From Aquabacter sediminis (GTDB lineage: Bacteria; Pseudomonadota; Alphaproteobacteria; Rhizobiales; Xanthobacteraceae), in the NCBI RefSeq assembly GCF_028863665.1, contig NZ_JARBFX010000003.1, positions 248,001-312,000 of the forward strand: 64,000 nt of DNA. The letters run 5' to 3'. The position numbers and the translations under genes were made by a program. The notes under the pieces are model-generated. The model saw only the letters and a list, made by a program, of their open reading frames with translations, did not search any database and was not told the DNA's origin. Positions 1 through 64,000 of this stretch are shown here, piece after piece (positions within the stretch are counted from its first letter, which is position 1; each line of letters begins with the position of its first letter).

Positions 1-526
1 GGAAGGGATGGGCCGGATCGATGGCGAGCGGGGTCAGCACCGGGAAGACATGGTGCAGGAAGTGCTTTTCCAGGGCAGCAAGGTCGCTGGCGGTGATTTC
101 GGCGCCATCCACCAGGCGAATGCCGGTGGCGGCCAGTTCCACGCGCAGCTCGCGCCAGCGGGCCTGCTGGTCGAAGATCAGCTTGCCCGCCTCGTTCATG
201 ATCTTGGCAAGCTGGTCGGTCGGGCTGAGGCCGTCCGGGCTCGGCGTCGTGACGCCTTCGCTGATCTGTTCCTTCAGGCCGGCGACGCGGACCATGAAGA
301 ACTCGTCCAGGTTGTTGGCCGAGATGGACAGGAAGCGCAGTTGCTCCAGCAGCGGGTGTGTGGAGTTGGAGGCCTCCTCCAGCACCCGACGATTGAAGTG
401 CAGCCAGGAAATCTCGCGATTGATGAAGCGGTCCGGCGAATGGCGCAGGTCGCTGACGGGGCTCTCCTGGGGTGCGGGAGCAGCGTCCTCCACCACGGAA
501 AGGGCTGCTGTCTCGTTCGCGCTCAT
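1..526 (-). CDS. ppk: Polyphosphate kinase 1, N-terminal part (runs off the window)
   Basis: Makes long-chain inorganic polyphosphate from ATP at the membrane/cytoplasm. About 175 N-terminal residues are visible. After a roughly 30-residue variable leader comes the PPK1 N-domain signature [20 protein letters not shown] (from about residue 33), then [11 protein letters not shown], followed by the start of the helical head domain. The catalytic histidines lie outside the window. The ATG at 526 opens MSANETAAL. The gene lies 65 bp downstream of hdaA on the same strand, so it is probably part of the pgsA-perM-hdaA-ppk series. The exopolyphosphatase gene ppx is on the same strand at about 5.5-6.6 kb, so synthesis and breakdown enzymes are near each other but not adjacent. 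Identification is firm from the motifs. Confidence 0.93.
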
Positions 527-591
527 GTGCAATCCCCCAAATTCGCCCGGACCATGGCGATCTTGCATGACCGCTCTATGACAGTCCCGTG

Positions 592-1284
592 TCAGGGCGC
601 GTCATCATCTTCGGGCGCATCCATCTCCGCACGCAAGACCTCGGCTGCCAGCGCGCGCGTCACGGGACGCCTGGCGGCCAGCGCAGCGCGGTCGATGGCG
701 GCCACCAGGGTCTGGGCGCCATCGACGGACCGGGGCATGCGTCGCAGAAGATATTGGACCGTCGCCTCGTCCACCTGAATCTGGCGGTCAGAGAAAAGCT
801 TCACCAGCACGGCGGCGAGCAGGCTGTCGTCGGCGGGCACGATCTCCACCACCGGAATGGCGCGCAGGCGCGAGACCAGATCGGGCGTGACCAGAGGCAG
901 AGCGGCGAGCGGTGTGCGCGCGGTCATCAGCACATGGGCACCCTGCTCGCGGGCGAGATTGAGAAGGTGAAACAGCGCGGGCTCGTCCAGGCGGCCCGAG
1001 GTCAGGTCCTCGACCACGAGGGCGCCCGTCTCGAGCGCCGCCGGTACACCCGGCTTGTCGAGTGCTGCCGCTTGCACCGTCCGTGCACCGGCCTCGCGCG
1101 CGAAGATGGCAGCCAGATGGCTCTTGCCGGCACCGGCGGGGCCCACCAGCCCGACCACCGGTCCTGGCCAGTCGGGATAGGAATCAATCAGCGCCAAAGC
1201 CGCCGCATTGCCGGGCGCGGCGAGGAAATCCTCGCGCAGCAAGGCGGCAGTCGGCGGCAAGTCCAGTGGCAATTGGCGGCTCAT
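592..1284 (-). CDS. hdaA: DnaA-related regulatory inactivator HdaA
   Basis: A 230-residue AAA+ protein of the DnaA/Hda family. In alphaproteobacteria such as Caulobacter, HdaA works with the DNA-loaded beta clamp to stimulate ATP hydrolysis by DnaA and so prevent re-initiation of replication. The start used (MSRQLPLDL) puts the clamp-binding peptide QLPLDL at residues 4-9, exactly at the N-terminus as in Hda, and has a GAGGA-type ribosome site about 5 bases upstream. An in-frame ATG at 1302 would add six residues but has no good ribosome site. Walker A is GPAGAGKS at about 48-55. A full DnaA-type DNA-binding domain is absent, as expected for Hda. It begins about 20 bp after the perM stop, so the two are probably cotranscribed. 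Confidence 0.9.
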
Positions 1285-1305
1285 CTGTCCTCGGCTGGCC
1301 ATGGG

Positions 1306-2388
1306 TCAGCGCATGTCCGCGGTCGGTCCGTCGCCGCCGGTATAAAGCGGGCTCTGGAAATATTGCCGGAACGCGAAGCGCACGAGCACGCCAACCGCCG
1401 CGGTCAGCGGCACGGCCAGCAGCAGGCCGACAAAGCCGAACAGATAGCCGAAGGCGAACAGGGCGAACATGAGCCACACCGGATGCACGCCGATGCTGTC
1501 GCCCACCAGCTTGGGCGAGAGGATGTAGCCCTCCACCGTCTGGCCGGCGAGGAAGATGGCGAGGATGGTTCCGATCATGGCCCAGTCGGGAAAGAACTGC
1601 ACGATGGCGATCCCCATGGCGAGCACCAGGCCGGTCATGGAGCCCACATATGGGATAAAAGTAATGAGCCCCGACACAATGCCAATGAGCAGGCCGAAAT
1701 TAAGGCCGGCCATGGTCAGGGCCACCGCATAGAAGGTGCCCAGCAGCAGGCAGACAAGGGCCTGGCCGCGGATGAAGCCCGCAACCGCCATGTCCATCTC
1801 ACGCCCCAGGCGTCGCACCACCGGCCGCTGATGCACGGGGATCCAGCTGTCTACCGCATGCAGCATGGCCGGCCAGTCGCACAGCACATAGAAGACCACC
1901 ACCGGCGTCACCACCATCAGCGCGAACACCGAGATCAGCGCCTGCCCGCCGGACCACAAGGAGGTCAGGAAGCCGAGCATGTAGGTGACGCCCTGGGACA
2001 TGAGGTCGGACAGGGAGCGCTGGATGTCCGGCAGCCGGTCGCCGAAGAAATGGTCGATCCATTCCCGGTTCTCCTGCGTGACCAGCCGCTGCAGGCGCGT
2101 CACGTAGCCGGGCATGTTCTGGATGAACTCGAACAGCTGGCTGGACAGGAGCGGCAGCACCACCAGAAGGAGGATCACCACCACCAGCACCAGGAGGCCC
2201 ACAATCGCCAGCGCCGCGGGTGTGCGCGCCAGCCCCAGGCGCGCCATCCGCTCCACCAGCGGGTTGAGGAAATAGGCAATGGCGATGCCAACCACGAAGG
2301 GCAGCAGGATGCCGCGCAGGAGCCATAGGGCGCAAATGAGCGCCACCAGGGCCCCGATCCAGAACCGCAATTGCAGCTGAAGCGCCAT
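1306..2388 (-). CDS. perM: AI-2E/PerM family transporter
   Basis: A 360-residue polytopic inner-membrane protein of the AI-2 exporter-like/PerM family (UPF0118). Hydrophobic segments lie near the N-terminus (ALVALICALWLL, then GIAIAYFLNP) and there is a cluster of helices in the C-terminal half. FIPYVGSM and the glycine/proline-rich loops match the family. The substrate is unknown: some members have been linked to autoinducer-2 or sodium/proton transport, but this cannot be assigned here. The start at 2388 (MALQLQLRFW) has a near-perfect AAGGGAGG ribosome site, which excludes the longer ORF from 2442. It lies between pgsA and hdaA, an order often seen in Hyphomicrobiales. Confidence 0.88.
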   Translation of the reverse strand: MALQLQLRFWIGALVALICALWLLRGILLPFVVGIAIAYFLNPLVERMARLGLARTPAALAIVGLLVLVVVILLLVVLPLLSSQLFEFIQNMPGYVTRLQRLVTQENREWIDHFFGDRLPDIQRSLSDLMSQGVTYMLGFLTSLWSGGQALISVFALMVVTPVVVFYVLCDWPAMLHAVDSWIPVHQRPVVRRLGREMDMAVAGFIRGQALVCLLLGTFYAVALTMAGLNFGLLIGIVSGLITFIPYVGSMTGLVLAMGIAIVQFFPDWAMIGTILAIFLAGQTVEGYILSPKLVGDSIGVHPVWLMFALFAFGYLFGFVGLLLAVPLTAAVGVLVRFAFRQYFQSPLYTGGDGPTADMR

Positions 2389-2451
2389 CGCGCCTCCCTT
2401 CGAGCATGCAGGGCAGGACGAGGGCCTGCGAGGCCGGCGCACCCCTGGCCG

Positions 2452-2982
2452 TCAGCCGGCCGCGTGGCGCATCCACTCGGCGAGATAGGCCGCTGCGGAA
2501 AGGGCCGTCAAGAGGCCCACCGCCAGAAGGCCGAGTTGGAAGGCGTAGCCCAGCGAAACACCGAAACCCTCGGCCGCCAGCACCATGGCGGCGAAGGCGA
2601 TCTGAGCGGTGGTGTTGACCTTCGAGACCACCAGCGGTCGGATCGTCACCGGCCGCGCCATGAGGGCGGAGAGCATGATGGCGCCGATGATCATTACGTC
2701 CCGCGCCACCACGGCGATGGCGACCCAGCGTGGGATCAGGCCGGAAATGGCCAGCGTCACATAGATGGAGACCAGCAATGCCTTGTCGGCCAGGGGGTCG
2801 AGATAGGCGCCAAGCTCGGTCTGCATGCCGAAATTCTTGGCCAGAAACCCGTCAATAGCATCCGACACCCCGGCGAGGAGGAACAGCCAGAAGGCAAGCT
2901 GCACCTCCCCGGAGGCAATGGCCCACACCACGATGGGCACCAGCAGGATGCGGCCCAGCGTGATGAGGTTCGGCAGGCTCAC
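2452..2982 (-). CDS. pgsA: CDP-alcohol phosphatidyltransferase (PgsA-like)
   Basis: An integral membrane enzyme that transfers a phosphatidyl group from CDP-diacylglycerol to an alcohol, most likely glycerol 3-phosphate (phosphatidylglycerophosphate synthesis). The alternative acceptor phosphatidylglycerol (cardiolipin synthase) is possible, because the family cannot be subdivided by motif alone. The CDP-alcohol signature is present at about 41-66: DAIDG, two residues, AK, eight residues, G-x3-D-x3-D (GAYLDPLAD). The usual AR of the motif is AK here. At least four hydrophobic helices follow. The start is GTG at 2982, with GGGGAG upstream. It sits 15 bp downstream of the SDR gene and just upstream of perM. 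Confidence 0.82.
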   Translation of the reverse strand: MSLPNLITLGRILLVPIVVWAIASGEVQLAFWLFLLAGVSDAIDGFLAKNFGMQTELGAYLDPLADKALLVSIYVTLAISGLIPRWVAIAVVARDVMIIGAIMLSALMARPVTIRPLVVSKVNTTAQIAFAAMVLAAEGFGVSLGYAFQLGLLAVGLLTALSAAAYLAEWMRHAAG

Positions 2983-2997
2983 GGGGTGCTCCCCGCC

Positions 2998-3768
2998 TCA
3001 GGACCGCTTGATGGCGAACGGCCCGAAGCTCTGGTGACTCGCCATGGCCTGGATGCGGGTGATGTTCACGTGGCGCGGCAAGGTGGTGCAGAAGAAGATC
3101 TGCTCGGCAATATCCTCGCCGGTCATGGGGGCGACGCCCTCATAGACCTTGCCGGCGCGCCCCTCGTCGCCCTTGAAGCGCACCACGGAGAATTCCGTCT
3201 CGGTGAGGCCGGGTTCCACGTTGGTGACGCGCACGCCGGTGCCCACCACATCCGCCCACAGATTGAGCGCGAACTGCTTCACGAAGGCCTTGGTGGCCCC
3301 ATAGGTGTTGCCGCCCGGATAGGGATAGTCGCCAGCCACCGAGCCCGTGAGCACCACATGGCCTTCCTTGCGGGCCACCATGCCCGGCAGCGCGGCCCGC
3401 ACGGTGTAGAGCAGGCCCTTCACATTGGTGTCGACCATCTCTTCCCAATCGGAGAGATGCGCCTCCTGGGCCGGCTCCAGGCCAAGCGCCAGACCCGCAT
3501 TGGCGCACACCACATTGATGCCCGCGAAAGCCTCGGGCAGCCCGGCGAGGGCGGCGGTGGTGGCTTCATAATCGCGCACGTCCAATTCCAGGCAGTGCAC
3601 ATGGTCGCCCAGTTCCGCGGCCATCGCGGCCAGTCTGTCGGCCCTGCGCCCCGCCAGCACCACACGCGCGCCGGCGCCCGCATAGCGCCGCGCAGCGGCC
3701 GCGCCGATGCCGGAGGTCGCGCCGGTGATGAGCACGGTCAAGGTCTTCGGATCCAGCATCTGATACAT
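2998..3768 (-). CDS. SDR family NAD(P)-dependent oxidoreductase (YdfG-like)
   Basis: A 256-residue classical short-chain dehydrogenase, cytosolic. It has the cofactor motif TGATSGIG (15-22), NAG (90-92), catalytic Ser143, and YGATK with Tyr156 and Lys160. The basic pair in LAGRRADR after the second strand suggests a preference for NADP(H). Overall sequence is closest to the YdfG/serine-dehydrogenase type (3-hydroxy acid or malonic semialdehyde reductase), but the true substrate is unknown. The start at 3768 has GGAG seven bases upstream; a second Met at residue 4 is possible. It is first in a same-strand series running SDR, pgsA, perM, hdaA, ppk with short gaps. Confidence 0.83.
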   Translation of the reverse strand: MYQMLDPKTLTVLITGATSGIGAAAARRYAGAGARVVLAGRRADRLAAMAAELGDHVHCLELDVRDYEATTAALAGLPEAFAGINVVCANAGLALGLEPAQEAHLSDWEEMVDTNVKGLLYTVRAALPGMVARKEGHVVLTGSVAGDYPYPGGNTYGATKAFVKQFALNLWADVVGTGVRVTNVEPGLTETEFSVVRFKGDEGRAGKVYEGVAPMTGEDIAEQIFFCTTLPRHVNITRIQAMASHQSFGPFAIKRS

Positions 3769-4144
3769 GGCTGCGCTCCACAGGATTTCTTCGCCGGCAG
3801 GAATAGAGGAAGAGTGGCCCCTTTGAACACATGCTCACGGCATTTTTTGGCAACGGGTCGGCAGGCTTGGCCCTCTCACGTTGTGTGATTGTGTTATGGG
3901 AGGCAACCGGACTTCAAGTGTGATCCACTGCGGCTATTGTGTCGCAGAGGATGTGGGGGTCATTCTCCTGCCATGTTCTGCCGGAAAGTGTTCCGGCTCA
4001 CGGTCTCCTGTGGGGGGCGATCGGGCCAGGGAATCTGAAGTTGCCGTTAAGGCTGTTGCACGTTGCGGGGTGAGCCGGTCGGCGGATCAGGTTAGGCTTT
4101 GAAATTGGTATCGCGCGTGTCGCGGTGCGTGCGGAGACATTTGG
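3769..4144. other. Divergent intergenic region (SDR gene / lipoprotein gene)
   Basis: This 376-bp gap separates the divergent SDR and Inh-lipoprotein genes and must hold both promoters. A 73-codon plus-strand ORF at 3881-4102 is cysteine-rich and low in similarity to anything I know; it has no convincing ribosome site and I do not regard it as a gene. No clear dyad or RNA element was seen. The stretch from about 3890 to 3970 is lower in GC than the genes on either side, as expected of a promoter region. Confidence 0.5.
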
Positions 4145-4738
4145 ATGAAGGCAGTTCCCGCGGCAGCGGTGTTGGTATCGGCCTTGGCACTTGCCGGGTG
4201 CAGCACGGAGTTGGGCGGCTTCGGCACCAAACCCACTGCAATGGATTCACCTCCGCCTCTTTCGGCGCCGACCGCCTCGGTTGAGACGGCGCCCATGCCC
4301 GCGCCCAATTCCACGGCGTCCATTGCCCGCCCCACCACCGGAGCCGCAGCTGCCACCGCAGGCGCCGCCGTGACGCCCACCACCACCGCCTCCAACGTTC
4401 CCCTAACACCCCCGCCCACCAACCCGGGCGGTGTGGCCTATGCGGCCAGCAATGCGCAGGAACAGCTCTCCGGCGCCTGGACTTTCGCGTGGGACGAAGG
4501 CCGGCGCACCTGTCCACTCACCCTGTCCACTGCGCGCGGCGCCAGCGGCCTTGCGGCGCAAGCGGACATTTCCTGCCCGAGCGAAATCTTCATGACCAAA
4601 GGCTGGGACGTGATGGGCTCGGATCTGGTGCTCCAGAACCATGTGGGCAAGGTGACTGCTCGCCTCCAGCCCGACGGCGCCAATCGCTATGTCGGCACCA
4701 TCCTGGACAACAACCAGCAGATCGCCCTCACCCGCTGA
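4145..4738 (+). CDS. Lipoprotein with AprI/Inh protease-inhibitor domain (Omp19-like)
   Basis: A 197-residue exported lipoprotein. The signal peptide ends in the lipobox LALAGC with Cys19 as the lipidated residue. A proline/alanine/threonine-rich linker of about 80 residues follows, then a C-terminal domain of about 90 residues resembling the metalloprotease inhibitor Inh/AprI. That domain has LSGAWTF, a cysteine pair (RRTCPL and DISCPS) likely to form the family disulfide, and a final NNQQIALTR strand. The architecture matches Brucella Omp19, an outer-membrane lipoprotein with reported protease-inhibiting activity. The protease target here is unknown; no secreted metalloprotease is encoded nearby. 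It is a single gene, convergent with rlmE. Confidence 0.82.
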   Translation: MKAVPAAAVLVSALALAGCSTELGGFGTKPTAMDSPPPLSAPTASVETAPMPAPNSTASIARPTTGAAAATAGAAVTPTTTASNVPLTPPPTNPGGVAYAASNAQEQLSGAWTFAWDEGRRTCPLTLSTARGASGLAAQADISCPSEIFMTKGWDVMGSDLVLQNHVGKVTARLQPDGANRYVGTILDNNQQIALTR

Positions 4739-4789
4739 TCAGGCGCTGCAGCACGGTACGCTGCACCGGCCCGCGAACCGGGACGCTCT

Positions 4790-5515
4790 TCAGTCGTCCC
4801 CGTCTTCCTCATGACCCACGAGGGCCGCCTTGCCGCGAAAGCCGGTGGCCAGCACGTAGAGTTCCGCCGAATCGGCGCGGCTCGCGGGCGGCTTGATGTG
4901 GCGCACCTGGGAAAAGTCCCGCTTCAGGTCCGCCAGCAGCACCCCTTCCGTGCCACCCTGCAGAACCTTGGCCACGAACACACCGCCTGGCGCAAGCACC
5001 TGGCGGGCGAAGTCGGCCGCCAGTTCCACCAGGCCCACGATCTTCAGATGATCGGTCTGCTTGTGGCCGGTGGCATTGGCCGCCATGTCGGACATGACGA
5101 GATCCGCTGGCCCGCCCAGCATCTCCAGAAGGCGCTCGGGGGCCTCCGGGGTCAGGAAGTCGAGTTGCGCGAACTGGACGCCGGGAATGGATTCCATTTC
5201 CAGCAGGTCGATGGCCACCACCTTACCCTGCCCTTCGGCGAGACCGATCTTGCGCGCGGCCACCTGGCTCCAGCCGCCGGGCGCCGCGCCCAGATCCACC
5301 ACACGCATGCCGCGCTTCAGGAAGTGGACCTTTTCGTCCATCTCGATGAGCTTGTAGGCGGCGCGCGAGCGCCAGCCCTCCCGCTTGGCGCGGGCCACGT
5401 AGGGGTCGTTCAGCTGGCGCTGCAGCCATTTCTGGGACGAGGTGGTGCGGCCGCGCGCAGTCTTCACGCGCACCTTCAGCGGGCGCCCGTCCGGCCCCTT
5501 GGGAGCAGATGTCAC
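4790..5515 (-). CDS. rlmE: 23S rRNA (uridine2552-2'-O)-methyltransferase RlmE
   Basis: An RrmJ/FtsJ-type SAM-dependent methyltransferase that modifies U2552 of 23S rRNA during 50S assembly. Seen: the SAM site VVDLGAAPGGWSQ, and the K-D-K-E catalytic set in SRAAYKL, VMSDMA, VAKVLQG and SAELYVLA. The GTG start at 5515 overlaps the ppx stop (GTGA) and has GGGAG upstream, giving 241 residues. An in-frame GTG at 5557 would give 255 residues but lies deeper inside ppx. The basic N-terminal tail is usual for alphaproteobacterial members. Expression is probably coupled to translation of ppx. Confidence 0.93.
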   Translation of the reverse strand: MTSAPKGPDGRPLKVRVKTARGRTTSSQKWLQRQLNDPYVARAKREGWRSRAAYKLIEMDEKVHFLKRGMRVVDLGAAPGGWSQVAARKIGLAEGQGKVVAIDLLEMESIPGVQFAQLDFLTPEAPERLLEMLGGPADLVMSDMAANATGHKQTDHLKIVGLVELAADFARQVLAPGGVFVAKVLQGGTEGVLLADLKRDFSQVRHIKPPASRADSAELYVLATGFRGKAALVGHEEDGDD

Positions 5516-6630
5516 GCCTGGGGCTCCCGCGCGCAGTCGGCCCTGTGACGGCGCCACGCGCCGTCAGCCCGCATCAATTGCACCAGCATACCCTCCCTGA
5601 GACCGCGATCGGCCACGCGAAGCCGATCGGTGGGGAAGGTCTCGCGTATCGCTTCCATGATCGCGCATCCCGCCAAAACCAGATCAGCGCGCTGGGCGCC
5701 GATGCAGGGATTGGAGACGCGCTCCTCGAACGACATGCCCATGAGCCGATCCACCACGCAGTTGATGTCCTGCGCGTGGAGCCAGGCGCCGTCAACCCGG
5801 GTGCGGTCATAGCGGGCCAGTCCCAGGTGAATGCCTGCCACCGTGGTGACGGTGCCGGAGGTGCCGAGCAGGTGCATGCGCCCCGGCGGGCGCACACCCC
5901 AACTCTGGCGCACGCCGTCCAGCATGGCGGCCACTTCGCCCACCATGGCCTCGAACAATTCGCGGGACACCTTCACGCCGCCATGGCGCTCGGCCAGCGA
6001 GACGACGCCCACCGGCAGGGACACCCAGGAGCGGATTCGCGCCCGCGGGGGGCCGTCATCGCCGGAGGCGCGGCGGCCGAGCCACACCACTTCCGTCGAA
6101 CCGCCCCCGATGTCGAACAGGATCGCACCCTCGCAGGTCGGGTCCACCAACGGGGCGCAGCCGGCGGCAGCAAGGCCGGCCTCGGTGCGGCGGTCAACCA
6201 CATCCAGCACCAGCCCCGTCCGCTCGGTGACCCGGGCGCAGAAATCCGGACCGTTGGCCGCCGCACGGCAGGCTTCGGTGGCGATGATACGTGCGCGGGA
6301 AACGCCACGCGCCTCGATCTTGGCGGCGCACACCTCAAGAGCCGCCACGGCCCGGTCCATGGCCGCATCGCACAGACGCCCGGAGGAGGCCACGCCCTCG
6401 CCGAGCCGGACGATTCGGGAGAACGCATCCACCACGCGGAAATTCCGTGGTGTCGGGCGGGCAATGAGGAGACGGCAATTGTTGGTGCCGAGGTCGAGGG
6501 CGGCATAGACGCGATCGCTCCGCGCGCCCGGCCCAAGGCCGGCCCCGCCGCGTGCGTCCCAAGGAGCGCCATTGCGTTCCTGGACAGACAGCGCCGAACC
6601 CTCTGCGGGCCCGTGCGTCTCGTCCCTCAT
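5512..6630 (-). CDS. ppx: Exopolyphosphatase / Ppx-GppA phosphatase
   Basis: A 372-residue Ppx/GppA enzyme of the sugar kinase/Hsp70/actin superfamily, which removes terminal phosphate from polyphosphate and/or guanosine pentaphosphate. Motifs: the phosphate-1 loop AALDLGTNNCRLLI after a leader of about 40 residues, the EACRAAANG segment, the phosphate-2 loop FDIGGGSTEVVW, and the GTSGTVTT adenosine/phosphate motif. It is shorter than E. coli Ppx (513), because only the two N-terminal domains are present, the common alphaproteobacterial form. The start at 6630 has AGGGGA five bases upstream. It overlaps rlmE by four bases. Whether polyP or pppGpp is the main substrate cannot be told from sequence. 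Confidence 0.9.
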   Translation of the reverse strand: MRDETHGPAEGSALSVQERNGAPWDARGGAGLGPGARSDRVYAALDLGTNNCRLLIARPTPRNFRVVDAFSRIVRLGEGVASSGRLCDAAMDRAVAALEVCAAKIEARGVSRARIIATEACRAAANGPDFCARVTERTGLVLDVVDRRTEAGLAAAGCAPLVDPTCEGAILFDIGGGSTEVVWLGRRASGDDGPPRARIRSWVSLPVGVVSLAERHGGVKVSRELFEAMVGEVAAMLDGVRQSWGVRPPGRMHLLGTSGTVTTVAGIHLGLARYDRTRVDGAWLHAQDINCVVDRLMGMSFEERVSNPCIGAQRADLVLAGCAIMEAIRETFPTDRLRVADRGLREGMLVQLMRADGAWRRHRADCAREPQA

Positions 6631-6796
6631 TTTCGTCCCCTTGCGCCGTTCGGACGCCCGCTCTCAAGCAGGCTTCCCCGGCTGCTTAGCCATCACGTTG
6701 AAAGAAATGTAAGCAGCGCGGATGCCAAGCGCAATCGAGCCGGCGCCAGGAGACGCCGGTTCGAGGCGAAAATGCGGAATGAGGGGTGGGACCGGC

Positions 6797-7546
6797 CTAT
6801 TCGGCGGCAGCCCGTCCGGCGAGGTCGAGCGTCAGTCCGGCGGCGAGCGCATCCACCCGGAACGCCTTCACTGCGTCGAGCGACAGTTCCATGGCGGTCT
6901 TGGAGCCGAGCGACGGCAGCTTCTTCAGCACGTCGGCGGGGGCGGTGATGATGTGGCAGCCCATGCGGTCCGCCTCGATCACGTTCCACACCTCGCGGGT
7001 GGAGGCCCAGATGACTTCCACATTGGCGGTCTGGCGGGAGAGCTCCACCGCCTTGGAAACAGCCGGCACATAGTCGATGCCAAGGTCCGCGAGGCGGCCG
7101 GCAAAGACGGAAATGCAGGAGGGCGCCCCACCGGCGAGCGCCGCGACGCCCGCTTCCACCTGCTCGGTGGCGAAGATGGCGGTGAGGTTCACCTTCACCC
7201 CGTCCTGGGTCAGGTCGCGCACCAATTCGTAGAGCGTCTCGCCGCGTGTCGTGGACACCGGCAGCTTCACATGCACGTTCTCGCCCCAGGTGGCGATGAC
7301 GCGGGCCTGGGCGCGCATTTCGGGGATGTCGTCAGAGAAGACCTCGAAGGAGATGTGCCGGTCCGGCACCGCCGCGACAAGGTCGCGGGCATAGGCCTCA
7401 TAGTCCGAGACGCCGGCCTTGCGAAGCAAGGATGGGTTGGTGGTGAAGCCCGCAATGTGGGCGTGGCGCGCCATGTCGACGATCTGGGCCTTGTCGGCAC
7501 CATCCGTGAAAAGCTTCACCTTCAACGCTTCGAGCGTCACGGACAT
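6797..7546 (-). CDS. tal: Transaldolase-family protein (short form)
   Basis: A 249-residue class I aldolase of the transaldolase/fructose-6-phosphate aldolase group. Visible are FTTNPSL (Asn37), the Schiff-base lysine in NVHVKLPV (Lys94), NLTAIF, and ISVFAGRLAD. It is longer than the 215-220 residue FSA/MipB type and shorter than classical TalB (about 317). It may act as a pentose-phosphate transaldolase or as a fructose-6-phosphate aldolase-like enzyme; sequence alone does not decide. The start at 7546 follows a GGAAG-like ribosome site. It lies 135 bp downstream of the chorismate-mutase gene on the same strand. Confidence 0.85.
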   Translation of the reverse strand: MSVTLEALKVKLFTDGADKAQIVDMARHAHIAGFTTNPSLLRKAGVSDYEAYARDLVAAVPDRHISFEVFSDDIPEMRAQARVIATWGENVHVKLPVSTTRGETLYELVRDLTQDGVKVNLTAIFATEQVEAGVAALAGGAPSCISVFAGRLADLGIDYVPAVSKAVELSRQTANVEVIWASTREVWNVIEADRMGCHIITAPADVLKKLPSLGSKTAMELSLDAVKAFRVDALAAGLTLDLAGRAAAE

Positions 7547-7681
7547 CTTCCGGTCCTTCCCTTGCCGCGGCGCGCGCCGCTTCTTTCCTATGCCGCGCGA
7601 TTGCGGCGCGCGGATGAAACTGCCGAGCAGCCGACGCCCATATGGCGCCGGAGCGCATGTCTTTCCAGTATTTTTGCTGGG

Positions 7682-8500
7682 TTATTTTCCGGGCGGGATG
7701 GGAAGAGCCACCCGGCCCAGTTCGCGGGCGACGGCCGGAACCGGCACATCCGGGCCGAACGCCACCAGCATCTCCCCTGCCCCACGCGCCAGGACCGTGC
7801 CGGGGGTCGCGCCTTCCGGGAGCACCGCCAGCACCATGTCGGCGCCGGACACGTCCGTGGCCTGGCGGGCGAGGATCAAGAGATCCGGTGCAAGCGCATC
7901 GCGCAGCAAAGGCGCGGACGCCACGATGGCGAGGCCCTGCGGCACCGCGCGCCACCACTCCCCCGCCGGAGGAAGCGCCACCGCGTCCGCGTGCCCCTCC
8001 GCAAGGGCGGCGAAGGCAGACGTTGCATCCGGGGAGACGGAGACGGGAATCGCGGCCCCGAAGAAATCCTTGGCGACACCGAAGCCGGCGGTGCCGGTGC
8101 CTTGCGTCACCAGGACCGAGAAGTCTGGCTTCTGCGTCCGAATCGAGGCCGCGATGATGTTGGTCCAGATGGAGGCGATGGCCTGCGGCGTAGGCGCGCC
8201 CCCGCTGCGTGCGATCAGAACCCGGATCAACGAGGCCTGCCGGCCGGGGCGAAACACCGGCCCACCGGCCACCGTCTTTGTGGCCCCCACTTCCGCCACG
8301 ACGGCGGTACGTTCCCCCAGCAGTTTCAGGATCTCGCCGTCGATGCGATCAATCTCCTGGCGCAGCACCGGGAGAGGACGGGGGGACGATTGCGCCGAGG
8401 CCTCCCCGCCACCCAGCGACACCGCCATCGGAATGAGGAAAACGCAGCCAATCGCCGCGCCGAGGGCAATACGGTAAGGGGGCGTTAACCAAGATGGCAC
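7682..8500 (-). CDS. Chorismate mutase (AroQ type) with hydrophobic leader and PBP-like C-terminal region
   Basis: A 272-residue protein. Residues 1-38 contain a hydrophobic stretch (ALGAAIGCVFLIPMAVSL) followed by EASAQS, which looks like a signal peptide or anchor. An AroQ-type chorismate mutase helix region follows (LRQEIDRIDGEILKLLGERTAVV, a lysine after 'GAT', then FRPGRQ). The remaining 150 or so residues resemble the reduced periplasmic-binding-like domain found behind chorismate mutase in many Hyphomicrobiales, a relic of prephenate dehydratase. The start is GTG at 8500 with GAGG upstream; an internal ATG at 8428 would remove most of the hydrophobic stretch and give a cytosolic enzyme. 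So location, cytosolic or exported, hangs on the start site. Related enzymes make prephenate for Phe/Tyr synthesis. Confidence 0.72.
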   Translation of the reverse strand: MPSWLTPPYRIALGAAIGCVFLIPMAVSLGGGEASAQSSPRPLPVLRQEIDRIDGEILKLLGERTAVVAEVGATKTVAGGPVFRPGRQASLIRVLIARSGGAPTPQAIASIWTNIIAASIRTQKPDFSVLVTQGTGTAGFGVAKDFFGAAIPVSVSPDATSAFAALAEGHADAVALPPAGEWWRAVPQGLAIVASAPLLRDALAPDLLILARQATDVSGADMVLAVLPEGATPGTVLARGAGEMLVAFGPDVPVPAVARELGRVALPIPPGK

Positions 8501-8651
8501 GTTCTGGACCTCGGAGCGCAGTGGAAAGGCTTCGGAAATAGGCTACCGCCATGCTGGCAAGTGCGCGGGAGCGCGTCGAGGGATTTCCCGACCGACGCCG
8601 CCCGTGCACCCGCCCCTCGCTCCCCGGGAGCGCACGGTTGCAGAGGACGTG

Positions 8652-9008
8652 ATGGTATCGGTTGACCTGCTGGAACGGATGGCCAAGGAAGCCCACGCGG
8701 CCGCCCGCGAGCGCTACCCGCTGCTGGAGCCGTGGGACCGACTGACCCCGGAGCGGCGAGCCTACCAGTGCCGCCTCATGGCGCATGCCCTGGCCGCGCT
8801 CACCGCGCGGGACGTGCTCGACCTTTTGGATGCCGTCCCCGAAGTGGTGGCGCTGCCCTCCGAGCCCAGCCCTTATGCGCTCGCCGAGCTCCAGGAAGCG
8901 GCCATCAGCGATAGCGGGACCTCCACCGATGCCCGCCGCCGCTACCGCTCGCTGCTCTCCGTGGCGGCTCAGCCCTTGGTGAGTCGGGCCCGCCATCCTG
9001 CGTCCTGA
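8652..9008 (+). CDS. Conserved hypothetical protein
   Basis: A 118-residue protein with no recognised function. The start at 8652 (MVSVDLLERM) has AGAGGA five bases upstream; the longer reading from 8604 lacks this. The N-terminal half is helical and acidic/basic (AKEAHAAARERYP), followed by PWDRLTPERRAYQCRLMAHAL, which recalls short helical domains of uncharacterised alphaproteobacterial proteins. There is no signal peptide or membrane segment, so it is probably cytosolic. It is divergent from the chorismate mutase gene and convergent with the membrane-protein gene that follows. Confidence 0.6.
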   Translation: MVSVDLLERMAKEAHAAARERYPLLEPWDRLTPERRAYQCRLMAHALAALTARDVLDLLDAVPEVVALPSEPSPYALAELQEAAISDSGTSTDARRRYRSLLSVAAQPLVSRARHPAS

Positions 9009-9020
9009 GCGGCCCCACGC

Positions 9021-9512
9021 TCATGCCGTGCGCATGCCAGGCATCCGTCCGCGGCGTGCGGCCGCGACACCGAGGATGATGAACAGCAACACATTGATCC
9101 CCTGCGCCACCGCGAAGGGCGGTTCAGCGCTGGTGGGTGCGAAGGCGTGGAGGATAGGCACTTTCTGGAAGGCCTGGGCGATGCCCACGAACACCAGCAG
9201 GTAGAGGCTCGCCACCACGCCGGCCGCAAACACGGCCTGATACGGCCCCACCCGATGGAGGCGCCGCGCCGCCCAGGCCACGACCGCCAGCACGAGCAAA
9301 GCGACGATGCCGACAATGACCGCCGGCGTCAGCGCCAGGCCCGGGAACAGGAAGCCGGTGGCGCTGGTCAAAAAGGCCGTCCACAGAAACAGCCGCATGG
9401 CCGTGCCCCGCGCCCCCGGACGGAACAGGTCCGCCACCGCGAAGACCCCCGCCACGATGGCAACGAGGCTGATGAAGGTATGCACCGCAGTGATCACCGA
9501 AAGGTAGGTCAT
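9021..9512 (-). CDS. Hypothetical membrane protein (four or five helices)
   Basis: A 163-residue hydrophobic protein. The start at 9512 (MTYLSVITAVHT) has a GGAGGA ribosome site six bases upstream; the ORF could extend to 9677 but that extension is cysteine/proline-rich noise. Helices are visible around VITAVHTFISLVAIVAGVFAVADLF, FLWTAFLTSATGFLF, AVIVGIVALLVLAVVAWAA, AVFAAGVVASLYLLVFVGIA and INVLLFIILGVAAA, with a basic tail. It resembles uncharacterised inner-membrane proteins. It is a single gene, divergent from wrbA. Confidence 0.62.
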   Translation of the reverse strand: MTYLSVITAVHTFISLVAIVAGVFAVADLFRPGARGTAMRLFLWTAFLTSATGFLFPGLALTPAVIVGIVALLVLAVVAWAARRLHRVGPYQAVFAAGVVASLYLLVFVGIAQAFQKVPILHAFAPTSAEPPFAVAQGINVLLFIILGVAAARRGRMPGMRTA

Positions 9513-9833
9513 GGCATCCTCCAGGCGCGAGCAGGCGCCGGCATCGCGCCACGCGGCCCCGCTCAGGCAAGCATCCATATGCAAAGTGCCAGCCTGTCGG
9601 CCCCCACCGATCCAGGCAGCGATACGCGGCACGCACGGGCCCATTGGCCATACGCAAGGGGCCAAGGCGCCCTGCACGCGACGTCAGTGTGCGCCAGCCC
9701 AGCTTGCTTGCAAAGTCCCAAACGGACTTCACCTCCATTGCAATGATGCACGCCTTGCGCCGCAACAGGGGCTCGGGGCATATCCATGTGCAAGCGCCGA
9801 GGCGCTTTTGAACATCCTGCAGAGGAGATGAAA
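9513..9833. other. Divergent intergenic region upstream of wrbA
   Basis: This 321-bp region holds the promoters of the membrane-protein gene (minus) and wrbA (plus). A short hairpin, AAGCGC-CGAG-GCGCTT followed by TTTG, lies at 9792-9809, just 25 bases before the wrbA start codon, in the likely mRNA leader. The wrbA ribosome site AGAGGAG is at 9821-9827. Short ORFs on both strands read through the region but lack coding character. Confidence 0.45.
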
Positions 9834-10433
9834 ATGGCTAAGGTCCTGGTGCTCTATTATTCGTCCTACGGCCACGTTGAGACCATGGCGGAAGCCGTGG
9901 CGGAAGGCGCCCGCGGCACCGGCGCCCAGGTGGACATCAAGCGCATCCCCGAGACCGTCCCCGAGGAGATCGCCAAGAACGCCCACTTCAAGCTCGACCA
10001 GAAGGCGCCCGTCGCCACCGTGGCCGACCTCGAGCACTATGACGCCATCATCGTCGGCACCGGCACGCGTTTCGGCCGCATGTCATCCCAGCTCGCCGCC
10101 TTCCTCGATCAGGCCGGCGGCCTGTGGGCGCGTGGCGCGCTGAACGGCAAGGTGGGCGGCGCGTTCGTGTCCACCGCCACCCAGCATGGTGGCCAGGAAA
10201 CCACCCTCTTTTCCATCATCACCAACCTCCTGCACTTCGGCATGGTGATCGTGGGCCTGCCCTACAGCCACCAGGGCCAGATGACGGTTTCGGAAGTGGT
10301 GGGCGGCGCGCCCTATGGCGCCACCACCATTGCCGCCGGTGACGGCTCCCGCCAGCCCTCCGAGATCGAGCTGGCCGGCGCCCGCCACCAGGGCGAGCTG
10401 ATCGCCAAGACCGCCGCCAAGCTGTTCGGCTGA
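9834..10433 (+). CDS. wrbA: NAD(P)H:quinone oxidoreductase WrbA
   Basis: A 199-residue flavodoxin-like FMN enzyme that reduces quinones by two electrons and protects against oxidative stress; cytosolic and tetrameric in known members. Motifs: [19 protein letters not shown] phosphate-binding loop, [12 protein letters not shown], and [14 protein letters not shown] around the FMN and dimer interface. Length matches E. coli WrbA (198). The start at 9834 is set by AGAGGAG at 9821. A strong hairpin terminator follows at 10464. Confidence 0.95.
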
Positions 10434-10463
10434 TCCCTCGCCGGTCGCCGGCGGAGATACGAA

Positions 10464-10497
10464 AAAGGGCCGGGGCGCACAGGCGTCCCGGCCCTTT
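10464..10497. terminator. Bidirectional intrinsic terminator between wrbA and pncB
   Basis: A 14-base stem (AAAGGGCCGGGGCG paired with CGTCCCGGCCCTTT, one G-T pair) with a six-base loop. It has an A run on the left arm and a T run on the right, so it can serve both convergent genes. Confidence 0.85.
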
Positions 10498-10515
10498 CCT
10501 GTTGTGAGGATCAGC

Positions 10516-11808
10516 TCAAACGACGGTGCGCCGCGCCTGCTGGGGTCCCACATTGAAGACGCGCTTGTAGCGCTCGATCTCCTCCGTCGGCCCCATGGCC
10601 TTGGTGGGATTGTCCGAGAGCTTCACTGCGGCGTGTCCGTTGGCCGAGATGACCTTGCACACGATGGAGATGGGATCGAGCACCCCGCCGGGCGCCAGCC
10701 CCCGGAAGTCGTTGGTGAGCAGCGTGCCCCAGCCGAAGCCGAGCCGCATTCGGCCGTTGAAGACCTTGTAGATGCGTTCGATCTCGCCGATGTCGAGCCC
10801 GTCCGAGAAGATGGCGAGCTTCTCGGTGGGATCCTGCCCGCGCGCGCGCCACCAGGCGATGGCCTCCTCGCCGCCTGCAATGGGCTCCTTGCTGTCGATG
10901 CGGATGCCAGTCCAGCCGGCGAGCCAGTCGGGGGCATGGGCAAGGAAGCCGGAGGTGCCATAGGTGTCCGGCAGCATGATCCGCAGGTTGCCTTCGTAAT
11001 CCTCCTGCCAGTCCGCCAGCACCTGGTAAGGCGCCCAGGCCAGCTCCGCATCGTTGCGGGCGAGTGCGCCATAGACCATGGGCAGTTCGTGGGCATTGGT
11101 GCCCGCCGCCTCCACCTCGCGCCGCATGGCGATGAGGCAGTTGGAGGTGCCGAGGAAGGTATCGCCCATGCCCTCGATAAGCGCCTGGACGCACCAGTCC
11201 TGCCACAGGAAACCGTGCCGCCGTCGGGTGCCGAAATCGGCGAGGTTCACCCGCCCCAGGGACTTCAGGAACTCGATCTTTTCCCACACCCGCGTCATGG
11301 CGCGGGCATAGAGGATCTGCAGCTCGAACTTGCCGAGGCTGCGCAGCACCGCCCGGGAGCGCAGCTCGTTGATTATGGCAAGCGCCGGGATCTCCCACAT
11401 GGTGGTCTCGACCCACGGCCCCTCGAAGGTCAGCTCATACTGGCCGTCCCGCTTTTCCAGGTGGTAAGCGGGAAAGCGGAAGCGCTCCAGCCAAGCCACA
11501 TAGTCCGGCGAGAACATCTGCCGCTTGCCGTAGAACATGTTGCCGCGCAGCCAGGTGGATTCTCCGCGCGTGAGCGACAAAGAGCGCACATGGTCCAACT
11601 GCTCGCGCAACTCGCCGATGTCGATGATGTCCGCGAGCCGCACATGGGTCGAGCGGTTGTGGATGCCGAAGGTGACGCGCACCGCCGGGTGCCGGCGGAA
11701 AATCGTTTGCCCCATCAGGAGCTTGTAGAAGTCCGTATCCAGCACCGAGCGAACGATGGGATCGATCTTCCACGTATGATTGTAGACGCGCGTCGCTATG
11801 TCCGTCAT
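10516..11808 (-). CDS. pncB: Nicotinate phosphoribosyltransferase
   Basis: A 430-residue enzyme of NAD salvage that condenses nicotinate with PRPP (ATP-assisted) to give nicotinate mononucleotide; cytosolic. Seen: the N-terminal [12 protein letters not shown], typical of PncB; the [12 protein letters not shown] segment carrying the histidine expected to be phosphorylated; TSNCLIAMR; the phosphate-binding FSDGLD; and [12 protein letters not shown]. Length fits the bacterial type. The start at 11808 is preceded by GGGGGGAG. It is a single gene, divergent from the following diguanylate cyclase gene. Confidence 0.95.
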
Positions 11809-11969
11809 GGCTCCCCCCGCGGCCAGCGCGCTTGTGATTGGTCTTCGGACTTATAGCACCGGGGGGCAAGGCCGGGCCAAGTCCCCGAGCGCATTTATGC
11901 AATTGGAGGAATTCCACCCTCTTTCAGCCCGGCGCAGGGGGGCGTGCCGCGGCTCGCCATGCGACACTG

Positions 11970-12014
11970 GATCGCCTGAAAAATCTGGCGATCAGACCTA
12001 CGTAGAGATACGTA
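11970..12014. promoter_or_regulatory. Dyads upstream of the GAF-PAS-GGDEF gene
   Basis: An inverted repeat GATCGCC-N10-GGCGATC (11970-11993) is followed by CTACGTAG (11998-12005), a palindrome, and a further TACGTA (12009-12014). All lie in the 252-bp gap between the divergent pncB and diguanylate cyclase genes, about 50-90 bases before the chosen cyclase start. They are candidate regulator sites; the binding protein is unknown. Confidence 0.4.
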
Positions 12015-12060
12015 GTCTTGCGTAAGGTTAAGCTTGAGCTTGGCGACGAGGCGCCGCTTG

Positions 12061-13593
12061 ATGTTTCCCGATCCCTTGCAACCGTGCCCTCCGTCGCGCC
12101 CTGAACAGGAGAGCGACGTCGCCCCTATGGAAGCCGCCTCCGCGGCCCATAAGCCGCGTCGTTCCGTAGAGGCCCTGCACGCCCTCCAGCATCTCTTGAA
12201 CATGGGCGAAGACGATCTCTCCGTGCTCTATGAGAGCTATCTGGATCGGGCGCGCGCGCTGTTCGGCATGGATGCGGGTGTTATCAGCAGCGTCAAGGAC
12301 GACCAGTTCGTCTTCTTGTGCGTGCAATCGGTGCGGCCGGTGCCCTTTCAGTCTGGCGATCGCTGGCCGCTGGATTCCACCTTCGCGTCCGAAGTGGTGC
12401 GCACTGGCGAGACCCGCCTGATCTGGCACCTGTCGGAGGAAGAACGCTTCAAGTCCCATCCGCTGCATCGTGACGCCGGCTTTGAGACCTATGTGGGCGC
12501 GCCCATCCGCATCGGCGAGGCCATCATTGGCACCTTGAGTCTTCTGGGCAGCAAGCCGCGCGTCATTCCGTTCACGTCGGAGGAGCAGGCGTTTCTCGAA
12601 CTGCTGGCCAACATGCTCGGGCGCGCCATAGAGCGGCACCGCCTGGACATCCGGCGCCGGGCGGCGGAGGTGGAGCGGCAGGATGCCATGCGCCTGTTCA
12701 CGGCAGCCTTCGACAATGCGCCCATCGGCATGGCCCTGGTGGGCCTGGATGGCCAGTTCCTGGACGTCAACGCGGCTGCCTGCCAGCTCTTTGGCTATTC
12801 GGAACTGCAATTGCGGGCCCTGACCTTCCAGGCGATCACGGTCGCGGCCGATCTGGAAGCGGACCTTGAGGATCTGCGCCGGCTTCGCGCCGGGGAGATC
12901 CAGGGATATCGCCTTGAGAAGCGCTATGTGAGGAGCGATGGCAGCATCCTTCAGGCGCAGCTTGATGTGACGCTGGTGCGCAATGAGGATGGCAGCCCGC
13001 GCTGCTATGTCTCGCAGATCCAGGACATCGGCCCACAGACGCATCTGCTCGAGCAGCTCAACCAGCGCAGCGAGGAATTGCAGCAGGTCAACCGCAAGCT
13101 CACCGAACTCGCAACCGTGGATCCTCTCACCGGCATTCTCAACCGCCGGGCCCTGCGACAGCGTATCGACCAGGAATTGGCCGCCGCCCAGGCCTCCAAG
13201 ACGCCGCTCGCGTTCGTGATGTTCGATGTGGATCACTTCAAGGCCTATAATGATCGCTTCGGCCATTTGGAGGGCGACCATGCCCTCAAGGCCATCGCGG
13301 ACATCCTGCGCGACGGCACCCGCGCCTCGGACACCATCGGCCGTTTCGGGGGCGAGGAATTCCTGGTGTTGCTCCCGGGCGCCGACGAGGCGACGGCGCG
13401 GGCGATCGCCGAACGCATCCGGACCCGCACCGAAGCCGCCACTGGACTGCTCGCCCTCCTGACCATCAGCGCGGGCATCCATGTGTTCGAGCCAGCCGAG
13501 GAAGCGGCCTCGGGAGATCAGCCCATCTCGAAAGCTGATGCCGCGCTCTACCGGGCCAAGAATTTGGGGCGGAACCGGGTGGAGGTGGCCTGA
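12061..13593 (+). CDS. Diguanylate cyclase with GAF and PAS sensor domains
   Basis: A 510-residue predicted cytosolic c-di-GMP synthase. Order: a GAF domain (about 35-190), a PAS domain (about 205-330; FDNAPIGMALVGLDGQFLDVN), a coiled linker (LLEQLNQRSEELQQVNRKL), then GGDEF. The active site reads RFGGEEF near residue 430. An RxxD product-inhibition site (RASD) lies five residues before it, so the enzyme is probably active and feedback-controlled. No transmembrane segment. Start: an ATG at 12061 with GAGG nine bases upstream is preferred; TTG at 12034 or ATG at 12127 are alternatives. The ligand of the GAF/PAS domains is unknown. Confidence 0.88.
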   Translation: MFPDPLQPCPPSRPEQESDVAPMEAASAAHKPRRSVEALHALQHLLNMGEDDLSVLYESYLDRARALFGMDAGVISSVKDDQFVFLCVQSVRPVPFQSGDRWPLDSTFASEVVRTGETRLIWHLSEEERFKSHPLHRDAGFETYVGAPIRIGEAIIGTLSLLGSKPRVIPFTSEEQAFLELLANMLGRAIERHRLDIRRRAAEVERQDAMRLFTAAFDNAPIGMALVGLDGQFLDVNAAACQLFGYSELQLRALTFQAITVAADLEADLEDLRRLRAGEIQGYRLEKRYVRSDGSILQAQLDVTLVRNEDGSPRCYVSQIQDIGPQTHLLEQLNQRSEELQQVNRKLTELATVDPLTGILNRRALRQRIDQELAAAQASKTPLAFVMFDVDHFKAYNDRFGHLEGDHALKAIADILRDGTRASDTIGRFGGEEFLVLLPGADEATARAIAERIRTRTEAATGLLALLTISAGIHVFEPAEEAASGDQPISKADAALYRAKNLGRNRVEVA

Positions 13594-13657
13594 GGCATCC
13601 ACACGTCTGGGGAGCACTCAGCGCCGGGAGGACAGGCAGCAAGATTATTGCCGCCAG

Positions 13658-13674
13658 GGCATCAATGTGATGCC
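13658..13674. promoter_or_regulatory. Perfect 7-bp dyad upstream of gcl
   Basis: GGCATCA-ATG-TGATGCC, about 70 bases before the gcl start codon. The perfect symmetry and position suggest the operator of a regulator of the glyoxylate cluster. No regulator gene lies next to it. Confidence 0.4.
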
Positions 13675-13742
13675 ATTTCTTCCCATAGAAGCGAAGCGGC
13701 GGGCACGGCATCCTCGACGAAAGTCAAAGAAGGGGAAACGCC

Positions 13743-15518
13743 ATGGCTCGCATGCGTGCTGTCGACGCCGCTGTCCGCGTTCTGGAAAAGGAAGGCATTT
13801 CCTGCGCCTTCGGCGTTCCGGGCGCAGCGATCAATCCGTTCTATTCTGCCCTCAAGGCCCGCGGCTCCATCCGCCACGTCCTGGCGCGCCACGTGGAGGG
13901 CGCCTCCCACATGGCCGAGGGCTATACCCGTGCGGTGGCCGGCAATATCGGCCTGTGCATCGGCACCTCGGGGCCGGCCGGCACGGACATGATTACCGGG
14001 CTCTACTCCGCCTCGGCCGATTCCATTCCGATCCTGTGCATCACCGGCCAGGCCCCCCGCGCCCGGCTCTACAAGGAAGATTTCCAGGCGGTGGACATCG
14101 AATCCATCGCCAAGCCGGTCACCAAGTGGGCGGTCACCGTGCGCGAGCCGGCCCTGGTGCCGATGGTGTTCCAGCAGGCCTTTCACGTCATGCGCTCGGG
14201 CCGTCCGGGGCCGGTGCTCATCGACCTGCCCCTGGACGTGCAGCTCGCCGAGATTGAGTTCGACGAGGAAACCTACGCGCCTCTTCCTGTCTATAAGCCC
14301 AAGGCAACCCGCGCCCAGGCGGAGAAGGCACTGTCCTTCCTGCTCGACAGCGAGCGCCCGCTGATCGTCGCCGGTGGCGGCATCATCAATGCGGATGCCT
14401 CGGCCCAGCTCGTGCAGTTCGCCGAACTGACCGGCGTGCCGGTCATCCCCACCCTTATGGGCTGGGGCACCATTCCCGACGACCATCCGCTGATGGCCGG
14501 CATGTGCGGGCTCCAGACCTCGCACCGCTACGGCAATGCCAACATGCTGGCGTCCGACTTCGTGCTCGGCATCGGCAATCGCTGGGCAAACCGGCACACG
14601 GGCTCGGTGGAGGTCTACACCAAGGGGCGCAAGTTCGTGCATGTGGACATCGAGCCGACCCAGATCGGCCGCGTGTTCGGCCCGGACTTCGGCGTTGTCT
14701 CGGACGCCGGCGCGGCGCTCGATCTCTTCCTCGAGGTGGCGCGGGACTGGAAGGCGAAGGGCCTGTTGCCGGACTATTCTGCCTGGGCGCAGGAATGCCT
14801 TGGCCGCAAGCGCACCATGCTGCGCAAGTCTCACTTTGATAACGTGCCGCTGAAGCCCCAGCGCGTCTATGAGGAGATGGTGGAGGCCTTCGGCCGCGAC
14901 GTGACCTATGTCACCACCATCGGCCTCTCCCAGATTGCCGGCGCCCAGTTCCTGCACGTCTATGAGCCCCGCCACTGGATCAATTGCGGTCAGGCGGGCC
15001 CGCTCGGCTGGACCTTGCCGGCGGCGCTGGGCGTTCGGGCGGCGCGTCCCGATGCCAAGATCGTGGCGCTATCGGGTGACTATGACTTCCAGTTCCTGAT
15101 CGAGGAACTGGCGGTGGGCGCCCAGCACAAGCTGCCCTATCTCCATGTGGTGGTAAACAATTCCTATCTCGGCCTCATCCGCCAGGCCCAGCGCGGGTTC
15201 GAGATGGACTTCGAGGTGTCACTGTCCTTCGACAATATCAATTCGGAAGAGGCTGGCGCCTATGGCGTCGACCATGTGGCGGTGGCCGAGGGCCTCGGCT
15301 GCAAGGCCATCCGGGTGCGCACGCCCAACGAATTCAAGGATGCCTTCGCCCGCGCCGAGGCCCTGATGCAGGAGCACCAGGTGCCGGTGGTGGTGGAATT
15401 CATCCTGGAGCGGGTGACCAACATCGCCATGGGTGTCGAGATCGACAAGGTGACCGAGTTCGAGGACATCCTCGATCTTCCTGTCGAGAAGGTTCGTCAG
15501 CCCGAACCGGCGGAGTGA
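13743..15518 (+). CDS. gcl: Glyoxylate carboligase (tartronate-semialdehyde synthase)
   Basis: A 591-residue ThDP- and FAD-dependent enzyme that joins two glyoxylates to tartronate semialdehyde plus CO2, the first step of the glycerate pathway. Val51 (in [13 protein letters not shown]) replaces the catalytic glutamate found in nearly all other ThDP enzymes, the hallmark of Gcl. The ThDP/Mg site is in the C-terminal domain ([13 protein letters not shown] to [10 protein letters not shown]), and the middle domain carries the FAD-like fold. Length matches E. coli Gcl (593). The start at 13743 has AAGGGGAAA upstream. It leads the series gcl, hyi, glxR, pyk, which converts glyoxylate towards glycerate and pyruvate. 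Confidence 0.97.
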
Positions 15519-15547
15519 CCTCCCCTCCGGACTTTGGGTAGACTTGA

Positions 15548-15580
15548 CCCTCCGGCGCACGTCGCGCCGGAGGGCTCTTT
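15548..15580 (+). terminator. Hairpin between gcl and hyi
   Basis: An 11-bp perfect stem CCCTCCGGCGC / GCGCCGGAGGG with a five-base loop, followed by CTCTTT. It can act as a partial terminator or as a 3' stabiliser that lets gcl be made in excess over hyi. Confidence 0.7.
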
Positions 15581-15646
15581 GCGGCCGCGCCGTCGGGGGC
15601 GGACCGAAACCAAGCAATATCAAAGGCTCAGCCAGCGGAGAGGTGA

Positions 15647-16420
<774 letters not shown>

Positions 16421-16426
16421 GACTGG

Positions 16427-16447
16427 CGGGGGCGAATGCCCCCGTTC
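16427..16447 (+). terminator. Hairpin between hyi and glxR
   Basis: A perfect 7-bp stem CGGGGGC / GCCCCCG with a GAAT loop and TTCT after it, seven bases past the hyi stop. The T tract is weak, so partial termination or transcript processing is likelier than a full stop. Confidence 0.5.
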
Positions 16448-16515
16448 TCCACCGCCAAGCAAAGCCGCGACGCGCAGGGCGCGGCGCGCCCATAGATTTC
16501 AGGGAGTGATTTCAC

Positions 16516-17394
16516 ATGAACGTCGGTTTCATCGGCCTCGGCATCATGGGCCGGCCCATGGCCGGGCATCTCATAGATGCCGGCCACACCCTCTTCGTCC
16601 ATAACCGCTCCAAGCCCGCCCAGGACCTCCTGGACAAGGGCGCGGTGGATGCCGGCTCGCCGGCCGAAGTGGCCCGCAAGGCGGACATCATCATCACCAT
16701 GGTCCCGGACACGCCCGACGTGGAGAAGGTGCTGTTCGGCAAGGATGGGGTCGCCGAGGGCCTCTCCGCCGGCAAGATCGTGGTGGACATGAGCTCCATC
16801 TCTCCCGTCGCCACCAAGGAATTTGCGGCCAAGGTTGCGGCGCTGGGCGCCGACTATCTGGACGCACCGGTCTCGGGCGGCGAAGTCGGCGCCAAGGCGG
16901 CCTCGCTGACCATCATGGTGGGCGGCAGCGATGCCGGCTTCGAGGCGGTGAAGCCCCTGTTCGAGAAGATGGGCAAGAACATCACCCTGGTGGGTGGCGT
17001 CGGCGCCGGCCAGACCGCCAAGGTGGCCAACCAGATCATCGTCGCGCTCACCATCGAGGCGGTGGCCGAGGGCCTGGTCTTTGCCGCCAAGGCGGGGGCG
17101 GACCCGGCCAAGGTGCGTCAGGCGCTCATGGGCGGCCTTGCCACTTCCCGGATCCTGGAGGTGCATGGCGAGCGCATGATCAAGCGCACCTTCGATCCCG
17201 GCTTCCGGATCGAGTTGCACCAGAAGGACCTGAACCTGGCTTTGTCGTCGGCCCGGGCGCTTGGTGTGTCGCTGCCCAACACGGCCACGGCGCAGGAACT
17301 CTTCAACGCGGTCTCCGCCCATGGTGGCGCCAAGCTCGACCATTCCGCCCTGGTGAAGGCGCTGGAGCTGATGGCCGGCCACGACGTGGCGTGA
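16516..17394 (+). CDS. glxR: 2-hydroxy-3-oxopropionate (tartronate semialdehyde) reductase
   Basis: A 292-residue beta-hydroxyacid dehydrogenase that reduces tartronate semialdehyde to D-glycerate with NAD(P)H. NAD-binding motif GFIGLGIMGRPMAGHL at the N-terminus; substrate motif DAPVSGGEVGAKA (about 116-128); catalytic lysine in GAGQTAKVANQIIV (about 171). AGREEN-type contacts and length fit GlxR. AGGGAG precedes the ATG. Its place after gcl and hyi confirms the role. Compare the paralogue at 60266, in which the SGG of the substrate motif is replaced. Confidence 0.95.
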   Translation: MNVGFIGLGIMGRPMAGHLIDAGHTLFVHNRSKPAQDLLDKGAVDAGSPAEVARKADIIITMVPDTPDVEKVLFGKDGVAEGLSAGKIVVDMSSISPVATKEFAAKVAALGADYLDAPVSGGEVGAKAASLTIMVGGSDAGFEAVKPLFEKMGKNITLVGGVGAGQTAKVANQIIVALTIEAVAEGLVFAAKAGADPAKVRQALMGGLATSRILEVHGERMIKRTFDPGFRIELHQKDLNLALSSARALGVSLPNTATAQELFNAVSAHGGAKLDHSALVKALELMAGHDVA

Positions 17395-17402
17395 CAGCGC
17401 AT

Positions 17403-17457
17403 CTCATGCTCTATGCATGAGGCCGGGTCCCGCCAGCGCCAAATGGCGGGACCCGGC
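17403..17457 (+). other. Two back-to-back hairpins between glxR and pyk
   Basis: CTCATGC-TCTAT-GCATGAG (17403-17421) abuts GCCGGGTCCCGCCA-N8-TGGCGGGACCCGGC (17422-17457), a perfect 14-bp stem. No T tract follows, so they may protect the 3' end of a processed glxR transcript or act as a weak terminator. They fill most of the 134-bp gap before pyk. Confidence 0.6.
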
Positions 17458-17528
17458 ACCGGCGTCGCCCGCGACGCTGCAAACACCGGCCGCAACGGCC
17501 CGGCAGAATGACTTCAGGGGAAGACGCC

Positions 17529-18986
17529 ATGGTCACGAGACGCACCCGCTCCACCAAGATCGTCGCGACGGTCGGTCCAGCCTCCAACAGCCCGGAGATG
17601 CTGAAGGCCCTGTTCGAGGCGGGGGTCGACGTGTTTCGCCTGAACTTCAGCCATGGCACGCAAGAGGACCATGGCGCGGTGCTGGCCCGCATTCGTGCCC
17701 TTGAGGCAGAGGCGGGCCGCCCCATCGGCGTGATCGCCGATCTCCAGGGCCCCAAGCTTCGCCTCGGCCGCTTCACGGACAATTCCATCACCTTCGCGCC
17801 CGGCAAGATCCTGCGCTTCGATGCGGACGTGGAAACGCTGGGCGACGAAAACAGGGTTCCCATTCCTCATCCCGACATCATCGAGGCCCTCACCCTCGGC
17901 GCCACCGTCCTGTGCGACGACGGCAAGGTGCGCCTGAAAGTGGTGGGCAAGGGCCCCGGCTGGCTGGATGCGCAAGTCATCAGTGGGACGCGCCTGTCCA
18001 ACAACAAGGGCTTCAACATTCCCGACGTGGTGCTGCCGCTCTCACCGCTGACGGAAAAGGACCGGTCTGACCTCGCCTTCGCCCTCTCCAAGGGCGTGGA
18101 ATGGATCGCGCTGTCCTTCGTGCAGCGTCCGGAGGACATCCACGAGGCCCGCGCTTTGGTGGGCGACAAGGCCGCCATCATGCTCAAGATGGAAAAGCCT
18201 TCGGCGGTGGAACACCTCACCGAACTGGTGCGCCTGTCGGACGCCATCATGGTGGCGCGCGGGGATCTCGGCGTTGAGCTGTCGCTGCCGGAGGTGCCGG
18301 CCATCCAGAAGCGCATGATCGCCGAATCCCGGCGCTTCGGCCGGCCGGTCATCGTCGCCACCCAGATGCTGGAGAGCATGATCACCGCCCCCGTCCCCAC
18401 CCGCGCTGAGGTGTCGGATGTGGCAACCGCCGTCTATGAGGGCGCGGATGCGGTGATGCTGTCCGCGGAAAGCGCAGCGGGGCAATACCCCCGGGAGGCC
18501 GTGGCCTTCATGGACGACATCATTCGCCATGTGGAAGGCGATCCCGGCTATCGGCAAGTGCTCGACGCCATGCCCGCCCCCGCCGGCGACGGCATCGGCG
18601 ATGCAGTGATCCGCGCCGCCACCCAGACGGCCACGGCCGTGAGCGCCAAGGCGATCGTGGCCTATACCTCCTCCGGCACCACAGGCTTGCGCGCCGCCCG
18701 CGAGCGCCCGGCCCAGCCGATCCTCGGCATCACCAGCCGCATTGAGACCGCCCGTCGCCTGGCGCTCTGCTACGCCGTCCATGCCGTGCACGCGCCGGGG
18801 GACATCCACTCCTTCGGCGAGATGGTGGACACGGCGGTGCGCATCGCCGTGCGCGAAACCATGGGCAAGCCGGGCGACCGGCTGACCATCACTGCGGGCG
18901 TGCCCTTCGCCCAGCAGGGCACCACCAACATCCTGCGCGTCACAACCATTGGCGACACCGACCCACCGAGCAAATACGACGCCTGA
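17529..18986 (+). CDS. pyk: Pyruvate kinase
   Basis: A 485-residue glycolytic enzyme transferring phosphate from phosphoenolpyruvate to ADP. TKIVATVGPASN at the N-terminus, VDVFRLNFSHGT, the active-site MVARGDLGVELSL, and ATQMLESM with the ADVATAVYEGADAVMLSAE region are all present; the C-terminal allosteric domain is full length. The start at 17529 (MVTRRTRSTK) has AGGGGA seven bases upstream, better than the ATG at 17508. Pyruvate kinase often travels with gcl-hyi-glxR clusters (TtuE type) and would draw the glycerate made there, via phosphoglycerate, towards pyruvate. A glycerate kinase gene is not in the window. Confidence 0.95.
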   Translation: MVTRRTRSTKIVATVGPASNSPEMLKALFEAGVDVFRLNFSHGTQEDHGAVLARIRALEAEAGRPIGVIADLQGPKLRLGRFTDNSITFAPGKILRFDADVETLGDENRVPIPHPDIIEALTLGATVLCDDGKVRLKVVGKGPGWLDAQVISGTRLSNNKGFNIPDVVLPLSPLTEKDRSDLAFALSKGVEWIALSFVQRPEDIHEARALVGDKAAIMLKMEKPSAVEHLTELVRLSDAIMVARGDLGVELSLPEVPAIQKRMIAESRRFGRPVIVATQMLESMITAPVPTRAEVSDVATAVYEGADAVMLSAESAAGQYPREAVAFMDDIIRHVEGDPGYRQVLDAMPAPAGDGIGDAVIRAATQTATAVSAKAIVAYTSSGTTGLRAARERPAQPILGITSRIETARRLALCYAVHAVHAPGDIHSFGEMVDTAVRIAVRETMGKPGDRLTITAGVPFAQQGTTNILRVTTIGDTDPPSKYDA

Positions 18987-19127
18987 TGGTGCCCCCCTGC
19001 GGCACCCCGCCGCACGGAAGGCCTTTTTCCTCCGCCGGGCAGGGCGAACGCCCACCGTGCAACCATGGGAGGTGGCACAGCCCCGCGGTTTAAGGGATTA
19101 TGGCGCCGCACCCATCGGGAAGGCCTC

Positions 19128-19634
19128 ATGCCCATCGAGATCGAACGCAAGTTTCTGGTCCGGGATGATCGTTGGCGAGAAGGAGCGAGCGGGGAGCGCT
19201 ATTGCCAGGGCTATTTGTGCATCTCGGCGGACGCCACCGTGCGCATTCGTCTTGCAGGACGCGTTGGCTACATCACCGTGAAGGGCTCCACGGAGGGCAT
19301 GTCCCGCGCCGAGTTCGAATATGAGATCCCCGGGCCTGATGCCGAGGCCATGCTGCGCGACCATTGCGCCAAGCCGCTGATCGAAAAAGAGCGCTTCACC
19401 CTGGATTACCAGGGCAAGACCTGGACGGTGGACGTGTTCGCTGCGGCAAATCAGGGCCTCGTGGTCGCCGAGGTCGAACTGGAGCATGCGCAGGAGCAGG
19501 TGCCCCTCCCTCCTTGGGTGGGCGAGGAGGTCACCGACGACCCGCGCTATCGCAACTCCGCATTGGTGAGCGCCCCAATGAATGGGGAAGAAGCCCCACC
19601 TCGCGGCGGGGGATGTTGCGGGTCAGGGACATAG
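19128..19634 (+). CDS. CYTH domain protein (triphosphate tunnel enzyme)
   Basis: A 168-residue single-domain CYTH protein, probably an inorganic triphosphatase or class IV adenylate-cyclase-like enzyme; bacterial members of this size usually hydrolyse tripolyphosphate. The ExExK motif (EIERK) stands at residues 4-8, followed by alternating charged strands (VRIRLAG, ITVKG, FEYEIPG, EKERF, TVDVF, VVAEVELE) that line the tunnel. The start at 19128 places ExExK at the very N-terminus as in the family. The C-terminus ends in a glycine/cysteine-rich tail (PPRGGGCCGSG) outside the fold. The gene is convergent with the uracil-DNA glycosylase gene. Confidence 0.85.
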   Translation: MPIEIERKFLVRDDRWREGASGERYCQGYLCISADATVRIRLAGRVGYITVKGSTEGMSRAEFEYEIPGPDAEAMLRDHCAKPLIEKERFTLDYQGKTWTVDVFAAANQGLVVAEVELEHAQEQVPLPPWVGEEVTDDPRYRNSALVSAPMNGEEAPPRGGGCCGSGT

Positions 19635-19640
19635 GGCTGA

Positions 19641-20522
19641 TCAGGCCCCCTGTCCGCCTGCCCCCTTCTCCAGCAAGGCTTCTATGGCCAGAAGATCGCG
19701 CCACACCAGTCGCTTGCCCAGCGGCGTGCGCAGCAGATAGGCGGGATGGAAGGTGGCGAGTGCCGAAATGGCCCGCCGTCCCGTGTCGTAGGGGACCACC
19801 TGCCCCCGCATCTTGGTGATGCCTTCCTTGGTGCCCAGAAGCGTCTGGGCGGAGGGCCCGCCCAGGCACACCAGAATGTCCGGATCCGCCAACTCGATCT
19901 GCCGGCGGATGAAGGGCAGGCAGACGGCGGTTTCCTGCGGGGTGGGCGTGCGATTTCCCGGCGGGCGCCAGGGAATGACATTGGCAATATAGGCGCTGGT
20001 GCGGTCCAGGCCGATGGCGGCCATCATCAAGTCCAAGAGCCGCCCGGAGCGTCCAACGAAGGGCAGGCCCTGCACGTCCTCGTCGCGGCCCGGCGCCTCG
20101 CCCACGAACATGATGCGGGCCTGCGGGTTGCCATCGGCGAAGACAAGGCGCGTGGCCGTGCGCTTCAAGGGGCAGCCGTCGAAGCCTTCCAGAATCATCT
20201 TGAGCGCGTCGAGGGTTTCCGCGGAACGCGCCGCCTCCCGCGCAGCCATCTCGGCCACATCCGGCGGCTGCGCCGCCATCATCCCGCCAGCCGCAACGGG
20301 CGTTGTTGTGCGGGGAGCCGGTCTCGCAGCCTGAGCGGACGGCCGCGCGGCCGCGCCGGGTCCCCGTTCTGCGCCCGCGGCGAAGGCCGCCGCACGGGCC
20401 TGCGCGGCTGCCGCGCTCTCGGCGAAGCGATCGACCGGCTCCTCTCCAATGGCCACATCCACGCCGGCTTCCAGATGGAAGGCGAGCAGGTCGGCAAGAT
20501 CTTCTGGAGAAAAATCAGTCAT
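19641..20522 (-). CDS. Uracil-DNA glycosylase, family 4/5-like
   Basis: A 293-residue base-excision repair enzyme removing uracil from DNA. After an N-terminal segment of about 100 alanine/proline-rich residues comes the glycosylase core: GEAPGRDEDVQGLPFVGRSG (about 139-158), NVIPWRPPGNR, and the HPAYLLRTP motif (about 255). Cysteines are visible in FDGCPL, AVCLPF and LVCLGG: three, where family 4 enzymes use four to hold a 4Fe-4S cluster, so cluster binding is uncertain. The start at 20522 (MTDFSPEDL) is preferred over the 331-residue reading because the family begins near here; its ribosome site is weak. It is divergent from the ETF-QO gene. Confidence 0.87.
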   Translation of the reverse strand: MTDFSPEDLADLLAFHLEAGVDVAIGEEPVDRFAESAAAAQARAAAFAAGAERGPGAAARPSAQAARPAPRTTTPVAAGGMMAAQPPDVAEMAAREAARSAETLDALKMILEGFDGCPLKRTATRLVFADGNPQARIMFVGEAPGRDEDVQGLPFVGRSGRLLDLMMAAIGLDRTSAYIANVIPWRPPGNRTPTPQETAVCLPFIRRQIELADPDILVCLGGPSAQTLLGTKEGITKMRGQVVPYDTGRRAISALATFHPAYLLRTPLGKRLVWRDLLAIEALLEKGAGGQGA

Positions 20523-20684
20523 GGCGCCGCTGTGAAATGGGCTGCCAGGATAGCCCATCCAGGGCGCCCCCGCGACCGCGTTGCGCAGCGTCAAATTCAA
20601 TCGCAGTGCGTCAATCGAATTGTCATCCCGGTCCAAGCGTGGAAAAAGTCAAAAGACGAAGAACACGGGTCTAGGGAAGCGGTG

Positions 20685-22355
20685 ATGAGCGAAGCTGAGC
20701 TGCCGGAACGCGAGGGAATGGATTATGACGTGGTGGTGGTGGGCGCAGGCCCCGCTGGCCTCGCCACTGCCATCCGCCTGAAGCAGCTCGCGGGCGAGCG
20801 GGGAGAGGATGTGTCCGTCGTCGTCGTGGAGAAGGGCTCGGAGGTGGGGGCCCACATCCTGTCGGGCGCCGTGATCGACCCCTCAGGGCTCGACATGCTT
20901 TTCCCCGACTGGCGCACCGAAGGCGACGCCCCTCTCGTCACGCAAGTGGTGGACGATCGCTTCTATCTGCTGGGCGCGGGTGGTGGCATCCGCCTGCCCA
21001 ACTTCCTCATGCCGCCGCTGATGAACAATCACGGCAATTACATTGGCTCGCTCGGCAATGTGTGCCGCTGGCTCGCCCAGAAGGCCGAGGCCCTGGGGGT
21101 GGAGATCTATCCTGGCTTTGCCGCCTCAGAGATCCTTTATGACGACAAGGGCGCGGTCGCTGGCATCGCCACCGGCGACATGGGCGTCGGCCGCGAAGGC
21201 GAGCCCAAGCCCGAATTCACCCGCGGCATGGAATTGCGCGGCCGCTACACGGTGTTCGCCGAGGGTGCGCGCGGACACCTCACCAAGCAGCTCATCGCCA
21301 AGTACAGCCTGGATGCCGGACGCGAGCCGGGCAAGTTCGGCATCGGCCTCAAAGAGTTGTGGAAGGTGAAGAAGGAGAAGCACCACCCCGGGCTGGTGCA
21401 GCACGCCTTCGGCTGGCCGCTGGACCACAAGACCGGCGGCGGCGCCTTCCTCTATCACATGGAGGACGAGCAGGTGATGGTGGGCTTCGTGGTCCACCTG
21501 AACTACCAGAACCCCTATCTCTCGCCTTTCGACGAGTTCCAGCGCTTCAAGACCCACCCCTTCTTCGCCGATACGTTCGAAGGCGCCAAACGCATCTCTT
21601 ATGGCGCCCGCGCCATCACGGAAGGCGGCTACCAAAGCGTGCCGAAGCTGTCCTTCCCCGGCGGCGTGCTGGTGGGCTGCGCCGCAGGCTTGGTGAATGT
21701 GCCGCGCATCAAGGGCAGCCACAATGCGGTGCTCTCCGGCGCGCTCGCGGCCGAGCATCTGGTGACTGCGCTCGCCGAAGGGCGCGGGCACGACGAATTG
21801 GCGAGCTTCGAGGGGGCCTGGCGCCATTCGGCCATCGGCGAAGACCTGCGCAAAGTGCGCAACGTGAAGCCGCTCTGGTCCAAGTACGGCACCTTCATCG
21901 GCATCGGCCTCGGCGCCGTCGACATGTGGACCAACACGCTGGGATTCTCGCTGTTCGGCACGCTCGGACATGGCAAGACCGATGCGGCGTCCCTGAAGCC
22001 GGCCTCCGAATGCAAGCCCATCGCCTATCCCAAGCCCGATGGCGTACTGACCTTCGACAAGCTGTCCTCGGTGTTCATCTCCAACACCAATCATGAGGAG
22101 GACCAGCCGGTCCATCTCAAGGTGAAGGACATGGCGCTGCAGAAGGCGTCCGAGCACGACGTGTTCGCCGGGCCGTCCAACCGCTATTGCCCGGCGGGCG
22201 TCTATGAATGGGTGGAGGAGCCGTCCGGCCCCCGCTTCCAGATCAACGCCCAGAATTGCGTGCACTGCAAGACGTGCGACATCAAGGACCCCAATCAGAA
22301 CATCGTCTGGACCGCCCCGGAAGGCGGCGGCGGGCCGAACTATCCCAATATGTGA
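20685..22355 (+). CDS. etfD: Electron transfer flavoprotein-ubiquinone oxidoreductase
   Basis: A 556-residue monotopic inner-membrane FAD/4Fe-4S enzyme that passes electrons from ETF (fatty-acid and amino-acid dehydrogenases) to ubiquinone. FAD-binding GAGPAG at 20-25; a hydrophobic membrane-contact region in the middle (GGVLVGCAAGLVNVPRIKG); a C-terminal ferredoxin-like domain with cysteines in YCPAGVY and NCVHCKTCDIKDP binding 4Fe-4S. Length is standard (about 555). The ATG at 20685 has AGGGAAG five bases upstream; the open frame runs much further upstream but that part is antisense to the glycosylase gene. A terminator follows at 22383. Confidence 0.96.
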   Translation: MSEAELPEREGMDYDVVVVGAGPAGLATAIRLKQLAGERGEDVSVVVVEKGSEVGAHILSGAVIDPSGLDMLFPDWRTEGDAPLVTQVVDDRFYLLGAGGGIRLPNFLMPPLMNNHGNYIGSLGNVCRWLAQKAEALGVEIYPGFAASEILYDDKGAVAGIATGDMGVGREGEPKPEFTRGMELRGRYTVFAEGARGHLTKQLIAKYSLDAGREPGKFGIGLKELWKVKKEKHHPGLVQHAFGWPLDHKTGGGAFLYHMEDEQVMVGFVVHLNYQNPYLSPFDEFQRFKTHPFFADTFEGAKRISYGARAITEGGYQSVPKLSFPGGVLVGCAAGLVNVPRIKGSHNAVLSGALAAEHLVTALAEGRGHDELASFEGAWRHSAIGEDLRKVRNVKPLWSKYGTFIGIGLGAVDMWTNTLGFSLFGTLGHGKTDAASLKPASECKPIAYPKPDGVLTFDKLSSVFISNTNHEEDQPVHLKVKDMALQKASEHDVFAGPSNRYCPAGVYEWVEEPSGPRFQINAQNCVHCKTCDIKDPNQNIVWTAPEGGGGPNYPNM

Positions 22356-22382
22356 GGCTGCGCCACATCGGTGACATTTGCG

Positions 22383-22410
22383 AATGGCCGGGTTTTCCCC
22401 GGCCATTTTC
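22383..22410. terminator. Intrinsic terminator between etfD and apt
   Basis: A 10-bp stem AATGGCCGGG / CCCGGCCATT with a TTTTC loop, followed by TTTC. It ends etfD and may also serve the convergent apt. Confidence 0.8.
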
Positions 22411-22427
22411 GTTTCTAGGTGGCCTGC

Positions 22428-22973
22428 TCAGTGGCCCGGAAAGGCCAAAAGGGCCCGCACCGGAACCCCCATGGCGCGCAAGCGGTCCGCTCCGCCGAGA
22501 TCGGGCAGGTCCACCATGAAACAGGCGGCCTCCACCTTCGCTCCGATGGACCGCAGCAGCTTCACCGCCCCTTCCGCCGTGCCGCCGGTGGCGATGAGGT
22601 CGTCCACCAGGATCACGCGCTCGCCAGGCGCCACGGCGTCCACGTGCATCTCCATCTCGTCCTGGCCATATTCCAGAGCATAGGCCATGCGCACGGTTTC
22701 GTGGGGCAGCTTGCCCTTCTTGCGGATCGGCACAAAGCCGGCGGAAAGCTGATGCGCCACCGCCCCGCCAATGATGAAGCCTCGAGCCTCGATGCCGGCG
22801 ACCTTGTCGATCTTGGCTCCCGCCCAGGGCTGGACCAGTTCGTCGATGGCCCGCCGGAAGGCCCGCGCATCCCCGAGCAGCGTGGTGATGTCCCGGAACA
22901 GGATGCCGGGCTTGGGATAGTCCGGAATGGTGCGGATGGCGGCGGAAAGGTCGAAGCTCTGGAAATCGCTCAT
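22428..22973 (-). CDS. apt: Adenine phosphoribosyltransferase
   Basis: A 181-residue purine-salvage enzyme making AMP from adenine and PRPP; cytosolic. The PRPP site [16 protein letters not shown] and the segments [14 protein letters not shown] and [11 protein letters not shown] are typical of Apt. The start at 22973 (MSDFQSFDL) fits the usual length; the ORF extends to 23033 without homology. The ribosome site is weak. It is divergent from the thioredoxin-ccdA pair. Confidence 0.95.
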
Positions 22974-23246
22974 GGGCCGGTCTCGTGATCGTGGCGCAAG
23001 GTGCTCCCCGTCGGGCCGAGCGCCGGTCCGCATGCCTTGAATCGCGGGAGCACTGCACTATGCGCGGCGCACGCCTCTTCTTTCAATGTGTTGGACGGCG
23101 ATTCCGTGCGCGCGTGTCTCCTGCCCGACGAGCTTGGCCGGGACGCCTGACAGGCGCCCCTGATCCGCGATTCGCCCTCGGGCGTAACAGAAGTGATGCG
23201 GCATGCGAAATCAGGCCGCCCCTCCTCGGCAAGACCGGAGACGATC

Positions 23247-23678
23247 ATGGCCCTCACCCGCACGGCCCTCACCCGCAGCCCCCTCACCCGCCGCACCTTT
23301 GCGCTCACCTTGCTTGCTGCGCCCCTCGCGCTGGCGGCCACTGTGCCGGCATTCGCGGCGGCGACATTCCAGCCCTACACGCCCGCCGCTTTCGCGGCCG
23401 CCGCCAAGGCCGGCGGACCGGTTTTCGTGCATGTCTATGCGCCCTGGTGCCTGCAATGCCGGGCGCAAGAGGCGATCCTGGAGCGGCTGATGACCGACCC
23501 CAAATATGCCGGCGCCACGTTCTTCCGGGTCGCCTACGACCAGCAGAAGGACGTGGTGGCTAAGCTCGACGTGCCCCGATCCACCCTCATCGCCTATAAA
23601 GCCGGCCGGGAAACCGGCCGCATGTCCTGGGGCGTGACGCAGGATGCGGTGGTCAAGGTGCTGGACACGGCCGCCTGA
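23247..23678 (+). CDS. Exported thioredoxin-fold protein (CLQC)
   Basis: A 143-residue protein with an N-terminal signal carrying a twin-arginine-like motif (LTRRTFAL, then LLAAPLALA and a possible cleavage after AFA at about 37), so it is probably periplasmic. A thioredoxin fold follows with the active site APWCLQC (Cys68, Cys71) and the cis-proline segment DVPRSTLIAY. The CxxC dipeptide LQ differs from the usual GP. It starts at 23247 with GGAGA upstream. A CcdA-like gene follows nine bases later, so the pair likely delivers reducing power across the membrane, perhaps for cytochrome c or metal-centre assembly. Confidence 0.8.
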   Translation: MALTRTALTRSPLTRRTFALTLLAAPLALAATVPAFAAATFQPYTPAAFAAAAKAGGPVFVHVYAPWCLQCRAQEAILERLMTDPKYAGATFFRVAYDQQKDVVAKLDVPRSTLIAYKAGRETGRMSWGVTQDAVVKVLDTAA

Positions 23679-23687
23679 GGCCAGCCC

Positions 23688-24395
23688 ATGTTCATCGCCC
23701 TCAGCTTTCTGGCGGGACTCCTCACCATCCTCAACCCCTGCGTGCTTCCCCTCGTGCCTGTCCTCATCGCAGGCGCGGCGGCCTCGAGCCGCCTGGGCCC
23801 CGCCGCCTTGGCGCTGGGGCTGGCGCTGAGCTTTGCCATCAGCGGCACGGCTCTCGCCAGCGCCGGAATCGAGTTCGGGGAATGGTGGCCGCTGCGTGCT
23901 GCTGCCGCGCTGCTCCTGTTGGGCGCGGGGCTGGCTCTGCTGGTACCCGCCTTCGGGGCGCGGCTCACGGCGCTGGCAGAACCGGCGGCGCGGCTCGCTG
24001 GCGGGCTTTCCAGCCGTATTCCCCCGGGCCTGGCCGGGCAGTTCTGCACCGGCGCCCTGCTCGGCCTCGCCTGGGCGCCCTGCATCGGGCCGACCCTGGG
24101 GGCCGCCTTCGTGCTGGCTGCCGCGGAGGGCACACGCGCGGCAGCGGCTTTTTCCATGGCGGTGTTCGGGCTGGGGGCCGGGCTCTCCCTGCTGGCGGCC
24201 GGCTATGGGATGCGGCGGCTAACAGGGGCCGGACGGTCGCGCATGGCGGGCGTTTCGTCCACCTCCCGACGCCTGTTCGGCCTGGCGCTCACGTTGGTCG
24301 CCATCCTCATCCTCACCGGCTGGGACAAGGTGCTGGAAGGCTTAGTTGTTCAGAACCTGCCCGACTGGTTCGTCACCTTGGCCACCCGCGTGTGA
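23688..24395 (+). CDS. ccdA: CcdA/DsbD-like transmembrane thiol reductant carrier
   Basis: A 235-residue protein with about six transmembrane segments of the CcdA family, which moves electrons from cytosolic thioredoxin to periplasmic thiols. The two pseudo-symmetric cysteine/proline motifs are clear: NPCVLPLVP (Cys18) and APCIGPTLG. The start ATG lies nine bases after the thioredoxin stop. Its periplasmic partner is presumably that thioredoxin-fold protein; cytochrome c1 (petC), whose haem attachment needs reduced cysteines, is the convergent neighbour. Confidence 0.88.
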   Translation: MFIALSFLAGLLTILNPCVLPLVPVLIAGAAASSRLGPAALALGLALSFAISGTALASAGIEFGEWWPLRAAAALLLLGAGLALLVPAFGARLTALAEPAARLAGGLSSRIPPGLAGQFCTGALLGLAWAPCIGPTLGAAFVLAAAEGTRAAAAFSMAVFGLGAGLSLLAAGYGMRRLTGAGRSRMAGVSSTSRRLFGLALTLVAILILTGWDKVLEGLVVQNLPDWFVTLATRV

Positions 24396-24409
24396 GACTC
24401 CAAACGAAA

Positions 24410-24432
24410 ACAGGCCCCGCGAGGGGGCCTGT
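24410..24432. terminator. Bidirectional terminator between ccdA and petC
   Basis: A 9-bp stem ACAGGCCCC / GGGGCCTGT with a short loop, with an AAAA run to the left and TCTGAT to the right. Confidence 0.75.
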
Positions 24433-24454
24433 CTGATCGTCGAGGCGGCGTGGC

Positions 24455-25291
24455 TCAGTGCGCCACGTCCTTCCAGATCTTCTTCTTGGTGAAATAGAGC
24501 AGTCCCGCCAGGACGACCAGGAAGATCATGACCTGGAAGCCCATGCGCTTGCGCGTGTCGAGATGGGGCTCAGCCATCCACATCATGAAGGCCGACACAT
24601 CGCGGGAATACTGGTCCACCGTCTGCGGCGTGCCGTCCGTGTATTCCACCTGCCCATCGCTCAGCGGCTTGGGCATGGCGATCTGATGACCGGGGAAATA
24701 CTTGTTGTAGTGCAAGCCCGGCTGGACAGTGGTGCCTTCCGGAGGGTCCACATAGCCCATCAGGAGCGCGTGGATATAGTCCACGCCATGCTCCTGGTAC
24801 TGAATAAAGGCATCGGTGACGAAGCCGGGAAAGCCCACATGGTAGGAGCGGGCCTTGGCCAGCACCGAGAAGTCCGGTGGCAAGGCGCCCCCGTTGGAGG
24901 CGCGGGCGGCCTGGTCATTGGGGAAGGGAGCCGGCCAATGGTCGGACAGGCGCCCAGGGCGCTGGAACATGTCGCCCTGTTCGTTGGGACCATCGGTGAT
25001 CTGATACTCCGCGGCCACCGCCTTGGCCTGCGCCTCCGAGAAGGAGGGTCCACCCGGCTGGGCGAGGTTGCGGAAATAGAGATAGTTGGCCGAGTGGCAC
25101 GCCGCGCACACTTCGCGGAACACCTTGAAGCCACGCTGGAGCTGGGCCGTGTCGTAAAGGCCGAACGGGCCAGCGAACGACCAGGATTCGCGGTGGGGGC
25201 GGTCATCATGACCCCCTTCGGCCGCCCGGGCGGGCGATCCGAACACGAGGGCCGCCGCGACCGCGCCGAAGAGAATGCTGCGCTTGATCAT
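24455..25291 (-). CDS. petC: Ubiquinol-cytochrome c reductase, cytochrome c1 subunit
   Basis: A 278-residue haem c subunit of the bc1 complex, exported by a signal peptide (cleavage near ARA-AEGG, residue 23) and anchored by a C-terminal helix (FQVMIFLVVLAGLLYF). Haem-binding CAACH at 62-66; the axial methionine is probably in IAMPKPL. Here cytochrome c1 is a gene of its own, unlike the b-c1 fusion (fbcH) of Bradyrhizobium. It lies 18 bp after petB and is last in the petABC operon. Confidence 0.95.
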   Translation of the reverse strand: MIKRSILFGAVAAALVFGSPARAAEGGHDDRPHRESWSFAGPFGLYDTAQLQRGFKVFREVCAACHSANYLYFRNLAQPGGPSFSEAQAKAVAAEYQITDGPNEQGDMFQRPGRLSDHWPAPFPNDQAARASNGGALPPDFSVLAKARSYHVGFPGFVTDAFIQYQEHGVDYIHALLMGYVDPPEGTTVQPGLHYNKYFPGHQIAMPKPLSDGQVEYTDGTPQTVDQYSRDVSAFMMWMAEPHLDTRKRMGFQVMIFLVVLAGLLYFTKKKIWKDVAH

Positions 25292-25309
25292 TGCTCTGTG
25301 CGCTCCCGA

Positions 25310-26581
25310 TCAGCCCTTGGTGTGGGGGGCGGAGGCCCCGGCCACGACGGTCGCCCCACCCTTGGCGAGAACCGCATCGGCAATGGAGGCCGGCAGCGGC
25401 TTCGGCTTCTCGAACAAGCCGAGCAGCGGGAGGATCACCAGGAAGTGGACGAAATAGTAGACGGTGAGAATACGCGAGGCGATCACGTAGCCGCCTTCGG
25501 CCGGCTGGGAGCCGAGATAGCCCAGGCCCACCGACACCACCAGGAAGATCCAGAAGAACTGGCGGAACAGCGGACGATAGCGGGCCGAGCGCACCTTGGA
25601 CGTATCCAGCCAGGGCAGGAAGGCCAGCACCGCGATGGCGCCGAACATGGCCAGCACGCCGCCCAGCTTGTCCGGCACCGAGCGCAGGATCGCGTAGAAG
25701 GGCAGGAAGTACCATTCCGGGACGATGTGCGCAGGGGTCGAGAGCGGATTGGCCGGGATGTAGTTGTCCGAATGGCCGAGATAGTTCGGGATGTAGAAGA
25801 TGAACCAGGCGAAGAAGATCAGGAACACCACCGTGGCGAAGATGTCCTTGACCGTCGCATAGGGGGTGAAGGGCACCGTGTCCTTGGCGACGCTCTTCAC
25901 GTCAACGCCGGCCGGATTGTTCTGGCCCACATGGTGCAGCGCCCAGATGTGCAGGCCGACGACGCCGGCAATCATGAAGGGCAGCAGATAGTGCAGCGCA
26001 AAGAAGCGGTTGAGGGTGGGGTCGCCCACCGAGTATCCGCCCCACAGCCACTGGACGATGGTCTCGCCGACCCACGGAATGGCAGAGAAGAGGTTGGTGA
26101 TGACGGTGGCGCCCCAATAGGACATCTGGCCCCACGGCAGCACGTAGCCCATGAAGGCGGTCGCCATCATCAGCAGGTAGATGATCACGCCGAGGATCCA
26201 CAGCACTTCGCGGGGCGCCTTGTAGGAGCCGTAATAAAGGCCGCGGAAGATGTGGATGTAGACGGCGACGAAGAACATGGAGGCGCCGTTGGCGTGAATG
26301 TAGCGGATGAGCCATCCGTAGTCCACGTCGCGCATGATGTGCTCGACCCGGGCGAACGAGATCGGCGCATAGGCCGTGTAGTGCATGGCCAGCACCACGC
26401 CGGACACGATCTGGCAGATCAGCATGAACGTCAGGATCGCTCCGAACGTCCACATGTAATTGAGGTTCTTGGGGGTCGGGTAGGCGACGGCGGAGGAATG
26501 GGCGAGCCCGATGAGCGGCAGGCGGCTTTCAAACCAGCGCGCCACCTTGCCCTTGGGCTGGTAGGTGGAATGTCCTTCCAT
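25310..26581 (-). CDS. petB: Ubiquinol-cytochrome c reductase, cytochrome b subunit
   Basis: A 423-residue polytopic cytochrome b (eight helices) with the quinone sites of the bc1 complex. Haem-ligand histidines are in the second helix (VLAMHYTAY and [17 protein letters not shown]) and the fourth ([17 protein letters not shown]). The Qo-site PEWY motif ([13 protein letters not shown]) is intact. A short C-terminal extension after the eighth helix (LAKGGATVV and following) is usual for alphaproteobacteria. Middle gene of petABC. Confidence 0.97.
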
Positions 26582-26614
26582 GGGGAGCCAACCTTTGTTG
26601 GGGGCGACGCGGCG

Positions 26615-27139
26615 TCAGCCGATCACGATCTTGGTGTCGGAGAGGAACTGATAGGGCGGAACCGGCAGGTTGAGCGGCGCCGGCCCGACGCGCACGCGGC
26701 CGGACGAGTCATATTGGGAGCCATGGCAGGGGCAGAACCAGCCGTCATAATTGCCCTGGTGGCCCAGCGGCACGCAGCCAAGGTGGGTGCAGATGCCCAC
26801 CACCACCAGCCAATTGTCGTGGCCCGACTTCACCCGGTCCTGGTCGGTCTGGGGATCGATGAGCTGGCTCAGCGGCACGGCGCGCGCCAGTTCCACGTCT
26901 TTGGGGGCGCGGTTGAAGATGAAGATCGGCTTGCCGCGCCACTGAACGGTCACGATCTGGCCTTCAGTGATGGGGGAAAGATCGACTTCCGTGGTCGAAA
27001 GGGCGAGCACCGAACGGTCGGGCTGGAGCTGGGCGATGAAAGGCCAGGCCATTCCCGCCACACCGACGGCGCCCACGGCGCCGGTCGCGATGTAGAGGAA
27101 GTCCCGGCGGTTGGTTCCCGTCGTCTCCGTATGTGCCAC
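26615..27139 (-). CDS. petA: Ubiquinol-cytochrome c reductase, Rieske iron-sulfur subunit
   Basis: A 174-residue Rieske protein. A twin-arginine-like signal anchor ([11 protein letters not shown], then a hydrophobic helix) is followed by a hinge and the 2Fe-2S domain with CTHLGC (117-122) and CPCHG (136-140), each supplying one Cys and one His, plus the disulfide cysteines. It is the first gene of petABC, and its promoter must lie in the long gap upstream. Confidence 0.96.
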
Positions 27140-27747
27140 GGTGCTTGTCCTCCCTGTCCGACCCTCGGACCCTGCCGGCGCAGCTCATCTTGGGGGCCAG
27201 CTTGCGCCGAATGCCCCGGTTCAGCGCGCGGCGAGGCCGAGTGCAACAGCTCCGCATGACGCCGAGCGCCACCTTCGAGAGTCTCTAATTGCACCCTCTT
27301 TTTTCCTTGTCCAGATCAGGACTGTGCGGCACGCCGTCCCGTCCGGCGCCAGCAAATGCGCGGCTTTGACGCAGGGGCGACAATGGTGCGCCGCACACAA
27401 GCATCCAGGGCCATTCCGTCACGCCATCCGCACCGTCCGCGCGGGAGGAGAGAGGATCAAATCTAGCCCTCTTTGGGAGAACACCCATGTGCGCGATCGC
27501 CGCAGCGCCGATTGCCCCGTCGGTTCGCTCCCAACCGTCGCTCATCGCCTGCCAGAGGCCGCAGAAGTGGCCCAGAGCCCGAATTTGGGTCCGCGAGTCG
27601 GGGCGTCTGAGGGCTTGATTTTCATGCCCCACCCTGGCCTGTGACGGACGGTGCCACGCATATGCGTTCCGCGGCCTCGCCACTGGCCGTCCGCCCCGCC
27701 CGGTCGGTGTTGACCGTTCCCACGATCCTGCACGGGAAGACAGTCCT
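27140..27747. other. Long divergent intergenic region petA / trmL
   Basis: This 608-bp gap holds the petA and trmL promoters. ORFs of 177 codons (plus, 27111-27644) and 132 codons (minus, 27285-27683) overlap each other, lack ribosome sites and known motifs, and are probably chance. A run of T (CTCTTTTTTCC, about 27296-27305) and a 12-bp palindrome at 27656 are the only notable features. A small RNA gene cannot be excluded. Confidence 0.5.
27656..27667. promoter_or_regulatory. 12-bp palindrome upstream of trmL
   Basis: ACGCATATGCGT, about 80 bases before the trmL start. Perfectly self-complementary; a candidate regulator site only. Confidence 0.25.
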
Positions 27748-28221
27748 TTGATCCTCGCCCTCTATTGCCCGGACATCGCCCAGAATGCCGGCACGTGCCT
27801 GCGCACGGGGGCCTGCCTCGGCGTGCCCGTCCACATCATCGAGCCAGCCGGCTTTCCCGTTGGCAATGCCGCCTTCCGGCGTGCCGGCATGGATTATGTG
27901 GATGCGGTGGAATGGGTGCGCCACGCCTCCTTCGCGGCCTTCGAGGCTTGGCGACGGAGCGAAGGGCGGCGTCTTCTTCTGTTCACCACCCGTGGCGCCT
28001 CCTCCTATGCCGGCTTCACCTACCGGCCGGGCGATGTGCTGCTGTTCGGCCGCGAGTCGGCGGGCGTTCCCGATGAGGTGCATGCGTGCGCCGACGCCCG
28101 CCTGGTGATTCCCCTGCGTCCCGGCCTTCGCTCGCTGAACGTCGCGGTCTCAGCCGGGATCGCGCTGTCCGAAGGGCTGCGCCAGACGGGGCAGCTCCCA
28201 GCCTTGCCTGTGTCGTCGTGA
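27748..28221 (+). CDS. trmL: tRNA (cytidine/uridine-34 2'-O)-methyltransferase TrmL
   Basis: A 157-residue SPOUT-class methyltransferase that 2'-O-methylates the wobble base of tRNA-Leu isoacceptors. The start is TTG at 27748: the first residues ILALYCPDIAQNAGTCLR correspond to the family N-terminus, GGGAAG lies eight bases upstream, and no ATG is available. Knot motifs: LLFGRESAGVP and IPLRPGLRSLNVAVSAGIAL. hemF lies downstream on the same strand. Confidence 0.92.
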   Translation: MILALYCPDIAQNAGTCLRTGACLGVPVHIIEPAGFPVGNAAFRRAGMDYVDAVEWVRHASFAAFEAWRRSEGRRLLLFTTRGASSYAGFTYRPGDVLLFGRESAGVPDEVHACADARLVIPLRPGLRSLNVAVSAGIALSEGLRQTGQLPALPVSS

Positions 28222-28335
28222 GCCGGCCCGAACCTTGACGATGATTGCCGGCGTGTCCGAAAGCCGCCACACATGCGGGAGCTTGCCCACGCGGCACCGC
28301 CCATTGCCTTAAGACCGAACCCACCAGGACGCCCC

Positions 28336-29220
28336 ATGCTGCCGCCCGACATCGAAGATCGCAAAGCCCGTGCCCGCGCCTGGTTCGAGGAGCTTCAAGG
28401 CCGGATCATCGCGGCCTTCGAGACTCTGGAACATGAGGCGCCCGCGACGCTTTACCCCGAGGCCCCCTCCGCCTTCGTGCGCACCCCCTGGTCGCGCACG
28501 GACCATACGGGCGCCCCCGGAGGCGGCGGCACCATGGCGATGATGCATGGGCGGCTGTTCGAGAAAGTGGGCGTGCATACTTCCACGGTTCATGGCGAAT
28601 TTGCCCCGGAGTTCCGGGCGCAGATTCCCGGCGCGTCGGAGGATCCCCGCTTTTGGGCCTCCGGCATCTCGCTCATTGCTCACATGACCAATCCCCACGT
28701 GCCTGCCGTGCACATGAACACCCGTTTCGTGGCGACCACGAAGTGCTGGTTCGGCGGTGGAGCAGACCTCACCCCCGTGCTGGACCGCCGCCGGACGCAA
28801 GACGATCCGGATACGAAGGCGTTTCACGCGGCTCTGGAGGGCGCCTGTGCCAGCCATGAGGTCGCCGACTATCAGCGGCTCAAGGCATGGTGCGACGAGT
28901 ATTTCTTCCTCAAGCATCGCAACGAGCCGCGCGGCATTGGCGGCATTTTCTACGATTGGCTCGACAGCGGGTCGTTCGACGCCGATTTTGCCTTCACGCA
29001 GGACGTGGGCCGCGCCTTCCTCGACATATACCCCACCCTGGTCCGCGCGAATTTCGCGACCCCCTGGACCGAGGCGGATCGCGAGGAGCAATTGGTTCGC
29101 CGCGGACGCTATGTGGAATTCAACCTGCTTTATGATCGAGGCACCATTTTCGGCCTCAAGACCGGCGGTAACATCGCTTCCATCCTCTCCTCAATGCCGC
29201 CCGTGGTGAAGTGGCCCTGA
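28336..29220 (+). CDS. hemF: Coproporphyrinogen III oxidase, aerobic (HemF)
   Basis: A 294-residue oxygen-dependent enzyme of haem synthesis that decarboxylates coproporphyrinogen III to protoporphyrinogen IX. Motifs: [18 protein letters not shown], the conserved HMNTRF and [25 protein letters not shown], and [18 protein letters not shown]. The ATG at 28336 has AGGAC five bases upstream; the ORF begins earlier (28273) but that part is not conserved. Length is typical (about 300). Confidence 0.96.
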
Positions 29221-29337
29221 GCGTTCGGATAGCGCCCTGATGAGGGTTTCGTCGCCTCCGTCCGCCGTGCCGGGGCGATGTGATCGCACTGTCATGGAAG
29301 CCCGCTATCCCATCGTTATCTTAGCGGAGTTGCTTCC

Positions 29338-29559
29338 ATGGCCATCGCCCCCGGTGAAATCGTCCAGTTGAAGTCCGGCAGCCCGGCCCTGACCGTTGTG
29401 GCGGTCGATGGGGATAAGGTCGACGTGGTGTGGTTCTCGGAAGAGACCGGCGAGTTCCGGTCCCAGACGCTTCCGCTCGTCGCCCTGGACGAACTCGAGG
29501 TCGAAGAATTCGAGCTCGACGAAGAAGAAGACGAGGAAGACGAATCCGACAACGATTGA
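29338..29559 (+). CDS. YodC-family (DUF2158) small protein
   Basis: A 73-residue protein. Residues 1-52 form a small beta-barrel-like DUF2158/YodC domain (GEIVQLKSGSPALTV, VDVVWFSEETGEFRSQTLP). The tail from 53 is almost purely acidic (about 17 Asp/Glu in 22). Function is not established. GGAG precedes the ATG. It is convergent with cca. Confidence 0.8.
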   Translation: MAIAPGEIVQLKSGSPALTVVAVDGDKVDVVWFSEETGEFRSQTLPLVALDELEVEEFELDEEEDEEDESDND

Positions 29560-29592
29560 CGGCGGGCCGCTTGCCGCGACCCTCTGGCAAAG

Positions 29593-30822
29593 TCAGTGCT
29601 CGCTGAGGGCCACTACGGTGGAGAGGATGCTCTCCGCCGTTTCCTTGCTGTCCGGGAAATCCGCCTCACGCCACAACTGCTCGGCGCGCCGCAAGGCCGC
29701 GCCCAGGCGAGGGCCTGAAGAAAGACCTCGGGCCTGAAGGTCAGCTGCCGAGAAAGGCGACCGGGGCACCGGCCACGCGCCGACCACCGCCAGGGCTGCC
29801 TCCACTTCCGGCAAGGTGGCTGCGTCTCGCGCGGCCGCGTGGAAGATCAGATCCTCGGCCCCCTGCTCTCCTCGATCATAGATGAGTCGGCGCACATCTC
29901 GTGGAGACAGCGGGACGGGGCAGGCGCCCGCGCACGTGACCAACCGGCGATATTCGGTGTTGGACAGGCGCAGGCGTTCCCGCAGCCGCTCCGCATCCTC
30001 GACAATGCGCACCGCCAGAGCGGCAAGCCGTCGGATCGCGCAAGCCTGCCGCTGGAGGTGCGCTTCAAGAGTCACCAGTCGCTCCAGTGCCCCGAGATGG
30101 CCGATGCTCCCCAGCACCCGGCCGAGGAAACCGGTCTCGCTCATCAGCGCAACTGTCTCCGCGGCTCCCAAGGCCTTGAGCAGCTTGATGGTTTCGCGCC
30201 CGACCCGTTCCCGAGACAATCGCTCGATGCCCTCCCGCTGGCGCAGGGCCGCGTGCAACGCCTCGGGATCCACGGGCCCCCGGCCATAGCCCGCATGGAA
30301 GCGGAACAGGCGCAGAATGCGCAGATGGTCCTCGCGGATACGGGTCTCGGCGTCGCCGATGAAGCGCACCCGCCCCGCTTCCAGGTCCGCAATGCCGCCG
30401 ATGAGATCGATCACCTGCCCGTCGGGTCGCGCATAGAGGGCGTTCATGGTAAAGTCGCGCCTCAGCGCATCCGCCAGCCAGTCGCGCCCGAACCGCACCA
30501 CCGCATGGCGCCCGTCCGTCTCCACGTCCTCGCGCAGCGTCGTGACCTCGAAGCCGATGCCTTCGCTGACCACGGTCACGGTGCCATGGTCGATGCCCGT
30601 CGGAACGGCCTTCAGCCCGGCGGCCTGCGCTCGTCGCATCACTTCGGACGGTAGCGCAGTCGTCGCCAGATCCACTTCCCCGGCCGGACGGCCAAGGAGC
30701 GCATCCCGCACGGCCCCGCCCACGAGCCGCACCTCCTCCCCCTCGCCATCCAGCACCGCCAGCACCCGTCGCAGCGGAGCGCTGTCCAGCCATGGTGAAC
30801 CGGCGAGGGTCCGAACCGTCAC
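29593..30822 (-). CDS. cca: CCA-adding/poly(A) polymerase family tRNA nucleotidyltransferase
   Basis: A 409-residue class II nucleotidyltransferase, most likely adding or repairing the 3' CCA of tRNAs. The catalytic head has LVGGAVRDALLGRP and the metal-binding DLATT (GEVDLATT), a variant of the usual DxD; then RRDFTMNALY and the template-region RIREDHLRILRLFRFHA. The GTG start at 30822 overlaps the DUF6111 stop (GTGA), giving the VTVRTLAG N-terminus. The upstream extension of the ORF to 31086 is antisense-free but belongs to the DUF6111 gene in another frame. Last of four overlapping genes, DUF1285-nudL-DUF6111-cca. Confidence 0.9.
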   Translation of the reverse strand: MTVRTLAGSPWLDSAPLRRVLAVLDGEGEEVRLVGGAVRDALLGRPAGEVDLATTALPSEVMRRAQAAGLKAVPTGIDHGTVTVVSEGIGFEVTTLREDVETDGRHAVVRFGRDWLADALRRDFTMNALYARPDGQVIDLIGGIADLEAGRVRFIGDAETRIREDHLRILRLFRFHAGYGRGPVDPEALHAALRQREGIERLSRERVGRETIKLLKALGAAETVALMSETGFLGRVLGSIGHLGALERLVTLEAHLQRQACAIRRLAALAVRIVEDAERLRERLRLSNTEYRRLVTCAGACPVPLSPRDVRRLIYDRGEQGAEDLIFHAAARDAATLPEVEAALAVVGAWPVPRSPFSAADLQARGLSSGPRLGAALRRAEQLWREADFPDSKETAESILSTVVALSEH

Positions 30823-31079
30823 TTCAACTGGCCCGGCTTGAAGACGCCGTCCTCTACCTGCGCGGGCGTATAGTGCGCCCCGGGGCGAGCGCCGCGCTCC
30901 TGCTCGAACACCAGCAGCCCCCCCGCCACCAGCACCAGGGCCACGAGGGAAAGCAGCATGATCGCCTTGGGCGTCCAATGCGCCAGGATCAAGGTCCGGT
31001 GGGAGAAATACATGAACGCCGCATAGGCGGCGAACGGCAGGAGGAACAGGCTTCCTTCGATCAGCAACGCGCGCAGCAT
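30819..31079 (-). CDS. DUF6111-family small membrane protein
   Basis: An 86-residue protein with two hydrophobic helices (ALLIEGSLFLLPFAAYAAFMYF and IMLLSLVALVLVAGGLLVF) and a soluble tail (GAHYTPAQVEDGVFKPGQ). It matches the small membrane proteins found between nudix and cca genes in Hyphomicrobiales; function unknown. Its ATG overlaps the nudL stop (TGATG), and its stop overlaps the cca GTG, so translation of all three is probably coupled. Confidence 0.8.
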   Translation of the reverse strand: MLRALLIEGSLFLLPFAAYAAFMYFSHRTLILAHWTPKAIMLLSLVALVLVAGGLLVFEQERGARPGAHYTPAQVEDGVFKPGQLK

Positions 31080-31738
31080 CAGGCATAGACCCGTTCGTAG
31101 AGGTTTCTCAGCATCCCGGCGGTCGCTCCCCAGATGAAATGATCCTGGTAGGGCATGGCATAGAAATGACGCAGCACGCCATTGCGCAGGCCCGATTGGC
31201 GCTGGTGGTTGGATGGCGCCATCAGGAAGGCGAGCGGCACCTCGAACGCGTCCTGCACTTCTGCCGGATTGATCTTCAGATGATAGTCCGGCGCGACCCG
31301 CGCCACCACCGGCACGATCCAGAATCCAGTGCTGGAGAGATAGCCGTCAAGGAAACCGAGCGGTGTGATGAAGCCGGCCTCCAGGCCCACCTCTTCCCAC
31401 GCCTCCCGGAGCGCGGCCGCCACCTCGTCCCGGTCGCCGGGATCGATGCGGCCGCCGGGAAAGGCGATTTGGCCGGGATGGTGCGACAGTTTCTCCGAGC
31501 GCAAGGTCAGGAGCACGGTGGGCTCGGGCCGGGCCACCACGGGCACCAGCACCGCCGCATGCCGAAGCGCGCGCTGTGGCATGTGAAGGCTGGGATCATC
31601 GGACAGGGAATGGTCGCCATTCACTTGCGTGCCATTCACTTGCACGCCCTCGGCCATAGGCGGGGGTGGCGCTGGCAGAAGGCGATGACGGGCGCGCGCG
31701 AGGAAATCCTCCAGCGGATCGAGCGAGACCTCGCTCAT
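31079..31738 (-). CDS. NUDIX hydrolase, coenzyme A pyrophosphatase (NudL-like)
   Basis: A 219-residue NUDIX enzyme predicted to split CoA or acyl-CoA into 4'-phosphopantetheine and adenosine 3',5'-bisphosphate. It shows the CoA-specific block LLTLRSEKLSHHPGQIAFPGG followed by the NUDIX box GGRIDPGD ... ALREAWEEVGL. The ATG at 31738 overlaps the DUF1285 stop (ATGA). A short tandem duplication gives VNGTQVNGD at about 34-42, from repeated ATTCACTTGC-like DNA at 31619-31648. Second gene of the overlapping chain. Confidence 0.88.
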   Translation of the reverse strand: MSEVSLDPLEDFLARARHRLLPAPPPPMAEGVQVNGTQVNGDHSLSDDPSLHMPQRALRHAAVLVPVVARPEPTVLLTLRSEKLSHHPGQIAFPGGRIDPGDRDEVAAALREAWEEVGLEAGFITPLGFLDGYLSSTGFWIVPVVARVAPDYHLKINPAEVQDAFEVPLAFLMAPSNHQRQSGLRNGVLRHFYAMPYQDHFIWGATAGMLRNLYERVYA

Positions 31739-32355
31739 GCGGAGGCCCGGTCGAGATCGGCTGCCGCCATCATGGGATAGAAGCGCCCGCCCGAAGCGAC
31801 GCCGAACATGGCCACACCTTCCACTTCGCGCACCTCTCCCATCTCCACAAGCTCGATGAAGACGGACCGCGTCAGGCGCGCCTCCAGTCCTCGCCGCACA
31901 TGCACATAGGGACGCAACTCCCCATCCTCGGCGCCGGGCACGAAGCGCAAATCGTGCCCCTCCCCGCACCGGACGATATCGTCGAGATTGGTGCGGAAGA
32001 CCAGCACCCGGCCCGCACCGGTTTCCTCCCGCGCCACATCCACCGCCAGGAAAGGCGCGTCTTCAACGGTCAGGCCGATCTTTTCGGCCGGCGTCTTCAG
32101 GACGAAGCGCTCCCCCTCCCGGGTGAGCACAGACGCGAACAGACGCACCAGGGCCGGCCTGCCGATGGGCGTACCGGCATAGAACCAGGTGCCGTCGGCT
32201 GCGATTCGCATGTCCATGTCGCCGCAATCGGGCGGGTTCCACATCTCGACTGGCGCCGGTCCCCGCCCTCCGGCCGCGGACGCGGCGGCGATCAGGCCAT
32301 CGAGGCGCGAGGCCCTGGAATGAGACGGCGGCGGGCCGCCGGCAGGTTCTCCCAT
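31735..32355 (-). CDS. DUF1285 domain protein
   Basis: A 206-residue cytosolic protein of family DUF1285. CGDMDMRIAADGTWFYAGTPIGRPALVRLFASVL is the conserved N-terminal part and FLAVDVA ... LVFRTNLDD the middle strand region. A structure is known for the family but no activity. It heads the DUF1285-nudL-DUF6111-cca chain and is divergent from moxR; that neighbourhood is common in alphaproteobacteria. Confidence 0.85.
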   Translation of the reverse strand: MGEPAGGPPPSHSRASRLDGLIAAASAAGGRGPAPVEMWNPPDCGDMDMRIAADGTWFYAGTPIGRPALVRLFASVLTREGERFVLKTPAEKIGLTVEDAPFLAVDVAREETGAGRVLVFRTNLDDIVRCGEGHDLRFVPGAEDGELRPYVHVRRGLEARLTRSVFIELVEMGEVREVEGVAMFGVASGGRFYPMMAAADLDRASA

Positions 32356-32491
32356 GGAACACCTCTCAAGGAGTTGAGGGCCGCATGCGTGGAACGAGCA
32401 ATGCGGCGTGTCGACGTGGCCCCAACTTATCGTAAGCTCGCCCTTCTGCCCTCCGCGATCGGATCATTTCGCCGGGAGCGGATCGGGCTTT

Positions 32492-32514
32492 CTCTCGCCT
32501 ACTTTCGGCGAGAG
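32492..32514 (+). promoter_or_regulatory. Hairpin in the moxR leader
   Basis: A perfect 8-bp dyad CTCTCGCC-N7-GGCGAGAG, 26 bases before the moxR start, in the 185-bp gap divergent from DUF1285. It could be an operator or an mRNA stem near the ribosome site (GGGAG at about 32529). Confidence 0.45.
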
Positions 32515-32540
32515 GATGGCCGGCGAACGGGAGTGATGGC

Positions 32541-33542
32541 ATGTCGGCACCGAGCGAGACCTTCGACCTGGACCAGATGATCATCCGCAACGCGGAGACG
32601 GCCGCCGCCAGCGTGCGGGCCGCCCGCACCGCCATTGCCTCCGTCATCTTCGGCCAGGAAGCGGTCATCGACCGGGCACTCATCACCATTCTCGCGGGCG
32701 GCCATGCCTTGCTCGTGGGCGTACCGGGCCTGGCCAAGACCAAGCTGGTGGAAACAATGGGCACGGTGCTGGGCCTCGATGCCCGGCGCGTGCAATTCAC
32801 GCCCGACCTCATGCCATCGGACATTCTCGGCGCCGAGGTTCTGGAAGAGGGCATGGGCGGCAAGCGGGCGTTCCGCTTCATCCGCGGGCCGATCTTCGCC
32901 CAGTTGCTGATGGCAGACGAGATCAACCGCGCCAGCCCCCGCACCCAGTCCGCTTTGCTCCAGGCCATGCAGGAATACCACGTCACGGTCGCCGGCGAGC
33001 GCCACGACCTGCCAAAGCCGTTCCACGTGCTTGCCACCCAGAACCCGCTGGAGCAGGAGGGCACCTATCCCCTGCCCGAAGCTCAGCTCGACCGTTTCCT
33101 GATGGAAATCGACGTCGACTATCCCGACCGCGATGCCGAGCGGCGCATCCTGTTCGACACCACGGGTGCCGAAGACACCAAGCCACGTGCGGCCATGGCG
33201 GTGGAAGACCTCCTCTCCGCCCAGCGCCTGGTGCGCCGCCTGCCCGTGGGCGAATCGGTGGTGGAGGCCATCCTGACTCTGGTACGCTCCGCTCGTCCCG
33301 GCGCCGAGGGGCCGGAAGCCAAATACATCGCCTGGGGCCCGGGTCCCCGCGCCAGCCAGGCCTTGATGCTGGCCGTGCGCGCCCGCGCCCTCCTGGACGG
33401 GCGCTTCGCGCCGTCGGTGGACGATGTGGCAGCCCTCGCCGAGCCGGTCCTGAAGCACCGGATGGCCCTCACTTTCGCCGCCCGCGCCGACGGGCAATCG
33501 GTGACAGGCATCGTGCGCCGGCTGACTGAGCGGCTCGGGTGA
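32541..33542 (+). CDS. MoxR-family AAA+ ATPase
   Basis: A 333-residue AAA+ protein of the MoxR group, chaperone-like ATPases that usually activate or assemble von Willebrand-domain partners encoded beside them. Walker A GVPGLAKT at 60-67; Walker B LMADEINRASP; sensor region TQNPLEQEGTYPLPEAQLDRF. The start is set by GGGAG seven bases before the ATG. It is the first gene of an operon moxR, DUF58, BatA/DUF4159, VWA-membrane protein; the next start overlaps or closely follows its stop. Confidence 0.94.
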   Translation: MSAPSETFDLDQMIIRNAETAAASVRAARTAIASVIFGQEAVIDRALITILAGGHALLVGVPGLAKTKLVETMGTVLGLDARRVQFTPDLMPSDILGAEVLEEGMGGKRAFRFIRGPIFAQLLMADEINRASPRTQSALLQAMQEYHVTVAGERHDLPKPFHVLATQNPLEQEGTYPLPEAQLDRFLMEIDVDYPDRDAERRILFDTTGAEDTKPRAAMAVEDLLSAQRLVRRLPVGESVVEAILTLVRSARPGAEGPEAKYIAWGPGPRASQALMLAVRARALLDGRFAPSVDDVAALAEPVLKHRMALTFAARADGQSVTGIVRRLTERLG

Positions 33543-33553
33543 AGGAGCGCTCC

Positions 33554-34483
33554 GTGACGGCCGAGATCCAAGCGTCCGTCGACCAGGCCAAGGAAGCCTC
33601 CTCGGCCCTGTCCGCTTCCATGCCCCGCCTCGTTCTGGAGGCCCGCCGTATTGCGTCCTCCGTTCAGCATGGCCTGCACGGGCGGCGGCGGCCGGGGAGC
33701 GGCGAGAATTTCTGGCAGTATCGCCGCTTTCTCGACGGGGAGCCGGCTGCGCGCGTGGACTGGCGCCGCTCGGCACGCGACGACCATCTTTATGTGCGCG
33801 AAAGGGAATGGGAGGCAGCCCACACGGTGTGGATCTGGCCGAACCTCTCCCCCTCCATGATCTATGCCTCCGCCCGCCTCGCGCCCAAGCGCGACCGGGC
33901 GCTCGTCATCGCTTTCGCCCTGGCCGACCTTCTGGTGAAGGGCGGCGAGCGGGTGGGTGTGCCGGATCTTCTGCGCCCCTCCGCCAGCCGCCGCATCGTG
34001 GAGCGCATGGCCGAGGCGGTCTTGCATGCGGGCACCGGGCCTGCCTTGCCGCCCGCCTTCGGGCCGTCCCCGCTCGCGGAACTGGTGCTGCTGGGCGACT
34101 TCTGGAGCCCCACGCAGACCGTTTGCACGCGCATCGAGCAACTGGCCGGCAGTGGTGCTCACGGCCATGTGGTGCAGATTGTCGATCCCTCGGAGGAGAC
34201 CTTTCCGTTTTCCGGCCGCATCGCCTTTCATGCCCCAGAGGGCGGCGAGAGCCTGACGGTGGGCCGCGCCGAGACGTGGCGCCCGGATTATGAGGCAAGG
34301 CTTGCCGCCCACCGCGCGGCCCTGCGCGACACCTGCCTGCGGCTTGGCTGGGGCTTTGTGGTTCACCGCACCGATCGCCCTGCCAGCGAACTCCTCCTGG
34401 CGTTGCACGCTCGCATGGGAGCCGGTGCCACTGCTCCGGGAGCCGGCGTTCCGGACATGCGGCAGGAGGATGCGCCCGCATGA
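33554..34483 (+). CDS. DUF58 domain protein
   Basis: A 309-residue soluble DUF58 protein, whose fold is related to von Willebrand factor A. The family signature WQYRRFLDGEPAARVDWRRSAR and LYVREREWE lies at about 55-90. The start is GTG at 33554 with AAGGAG six bases upstream; a GTG at 33539 that overlaps the moxR stop (GTGA) is a second possibility. It probably binds MoxR or a membrane partner; the molecular role is not known. The next gene overlaps it by four bases (ATGA). Confidence 0.9.
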   Translation: MTAEIQASVDQAKEASSALSASMPRLVLEARRIASSVQHGLHGRRRPGSGENFWQYRRFLDGEPAARVDWRRSARDDHLYVREREWEAAHTVWIWPNLSPSMIYASARLAPKRDRALVIAFALADLLVKGGERVGVPDLLRPSASRRIVERMAEAVLHAGTGPALPPAFGPSPLAELVLLGDFWSPTQTVCTRIEQLAGSGAHGHVVQIVDPSEETFPFSGRIAFHAPEGGESLTVGRAETWRPDYEARLAAHRAALRDTCLRLGWGFVVHRTDRPASELLLALHARMGAGATAPGAGVPDMRQEDAPA

Positions 34484-37290
34484 TGGGATTGCCGCTCGCC
34501 TTCGCGACACCGCTGGTTCTGGCTGCCTTTGTCGCCTTGCCCCTCCTCTGGTTCCTGCTGCGTGTGGTGCCTCCCAAGCCGCGCGAACTGGTCTTTCCCC
34601 CCACCCGCCTGCTGCTGGAAATCAAGCCGAAGGAAGAGACCCCTGCCCGCACCCCCTGGTGGCTGACGGCGCTGCGCCTGTTGCTGGCGGCCCTCGTCAT
34701 CATTGCCGCGGCGGGACCGATCTGGAATCCGCCCGCAGCAACCCCAAGCGCCGCCGGACCGATGATCCTCGTCCTCGACCAGGGCTGGCCCTCGGCGCCG
34801 ACCTGGGACCAGCGGATCGCGACGGCGTCCGGCCTCATCGACCAGGCCGAAGCGGAAGGGCGCGGCATTGCGCTCATTCCGACCGCCGAGGTGCCGAAGG
34901 AGGTGTCGCTTCTTCTGCCCGTGCAGGCGCGAGAAAAGCTACGCTCGCTGGCGCCCGTTCCCTATCTGGCGGACCGCAAGGACGCCTTCGCTCTCGCCGC
35001 ACGCCATGTGGCCGCCGAGCCTCAGGCGGGTCTTGTCTTCATTTCCGACGGGGTGGAGCTCCAGAGGGAGGCGGAGGGCACGGTCATTCCGCAGATGAAG
35101 CTCGCCCAGCCCGCCTTGGTCATCAGCGGCGGCCTTTCCGCCCCTCTCGCCCTGGCGGCACCGGAAAACGCGGCTGGTGCGCTCAGCGTAAAGGTGCTGC
35201 GGGCAGAGGCTGGCGCCGCTCGCGCGGGGCGGGTGGAGGCCAAGGACCAAAAGGGCCTCAGCCTCGGCGAAGCCCCCTTCTCCTTCGCCGCGGACGCCAA
35301 GGAAGCGGAAGCCCGTTTCGACATTCCGGTGGAAGTGCGCAACGATATCGCCCGGCTTGAAATTGTCGGCGAGCATTCCGCCGGGGCGGTGCAATTGCTG
35401 GATAAGCGTTGGCGCCGCCGAACCGTTGGCGTGGTGTCAGGCGCCAGTTCCGATACCGGCCAGCCCCTGCTGGCACCGACCTACTACCTCTCTCGCGCGC
35501 TTGGGCCCTTCGCCGATGTGCGCATCGCCGATGCCGGCGCGCCTGCAGAAGCCATCAATCGCCTCCTCGACCAGCGCGTCCCGGTGCTGGTGCTGACGGA
35601 CGTGGGTACCATTCCCCCCGCGACCCGCACGCGCCTCCTGCGCTTCGTGGAGGATGGCGGCGTCTTGGTGCGCTTTGCGGGGCCGCGCCTTGCCAATGCG
35701 CAGGACGACCTTCTGCCCGTCCGCCTGCGGCGCGGCGGGCGCGTGCTGGGCGGCTCCCTGTCCTGGGAAACGCCTCAGGCGCTGGGCAACCTGACGCCGG
35801 ACGGCCCCTTCCGCGATCTGCCCTTGCCCAATGATGTCACGGTTACCCGCCAGGTCCTGGCCGAGCCGGACGGCGCTCTGGGCGAGCGCACCTGGGCGAG
35901 CTTGAAGGACGGGACCCCCCTGGTCACTGGCGTGCGCCGGGGCAAGGGCACCTTGGTCCTCTTCCATGTGACCGCGGATACGTCCTGGTCCAACCTGCCT
36001 TTGTCGGGCACATTCGTAGAGATGTTGCGCCACGTGATCGCTCTCGCCGACACGTCGGCCGTCGCCGAGGAGGCACCGGCCGCCAGCCCGCTCACACGCG
36101 CCGCGCCGGCCTCCATCCGGCCGGGCCGCGTGCTGGACGGATTCGGCGCCTTCCAGCCCCCCGGCCCGCTGGTGCGTCCGCTTCCCGCTTCGTTCACCGG
36201 CCGCGCCAGCGCCGAACATCCGCCCGGCTTCTATGGCCCGTCCGACGGCCTTGTGGCGGTGAATGCCCTCCTGCCCGCCGATCGGCTCGCGCCTTTCGAC
36301 ACATCACCCCTGGGCGCAAACGTGGAGCCGCTGCGAGCTGGCGAGCAGCGCGATCTGCGCGGGCCGGTCCTGATCGCCATGCTGGGCCTTCTGCTGCTGG
36401 ACGCACTGGCGGTCTTGTTCCTGGCGGGCGGGCTGTCGCGGCTAACGGGACGGCGCGCCCGCGCCGCAGCCGGGGCGCTTCTCGCGGCTCTCGCCCTTTC
36501 AGCTCTCGCCCCCCTGCCCTCGCCCGCGCGAGCGGACGATGCCTATGCGGTGAAGGCCGCCAACCAGACGCATCTGGCCTATGTGCGCACGGGCGATGCT
36601 GAAGTGGACAAGATCAGCCAGGCCGGCCTTGCTGGCCTCACCACCTTCCTCGGCCAGCGCACCGCGCTCCAAGCGGGCGAACCACTGGGCGTGGACCTCG
36701 CCAAGGACGAACTCTCCTTCTTCCCCCTGCTCTACTGGCCGATCCTTCCCAACCAGCCCACCCCGAGCCCGGCGGTGCTGGCGCGGGTGGATGCCTTCAT
36801 GAAGCAGGGCGGGACAGTGATCTTCGACACGCGCGATGCGCTTGAGGCAACGCCCGGCGGCTCCGGGCCTCTGACTCCCGCCGGCCGCAAGCTGCGCGAG
36901 ATCCTGTCCGGTCTCGACATTCCAGAGCTTGAGCCTGTCCCGCGTGACCATGTTCTGACCAAGGCCTTCTATCTCCTGCGGGATTTCCCCGGTCGCTTCA
37001 CCGGAGGCACGACGTGGGTAGAAGCCCTGCCGGCCGCGCGCGACGGCGAGGAGCGGCCTGCCCGCGCGGGAGACGGGGTCTCGCCCGTCATCATCACCGG
37101 CAATGATCTCGCGGGCGCCTGGGCCGTCGGACAGGCAGGCGAGCCACTCCTGCCGCTCACGCCCGGCGAGCCGCGCCAGCGGGAATTTGCATTCCGCACC
37201 GGGGCCAACATCGCCATGTACGTGCTCACCGGCAATTACAAGGCCGACCAAGTGCATGTGCCGGCCCTGCTGGAGCGCCTTGGCCAATGA
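34480..37290 (+). CDS. BatA-like / DUF4159 membrane protein with degenerate VWA region
   Basis: A 936-residue protein. Residues 5-80 form the BatA-type N-terminus with two helices (ATPLVLAAFVALPLLWFLL and TALRLLLAALVIIAAAGP). A VWA-like domain follows, but where a metal site DxSxS is expected the sequence is VLDQGWP (Asp100), so metal binding is lost. A long middle region with a ThuA/GATase-like segment (RVPVLVLTDVGTIP) leads to two more helices (about 627-685). The C-terminal 240 or so residues are the DUF4159 domain (AYVRTGD, SFFPLLYWPI, GGTVIFDTRD). Coupled to DUF58 and to the next gene by ATGA overlaps. Confidence 0.85.
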   Translation: MMGLPLAFATPLVLAAFVALPLLWFLLRVVPPKPRELVFPPTRLLLEIKPKEETPARTPWWLTALRLLLAALVIIAAAGPIWNPPAATPSAAGPMILVLDQGWPSAPTWDQRIATASGLIDQAEAEGRGIALIPTAEVPKEVSLLLPVQAREKLRSLAPVPYLADRKDAFALAARHVAAEPQAGLVFISDGVELQREAEGTVIPQMKLAQPALVISGGLSAPLALAAPENAAGALSVKVLRAEAGAARAGRVEAKDQKGLSLGEAPFSFAADAKEAEARFDIPVEVRNDIARLEIVGEHSAGAVQLLDKRWRRRTVGVVSGASSDTGQPLLAPTYYLSRALGPFADVRIADAGAPAEAINRLLDQRVPVLVLTDVGTIPPATRTRLLRFVEDGGVLVRFAGPRLANAQDDLLPVRLRRGGRVLGGSLSWETPQALGNLTPDGPFRDLPLPNDVTVTRQVLAEPDGALGERTWASLKDGTPLVTGVRRGKGTLVLFHVTADTSWSNLPLSGTFVEMLRHVIALADTSAVAEEAPAASPLTRAAPASIRPGRVLDGFGAFQPPGPLVRPLPASFTGRASAEHPPGFYGPSDGLVAVNALLPADRLAPFDTSPLGANVEPLRAGEQRDLRGPVLIAMLGLLLLDALAVLFLAGGLSRLTGRRARAAAGALLAALALSALAPLPSPARADDAYAVKAANQTHLAYVRTGDAEVDKISQAGLAGLTTFLGQRTALQAGEPLGVDLAKDELSFFPLLYWPILPNQPTPSPAVLARVDAFMKQGGTVIFDTRDALEATPGGSGPLTPAGRKLREILSGLDIPELEPVPRDHVLTKAFYLLRDFPGRFTGGTTWVEALPAARDGEERPARAGDGVSPVIITGNDLAGAWAVGQAGEPLLPLTPGEPRQREFAFRTGANIAMYVLTGNYKADQVHVPALLERLGQ

Positions 37291-39353
37291 CCTATGGGCT
37301 GACCTTCGACCCCTTCATTCCCCTGCCCGCCTTGCTCGTCGCCGCGGCAGTGGCCGCGCTTCTTGCAGGCCTGCTGGTGGTCACTCGGACCCGTGGCGCG
37401 GTGTTTCGCACGCTCGCCCTGTGCGCCGGGCTTCTGGCGCTCGCAAACCCCTCGCTGACGCGGGAGGAACGCGAGCCGCTGACGTCGGTCGCCGCCGTGG
37501 TGGTGGATAAGAGCGCCAGCCAGGATTTCGGCGACCGCACCGCCCAGACCGAAGCGGCGCGGACGGCGCTGGTGGAGCGGCTGGAGCGCCTCGGCAATGT
37601 GGAGGTGCGGGTCATCGAGGCCAATGCGCGCGACGGCGAGAGCGATGGCACTCGCCTGTTCGCCGCGCTTTCCGCCGGCCTCGCGGACGTGCCGCCCGAG
37701 CGGGTGGCGGGCGCCGTGCTCATCACAGACGGGCGCATCCACGACGTTCCCTCAGACCCGTCTGGGCTGGGCTTCTCCGCCCCGGTCCATGGCCTGATCA
37801 CGGGCCGGGCCGGCGAAAAGGACCGCCGCGTGGCTTTGGAAAAAGCGCCCCGCTTCGGCATTGTTGGCCAGCGGCAGAGCCTGACCTTCCGCGTCACCGA
37901 CGAGGGGCTTCCCGCCGGCACGCGCCTCACCGCAACTGTCCGGCGCGACGGCGAAGTGGTGGCGACGCCCATGGTTACCACCGGGCAGCCGGCCACCGTT
38001 GAGGTGGAGATCACGCATGCGGGTCCCAATATCGTCGAGGTGGAGGTGCCACCCCTTCCGGACGAGTTGACGCCGGTGAACAACCGCGTGGCCGTCTCCA
38101 TCGACGGCGTGCGCGACAAGCTGCGGGTGCTGCTCGTATCAGGCGAACCGAACGTGGGCGAGCGCACGTGGCGCAACCTCTTGAAGAGCGACGCCAATGT
38201 GGACCTCGTCCACTTCACCATCCTGCGTCCGCCGGAGAAGCAGGATGGCACGCCCATCAATGAACTCTCGCTGATCGCCTTCCCCACACGCGAGTTGTTC
38301 CAGACCAAGATCCGCGACTTCGACCTGATCATCTTCGACCGCTATTCCCAACAGGGGGTGCTGCCGCAGGTCTATTTCGACAATATCGTGCGCTATGTGC
38401 GCGCCGGCGGCGCCATCCTGGTGGCTGCGGGCACGGACTATGTGGAGCCCGGCTCGCTCTACAACACGCCGCTTGAGGAAATCCTGCCGGCGGCCCCCAC
38501 GGGCGCCACCACCGAGCAGCCGTTCCGCACCCAGTTGACCAATCCCGGCAAGCGCCACCCCGTGACGCGCGCCTTGCCCGGTGCCGAGACGAACCCGCCC
38601 TCCTGGAGCCGGTTCTTCCGCGTCATCGATGCGGAGGCCCGGTCGGGCACGGCGGTGCTGGCGGGGCCACAGGACAAGCCGGTCCTGATCCTCGACCGGG
38701 TGGGCGAAGGGCGCGTCGCCCTGCTCCTGTCCGACCATTTCTGGCTCTGGGCGCGCGGTTATGAGGGCGGTGGCCCCTATATCGACCTGCTGCGTCGCCT
38801 CTCACACTGGCTCATGAAGGAGCCGGACCTGGAGGAGGAGCGCCTGCGCCTCTTCACCTCCAGCCGCGAGCTGGTGGTGGAGCGCCAAACCATGGCCGAT
38901 ACGGCGCCCCCCGCGCGCATCACGCCGCCCACTGGACCGGAACGCACGCTCACCATGACCCAGGTGGAACCGGGCCTCTGGCGCGCCACCACGCCGGCCG
39001 ACCAGTTGGGCTTGTGGCGCGCCGCCAACGGCAATCTCAACGCGCTCGCCAATATCGGCCCGCTTAATCCGAAGGAATTTGCCGAGGTGACGAGCACGAA
39101 GGACGTGCTCGCACCCGTCTCGAACGCCACGGGCGGCCGGGTCTGGCGCCTGGCGGATCTCTCCGGCGGCGTGCCCCGCGTGGTGGCGGTGAGCACGGGC
39201 GAACGGCTGGCGGGCGAGGACTGGTTGGGCCTTCGCACGCGGGATGTGAGCGTGGTGACCGGCATCGGCCTCTTCCCGGTCTTTGCCGGCCTCACCGGCC
39301 TGCTGCTCCTCCTCGGCCTGATCTCGCTGAGTTGGATCCGCGAGGGACGCTGA
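37287..39353 (+). CDS. Membrane protein with intact VWA-type MIDAS and GATase-like domain
   Basis: A 688-residue inner-membrane protein. Two N-terminal helices (LPALLVAAAVAALLAGLLVV and TLALCAGLLALANP) precede a VWA-like domain with an apparently complete metal site: DKSAS at 74-78 and LITDGRIHD later. A beta-rich section and a glutamine-amidotransferase-like segment (LIIFDRYSQQG, VRAGGAILVAAGTDY) follow, with one C-terminal helix (GLFPVFAGLTGLLLLLGLISL). It overlaps the DUF4159 gene (ATGA). With MoxR it likely forms an envelope-associated complex; known relatives are linked to stress tolerance and complex assembly, but the task here is unknown. Confidence 0.8.
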   Translation: MTYGLTFDPFIPLPALLVAAAVAALLAGLLVVTRTRGAVFRTLALCAGLLALANPSLTREEREPLTSVAAVVVDKSASQDFGDRTAQTEAARTALVERLERLGNVEVRVIEANARDGESDGTRLFAALSAGLADVPPERVAGAVLITDGRIHDVPSDPSGLGFSAPVHGLITGRAGEKDRRVALEKAPRFGIVGQRQSLTFRVTDEGLPAGTRLTATVRRDGEVVATPMVTTGQPATVEVEITHAGPNIVEVEVPPLPDELTPVNNRVAVSIDGVRDKLRVLLVSGEPNVGERTWRNLLKSDANVDLVHFTILRPPEKQDGTPINELSLIAFPTRELFQTKIRDFDLIIFDRYSQQGVLPQVYFDNIVRYVRAGGAILVAAGTDYVEPGSLYNTPLEEILPAAPTGATTEQPFRTQLTNPGKRHPVTRALPGAETNPPSWSRFFRVIDAEARSGTAVLAGPQDKPVLILDRVGEGRVALLLSDHFWLWARGYEGGGPYIDLLRRLSHWLMKEPDLEEERLRLFTSSRELVVERQTMADTAPPARITPPTGPERTLTMTQVEPGLWRATTPADQLGLWRAANGNLNALANIGPLNPKEFAEVTSTKDVLAPVSNATGGRVWRLADLSGGVPRVVAVSTGERLAGEDWLGLRTRDVSVVTGIGLFPVFAGLTGLLLLLGLISLSWIREGR

Positions 39354-39371
39354 TGCCCCTCGCGACGCGCC

Positions 39372-41315
39372 TCAGCGCACTGGAGGCGCCGGCGTTTTCA
39401 AGGGCGGCACCAGCACGGCCCGCCATGCCTCCAGAGCGTGGAGCGCGCCGGCCACGTTGAGATGGCCGCCGTCCAGGAACAGGGGCACGCCGTCGGCTGT
39501 GGGGCGGCACGTGCTGTCGTCGCAATAGAGAAGCCGGGGGCGGAACAGGCTGCGGCCCGGCTTTTCATCCGCAAGACCCTGCAACCAGGATTCAAGGGCA
39601 GAGGCATCCGCATCGGAGGCGGACCGCGTCACGTTGCAGACGGTTTCGTCATTCCCCGCAAAGCGTCGGCGCAGCACGCAGCGGCCGCCGCCGGTGGAAA
39701 AGCCGCCCGCGCTGCCGACAAGAAGCACCGGCTTGCCCGCTGCGGAGAAGGCGTCCAGTGCCGCAGCGAGGCGCGCCCGGTCAGCGGGCGGATCGTTGGC
39801 CCAGTTTCCGGCAATGACCACCAGCCGCACCTGCGGATCCGCGATCAGCCGTGCCAGGGATTGGGCACGGAACGCGTTGCAGGCTTGCTGCTCGGACCGC
39901 GCGAGCGGACTCATGGCCGGATCGGGTGCCAGCGGCGCACAGCCCGCCTTGGTAACCTGCCAGAATCCGAATCCTTCTTCCTGACCAAGGCGGTCGAGAG
40001 CAGGACCGTGATGGTCTCCGAAGGAATCGCCCCACAGCGCCACCACCGGCGCCCGCGAATCGGGATCGCCAAAGCGGCACTGGCCTTCGGGCGGCATGGT
40101 GCCGCCGGGTCCAAGGAGGCAAGAGGCGCGCCCCTTCCAATAGGTGCCCACCGTCTGCTCCGCCTGGAGATAGGCCGCGGTGGCGCGGCCCGGCAGTCCG
40201 CCTGTCGCCACCATGACCCAGCCAAGGCCCGTAAGGCCCGCCAATACGGCGATCCCCACTCCCACACTGCGCCACTCACTGGCCGCCTGGGCCGGGCCAT
40301 GGCGGCGGAACGGCGCTTCCACGAAACGCCAGGAGAGCGCCGAGAGCACCAGCATGGCCGCGAACAGCCCTATGCCTTCCACCAGTTCCGGCGACCGGAA
40401 GGTCAGGAAGCGATGGATCGCAATGATCGGCCAATGCCACAGATAGAGCGAATAGGAGATGAGGCCGATCCACACCAGGGGCGCCAGCGCCAGGAGGCGG
40501 CCGACCCATGTGGTGCGCCCGTCCTCCCCGGCCCAGATGAGGCACAGCGCGCCCACTGTCGGGACAAGGGCTGTGGCGCCGGGAAAGATGGTGCCGTGTC
40601 CAAACGAGGCATAGGCGAAGCCGATGAGGCCAAGGCCGACGAGCGCCACCCCTTCCGCCTGAAAGATGGTACGCAGGCGCGGCAGGTAGCCCAGGGCGAG
40701 GACCGACCCCAGCAGCAGTTCCCAGAACCGGCCGAGCGAATTGTAGAAGGCCGGACCCGGCCTCAGCACCGCGTTTCGCGTGGACACCACCAGCGAGGCG
40801 ATAACGAGCGCCCAGATGACATAGGGCCGGATGCGCGCGAGGCGCGGGTGGAACAAGAGAGCCAGGAGCAGGGGCCAGGCCAGGTAGAATTGCTCCTCCA
40901 CCGAAAGAGACCAGGTGTGGAGCAGCCATTGCTCGTCGGGCGCCGCGCCGAAATAGCCGGTGGCGGAAAGGAAATAGCGGTTGGCAAAAAAGGTCGAAGC
41001 AGCCTGGAGCGACTTGCCGAACGCCACCAGCATCCCCGGCGGCAGCAGGATGAGCGCCGCCACCGAAGTGGCAAGCGCCACTGCCGCATAAGCCGGCACG
41101 ATGCGCCGGACGCGCCGGTCATAGAAGGTCAGCAAACTGAAGCGCTGCGCCTCCAGGTCCTGGGCGAGGAGCTTGGTGATGAGGTAGCCGGAAATGACGA
41201 AGAAGATGTCGACGCCCACATAGCCGCCGGGCACCAGGCGCTCGTCGAGGTGGTAGAGAACGACCGGAAGAACTGCCAGGGCGCGCAAGCCGCCAATGTC
41301 CGCCCTGTACCGCAT
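39372..41315 (-). CDS. Membrane acyltransferase (OafA/YrhL type) with SGNH domain
   Basis: A 647-residue protein. About ten N-terminal transmembrane helices form an acyltransferase-3 domain (MRYRADIGGLRALAVLPVVLYH, GVDIFFVISGYLIT, WSLSVEEQFYLAWP). From about residue 370 a periplasmic SGNH hydrolase-like domain follows with WGDSFGDHH and, near the C-terminus, DGGHLN. Such two-domain proteins O-acetylate surface polysaccharides or lipopolysaccharide. The target glycan is unknown, since no polysaccharide genes are nearby. It is a stand-alone gene, convergent with the MoxR operon. Confidence 0.9.
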   Translation of the reverse strand: MRYRADIGGLRALAVLPVVLYHLDERLVPGGYVGVDIFFVISGYLITKLLAQDLEAQRFSLLTFYDRRVRRIVPAYAAVALATSVAALILLPPGMLVAFGKSLQAASTFFANRYFLSATGYFGAAPDEQWLLHTWSLSVEEQFYLAWPLLLALLFHPRLARIRPYVIWALVIASLVVSTRNAVLRPGPAFYNSLGRFWELLLGSVLALGYLPRLRTIFQAEGVALVGLGLIGFAYASFGHGTIFPGATALVPTVGALCLIWAGEDGRTTWVGRLLALAPLVWIGLISYSLYLWHWPIIAIHRFLTFRSPELVEGIGLFAAMLVLSALSWRFVEAPFRRHGPAQAASEWRSVGVGIAVLAGLTGLGWVMVATGGLPGRATAAYLQAEQTVGTYWKGRASCLLGPGGTMPPEGQCRFGDPDSRAPVVALWGDSFGDHHGPALDRLGQEEGFGFWQVTKAGCAPLAPDPAMSPLARSEQQACNAFRAQSLARLIADPQVRLVVIAGNWANDPPADRARLAAALDAFSAAGKPVLLVGSAGGFSTGGGRCVLRRRFAGNDETVCNVTRSASDADASALESWLQGLADEKPGRSLFRPRLLYCDDSTCRPTADGVPLFLDGGHLNVAGALHALEAWRAVLVPPLKTPAPPVR

Positions 41316-41438
41316 TCACCCGGACGCCGATCTGTTTCCTCACCTTTGCTCCTTTTTGCAGAATGTTTCGCGCCGGGCCACCTCCCGGCGGCGTTTTTGC
41401 GCCGGTGTGGCGCAGCCGCACCCGCCCTTGAAACGCAA

Positions 41439-41460
41439 GCGCCCGGCCGAAGCCGGGCGC
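41439..41460 (-). terminator. Hairpin terminator downstream of potI
   Basis: A perfect 9-bp stem GCGCCCGGC-CGAA-GCCGGGCGC. Read on the minus strand it is followed by TTGCGTTTC, so it probably ends the potGHI transcript. Confidence 0.6.
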
Positions 41461-41545
41461 GAGGGGTTTAGGGACCGATGGGCTGGCGCTCACTCTCAAT
41501 GTGTTTCCGTCAGCCGAGCCGGTTCCCGCTTGGCTTGGAAACGCC

Positions 41546-42364
41546 CTATTGGGCGGCCGCCGCCCGCTCTTCAGCTTGGCGCACCTTTTCCTGGTGCTTG
41601 GTGGCCACGGAGGCGATGAGCACCACCACCGTCACGATGGCGATGAGGATGGTGCAGGCGGCGTTGATTTCCGGCGTCACGCCCAGGCGCACCTGAGAAT
41701 AGATGCGCATGGGCAAGGTGGTAGCGCCCGGCCCCGTGGTGAAGCTGGCGATGACCAGGTCATCCATGGAGAGCGTGAAGGCCAGGAGGAAACCGGACAC
41801 CACCGCTGGCAGGATCAGCGGCAAGGTGATGATGAAGAAGGTCTTGAACGGCGGGCAGCCCAGATCGAGCGCTGCCTCCTCCAGCGACCGGTCGAAGGTG
41901 ACGAGCCGCGATTGCACCACCACCGCCACGAAGCACATGGTGAAGGTGATGTGGGCGAGCGTGATGGTCCAGAACCCGCGCTCGAAGCCGATGGCCACGA
42001 ACAGCAGCAGCAGGGACAGGCCGGTAATGACCTCCGGCATGACGAGGGGCGCGTAGGTCATGCCCGAGAACAGGGTCCGCCCGAAGAAGCGCCCGTAGCG
42101 GGTGAGGGCCAGCGCCGCCATGGTGCCCAGCACCGTGGCGATGAGGGAGGAGAGGAAGGCCACCCGCAGCGTCACCCAGGCGGCGTCCAGCAATTGCTCA
42201 TTCTCCAGCAGCGATGCGTACCACTGGAGGGAAAAGCCCGCCCACACGGTGACGAGACGCGAGGCGTTGAAGGAATAGATCACCAGCAGCAGGATCGGAA
42301 TGTAGAGAAAGGCGAAGCCGGCCACGATGGACGTCACGTTGAACCAGGACATGCCCTTGTTCAT
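41546..42364 (-). CDS. potI: Polyamine-type ABC transporter permease (PotI-like)
   Basis: A 272-residue inner-membrane permease with six helices. The cytoplasmic coupling motif SLEEAALDLGCPPFKTFFIITLPL (EAA loop) lies at about 160-183. Sequence is nearest to PotI/YdcV permeases for putrescine or spermidine. Its start overlaps the potH stop (ATGA). Third gene of potGHI. Confidence 0.9.
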   Translation of the reverse strand: MNKGMSWFNVTSIVAGFAFLYIPILLLVIYSFNASRLVTVWAGFSLQWYASLLENEQLLDAAWVTLRVAFLSSLIATVLGTMAALALTRYGRFFGRTLFSGMTYAPLVMPEVITGLSLLLLFVAIGFERGFWTITLAHITFTMCFVAVVVQSRLVTFDRSLEEAALDLGCPPFKTFFIITLPLILPAVVSGFLLAFTLSMDDLVIASFTTGPGATTLPMRIYSQVRLGVTPEINAACTILIAIVTVVVLIASVATKHQEKVRQAEERAAAAQ

Positions 42365-43278
42365 TTTCCCGCCTCCAGCTGGCGCGCCTGGATGTTCTGG
42401 TAGATGACGATCGGTACCACCAGGACCAGCAGCAGCAAGACAGCCACCGCGGAGGAGGAGGTCCAGGAGCGGTTCACCGTGAATTCAGTCCACAGCGACT
42501 TGCCGATCATCATGGTGTCCGACCCGCCGAGGAGATCTGGGATCACGAACTCGCCCACCGCCGGGATGAAGCAGAGCAGCGCGCCCGCGGCGACGCCCGG
42601 CAAAGAAAGCGGAAAGGTGATGAGCCAGAAGGCCTTGAACGGCGTGCAGCCAAGGTCCTGCGCCGCCTCCAGCAAGGTGCCGTCCAGTTTTTCCAGCGCC
42701 GAATAGAGCGGCAGCACCATGAAGGGCAGGTAGGAATAGACGATGCCGATATAGACGGCGAGATCTGTATTGAGGATCTGCAGGGGCTCGTCGATCAGCC
42801 CGACCGCCATGAGCGCCTGGTTGAGCAGCCCTTCCGGCGACAGGATGCCGATCCAGGCATAGACACGGATCAGGAACGACGTCCAGAAAGGCAGGATGAT
42901 GAGCATCAGCAGCGTCGGCTGGATGCCCCGCGACGCCCGCGCCATTCCATACGCAATGGGATAGCCCACAAGCAGCAACAGAAGCGTGGAAATGGAGGCA
43001 ATGACAAGACTGGAGCCATAGGCGCCGAGGAACTCATTGTCTCCGTCCAACACATAAAAGTAATTGGCAAAGGAAAGCTGGGACAGGAAGTCCGTAAATC
43101 CAGCCCACCCCTTCGACAGGTCCAGGAGTGGCGTGTATGGGGGCGAAGCGATCACATCCTGGGACAGGCTGATCTTCATGACGATGAAGAACGGGACCAG
43201 GAATAGAACCAGCAACCAGAGATAGGGTATGGCGATGACGAACAATCGCCCGCGTCCCTTTTCACCCGCCATGGCCAT
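42361..43278 (-). CDS. potH: Polyamine-type ABC transporter permease (PotH-like)
   Basis: A 305-residue permease with six helices. The EAA loop LLEAAQDLGCTPFKAFWLITFPL is at about 215-240, and the N-terminal helix LFVIAIPYLWLLVLFLVPFFIVM is typical of PotH. GAGGGGG precedes the first of two Met codons. Partner of PotI in a heterodimeric channel. Confidence 0.9.
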   Translation of the reverse strand: MAMAGEKGRGRLFVIAIPYLWLLVLFLVPFFIVMKISLSQDVIASPPYTPLLDLSKGWAGFTDFLSQLSFANYFYVLDGDNEFLGAYGSSLVIASISTLLLLLVGYPIAYGMARASRGIQPTLLMLIILPFWTSFLIRVYAWIGILSPEGLLNQALMAVGLIDEPLQILNTDLAVYIGIVYSYLPFMVLPLYSALEKLDGTLLEAAQDLGCTPFKAFWLITFPLSLPGVAAGALLCFIPAVGEFVIPDLLGGSDTMMIGKSLWTEFTVNRSWTSSSAVAVLLLLVLVVPIVIYQNIQARQLEAGK

Positions 43279-43371
43279 GGGCGCCCCCTCTTCTTCCGCT
43301 TGGTCAACGGCCGACCCGTCCAGGCCCGGCCTCCCCCAAAGCCTCCCGCCGCGGCGGGAGGCGGCCTTGCC

Positions 43372-44532
43372 TCAGTGACAGAGCACCACGCCCGCATGGG
43401 GGGCAAAGGTCACATAGACCTTATCCTCCCAGGAAATAGGCCGCTCCACGACGCGCGACAGGTTCGGCAGCGACACCTTGATGCGCGTGCCGCACGGCAT
43501 CTCCACATGATAGATGGACAGGTCGCCGAGATAGCCGATGTCCCAGATCTCGCCCTGGAACAGGTTCTCCGCCACGTCCGCCGGCGGATCAAGCGAGATG
43601 CGCATCTTCTCCGGACGCACCGCCAGGAAGACAGTGTCTCCCGTCTTCGCGTCCACGGTCTGCGCCATGCGGATGGGTGCGGGCGTGATGGGCGAAGAGA
43701 GCACCACCTCGCTTTCCGTGCGGCTGACCACCTTGCATTCCAGGATGTTCACATCGCCGATGAAGTCCGCCACATAGCGGGTGGACGGCTGCTCGTAGAT
43801 GGTGGCCGGCGGCGCCACCTGGACGAGCTTGCCCTGATTCATGACCGCGATGCGATCGGCCACGGTCATGGCTTCCTCCTGGTCGTGCGTGACGATCAGG
43901 AAGGTCATGCCGAGCTTCATCTGCAGATCCATGAGCTCGAACTGGGTTTCCTCGCGCAGCTTCTTGTCGAGGGCGCCGAGGGGCTCGTCCAGCAGCAGGA
44001 CCTTCGGCCGGTTGGCGACGGCGCGGGCCAGCGCCACCCGTTGGCGCTGGCCGCCGGACAATTGGTGGGGCTTGCGCTTGGCGAACTTCTCCAGCTTCAC
44101 CAGCGCCAGCATTTCCTCGACGCGCTGGGTCACCTCGCCCTTGGGCATGCCGGCCTGGCGGGGGCCGAAGGCAATATTGTCGGCGACACTCATATGCGGG
44201 AACAGGGCGTACGACTGGAACATCATGTTCACGGGCCGCTGGTAGGGCGGAACGCCCACCAGATCCTGCCCTGCCAGCGTGATGCGCCCCTCTGTGGGCT
44301 CGTCGAAACCGGCCAGCATACGCATCAAGGTGGTCTTGCCGCAGCCGGAGGGGCCGAGGAGCGCGAAGAATTCCCGCTCATAGATGTCGATGCTGACATC
44401 ATCGACAGCGACGAAATCGCCGAACCGCTTGATGACATTCTCGAACCGGATCAGCGGCGTGGCCTTGGGGTCCGTCCAGGGTGCGAACGTGCGCCGCACG
44501 GCGCCGATGGTCTGCGTCCGAGTTTTCGACAT
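43372..44532 (-). CDS. potG: Polyamine-type ABC transporter ATPase (PotG-like)
   Basis: A 386-residue ATP-binding subunit. Walker A GPSGCGKTT, signature LSGGQRQR, Walker B VLLLDEPLGALD, and the switch histidine in LIVTHDQEEA. The C-terminal TOBE/regulatory domain is full length. The start at 44532 (MSKTRTQTIG) has GGGGAAG upstream and gives the N-terminal extension usual for PotG; the frame stays open to 44700 but runs beside the tRNA gene. No periplasmic binding protein (potF) precedes it, unlike most pot operons. Confidence 0.92.
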   Translation of the reverse strand: MSKTRTQTIGAVRRTFAPWTDPKATPLIRFENVIKRFGDFVAVDDVSIDIYEREFFALLGPSGCGKTTLMRMLAGFDEPTEGRITLAGQDLVGVPPYQRPVNMMFQSYALFPHMSVADNIAFGPRQAGMPKGEVTQRVEEMLALVKLEKFAKRKPHQLSGGQRQRVALARAVANRPKVLLLDEPLGALDKKLREETQFELMDLQMKLGMTFLIVTHDQEEAMTVADRIAVMNQGKLVQVAPPATIYEQPSTRYVADFIGDVNILECKVVSRTESEVVLSSPITPAPIRMAQTVDAKTGDTVFLAVRPEKMRISLDPPADVAENLFQGEIWDIGYLGDLSIYHVEMPCGTRIKVSLPNLSRVVERPISWEDKVYVTFAPHAGVVLCH

Positions 44533-44758
44533 GAGCCCCGCTTCCCCCTGGTTGCCGCTCGATGAGAGGCTAGCCCGCGGCGAGGCCATGCTCAAGTCAT
44601 GTGCAAGCGCAAAAATGATGCGTTGCAGCGCGCTCAAAAACGGCGATCTGTGGGTAAGCAAGTTTGCGGACAGTTCCGCAGTCGGCAAGGCTTGCACCAC
44701 CCGCCCGCTTGTGGCAGGAACAGCCCGCTCGCGACGGAAACCTTCGTCGCCGCCAGTC

Positions 44759-44833
<75 letters not shown>

Positions 44834-44891
44834 GCAATTCCAGGCCCTTCCCCTTCCCGTCAGATGTTGCGCCCCCACCGGCACATGGGGC

Positions 44892-44917
44892 GCGTGCCGC
44901 CTTGGGTTGCGGCACGC
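44892..44917. other. Hairpin between tRNA-Thr and the P-type ATPase gene
   Basis: A 9-bp stem GCGTGCCGC / GCGGCACGC with an eight-base loop, 59 bases after the tRNA and 14 bases past the ATPase stop. It has no T tract on either strand; a possible factor-independent or processing signal. Confidence 0.4.
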
Positions 44918-44930
44918 CAAATGCCTCTCC

Positions 44931-47144
44931 TTAGTCCAAGCGCGGGGAGAGCAGGCGCAGGGCGTTCAGGGTGACGAGGACGGTGGCGCCGGTGTCGGCG
45001 AGGATGGCAGGCCACAGGCCGGTCACGCCGGCAATGGTCGTCACCAGGAAAATCGCTTTCAGCCCCAAGGCGATGGAGATGTTCTGCGCGATGTTCCCCA
45101 TCACCAGACGGGACAGTCGGACCATGCGGGCGACATCCCCGACCCGGCCATGAAGGATGGCGGCGTCGGCGGTTTCCAGCGCCACGTCGGTGCCACCGCC
45201 CATGGCGATGCCGATGTCGGCGGCGGCCAGCGCGGGCGCATCGTTGATGCCATCCCCCACCTTGATCACCACCTGGCCCGCCTTCTGCCAGGCCTGCACC
45301 TGAACCTGCTTGTCCTGCGGCAGCAAGCCGGCCTGGGCTTCGATCTCCAGGGGGCCTGCGATGGCGGCGGCGGCGCGTGCCGTGTCGCCGGTCAGCATGG
45401 CGGCAGAAAGGTCCATGTCCTTCAAAGCCTTGACCCCGGCTTGCGCATCCGGACGCAGGTCGTCTCGCAAGGCAAGGATGCCGCCGGGAACGCCATTCAT
45501 CAGCAGCACGGCGACGGTCTTCCCGTCATCACTAAAGGCGGAGATCCGGGCCGCCTGCTCGGGTAGGAGGATCGCCCGTTCGGACGCGGCACGCGGCGAG
45601 ACGAGGGCGATGCCGACACCGTCGACAACTCCAGAAACGCCTTTCCCCGCAAGGGCTTTCACGCCGGATGCGGCCGGCACGGCGATGCCCTTTTGCTCTG
45701 CGGCTGACAGGATCGCGGTCGCCAGGGGATGGCTCGATCCGCTCTCCACGGCCGCCGCCAGCGCCAGCACCTCGTTGTCCGGGCGGCCGAGGCCGATCAT
45801 GTCGGTGACCACGGGCCGCCCCTCGGTGAGGGTGCCGGTCTTGTCGAAGGCCACGAAAGTGGCTTGCCGCAAGCGTTCCAGAACCGCACCGCCCTTCATC
45901 AGGAGGCCGCGCCGGGCGCCGGCGGAGAGGCCGGCCGCGATGGCGGCGGGGGTGGAAATGACCAGGGCGCAGGGGCAGCCGATGAGCAGGACGGCAAGGC
46001 CACGATAGATCCAGTCCGCCCAGTCCTGGCCCAGAAAAAGCGGCGGAATGACCGCCACCAGCCCCCCTGCCACCAGGACCAAGGGCGTGTAATAGCGAGA
46101 GAATCGGTCGATGAACCGCTCGGTGGGAGCCTTGCTCTCCTGCGCCTCCTCCACCAGCTTCACGATCCGCGCGATGGTGTTGTCGGCGGCGGCGGCGGTG
46201 ACCTCCACGGAGAGCGCGGCCTCGCCATTGATGGTGCCGGCGAAGACGGGATCGCCGGGTTGCTTGGGCTTCGGCACGCTCTCGCCCGTGACGGGGGCTT
46301 CGTCGACGGCGCTTTCTCCTTGCAGAACAAGGCCATCGGCCGCGATCCGGTCGCCGGGGCGCACCAAAATGAGCGCGCCCGGCCCCAGGGTTTCCGCCGG
46401 CACTTCACGCACCGTGCCGCCCTTCTGAACCAGGGCGGTCTTGGGCAGGAGGGCGGTGAGGCCGGAGATGCTGGCGCGGGCACGGCTTGCCGCAACCCCT
46501 TCCAAAATCTCGCCAATCAGGAACAGGAACACCACCGCCGCCGCCTCTTCGGCCGCCCCGATGACCACCGCGCCCACCGCGGCGATGGTCATGAGGGTCT
46601 CGATGGTGAAGGGCGAGCCGGCGCGGGCGGCGGCCAGGGCGCGGCGGGCAATGGGGAGGAGGCCCACCAGAAGAGCGGCCAGGAAGGCCCACAGATCCGC
46701 GGCCGGCCAGACCCATCCGGCGACCCAGGCCAGAACAATGGCGAGGCCGCAGAACATGGCTTGCTTCACCTTGCGGGCCTGCCACCAAGGCGCCTCAACG
46801 GGCATGGCGGCCGGGGTGGGGTGGGCGGGGCCGGGGGCGTGGGCTGGGGCGTGGTCATGGTCGTGCGGGGCATGCGCGTGGGCGCAGCATGGCGCGCTGT
46901 GAGCCGGCGCGGCGGCGGTGTCCGCAGGGGTGATTCCATAGCCGAGCGCACTGACCTGCCGCGCCACGCGGCTCGCCTCAAACCCCTGTTGTTTCGTGAC
47001 AATCAGCGTTCCGGCCTGGACCGAGACCGTGGCGTCCGCCACCCCGGGTAGCCGCCGGACGGCCGTTTCGATCTTGGTCGCGCAGGACGCGCAATCCATG
47101 CCTTCGACGCGAAAGCGGGTGATGACGGGGGCAGCCTCGGACAT
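44931..47144 (-). CDS. zntA: Zn/Cd/Pb-translocating P1B-type ATPase
   Basis: A 737-residue heavy-metal efflux ATPase of the inner membrane. One N-terminal metal-binding domain (GMDCASC, Cys18 and Cys21); a histidine/cysteine-rich linker at about 82-110 (CCAHAHAPHDHDHAPAHAP); the transmembrane CPC motif (390-392); the phosphorylated Asp434 in DKTGTLT; SSHPLATAI; and GDGINDAPAL. CPC with a later Lys/Asp pattern (KVGDG ... TDVALETAD) fits the Zn2+/Cd2+/Pb2+ class. It is divergent from a MerR-type regulator, which should control it. Confidence 0.93.
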   Translation of the reverse strand: MSEAAPVITRFRVEGMDCASCATKIETAVRRLPGVADATVSVQAGTLIVTKQQGFEASRVARQVSALGYGITPADTAAAPAHSAPCCAHAHAPHDHDHAPAHAPGPAHPTPAAMPVEAPWWQARKVKQAMFCGLAIVLAWVAGWVWPAADLWAFLAALLVGLLPIARRALAAARAGSPFTIETLMTIAAVGAVVIGAAEEAAAVVFLFLIGEILEGVAASRARASISGLTALLPKTALVQKGGTVREVPAETLGPGALILVRPGDRIAADGLVLQGESAVDEAPVTGESVPKPKQPGDPVFAGTINGEAALSVEVTAAAADNTIARIVKLVEEAQESKAPTERFIDRFSRYYTPLVLVAGGLVAVIPPLFLGQDWADWIYRGLAVLLIGCPCALVISTPAAIAAGLSAGARRGLLMKGGAVLERLRQATFVAFDKTGTLTEGRPVVTDMIGLGRPDNEVLALAAAVESGSSHPLATAILSAAEQKGIAVPAASGVKALAGKGVSGVVDGVGIALVSPRAASERAILLPEQAARISAFSDDGKTVAVLLMNGVPGGILALRDDLRPDAQAGVKALKDMDLSAAMLTGDTARAAAAIAGPLEIEAQAGLLPQDKQVQVQAWQKAGQVVIKVGDGINDAPALAAADIGIAMGGGTDVALETADAAILHGRVGDVARMVRLSRLVMGNIAQNISIALGLKAIFLVTTIAGVTGLWPAILADTGATVLVTLNALRLLSPRLD

Positions 47145-47192
47145 GGTCGAACTCCGCTGGAACCGCCGGGGCGGCTTGTGGGATCGACACGG

Positions 47193-47223
47193 GTGCTACA
47201 TCCTCCAGCCACTGGAGGAGCAA
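47193..47223 (-). promoter_or_regulatory. MerR-type promoter/operator for zntA
   Basis: On the minus strand TTGCTC (-35) and TAGCAC (-10) are separated by 19 bases, the over-long spacing typical of MerR-family promoters. A perfect dyad TCCTCCAG-CCA-CTGGAGGA (47201-47219) lies almost entirely in that spacer. It sits in the 87-bp gap between zntA and the regulator gene. The -10 match is weak. Confidence 0.55.
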
Positions 47224-47231
47224 GGGAGAAA

Positions 47232-47666
47232 ATGGCGGAACTGGATTATTCCATCGGGGACGCGGCGCGCATATCGGGTATTAAAATACCTACAATCCGC
47301 TATTATGAGGAGATCGGCCTTCTGTCCGGCGTCGCGCGAAGCGAGGGGAACCGGCGCTTTTACGGGGCGGATGACCTGCGGCGGCTCGCCTTCATCCGCC
47401 ACGCGCGCGAGCTGGGCTTTCCCATGGACGAGATCCGTACCCTATTGAAATTGCAGGACGATCCGAACCAGTCCTGCGCCGCCGCCGACGCCATTGCCAC
47501 CGCCCGGCTCCAGGATGTGGAGCGGCGCATCGCGCGTCTGGAGCGGCTGCGCACCGAACTTCTCAAGATGGTGGAGCAATGTGCCGCAGGCCGGGTCGGG
47601 GAATGCCGGGTGATCGAGACCCTCGCCGATCCCACCCACACCCATGGCCGCCTGGCCGACGAATAG
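47232..47666 (+). CDS. MerR-family heavy-metal regulator (CadR/PbrR/ZntR type)
   Basis: A 144-residue regulator. N-terminal winged helix-turn-helix (YSIGDAARISGIKIPTIRYYEEIGLL), then a long dimerisation helix and three cysteines, Cys82, Cys117 and Cys125. Their spacing resembles Cd/Pb/Zn sensors (about 35 and 7-10 apart). The start at 47232 (MAELDYSIGD) follows AAGGGAG. It lies back-to-back with zntA; the shared gap holds the presumed operator. Confidence 0.9.
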   Translation: MAELDYSIGDAARISGIKIPTIRYYEEIGLLSGVARSEGNRRFYGADDLRRLAFIRHARELGFPMDEIRTLLKLQDDPNQSCAAADAIATARLQDVERRIARLERLRTELLKMVEQCAAGRVGECRVIETLADPTHTHGRLADE

Positions 47667-48154
47667 GCCGGAAACCGCCGGTGTTCTCGGCTTGGGTGGC
47701 GCGGAACTGGCGCGGATCAAGGGGCCGGCGGGCCTGAACTGGGCCTGGCGAACATCGCCCCCTGCCCCTGCGCCCGTCGCGCCCCGACCGGTGCCTCATC
47801 CGATGCCTCATCCGACGCCCCTTCCGGTGTCCGCTTCCGGCCTCCACCCTCCGGGATGACGAGGCCGACGTTTCGCATCGCCCCTCAATCGGCCGCCCCA
47901 TCGCCCCCGGCGCCGCCCCGCGACGGTCGCCCCGAGCCATCTCCCGCTTCCAGCCTTACCCCCGGCTTGCCCCATCGGCTCGCCCTCTCCAGGCGCCCCC
48001 GGTCGCGCCCGTCTGCTACGGCCAAGCCGCACGATCGCGCGAGGCGCCCCCCTCGCCGCGGGCTTTCCCCCAGCCTTCCGGTGGCGTCCCCTTGCCACAC
48101 AGGCGGGCTCCGGGACACCTTGCCCCCACCCGCGACCCGCACCGGAGCGACAGG
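47667..48154. other. Intergenic region before the GAF-GGDEF gene
   Basis: A 488-bp, C-rich gap between the metal regulator and the diguanylate cyclase. A short tandem CCTCATCCGA-type repeat occurs at about 47792-47815. Many ORFs cross it on both strands because of low stop-codon density, but none has a ribosome site or known motif. No clear promoter or terminator was seen. Confidence 0.4.
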
Positions 48155-49207
48155 ATGTGGCAGCCGCCCCGCCCCCCCGCGAACGAAGCCGAACGCCTCC
48201 GGGTGCTGGCCGCCTGCCACATCATGGATACGGCGCCGGACGAGCGGTTCGAGCGGCTGACCCGCCTCGCCACTGCGCTCTATGGGGCAGAGGTCGCCTT
48301 CCTGTCCTTCATCGACGACGCCTTCCAATGGATGAAGGCCATGTCCGGGCCGGGGCTGGCGCCGGTGGTGGAGCGGCGGCGCACGGTCTGCAACCTCATC
48401 ATTGAGAGTGGTCAGCCGCTGGTGGTGGGGGATCTGCACACGGATCCGCGTTTGGCTGGACATCCGCTCGCCACCTCCCTGCCGTACCGCTTCTATGCGG
48501 GTGTCCCCCTGCTGCTCACGCCTGACCTTGCGCTGGGGACGCTGTGCGTGCTGGGCCGTGCCGTTCGGGAGGAGAGCACCTTCCCCCTGGGCCCGCTGCA
48601 AGACCTCGGCGCCATCGCCGTTGACGAGCTGGACCTGTGGCGGATCAACCAGGACCTCAAGCGCCGGGCAGACACGGATGCCCTCACGGGCCTCAGCAAC
48701 CGGCGGGCCTTCGACGAGGAGCTGGAACGGGCGGGGCGGCGGGCGCGGCGCACCGGAGAGCCGGTCTCGCTGCTGCTGGTGGACCTCGACCACTTCAAGG
48801 CGGTCAATGACGTGTCGGGCCATCCGGCGGGAGATGCGGTGCTGCGGCGCACCGGAGAGCGCCTCAAGGGCGCCGTGCACCGCGCCGATGACCTCGCCGC
48901 CCGCTATGGCGGCGAGGAATTCGCCGTCATCCTTCCGGGCACCGACGGGGCCGGCGCGGCCGCGCTGGCGGAAGCCATCCGCGCCGACATCGCCGCCGCC
49001 GACATGCCGCACCCCCTCACCGGCCGCGTGACGGCCAGCATCGGCGCGGCGACCCATGCGGGGGGCGAAGCAGACCCGGTGCAACTGGTGTCGCAGGCGG
49101 ACCGCGCTCTCTATCGCGCCAAGGCGCTGGGGCGGGACAGGGTGGTCGTGTTCGAGGCCATGGGCGAGGCCCTGACGCCCGCTGCCCTGGCGGGCGTGGA
49201 CGGTTAA
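48155..49207 (+). CDS. Diguanylate cyclase with GAF domain
   Basis: A 350-residue soluble protein: a GAF domain (about 20-165; ALYGAEVAFLSFIDD, RFYAGVPLLL, GTLCVLGR), then GGDEF (about 175-330). The active site is RYGGEEF near residue 251, with an RxxD inhibition site (RADD) five residues before it; TDALTGLSNRRAFDEEL is intact. It should make c-di-GMP. The GAF segment resembles those found in free-standing sensor cyclases. The ATG at 48155 follows GGAG at a distance; 48092 is a less likely start. Its signal is unknown. Confidence 0.87.
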   Translation: MWQPPRPPANEAERLRVLAACHIMDTAPDERFERLTRLATALYGAEVAFLSFIDDAFQWMKAMSGPGLAPVVERRRTVCNLIIESGQPLVVGDLHTDPRLAGHPLATSLPYRFYAGVPLLLTPDLALGTLCVLGRAVREESTFPLGPLQDLGAIAVDELDLWRINQDLKRRADTDALTGLSNRRAFDEELERAGRRARRTGEPVSLLLVDLDHFKAVNDVSGHPAGDAVLRRTGERLKGAVHRADDLAARYGGEEFAVILPGTDGAGAAALAEAIRADIAAADMPHPLTGRVTASIGAATHAGGEADPVQLVSQADRALYRAKALGRDRVVVFEAMGEALTPAALAGVDG

Positions 49208-49222
49208 GGCGCCCATGAGAAA

Positions 49223-49248
49223 GGCCGCGACGCTCTCGCGTCGCGGCC
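49223..49248 (-). terminator. Intrinsic terminator downstream of dctA
   Basis: A perfect 11-bp stem GGCCGCGACGC / GCGTCGCGGCC with a TCTC loop; on the minus strand it is followed by TTTCTC. It lies between the convergent GGDEF and dctA genes and probably stops dctA transcription. Confidence 0.75.
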
Positions 49249-49345
49249 CTCCGGTTCCCCCGCAGGAACCGGTGTCGCGGCTTCGGCCCCTCACCGTCAG
49301 CCGCGGCGATCGCCCGGCGCCCTGCACGGCGCCGGAGCGGGGTGT

Positions 49346-50689
49346 TCAGTCGATGGCGTCCATATATTCCTCGGCCACCTTCATCTCATGGCCGAGCGGA
49401 ACCCGGCCGGACAATGCGGCCGCCAGGCGCGCCTCGTCCAGTTCGCCCTCCCAGCGTGCCACCACGATGGTGGCCACCGTGTTGCCGATGAAGTTGGTGA
49501 TGGCCCGGCACTCGGACATGAAGCGATCGATGCCGAGAATGAGCGCCATGCCGCCGATCGGAACGGAGGGCACCACGGAGAGCGTGGCGGCCAGCGTGAT
49601 GAAGCCGGCGCCCGTGATGCCCGCCGCGCCCTTGGAGGAGAGCATGGCGACCAGCAGCAGGAGGATCTGGTCCCACAGGCTCAGCTGGATGCCGGTGGCC
49701 TGGGCGATGAACAGGGCCGCCAGCGTCATATAGATGTTGGTGCCATCCAGGTTGAAGGAATAGCCGGTGGGCACCACGAGGCCCACCACGGAGCGGTGGC
49801 AACCGGCCAGCTCCATCTTCTCCATCAGGCTCGGCAGGGCCGCTTCCGAGGACGAGGTGCCGAGCACCAGGAGCAGCTCTTCCTTGATGTATTTCAGGAG
49901 CTTCCAGAGCGAGAAGCCGTTGTAGCGGGCGACCGCGCCCAGCACCACGAACACGAACAGGAACGAGGTGATGTAGAAGGTCACCAGCAGCATGGCCAGG
50001 CTCACAATGGAGCCGAGGCCGTAGCGGCCGATGGTGAAGGCCATGGCGCCGAAAGCCCCGACGGGGGCCGCGCGCATCAGGATGGCTACCAGGCGGAACA
50101 TGCCCTGGGCGGTGGAATGCAGCACGGTCATCAGCGGCTCGGCCTTGTCGCCGATGCCCGCGAGCGCGATGCCGAACAGGACCGCGAAGAACAGCACCTG
50201 GAGAATGTCGCCCGAGGCCATGGCGCTGATGGGCGTCGAGGGAATGATGTTCATCAGGAAGCCGACGATGGTGGAATCGTGGGCCTTGGCGATGTAGTCG
50301 GCGGTAGCCTTGGGGTCGAGGCTGGCGGGATTGATGTTCATGCCCGCGCCGGGCTGCACCACATTGCCCACCACCAGGCCGATGATGAGCGCCAGCGTGG
50401 AGAAGGTGAGGAAGTAGATCATGGCCTTGCCGGCCACGCGGCCGACCTTGCCGAGATCCCGCATGCCGGCGATGCCGCTCACCACGGTCAGGAAGATGAC
50501 GGGAGCGATGACCATCTTCACCAGCTTGATGAAGGCGTCGCCCAGGGGGCGCAGCTCCACCGCGAACTTCGGGTAGAAGTGGCCGAGCAGGATGCCGAGA
50601 ATGATGGCCACGAGCACCTGGAAATACAGGTGGTGATGCAGCTTGGGGCGACGCACGGCCGGAGCCGGCGCCGAAAGGGCGACCGCCAT
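49346..50689 (-). CDS. dctA: C4-dicarboxylate transporter DctA
   Basis: A 447-residue proton/sodium symporter of the DAACS family for succinate, fumarate and malate. Motifs: [32 protein letters not shown] (re-entrant loop), [13 protein letters not shown] and the helix with [25 protein letters not shown]. The ATG at 50689 has AGGAGAA six bases upstream. Its leader carries a sigma-54 promoter and upstream DctD-type dyads, so it is presumably switched on by DctBD when dicarboxylates are present. Confidence 0.96.
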
Positions 50690-50781
50690 GAGCGTTTCTC
50701 CTGTGGCCCTTCGGCGCCTCTTCATTGGGGCACCTTCGGAACCGGTTGGACGGAAGAGGCGGATGCCTCGCCCCCCCTTCG

Positions 50782-50796
50782 GCAAGGCCCGTGCCA
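50782..50796 (-). promoter_or_regulatory. Sigma-54 (-24/-12) promoter of dctA
   Basis: On the minus strand TGGCACGGGCCTTGC, an excellent match to the sigma-54 consensus TGGCAC-N5-TTGC. Transcription would start about 80 bases before the dctA ATG. Confidence 0.88.
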
Positions 50797-50876
50797 AAGG
50801 GGGCCGTCGGCGGCGCCAGGAAAGTGGCTTGAATCCAAACGCGTTTTTGCCGGTGCTTCGCCGCCGATTTGACGCA

Positions 50877-52802
50877 ATGTGCGAAATTTCGCACAATCTC
50901 GCCCAAAGTCGCGTGCGGATTTCCGCACATTCGGGAGCCTTCGCCCTGCCCCAATCCCCCGCTCCCGCCATTCCGCCCGCTGCGGCGGCCGACCGAGCGC
51001 CGCTGCGCCGGCGGCGGGCCTCCTGGCTGGTGCTGGGCACCCTCGCGCTTGGGGCGCTGGTGGTTCTGGATGCGGTGGCCGCCCATGTGGCGAAGAACTG
51101 GGCGATGTCCCAGTTGCGGGCCACGGCCGAGGCGGCGGTGGCGCTGCGGGGCGCCATGCTGCGCTCGGAGATCGAGAAACAGCGCGCGCTGCCGCTGGTG
51201 CTTGCCGGCGACCCCGGCGTTCAGGAAGCGCTCGCCGCGCCCCAGGAGGGCCGGCTTCTGGCCCTGGACGAGCGGCTGGAGCGGATCGCCCAGGAAAGCC
51301 GGGCCGGCGCCATCTATGTGATCGACGCCCAGGGCCTGACCCGCGCCGCCAGCAACTACCGCACCGCCGAGAGCTTCGTCGGCAGCAACTACGCCTTCCG
51401 GCCCTATTTCACCGGCGCCATGACCGATGGCCAGGCCGAGCATTTCGCCTTCGGCACGGTGAGCCACCGGCCGGGCCTTTATCTGTCCCGGCGCATCGAG
51501 GGCACCACGGGGCCGCTCGGCGTGGTGGTGGTGAAGGCGGAATTCGGCGCCACGGAAGACGCCTGGCACGCCCTACCGGAACCTGCCTTCGTCACCGATG
51601 AGCGCGGCATCGTGCTGGTGGCGAGCGAGCCGGCCTGGCGCTTCCATGCCACCGTGCCGCTGGATGCCGCCCAGCGGGCGGACATTCGCGCCTCGCTCCA
51701 GTTCGGCGATGCCCCGCTCGCCATGCTGCCCATCCGTCCCTCCCGCGACCTGCCCGGCGCGGCCTTCGTGGCCGCCCCGCCGGCTTTGGCGGGCCAGACC
51801 TTCGTCGCCTCGGACGCGCCGCTGCGCACCTCGGGCTGGACGCTCCATGTGCTCGCCCCCACCGCGCCCTCCGTGCCGCTGGCCACCACGGCCGCCCGCT
51901 CGCTGGCCCTGCTGCTGGGGGTGGCGGGCTTCGGCGTGGCGGGCATCTGGACCGCACGCCGCCGAAGCCTTGCCCGGGAGCGCGACCGGGCGGCGGCGGC
52001 CCGCCGCGAGCTGGAGGCCCGGGTCGCCGAGCGCACCCAGGCGCTCAGCCACACCAATGAACGCCTCACCGCCGAGATGGAGGAACGCCGCCGCACCCAA
52101 GCCGCCCTCGGCCATCTCCAGGACGAACTGGTCCAGGCCAACAAGCTGGCGGTGCTCGGCCAGATCGCGGCCTCCGTCGCCCATGAGGTGAACCAGCCTG
52201 TGGCGGCCATCCGCACCTATGCGGAAAATGCCCGCCTGTTCCTGGAGCGGGGCGATGCCGCCTCCGCCCGCTCGAACCTTGTCATCATCGACGACCTCAC
52301 GCAGCGGGTGGGCGCCATCACCGGCGAGTTGCGCGCCTTCGCCCGCAAGGCACCCGCCGACATGGAGCCGGTGTCGCTGCGCGCCGTGCTGGAAGGGGCG
52401 CGGCTTCTGGTGCGCCATCGCCTCGCCGAGCAGAAGGTGGCGCTGGAGATCCACATTCCCATCACCGACGTGGTGGTGCGCGCGGCCCGCATCCGCCTGG
52501 AGCAGGTGTTTGTGAACTTGCTGCAGAATGCCATCGAGGCCCTGGACGGGCGGCGCGACGGGCGCATCCGCATCACCGCGCGAACGGAAGGGACCATGGC
52601 GGTGGTCACCGTCTCGGACAACGGGCCGGGGCTGGCGGCGAGCGTGCGCGAGGCGCTGTTCATGCCGTTCGTCACCACCAAGCCGGAGGGCCTCGGCCTC
52701 GGCCTCGTCATCGCCCGCGACATCGTCGCCGAATGCGGCGGCACCTTCACCGCCGGCGAGGGGCCCGGCGCGGTCTTCCTTCTCACTTTGGCGAGGGCCT
52801 GA
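50877..52802 (+). CDS. dctB: C4-dicarboxylate sensor histidine kinase DctB
   Basis: A 641-residue (from ATG 50877) membrane sensor kinase. First helix at about 48-70 ([21 protein letters not shown]), a periplasmic double-PAS sensor of about 250 residues ([32 protein letters not shown]), a second helix ([17 protein letters not shown]), a coiled coil, then the H-box [12 protein letters not shown] and the ATPase motifs [27 protein letters not shown]. Start unclear: the ATG at 50877 lacks a ribosome site and would put the DctD dyads inside the coding region; GTG at 50913 is the next candidate. The frame is open to 50643 but overlaps dctA. Confidence 0.9.
50879..50928. promoter_or_regulatory. Tandem DctD-type enhancer dyads
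   Basis: TGCGAAATTTCGCA (50879-50892, a perfect palindrome) and TGCGGATTTCCGCA (50915-50928), 36 bases apart centre to centre and about 85-130 bases upstream of the sigma-54 promoter. They resemble the paired DctD sites upstream of rhizobial dctA. They overlap the first codons of the DctB reading frame. Confidence 0.75.
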
Positions 52803-52804
52803 CC

Positions 52805-54187
52805 ATGGCGCATCCCGCCGACCGGCCGCCGGACGTGGCCTTCATCGACGATGACGACACCCTGCGCGCCGCCAACATCCAGTCGCTCATGCTGGCGGGC
52901 CTTGCCGCCTTGCCCTTTGCCAGCGCAGAGGCGGCGCTGGAGGGGATCGATGCGGGCTTTCCCGGCGTCGTGGTCACCGACGTGCGCATGCCCGGCATGG
53001 ACGGGCTCGAACTGTTCCGGCGGCTGAAGCGGCGCGATGCGGACCTGCCCGTCATCCTCATCACCGGCCATGGCGACATCGCCATGGCGGTGGAGGCCAT
53101 GCGGGAGGGGGCTTATGACTTCCTCGCCAAGCCCTATTCCGGCGAGCGGCTCCTGGGGGCCATCCGCCACGCGCTGGAAAAGCGCCGGCTGGTGCTGGAA
53201 AACCGCGAGCTGCGCCGCGCCGCCCAACTCGCCGCCCAGCATGCGGCTGAATTGGCCGAGGAGGAGCTGCCGCTGCTCGGCGCCGACCCGGCCATGGAGC
53301 GCCTGCGCCAGACCATCCGCCAGCTCGCCGATGCGGACGTGGACGTGCTGGTGGAAGGCGAGACGGGCTCGGGCAAGGAGGTGGTGGCCAATCTCCTCCA
53401 CCGCCTCGGCCCCCGGGCGGCGCGGCCCTTCGTGGCGGTCAATTGCGGCGCGCTGCCCGAAACCATGATCGAGAGCGAACTCTTCGGCCACGAGGCCGGC
53501 GCCTTCACCGGGGCGCTCAAGAAGCGCGTGGGGCGGATCGTCTTCGCCCATGGGGGCACACTGTTCCTGGACGAGATCGAGGCCATGTCCCCCGCCCTCC
53601 AGGTGAAGATGCTGCGGGTGCTGGAGGCGCGGGAGGTGATCCCGCTGGGCGCCAATGAGGGCCGGCGGGTGGACATCCGCGTGGTGGCCGCCGCCAAGAT
53701 CAATCTGTTGGAGCTGGTGAAGGCCGGGCGGTTCCGGGAGGATCTCTATTACCGCCTGCATGTGGCGACGGTGCGCATTCCCCCCTTGCGGGAGCGCCGC
53801 TCCGACGTGCCGCTGCTCTTCTCCCATTTCCTCGCCGCCGCCGCCAAGCGCTTCCGCCGCCCGCCGCCCGTGGTGGGGCGCACGGTGCTGGACCGGCTGG
53901 AAACCCACGACTGGCCCGGCAATGTGCGCGAACTCCTGCATTATGTGGAGCGCGTCGCCCTCGGCCTCGTGGACACGCCCGTCCCGGCCGAGCCCGCAGC
54001 CGGCGCGGTTCCCCTGCCGCAGCGGGTGGAGGCCTATGAGGCCGAGCAGATCCGCGCCGCGCTCGCCGCCCACCAGGGCGACGTGCAGGCCACCGTCAAG
54101 GCGCTCGGCATCCCCCGCAAGACCTTCTACGACAAGCTCCACCGCCACGGCATCGACCAGAACGCCTTTCGCGGCGGGCGGGAGTAG
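52805..54187 (+). CDS. dctD: C4-dicarboxylate response regulator DctD (sigma-54 activator)
   Basis: A 460-residue NtrC-family regulator. Receiver domain with FIDDDD and the phosphorylated Asp59 in [12 protein letters not shown]+ domain with GETGSGKE (Walker A), EAGAFTGA (the sigma-54 contact loop, intact) and LFLDEIEA; C-terminal Fis-type helix-turn-helix ([19 protein letters not shown]). It starts two bases after the dctB stop. It should bind the paired dyads at 50879-50928 and drive the sigma-54 promoter of dctA. Confidence 0.96.
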
Positions 54188-54193
54188 AGACAG

Positions 54194-55102
54194 CTATTTC
54201 CCGTCTGCCCGCAGATACCGGCCGAGAAAGGCCGGCACGCGCGCGAGGGCATCCGTGCGGGCAGCGGGATCGGTGGCGACGATGGGCACGGCCCCGTCCT
54301 TGGTGCGGAATTCCGGGCGTTCGCGATAGGCAAGGCCCGGCCAGTCGAAATCATGGTAGGCGCCGGGATAGATGTGGAGCGTCACCGGACTTCCCGCTTG
54401 CGCCGCCTGCGTGAGCAGCGCCGCGCAGGGCTCAAGGGGCGTCCACACATCCTTTTCCCCGGTCAGCACCATCAGCGGAATGCGGCTCGACCAGCCGCCG
54501 GGCTGGCGCTCGGGCCGGCATGAGCCGGGATAGAAGGCGACCGCCGCCTGGAAGTCCCGCGCCGGGGCAAGGCCGGCGGGGCGGGCGGCACTCTTGGTGC
54601 GCAGCGTGTTCAGCACCGCGCCGCCCCCCTGCGACCAGCCCATGAGCGCGACGCGGCCGGGGTCCACAAAGGGCTGGGCCTGAAGATAGGCGAGCGCGCC
54701 ATACATGTCCTGCGGGCGGGCGCGATAGACCTCCGAGCGGAAGGTCGCGGGCGCGCACATGGATTTCACGCCGCGCGGGGTGAAGCTGTCCACCATGAGC
54801 ACACGATAGCCGTCGCCGGTCAGGCGCTGCGCCCAGGCGATCTCGCGGGCGTTGATGCCGGACTTTCCGATCAGGCCGCCGCAGCCATGGGCGAAGATGA
54901 CCGCCGGGCCGGGCCCGTTCGCTGTGCTCGGGCGGAAGAGATAGCCGTCGAGCGGGGTGCCGTCGCGGGAGGGAAAGCTGACTTTCTCCTGCGCGTGAGC
55001 CTCCTGCGCCCAAAGGCTGGCGCCGGCGGCCAGACTTCCCAGCAAAGCCAGGCCCGCCAGCGCGACGCGAGCCCATGCGCGGCGGGTGAAAACGTGTCGC
55101 AC
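54194..55102 (-). CDS. Exported dienelactone-hydrolase-like alpha/beta hydrolase
   Basis: A 302-residue secreted hydrolase. A signal peptide (VALAGLALLGSLAAGASLWAQ, cleavage near AHA at about 38) precedes a DLH-type alpha/beta fold: FAHGCGG oxyanion region, nucleophile elbow GWSQGGG (serine, not the cysteine of true dienelactone hydrolase), LTGEKDVWTP (acid) and YPGAYHDFDW (histidine). Substrate unknown; probably an ester in the periplasm. It is convergent with dctD and 205 bp downstream of the lactonase-like gene on the same strand. Confidence 0.82.
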   Translation of the reverse strand: MRHVFTRRAWARVALAGLALLGSLAAGASLWAQEAHAQEKVSFPSRDGTPLDGYLFRPSTANGPGPAVIFAHGCGGLIGKSGINAREIAWAQRLTGDGYRVLMVDSFTPRGVKSMCAPATFRSEVYRARPQDMYGALAYLQAQPFVDPGRVALMGWSQGGGAVLNTLRTKSAARPAGLAPARDFQAAVAFYPGSCRPERQPGGWSSRIPLMVLTGEKDVWTPLEPCAALLTQAAQAGSPVTLHIYPGAYHDFDWPGLAYRERPEFRTKDGAVPIVATDPAARTDALARVPAFLGRYLRADGK

Positions 55103-55146
55103 GAGGCGCTCCCGGTCTTCCCTTTGCGGCCAAGCCTAAGCCGCCA

Positions 55147-55171
55147 CCGCGCGCCCCACAACGGCGCGCGG
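55147..55171. other. Hairpin between the two minus-strand hydrolase genes
   Basis: A 9-bp stem CCGCGCGCC / GGCGCGCGG with a seven-base loop. No T tract follows, so termination after the lactonase-like gene is only a possibility. Confidence 0.35.
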
Positions 55172-55306
55172 GGACAGACTGTTCCAGATCGGGACAAGTG
55201 AAGCGCGGAACGGGGAACGGGCGGGGACCAAAAGGCGCGCGAATCGGTGGTCGCGCCGGTTTCCCGATCCGTTCCCCCGGCCCGGCATCCGGCGGGGAAC
55301 AGCCCC

Positions 55307-56101
55307 TCACCCCTCCCCCACCGGCGGCAGGTGCAGCGCCACCGTCTCGCCCTGCGTCCCCGGCACGGGGGGATAGAGCGCGCGGACGCGCGGATCATGG
55401 CCGGGAATGACGCGGTCCTTCGCGCCGGCCAGCTTATGGGCCTTGGCCCAGCCGGCGGCCATTTCGCCCAGGTTGAAAACGATGGGAAAGGTGAGCCCCC
55501 GCTCCATATTGGCGTAGAAATGGCTGGCATCGCTCGCCAGCACCACCGGGCCGCGTTGGGTCATCACGCGCACCATTTGCAGGCCGTCCGTGTGCCCGCC
55601 CACATGGTGCACGCTCACCCCCGGCGCCACCTCGCCCTCCCCCGCATGGAAGCGCACCCGGTCCTGGTAGAGGGCGCGCACCATCTTCACCACGTCCTCC
55701 ACATCGTAAGCGTGGCGGATGGCGTGGACGCACATATGGCGGCCGGTGGCGAAGCCCATCTCGCGCTCCTGGAGATGGAAGGTGGCGGCGGGGAAGAGGT
55801 CGAGATTGCCCGCATGGTCGTAATGGAGGTGGGTAATGATCACATCCCCCACCCCGGCGGGATCGCAGGCGAGATCGGCGAGCGCGTCCTCCACCTGGCG
55901 CAGGATGCGCCGGCCCCGCTCCGGTGCACCCACGGCACGAAAGCCGGTGTCCACCAGGATTGTCCGCTGCCCTGAGCGCAGCAGCCAGACATAGAAGTCC
56001 AGCGGCATGGGCAGGTCGTGCGGATCGGGTGAGCCGATCATGTTCATGCCTGCGGTGCGCGCCTGGGTGCCGTAGCGCAGCGCATAGACCTCCCACTCCA
56101 T
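55307..56101 (-). CDS. MBL-fold metallohydrolase, N-acyl-homoserine-lactonase-like
   Basis: A 264-residue cytosolic metallo-beta-lactamase-fold enzyme with the dinuclear site THLHYDHAGN (HxHxDH at about 91-96), a later HHVGGHTDG and LASDASHFY, and PGHDP. Close to the AttM/AiiA lactonase family, so a lactone of unknown kind is the likely substrate; quorum-signal breakdown is one option, lactone steps in catabolism another. The ATG at 56101 has GGGAGG six bases upstream, better than TTG at 56107. It is divergent from the hydrolase-ALDH operon across a promoter region with an IclR-type dyad. Confidence 0.83.
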   Translation of the reverse strand: MEWEVYALRYGTQARTAGMNMIGSPDPHDLPMPLDFYVWLLRSGQRTILVDTGFRAVGAPERGRRILRQVEDALADLACDPAGVGDVIITHLHYDHAGNLDLFPAATFHLQEREMGFATGRHMCVHAIRHAYDVEDVVKMVRALYQDRVRFHAGEGEVAPGVSVHHVGGHTDGLQMVRVMTQRGPVVLASDASHFYANMERGLTFPIVFNLGEMAAGWAKAHKLAGAKDRVIPGHDPRVRALYPPVPGTQGETVALHLPPVGEG

Positions 56102-56125
56102 TCCCAACCTCCCGTTCCGGCCCGC

Positions 56126-56153
56126 TTGCGTGCGGGGTTGGGCTGTGTATAGT
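56126..56153 (+). promoter_or_regulatory. Predicted sigma-70 promoter for the hydrolase-ALDH operon
   Basis: TTGCGT, 16 bases, TATAGT. The start of transcription would be about 56160, some 20 bases before the dyad at 56178, so the dyad could block elongation. Confidence 0.45.
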
Positions 56154-56177
56154 TCCTCTCAGAAAAAAGAACATCTA

Positions 56178-56192
56178 TTCTGTTTGACAGAA
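56178..56192. promoter_or_regulatory. TTCTG-N5-CAGAA dyad, site 1 (probable IclR-family operator)
   Basis: TTCTGTTTGACAGAA between the divergent lactonase-like and hydrolase operons. The same 15-bp dyad recurs at 63236 before tctC/tcuA. Its size and symmetry fit IclR-family operators, and an IclR gene lies in between (61381). Confidence 0.6.
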
Positions 56193-56207
56193 CACCGGGA
56201 GAGACGC

Positions 56208-56651
56208 TTGCCCCATGAACCCGGCGCTCCGGCCCCCTCGCAGGGGGCGGCGCTTGATGCCGTGACCGCGCGCCTCGCGCGGCTGCCCGCCTTGCTGGAG
56301 GCCAATGCGCCCCTCATGGAACGCGGCCGCTTTCTGACCGTGGACTGCCTTCTCGGCACCCCTGCCCGGCCCTTCCACACCCGCATCGTGGAAGGCCGCA
56401 TCACCGCCATGGAGTCAGGTCCCCGCCTGATGGCGAGCTGGCGCTTCGCTTATCGGGCGAGCCCCGAGGCGTTCCTGGAATTCTGGAAGCCGCTGCCCCG
56501 CGCCGGCTCACACGATCTGCTGGCGCTGACCAAGAGCGGCGCGGCGAGCCTGGAGGGGGACCTCCATCCCTTCATCGCCAACCTGCAATATTTCAAGGAT
56601 CTGCTGGCCCTGCCCCGCAGTGCGGCGCAGCCCTCCAAGGAGCCCGCATGA
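56208..56651 (+). CDS. Hypothetical small protein of the catabolic operon
   Basis: A 147-residue protein that I do not recognise. The start is TTG at 56208, supported by GGGAGAG (56197-56203) four bases upstream and by lack of an in-frame ATG nearby; an internal ATG in ANAPLMERGRF is a poorer option. Residues 38-75 form beta-like strands (RFLTVDCLLG, FHTRIVEGRITAM) and the C-terminal half is helical (EGDLHPFIANLQYFKDLL), loosely recalling SCP2-type lipid-binding folds. No signal peptide. Its stop overlaps the start of the next gene (ATGA), so it is made together with that hydrolase. Confidence 0.65.
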   Translation: MPHEPGAPAPSQGAALDAVTARLARLPALLEANAPLMERGRFLTVDCLLGTPARPFHTRIVEGRITAMESGPRLMASWRFAYRASPEAFLEFWKPLPRAGSHDLLALTKSGAASLEGDLHPFIANLQYFKDLLALPRSAAQPSKEPA

Positions 56652-57508
56652 GCCCGCGCTTGGAGCCCATGATCGGCCGCTATCTCCACTGCGAGATCGA
56701 TGGCCGTCCGCACCGCATCTATTTCGAGGAGGCCGGCAGCGGCATTCCCCTCGTCTGCCTGCACACCGCCGGCTCGGATGCCCGCCAGTGGCGGCATCTG
56801 CTGTGCGATGACGAGATCACCCGCCACTTCCGCGTTCTGGCCTTTGACCTGCCCTTCCATGGCAAGTCCAATCCGCCGGAAGACTGGGACGGCAGCGAAT
56901 ATCGGCTGACCACCGCCGCCTATACGGCCGCCATCCGCGCCTTCTGCGGCGCGCTGGAACTGGACAAGCCGGTTGTGATGGGCTGCTCCATCGGCGGGCG
57001 GATCGTCCTGAATCTGGCCATCGACCATGCGGCTGAGTTTTCCGCCCTCATCGGCCTGGAGGCGGCGGACTTCCAGCAGCCCTGGTACGACACCAGCTGG
57101 CTCAACCGGCCCGACGTGCATGGCGGGGAAGCCTGCGCGGCGCTCGTCTCCGGCCTCATGTCGCCGGACGTGCCCCCCGCCCGGCGCCGCGAAACGCTCT
57201 GGCACTACAAGCAGAGCGGCCCCGGCGTCTTCAAGGGCGACCTGTATTTCTACCGCGTGGACGGCGACCTCAGGGGCCGCACCGCCGCCATCGACACAAC
57301 GGTGTGCCCGTTGTTCCTGCTCACCGGCGAATATGACTATTCCTGCTCGCCGCAGGACACGCTGCGCACCGCTGCTTCCATTCCGGGCGCCAAGGTCACG
57401 GTCATGGACCGGCTCGGCCATTTCCCCATGAGCGAAAACCCCGAGCAGTTCCGGGCCTATATCGCCCCCGTCCTCGCAGAGGTGCGGGCGCTCAACCACA
57501 AGAAATGA
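56648..57508 (+). CDS. Alpha/beta-fold hydrolase
   Basis: A 286-residue cytosolic hydrolase. LVCLHTAGSDAR (oxyanion region), LAFDLPFHGKS, nucleophile elbow MGCSIGG with Ser114, acid in LLTGEYDYS (about 236), and histidine in RLGHFPMSENPEQF (about 263). Similar to ring-cleavage-product or enol-lactone hydrolases, but specificity is open. It overlaps the small gene upstream (ATGA), and the binding-protein gene follows 14 bases after its stop. Confidence 0.83.
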   Translation: MSPRLEPMIGRYLHCEIDGRPHRIYFEEAGSGIPLVCLHTAGSDARQWRHLLCDDEITRHFRVLAFDLPFHGKSNPPEDWDGSEYRLTTAAYTAAIRAFCGALELDKPVVMGCSIGGRIVLNLAIDHAAEFSALIGLEAADFQQPWYDTSWLNRPDVHGGEACAALVSGLMSPDVPPARRRETLWHYKQSGPGVFKGDLYFYRVDGDLRGRTAAIDTTVCPLFLLTGEYDYSCSPQDTLRTAASIPGAKVTVMDRLGHFPMSENPEQFRAYIAPVLAEVRALNHKK

Positions 57509-57522
57509 ACGGGAGGACTTCC

Positions 57523-58737
57523 ATGAACACCGCAACACGGCTCGCCGCCGTACTCACCGGCGCGCTCACCCTTGCCGCGCCCGGCCTCGCCTCAGCCGCC
57601 GACGACGTGATCCGCATCGGCATCCTGAACGACCAGTCGGGCGTCTTCGCCGACAATGGCGGCCAGGGCTCGGTCGCCGCCGCCCGCCTCGCGGCGCAGG
57701 ATTTCGGCAATTCGGTCAATGGCATGCGCATTGAGATCGTGAATGCCGACCACCAGAACAAGGCCGACATCGCCTCCGCCACCGCCCGCAAATGGTTCGA
57801 CAATGAAGGCGTCGACCTGATCGCGGACGGCGCCGCCTCCTCCGCGGGCTTTGCCATCCTGGAAGCGGCCAAGGAGCGCAAGAAAATCTTCATCGTCAAC
57901 GGCCCGGCCTCCTCCGACTTCACTGGCAAGGCCTGCACGCCCTATTCCTTCCACTTCACCTACGACACCTACGCGCTGGCCAAGATCACCAGCCAGGCCA
58001 TCACCAAGGCCGGCGGCAAGAGCTGGTACTTCATCACGGCCGACTACGCCTTCGGCCACGCGCTCCAGCGCGACGCCACCAAGTTCATCGACGCGGCCGG
58101 CGGCAAGGTGCTGGGCCAGGCGGCCCATCCGCTCGGCACCAATGATTTCTCCTCCTTCCTGCTCCAGGCCCAGTCCTCCAAGGCCAATGTGGTGGGCCTC
58201 GCCACCTCCGGGCGCGACGTGCAGACCGCCATCAAGCAGGCGGGCGAGTTCGGCATCGTGGAAGGCGGCCAGAAGCTCGCCGGCCTCCTGGTCTTCATCA
58301 CCGACGTGAAGGCGCTGGGCGTGAAGGCGGCGCAGGGGCTCCAGGTCACCACCTCCTTTTACTGGGACCTGAACGACGACACCCGCGCCTGGACCAAGCG
58401 CTTCATGGCAGAGACCGGCGGCAAGGTGCCGAGCATGATCCATGCGGGCGTCTATTCCGGCGTGAAGCATTACCTGGAAGCCGTGAAGGCGCTGGGCAGC
58501 AAGGACGGCGAGAAGGTCGCCGCCAAGATGCACGAGATGAAGGTCAACGACATGTACAACAAGGACGTGGAGATCCGCGCCGACGGCCGCGTCCTGCACG
58601 ACATGTACCTGATGCAGGTGAAGACCCCCGCCGAGTCCAAGTACGAGAACGACTTCTACAAGACCGTCCAGCGCTTCCCCGGCTCGGAGTCCTTCCGTCC
58701 GCTGAGCGAGAGCGAGTGCCCGCTCGTCAAGCGCTGA
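57523..58737 (+). CDS. ABC transporter substrate-binding protein (branched-chain amino-acid type)
   Basis: A 404-residue periplasmic protein with a signal peptide (MNTATRLAAVLTGALTLAAP, cleavage near ASA at 25) and a Peripla_BP_6 fold: VIRIGILNDQSGVFADNGG, DFGNSVNGMRIEIVNADHQNKAD, LLQAQSSKANVVGLATSGRD. Such proteins often carry aromatic or short organic acids rather than amino acids. The start has GGGAGGAC upstream. No permease or ATPase gene is present in the operon, so it must use another transporter or serve as a sensor. A strong terminator follows, so it may be the most abundant product. Confidence 0.88.
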   Translation: MNTATRLAAVLTGALTLAAPGLASAADDVIRIGILNDQSGVFADNGGQGSVAAARLAAQDFGNSVNGMRIEIVNADHQNKADIASATARKWFDNEGVDLIADGAASSAGFAILEAAKERKKIFIVNGPASSDFTGKACTPYSFHFTYDTYALAKITSQAITKAGGKSWYFITADYAFGHALQRDATKFIDAAGGKVLGQAAHPLGTNDFSSFLLQAQSSKANVVGLATSGRDVQTAIKQAGEFGIVEGGQKLAGLLVFITDVKALGVKAAQGLQVTTSFYWDLNDDTRAWTKRFMAETGGKVPSMIHAGVYSGVKHYLEAVKALGSKDGEKVAAKMHEMKVNDMYNKDVEIRADGRVLHDMYLMQVKTPAESKYENDFYKTVQRFPGSESFRPLSESECPLVKR

Positions 58738-58746
58738 TCCCTTCCA

Positions 58747-58779
58747 GCCGGCCCGCCCCCGAACGCGGGCCGGCTTTTT
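58747..58779 (+). terminator. Intrinsic terminator inside the operon
   Basis: A 10-bp stem GCCGGCCCGC / GCGGGCCGGC, eight-base loop, then TTTTT, placed 10 bases after the binding-protein stop and 12 bases before the ALDH start. It should attenuate the downstream genes. Confidence 0.85.
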
Positions 58780-58790
58780 GTGAGGACCTC

Positions 58791-60269
58791 ATGACCGCCC
58801 TGCCCTTCTTCGTCGCAGGCCAGCCCGTCCAGGGGACGGGGCCGGCCTTCGCCTCCATCAATCCCGCCACCGGCGCGGTGAATTACGAGGTGTCAGCCGC
58901 CTCCGCCGCCGACGTGGATGCCGCCGTCCGATCCGCCCAGGCGGCGGTGCACTCGGCCAAGTGGCGCAATCTGCGCCCCCACGAGCGCGCCCGCATCATC
59001 GCCCGCATCGCCGATGGCATGGCCGCCAATGCCGACGAACTCGCCGCCATCCAGATGCGCGAGAACGGCAAGGTCATGGCCGAGTGCCGGACCCAGGTGG
59101 CGAGCGCCATCGCCACCTTCCGCTACTTCGCCTCCGTCTGCGAGACGCTCGGCTCCGACCTGACCCCGCCGCGCGGCGACTACCTGTCCATGGCGGTCTA
59201 TGAGCCCATGGGGGTGGTGGCTGCCATCACGCCCTGGAACTCGCCCCTCACCATGGAGGCGCAGAAGGTGGCCCCGGCGCTCGCCGCCGGAAACGCGGTC
59301 ATCGTCAAGCCCTCCGAGGTGACGCCCACCGCCGCGCTTCTGGTGGCGCGCATCGCCGCCGAGGCGGGCCTGCCCGCCGGCATCCTCAATGTGGTGACCG
59401 GCCTTGGCGGGGAAGCGGGCGTGTCCCTGGTGCGCCATCCCGGCGTGCGCATGGTCTCCTTCACCGGCGGCACCGAGACGGGCCGGGCCATCGGCCGCAT
59501 CTGCGCCGACCGGCTCATTCCCGCCGCCTTGGAACTGGGCGGCAAGTCGCCCAACATCGTGTTCGCCGATGCCGATCTTGATGCCGCCGTGGCCGGCGTC
59601 ATGGGCGGCATCTTCGAGGGGTCGGGCCAGTCCTGCGTCGCCGGCTCGCGCCTGTTCGTGCAGCGTGCCGCCTTCGACGACTTCGCCGCGCGCCTGAAGG
59701 CCGCCACCGACGCCCTGAAGGTGGGCCTGCCCACGGAAGCCGGCGTGAAGATGGGGCCGCTGGCCTCCTTCCCCCATCGCGAGCGCGTGGAGCGCATGGT
59801 GGAGACCGCCCGCAAGGAAGGCGGCGAGATCATCTCCGGCGGCGCCCGCCCCGACGATGCCGCGCTTGCCGCCGGCGCCTTCTACCGGCCCACCCTCATT
59901 TGCGGCCTGACCAACCGCTCCAGCGCCGCCCAGCAGGAAATCTTCGGGCCCGTCCTGGTGCTGCTGCCCTTCGACGACGAGGCGGACGTGGTGGCCCAGG
60001 CCAATGACAGCGTCTATGGCCTCGCCTGCGGCATCTGGACGGCGGACTATCGCCGCGCCTACCGCGTCGCCCGCGCCATCGAGGCGGGCACGGTGTGGAT
60101 CAACACCTACAAGCAATTGTCCATCGCCACCCCCTTCGGCGGCTTCAAGGAAAGCGGCATCGGCCGCGAGAAGGGCATTTCCGGCGTGCGCCTCTACCAG
60201 CAGGCCAAGGGCATCTATTGGGACATGGGGCCGCTGGTGGGCGGCGACGAGAAGGGCTTCAATCAATGA
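58791..60269 (+). CDS. NAD(P)-dependent aldehyde dehydrogenase
   Basis: A 492-residue aldehyde dehydrogenase. PWNSPLTMEAQKVAPALAAGNAVIVKPSE, the FTGGTETGR cofactor segment, ELGGKSPNIV with the general base Glu near residue 247, GQSCVAGSR with the catalytic Cys near 282, and EIFGPVLVLLPF. It should oxidise an aldehyde, presumably the pathway intermediate. GAGGAC precedes the ATG at 58791. The next gene overlaps it (ATGA). Confidence 0.92.
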   Translation: MTALPFFVAGQPVQGTGPAFASINPATGAVNYEVSAASAADVDAAVRSAQAAVHSAKWRNLRPHERARIIARIADGMAANADELAAIQMRENGKVMAECRTQVASAIATFRYFASVCETLGSDLTPPRGDYLSMAVYEPMGVVAAITPWNSPLTMEAQKVAPALAAGNAVIVKPSEVTPTAALLVARIAAEAGLPAGILNVVTGLGGEAGVSLVRHPGVRMVSFTGGTETGRAIGRICADRLIPAALELGGKSPNIVFADADLDAAVAGVMGGIFEGSGQSCVAGSRLFVQRAAFDDFAARLKAATDALKVGLPTEAGVKMGPLASFPHRERVERMVETARKEGGEIISGGARPDDAALAAGAFYRPTLICGLTNRSSAAQQEIFGPVLVLLPFDDEADVVAQANDSVYGLACGIWTADYRRAYRVARAIEAGTVWINTYKQLSIATPFGGFKESGIGREKGISGVRLYQQAKGIYWDMGPLVGGDEKGFNQ

Positions 60270-61150
60270 CGGGTTCGGTTGGTTTCATCGGGCTCGGCGT
60301 CATGGGCGAGCCCATGTGCCGGAATCTGGCCCAGAAGAGCGGGCGCCCCGTCATCGGCTTCGACCGCGCCGACGCCCCCCTGGAGCGGCTTGCCGCCTTC
60401 GGCGTGACGCGCGCCGACAGCCTTGCCGCGCTCGCCGCCTCCTGCGACGTCATCCTCATGGCGCTGCCGAGCGGCGCCCATGTGGAGGCGGTGACGCTCA
60501 GCGAGAACGGCCTGCTCGCCGGCGCCCGGCCGGGCCAGGTGATCGTCGACCTCGGCACCTCGCCGGTGGAGCTGACCCGCGACATCGCCGCCCGCTTCGG
60601 TGAGAAGGGCGCCATCTATGCGGACGCCCCCATCGCCCGCACCCGGCAGGCGGCGGAAGAAGGCACGCTCTCCATCATGGTGGGGGCGGACGAGGAGACG
60701 TTCGCCGCCATCCGTCCGCTGCTGGCCACCTTCGCCAGCGACATCACCCATTGCGGGCCGGTGGGCGCGGGGCAGATCGTCAAGATCCTCAACAATATGG
60801 TGCTGGTGGAGACGGTGGTCGCCCTCTCGGAGGCCATCGCCACCGCCAGGCGCGCCGGGGTGGACGGCAAGCTCCTGTTCGAGACCCTCATGAAGGGCTC
60901 GGCCGACAGCTTCGCTTTGCGCAATCACGGCCTGAAGGCGGTGGTGCCCGACACCTTCCCCGAGCGCGCTTTCTCCACCTCCTACGCCCGCAAGGACATT
61001 TCCTATGCCCTCTCCCTGGCGGGCTCCGTGGGCCTGAAGCTGGAGGGGGCGGAACTGGCCGACCGCTTGCTCGGCCGCACCCAGGAGGCGGGCTTTGCCG
61101 ACCTTTACTGGCCGGTGGTCAGCCGCATCATCGCCGCCGGCGAAAGCTGA
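60266..61150 (+). CDS. NAD(P)-dependent beta-hydroxyacid dehydrogenase family protein
   Basis: A 294-residue enzyme of the 3-hydroxyisobutyrate-dehydrogenase family. Cofactor motif GFIGLGVMGEPM; catalytic Lys173 in GAGQIVKILNNMV with Asn177. The substrate motif, normally DAPVSGG, reads DAPIARTRQ (120-128), so it does not act on the standard substrates in the standard way. Partner of the upstream aldehyde dehydrogenase by ATGA overlap; together they could convert an alcohol to an acid. A terminator follows at 61254. Confidence 0.85.
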   Translation: MTGSVGFIGLGVMGEPMCRNLAQKSGRPVIGFDRADAPLERLAAFGVTRADSLAALAASCDVILMALPSGAHVEAVTLSENGLLAGARPGQVIVDLGTSPVELTRDIAARFGEKGAIYADAPIARTRQAAEEGTLSIMVGADEETFAAIRPLLATFASDITHCGPVGAGQIVKILNNMVLVETVVALSEAIATARRAGVDGKLLFETLMKGSADSFALRNHGLKAVVPDTFPERAFSTSYARKDISYALSLAGSVGLKLEGAELADRLLGRTQEAGFADLYWPVVSRIIAAGES

Positions 61151-61253
61151 CGGCGCCGCCGCGCCGGCCGCCGGCCAGCCCTGACCCGGCGGCCGGCGCG
61201 GACCTTTCCGGAACGCTCCCGCCGCCTTCCTCCCGGCGCGCGTTCCACATCTT

Positions 61254-61316
61254 GAGGGCGATCCCGCCGCTCGGCGCGTCAAACGCGCCAAGCAGCGGTG
61301 AATCGCCCTCTTTTTT
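61254..61316 (+). terminator. Branched intrinsic terminator of the hydrolase-ALDH operon
   Basis: Outer stem GAGGGCGAT / ATCGCCCTC (9 bp) enclosing a GC-rich inner hairpin (GGCGCG-TCAAA-CGCGCC), then TTTTTT. It separates the operon from the iclR gene. Confidence 0.85.
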
Positions 61317-61380
61317 GGTGTAATCCCCGGCGGACGGGAATGGCGCGACGGCGGCGGTGGCCGCGTTCAGGGAGACAGGC

Positions 61381-62103
61381 GTGGCCGAGAAGCAGACCTT
61401 CACCTCCCCCGACGGGGGCGTCGCCGCCGTCGAGCGGGCCTTCGCCATCATCGCGGCGCTGGAGCAGGGCGACAGCCCGGTGAGCCTGGCGGACCTCTCC
61501 CGCGTCACCGGCCTCTATAAGAGCACCATCCTGCGCCTCATGGCCTCGCTGGAGCACAATGGCTATGCCACGCGCCTGCGGGACGGGCGCTATGACCTCG
61601 GCCCCGCCGCCTTCCGCCTGGGCCTTGCCCATGAGCGCAAGAATGCGCTGCGCGGCCAGGTGCTTCCCGTGCTCCAGGACCTGGTGGACAAGGGCACGGA
61701 GAGCGCCTCCTTCCACATGCGCCAGGATGGAGAGCGCCGGCTTTGCCTGCTGCGGGTGGATTCCCGCCATTCCACCCTCGACCGGGTGACGGCGGGCGAG
61801 ACATATCCCCTGAAGGTGGGCGCCGCCGGCCGGGTGATCCTGGCGTTCGAGGGCAGCGCGGGCGCCGATTTCGACACGCTCCGCGCGGAGGGCTGGGCCT
61901 TGTCCCTGGGCGAGCGGGACCCGGCCTGCGCGGGCCTTGCGGCGCCCGTGTTCGGGCCGGGCGGCCTGATGGGCGCGGTGTCCCTGTCCGGCCCCCGCGA
62001 GCGCTTCGGCCCGGACGAGATCGCGGCCATGCGCGCCTTGCTGATGCCCGCCGCCGCCGACCTGACGCGGCGCCTGGGCGGCACCTGGCCGCGCTTTGCC
62101 TGA
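61381..62103 (+). CDS. IclR-family transcriptional regulator
   Basis: A 240-residue regulator. N-terminal winged helix-turn-helix (AVERAFAIIAALEQGDSPVSLADLSRVTGLYKSTILRLMASL), then a C-terminal effector-binding domain (LCLLRVDSRHSTLDRVTAGETYPLKVGAAGRVILAF, VSLSGPRERF). The start is GTG at 61381 with AGGGAG six bases upstream; GTG at 61357 is less likely. It is convergent with tctC. It is the best candidate for binding the two TTCTG-N5-CAGAA dyads at 56178 and 63236. Confidence 0.9.
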   Translation: MAEKQTFTSPDGGVAAVERAFAIIAALEQGDSPVSLADLSRVTGLYKSTILRLMASLEHNGYATRLRDGRYDLGPAAFRLGLAHERKNALRGQVLPVLQDLVDKGTESASFHMRQDGERRLCLLRVDSRHSTLDRVTAGETYPLKVGAAGRVILAFEGSAGADFDTLRAEGWALSLGERDPACAGLAAPVFGPGGLMGAVSLSGPRERFGPDEIAAMRALLMPAAADLTRRLGGTWPRFA

Positions 62104-62114
62104 CGCATAAAAAA

Positions 62115-62136
62115 GACCGGGCGTCGCCGCCCGGTC
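62115..62136. terminator. Bidirectional terminator between iclR and tctC
   Basis: A 9-bp stem GACCGGGCG / CGCCCGGTC with a TCGC loop; an A run on the left gives a T tract on the minus strand, ending tctC. Confidence 0.8.
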
Positions 62137-62161
62137 CCGTCTCATTCCCCGTCCGTGCGGT

Positions 62162-63127
62162 TCACTTCAGCGTGGCGCCCGAGGCCTTGGCGGCGGCGCC
62201 CCATTTCTGGGTTTCATCCGCCATGAAGGCCGCGAAGGCGTCCGGCGTCGAGTTGATGACGTCCCCGCCCAATTGCTCGATGCGCTTGGTCATGTCCGGC
62301 TCGGCGACGATGCGCGAGACCTCCTTATAGATGGTCTGCACCAGCTCCGGCTTGATGGAGGCGGGCGCCAAGAGGCCGAACCAGGTGGCGGCCTCGAAGC
62401 CCTTGAGGCCGGATTCGTCGAAAGTGGGCACGTCCGGCAGCGCGGACAGCCGGCGGGAATTGGCCACCGCGATGGCGCGCAGCTTGCCGGTCTCGATCAG
62501 CGGAATGACGGCGGTGGCGGTGGCCAGCATCATCTGCACCTGCCCGCCCATGAGATCGGTCAGCGCCGGGGAATCGCCCTTATAGGGCACGTGGGTGATG
62601 CCGCTCTTGGTGGCGATCTTGAACAATTCGCCGGACAGATGCTGCGCCGTGCCGATGCCGGGCGAGGCGAAATTCACCTTGTCGCCTTCCTTGGCGAGCC
62701 AGGCGGTGAATTCGGGCAAGGTCTTGGCCGGCACCTGCGGGTTCACCACCAGCACGAGGGGCACCTTGGTGACCAGGGTGATGGGCGCGAAATCCTTCAC
62801 CGGGTCATAGGTGAGGCCGGGATAGAGATGGCCCGAAATGGTGTGGGCCGAGGTGGTCATGAAGAGCGTGTAGCCATCGCCCGCCGCCTGGGCGACCGCA
62901 CGCGCGGCAATGGTGGTGCCGGCGCCCGCCCGGTTGTCCACCACCACCGGCTGCTTCCAGGCGGTGGAGAGCTTCTCGGAGATGGCACGGGCCACCACGT
63001 CGGTCGCGCCGCCCGCCGCATAGGGCACGATCATGGTGACGGGGCGGCTGGGATAGGTCTGCGCGGCCGCGGGCGCGGCGAGCGCCAGGCAGCCGGCCAA
63101 GGCGGCCAGAGTGGTCTTCAGGGTCAT
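62162..63127 (-). CDS. tctC: Tripartite tricarboxylate transporter binding protein (TctC/Bug)
   Basis: A 321-residue periplasmic receptor of the Bug family. Signal peptide MTLKTTLAALAGCLALAAPAAA, then YPSRPVTMIVPYAAGGATDVVAR, VVDNRAGAGTT and NFASPGIGTAQHL, all typical. No tctA or tctB membrane genes are within the window; Bug proteins are often encoded alone. It is divergent from a tricarballylate-dehydrogenase-like gene, so a di- or tricarboxylate ligand is plausible. Confidence 0.9.
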   Translation of the reverse strand: MTLKTTLAALAGCLALAAPAAAQTYPSRPVTMIVPYAAGGATDVVARAISEKLSTAWKQPVVVDNRAGAGTTIAARAVAQAAGDGYTLFMTTSAHTISGHLYPGLTYDPVKDFAPITLVTKVPLVLVVNPQVPAKTLPEFTAWLAKEGDKVNFASPGIGTAQHLSGELFKIATKSGITHVPYKGDSPALTDLMGGQVQMMLATATAVIPLIETGKLRAIAVANSRRLSALPDVPTFDESGLKGFEAATWFGLLAPASIKPELVQTIYKEVSRIVAEPDMTKRIEQLGGDVINSTPDAFAAFMADETQKWGAAAKASGATLK

Positions 63128-63235
63128 GTGTCCTCCCGATCGTCTTGCTTGAGCGGACTTGGTCCGCGCGGAGGGGCCGCTGGCGCTGCCCCGCGTCCTC
63201 CGTCGCCCTCAAAGAAGAGGCGCGACAGCGGAATG

Positions 63236-63260
63236 TTCTGCTAGACAGAATAATTATTCT
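63236..63260. promoter_or_regulatory. TTCTG-N5-CAGAA dyad, site 2, with overlapping palindrome
   Basis: TTCTGCTAGACAGAA (63236-63250) overlaps a perfect 14-bp palindrome AGAATAATTATTCT (63247-63260) in an AT-rich patch between tctC and tcuA. The dyad matches site 1 at 56178. Confidence 0.6.
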
Positions 63261-63288
63261 AATTTCATAATAAGCCCTGCCCCTCCCC

Positions 63289-63306
63289 CGTCAAGGCATC
63301 TTGACG
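63289..63306. promoter_or_regulatory. CGTCAAG-GCAT-CTTGACG dyad
   Basis: A perfect 7-bp inverted repeat with a four-base spacer in the tctC/tcuA gap. Probably a regulator site; the protein is unknown. Confidence 0.4.
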
Positions 63307-63331
63307 AGGCGGTGTGTGAGGGGCCACATAC

Positions 63332-63347
63332 GCATACTTTTGTATGC
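63332..63347. promoter_or_regulatory. GCATAC-TTTT-GTATGC dyad before tcuA
   Basis: A perfect 6-bp dyad, 13 bases before the tcuA ribosome site (AAGGAG, 63361). The TAC/GTA half-sites recall GntR-family operators; it could also be a leader hairpin. Confidence 0.4.
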
Positions 63348-63372
63348 AAAAGGATGCAGGAAGGAGATGCCC

Positions 63373-64000
63373 ATGGCGGCGCGCACGGTCTATGGCCGGC
63401 AGTGGGATGTTGTGGTGGTGGGCGGCGGCAACGCGGCCCTGTGCGCAGCCATTGCCGCGCGCCGGCAAGGCGCCTCGGTGCTGGTGCTTGAGGCGGCCTC
63501 CCGCTTCTATCGCGGCGGCAACACCCGCCACACCCGCAACATGCGCTGCGCCCATGACAGCGCCACCGACACGCTGACCGGCCCCTATAGCGAGGAGGAG
63601 TTCTTCGACGACCTCCTGCGCGTCACCCAGGGCCATACGGATGAAGACCTGGCGCGCTTCATGATCGCCAAGTCCAAGGACATGCTGACCTGGATCACCG
63701 AGCAGGGGGTGCGCTTCCAGCCCTCCCTCGGCGGCACGCTCTCGCTGGGGCGCACCAATTCCTTCTTCCTCGGCGGCGGCCGGGCCATGCTGAACGCCCT
63801 CTATCTCACCGCCGAGCGGCTCGGCGTGGAAGTGGCCTATGACAGCGAGGTGGTGGGCCTCACTTTGGAGGGCGGCACCTTCCGCTCCGCCCGCGTGCGC
63901 CATCCCGGCGGCACAGATGAGGTCACCGCCCGCGCCTTGGTGGCGGCGGCCGGCGGCTTCGAGGCCAATATCGAGTGGCTGAAGGAATATTGGGGCCCGC
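63373..64000 (+). CDS. tcuA: FAD-dependent tricarballylate dehydrogenase-like protein (partial)
   Basis: The first 209 residues of a succinate-dehydrogenase/fumarate-reductase-type flavoprotein; the gene continues beyond the window. FAD-binding VVVVGGGNAALCAAIAARR at about 13-31, then YRGGNTRHTRNMRCAHD and SLGRTNSFFLGGGRAMLNAL, which match TcuA, the enzyme oxidising tricarballylate to cis-aconitate. AAGGAG precedes the ATG. It is divergent from tctC. TcuB, the usual electron acceptor, would be expected downstream outside the window. Confidence 0.83.
   Translation, partial: MAARTVYGRQWDVVVVGGGNAALCAAIAARRQGASVLVLEAASRFYRGGNTRHTRNMRCAHDSATDTLTGPYSEEEFFDDLLRVTQGHTDEDLARFMIAKSKDMLTWITEQGVRFQPSLGGTLSLGRTNSFFLGGGRAMLNALYLTAERLGVEVAYDSEVVGLTLEGGTFRSARVRHPGGTDEVTARALVAAAGGFEANIEWLKEYWGP

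Follow-up and report, generated by a model that had tools for sequence, protein, structure and literature searches.

The interval between dctA and dctB in the window (the whole 64,000-nucleotide stretch of DNA analysed here) is probably a divergent region in which the DctD enhancer of dctA lies within the promoter and leader of dctBD, DctD represses dctBD, and DctB starts most likely at CTG 50946; we hold this combined reading with moderate confidence. The compact control region would span 50782 to 50948. DctD would bind two dyads that serve the sigma-54 promoter of dctA as its enhancer, and at dyad 1/2 it would exclude the sigma-70 RNA polymerase from the dctBD promoter; as DctD rises, transcription of dctBD would fall and dctA would be activated, and translation of DctB would begin past the enhancer, most likely at the CTG behind the GGGAG at 50933–50937. 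This reading is built on the sites and their conservation, on a disagreement of reading frames and on conserved −35 and −10 letters, all of them observed in the sequence and its comparison. The layout is real and of an ordinary kind, a known arrangement in a new form, and the interest lies in the proposed doubling of an enhancer as part of the dctB promoter, in the candidate CTG start shared by both congeners and in an apparent promoter shift. The features are as follows.

49346–50689, minus strand: dctA, C4-dicarboxylate transporter, 447 aa (Pfam SDF, 6.2e-113; NCBIfam DctA NF002461, 687.1 bits against a cut-off of 513)
50796–50782, minus strand: putative sigma-54 promoter of dctA, TGGCACGGGCCTTGC (exact match and conserved place)
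50869–50874, plus strand: TTGACG, putative −35 element of the proposed dctB promoter (consensus scan; TYGAC in 25 of 27 loci)
50879–50894: dyad 1, DctD-type site nearer the dctA promoter, GTGCGAAATTTCGCAC (perfect; 18 bp, 50878–50895, if T50878 and A50895 are counted)
50892–50897, plus strand: CACAAT, putative −10 element of the proposed dctB promoter, separated by 17 nt from TTGACG
50903–50905, plus strand: predicted dctB transcription start, placed from the promoter position about 7 nt after the −10 element
50913–50928: dyad 2, DctD-type site farther from the dctA promoter, GTGCGGATTTCCGCAC (arms perfect, centre imperfect)
50933–50937, plus strand: GGGAG, candidate Shine-Dalgarno sequence before CTG 50946 (duplex energy −6.6 kcal/mol)
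50946–52802, plus strand: dctB, sensor kinase, with the proposed CTG start (dCache_1, HisKA, HATPase_c)
52805–54187, plus strand: dctD, sigma-54-dependent response regulator (Response_reg, Sigma54_activat, HTH_8)

Gene content of the locus

The locus has the composition of a DctA-DctBD system: a dctA-type transporter gene stands beside genes for a sensor kinase and a sigma-54 response regulator, and the periplasmic sensor domain of the kinase resembles that of solved DctB. Residues 70–329 of DctB matched the solved sensor domains 2zbb (E 1.6e-65) and 3e4o (E 3.2e-65), which we take to be S. meliloti DctB. Both DctB and DctD display the expected domains, and no cut-off was passed among the best 25 of 69 matches for DctB and the best 25 of 105 for DctD. 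The window DctD is 62% identical to S. medicae DctD over 449 columns, and the helix-turn-helix end is nearly identical. By eye, the flanking open reading frames resemble a GAF-GGDEF protein (48092–49207, plus strand) and a dienelactone hydrolase (54194–55102, minus strand).

Tandem DctD-type sites and the dctA promoter

The first-pass annotation had described a textbook sigma-54 promoter at 50782–50796 and paired 14-bp DctD-type dyads at 50879–50892 and 50915–50928. The dyads are real, but each is 16 bp long and they occupy 50879–50894 and 50913–50928, 34 bp apart. For a loose pattern, GTGCG-N6-CGCAC, 0.43 occurrences per window are expected; it was present at least twice in 6 of 100 shuffles and has 16 places in the genome against 41 for a reversed control, so that it is not rare. 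The AT-core form GTGCGRAWWTYCGCAC, a pattern written after the window dyads had been seen, has exactly two exact matches in the 5.33 Mb genome, and both are the window dyads; with up to two mismatches it has 20 places against 13 for the reversed control, the other 18 carrying two mismatches and none carrying one. The promoter also stood: TGGCACGGGCCTTGC on the minus strand is the sole exact sigma-54 match in the window. By itself this sequence is weak, because with up to one mismatch the pattern has 3 window matches against 2.2 expected, and its weight comes from its place and its conservation.

It is indeed conservation that convinces for both the putative sigma-54 site and the dyads. A search of 391 family genomes gave 31 strong DctB matches, the window's own counted, of which 30 loci were fetched. 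Two dyads 31–34 bp apart were present in 27 of the 30 loci with the window counted, or 27 of the 29 that are readable. The pair is missing from L099, whose contig ends 2 bp upstream of the DctB match, and from L104 and L105. The latter two, both of genus g24, have one good dyad and a poor second, and no sigma-54-like site was found in them. Among the 27 loci with the pair, 25 (window counted) have a sigma-54-like site 97–99 bp from dyad 1, the exceptions being L098 (90 and 108 bp) and L106 (88 bp). These loci are related to one another, as are those of the wider set described below, and their counts are not independent.

Upstream of dctA the window thus has the features of a DctD-activated sigma-54 promoter, a −24/−12 element with two DctD-type sites beyond it. 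Read on the reverse strand, dyad 2 (50912–50929) shares 17 of 18 letters with the R. meliloti DctD site TGTGCGgaaatCCGCACA given in the available part of PMC11077940, and dyad 1 shares 15 of 18. The conserved anatomy and the near-identity of dyad 2 to a published site support the earlier proposal that dctA is under sigma-54 and DctD control, and DctD would be expected to bind both dyads.

Many of these loci also have a sequence resembling the IHF consensus, YAANNNNTTGATW, between the sigma-54 promoter and dyad 1, about 57–58 bp before the dyad. An IHF-like score of 8 or 9 out of 9 was obtained in 16 of the 27 family loci, against 3% of single-base shuffles; 15 of these 16 lie at −57/−58 and one, L095, at −48. 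The best score in the window is 6, in the 50822 region.

The start of dctB

This analysis would move the presumed beginning of dctB, as ATG, GTG and TTG alone allow a start before the first membrane helix only inside or before the enhancer. An in-frame candidate that the first-pass annotation had missed, CTG 50946, lies 17 nt after dyad 2, and a CTG lies at the corresponding place, 16 nt after the dyad, in the congener L013 (genome G018; DctB 92% identical), the one congener in a genus search of two genomes with the window's own counted. CTG starts are rare. In both genomes this position combines a Shine-Dalgarno sequence and a conserved place with the lack of a usual start codon, and in each a second CTG competes with it. 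Among the 25 relatives left when the window and the congener are excluded, 22 have an in-frame ATG, GTG or TTG 12–28 nt past dyad 2; the exceptions are L085 (59 nt), L106 (9 nt) and L102, which has a stop 51 nt after the dyad and in which a start was not found.

The Shine-Dalgarno energies agree with this position and are of modest specificity. The duplex at CTG 50946 is equal to the median of −6.6 kcal/mol obtained for the best in-frame NTG 8–30 nt after dyad 2 (range −12.3 to +0.4; 25 of 27 loci), and mean pairing over the 27 family loci is strongest 0–16 nt after dyad 2 (−2.5 to −3.3) and reaches up to −2.4 elsewhere. Pairing of −6.6 or better occurs at about 12% of all positions examined, and pairing of −5.8 or better, the value of the congener CTG, at 18%; several relatives pair weakly at their start (L014 −4.3, L091 −4.2, L018 −4.1). 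The proportion of codons with G or C in the third position is 14 of 23 at 50877–50945, 32 of 38 at 50946–51059 and 524 of 580 beyond.

The alternative that fares best is a start farther downstream, at CTG 51003 or GTG 51030, which would leave DctB with little N-terminal sequence ahead of its first membrane helix, or with a start inside that helix. These codons have pairing energies of −5.0 and −5.5, and in L013 the second CTG, 36 nt on, has the stronger Shine-Dalgarno sequence of its two (−9.5). We nevertheless regard this alternative as unlikely, roughly a one-in-five matter, as 51003 is 74 nt after dyad 2, against the 12–28 nt of most relatives, and the downstream candidates of the window and the congener are not at equivalent positions. 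CTG 50946 is the best candidate for the start of dctB, and an unusual CTG start common to both congeners would be a point of interest in itself.

A putative sigma-70 promoter around dyad 1

The stretch that bears the dyads seems to be the promoter and leader of dctB. A consensus scan of 50600–51100 returned a single sigma-70-like site, TTGACG-N17-CACAAT at 50869–50897 (mean 0.0 in 50 shuffles), which encloses dyad 1 as its spacer and puts dyad 2 in the proposed 5' leader of dctB. CACAAT agrees with TATAAT at 4 of 6 positions, and its first letters are shared with dyad 1. The pattern TTGAC-N17to19-CACANT, written after the site had been seen, has one match in the window against 0.11 expected.

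This site is conserved as well. TYGAC occupies positions −10 to −6 from dyad 1, outside the dyad, in 25 of the 27 family loci, and when columns were anchored on dyad 1 in these 25 loci (L098, with TGGAC, and L106, both lacking TYGAC, were left out of the count), T[CT]GAC was invariant and CACANT followed seventeen bases on in most. Only columns −11 (1.13 bits) and −13 (0.84 bits) stand out among the ten before TYGAC, so that the conserved block is not exactly a hexamer. A separate sigma-70 score peaked at dyad 1 in 25 of the 27 loci, and elsewhere in L092 and L106. The window and the congener share 62 of the 65 bases of 50867–50931, among them 17 of the 18 that separate the dyads, compared with 52 of 70 just upstream.

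With dyad 1 in the spacer of the predicted promoter, bound DctD should block dctBD while activating dctA. Autoregulatory repression of dctBD by DctD, which the first-pass annotation had raised as a possibility, is for this reason more likely than before, on a different ground from the one then given, and activity of the predicted promoter at 50869–50897 would be part of it. If true, this gives a testable reason for the enhancer to stand beside dctB, since the same binding of DctD would activate the transporter gene and limit its own sensor-regulator pair.

The promoter region in other clades

The same region was read in a wider set of 34 loci, made up of 28 of 30 fetched loci and 6 plasmid records; L137 and L138 were omitted, their genes being already in the family set, and L129, which is the gene of L105, passed only at a lower threshold. 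From a separate set of 43 loci, 27 were checked for dyads and 26 read (L067 omitted), with the short kinase-domain matches L069–L084 lying outside it. Three pairs, L042/L085, L043/L014 and L058/L147, each seem to represent a single locus. In L055–L057 and L060 the dyad search found no second dyad, and dyad 2 was set by hand 32 bp from dyad 1.

In contrast to the window family, 22 of the 34 wider loci show an in-frame ATG exactly 9 or 10 nt past dyad 2, often accompanied by a TTG-like element on the upstream side of this dyad: in the eleven with the ATG at 9 nt this element lies about 9 nt before dyad 2, and the other eleven are less regular. Taking the family and wider loci together, TYGAC stands at dyad 1 in 29 of 61, all of which lack an ATG 9, 10 or 12 nt after dyad 2; of the 32 others, 24 carry an ATG at one of these distances and 8 show neither feature (Fisher 1.8e-10, uncorrected for kinship and with distances picked after the loci had been seen). 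The sigma-70 score on the wider loci was best at dyad 2 in 11, at dyad 1 in 5 and elsewhere in 18; since it agrees only partly, a promoter register at dyad 2 rests on the column patterns and the start positions. Inspection by eye of 14 betaproteobacterial loci showed a hexamer resembling TANAAT or TATACT that ends exactly at dyad 2 in 13 of them, all but L051; two of these loci, L056 and L057, do not differ over this stretch, and in L055–L057 and L060 the dyad is one of those placed by hand.

This split bears on another reading of TYGAC, as part of an extended DctD site or as the site of another protein and not as a −35 element, in which case dctB would not be repressed by DctD. TYGAC does always adjoin a dyad, and its neighbouring columns are partly conserved, as such a site would have it. 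Yet it is one-sided, it stands at −35/−10 spacing, and its presence at dyad 1 alternates with the close ATG in the uncorrected counts above, all of which make this reading improbable, at little better than one chance in ten.

Returning to the sigma-70 promoter, the dctB promoter of Rhizobiaceae and others may, on weaker grounds, have left dyad 1 for dyad 2 and shed its leader, with the ATG now near the predicted transcript start. A still broader statement is tentative, and we would put it at somewhat under an even chance: that DctD enhancers generally form the core of the dctBD promoter, with one dyad as the sigma-70 spacer, and that the promoter has moved between dyad 1, where dctB has a leader, a Shine-Dalgarno sequence and even CTG as its start codon, and dyad 2, where its ATG is leaderless, while repression of dctBD by its own activator was kept throughout. 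If true, such a shift between dyads with leader loss would be a clear case of regulatory rewiring with the logic kept.

Reading frame across the enhancer

It had been proposed that the enhancer lies within the dctB coding sequence, DctB starting either at ATG 50877, with its first 18 codons encoding the sites, or at GTG 50913. Both codons are present and in the DctB frame. The open frame says little, because it extends far upstream, back to 50637, and ATG 50877 is not the only upstream in-frame ATG, as had been stated, with 50688 and 50763 in frame too. The frames of window and congener disagree across the enhancer, and the equivalents of both codons lie outside the DctB frame in L013; the alignment has a 1-nt indel just before CTG 50946, and the weakly conserved sequence that follows this codon contains further gaps. 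Of the 27 family loci, 12 offer no in-frame ATG, GTG or TTG ahead of the point where dyad 2 ends; the other 15, the window among them, offer at least one, which counts against our reading. The candidate Shine-Dalgarno sequence stands after dyad 2, and the conserved sigma-70-like promoter occupies the stretch that would be coding.

Of the two codons, GTG 50913, formed by the first letters of dyad 2, is the better placed, being a few nucleotides past the predicted transcript start, so that a very short leader would be possible. Its Shine-Dalgarno energy of −0.6 kcal/mol, its position out of frame in the congener and the varying frame of dyad 2 relative to DctB among the family loci make it very improbable. 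ATG 50877, although its ATG is found in the congener too and its first codons would encode both enhancer sites, has hardly any claim left, as it lacks a Shine-Dalgarno sequence (−0.2 kcal/mol), falls between the proposed −35 and −10 elements and hence upstream of the predicted transcript start, and opens a stretch of lower third-position GC. A coding enhancer, from either codon, was accordingly rejected on frame, Shine-Dalgarno pairing and promoter position.

Relation to known systems

Tandem DctD sites are known from the Sinorhizobium/Rhizobium dctA-dctBD region (Ledebur and Nixon, 1992; Scholl and Nixon, 1996; as cited in the available part of PMC11077940), which the window resembles, as far as that source extends, in its divergent genes, its sigma-54 dctA promoter and its two upstream DctD sites. 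It differs in that, in the window family, dyad 1 lies within the proposed dctB promoter and a leader bearing a Shine-Dalgarno sequence precedes dctB. The predicted repression also has parallels. According to the accessible portion of PMC3870243, E. coli NtrC activates the sigma-54 promoter glnAp2 and represses glnAp1 and glnLp of its own operon; the likeness would be that an enhancer-binding protein switches on a sigma-54 promoter and also holds down promoters of the operon to which its gene belongs, although in the glnA case target and regulator genes share one operon, whereas dctA is divergent and the repression here is a prediction. S. meliloti NtrC autorepresses dusB-ntrBC (available excerpt of PMC10746234), another two-component operon held down by its own enhancer-binding protein, as would be the case in the window, though regulator, operon and sites are not the same. 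How dctBD is controlled varies between bacteria: one Vibrio vulnificus dctBD operon is NtrC-activated, in the part of PMC9040800 available. Our literature search, which covered the older literature in part, found neither a paper on repression of dctB by DctD nor one on where dctB starts, and the main text of the S. meliloti start-site paper PMC3616915, within the portion available, does not contain the name dctB.

Among the four annotated plasmid records, two have the annotated dctB start inside dyad 2: L112, from S. medicae (dyad 2 at 1347–1362, annotated start 1357), and L113, from R. leguminosarum (dyad 2 at 1368–1383, annotated start 1378). In these two records the in-frame ATG 9 nt after dyad 2 may be the likelier dctB start; in L114 and L115 the annotated start lies past dyad 2.
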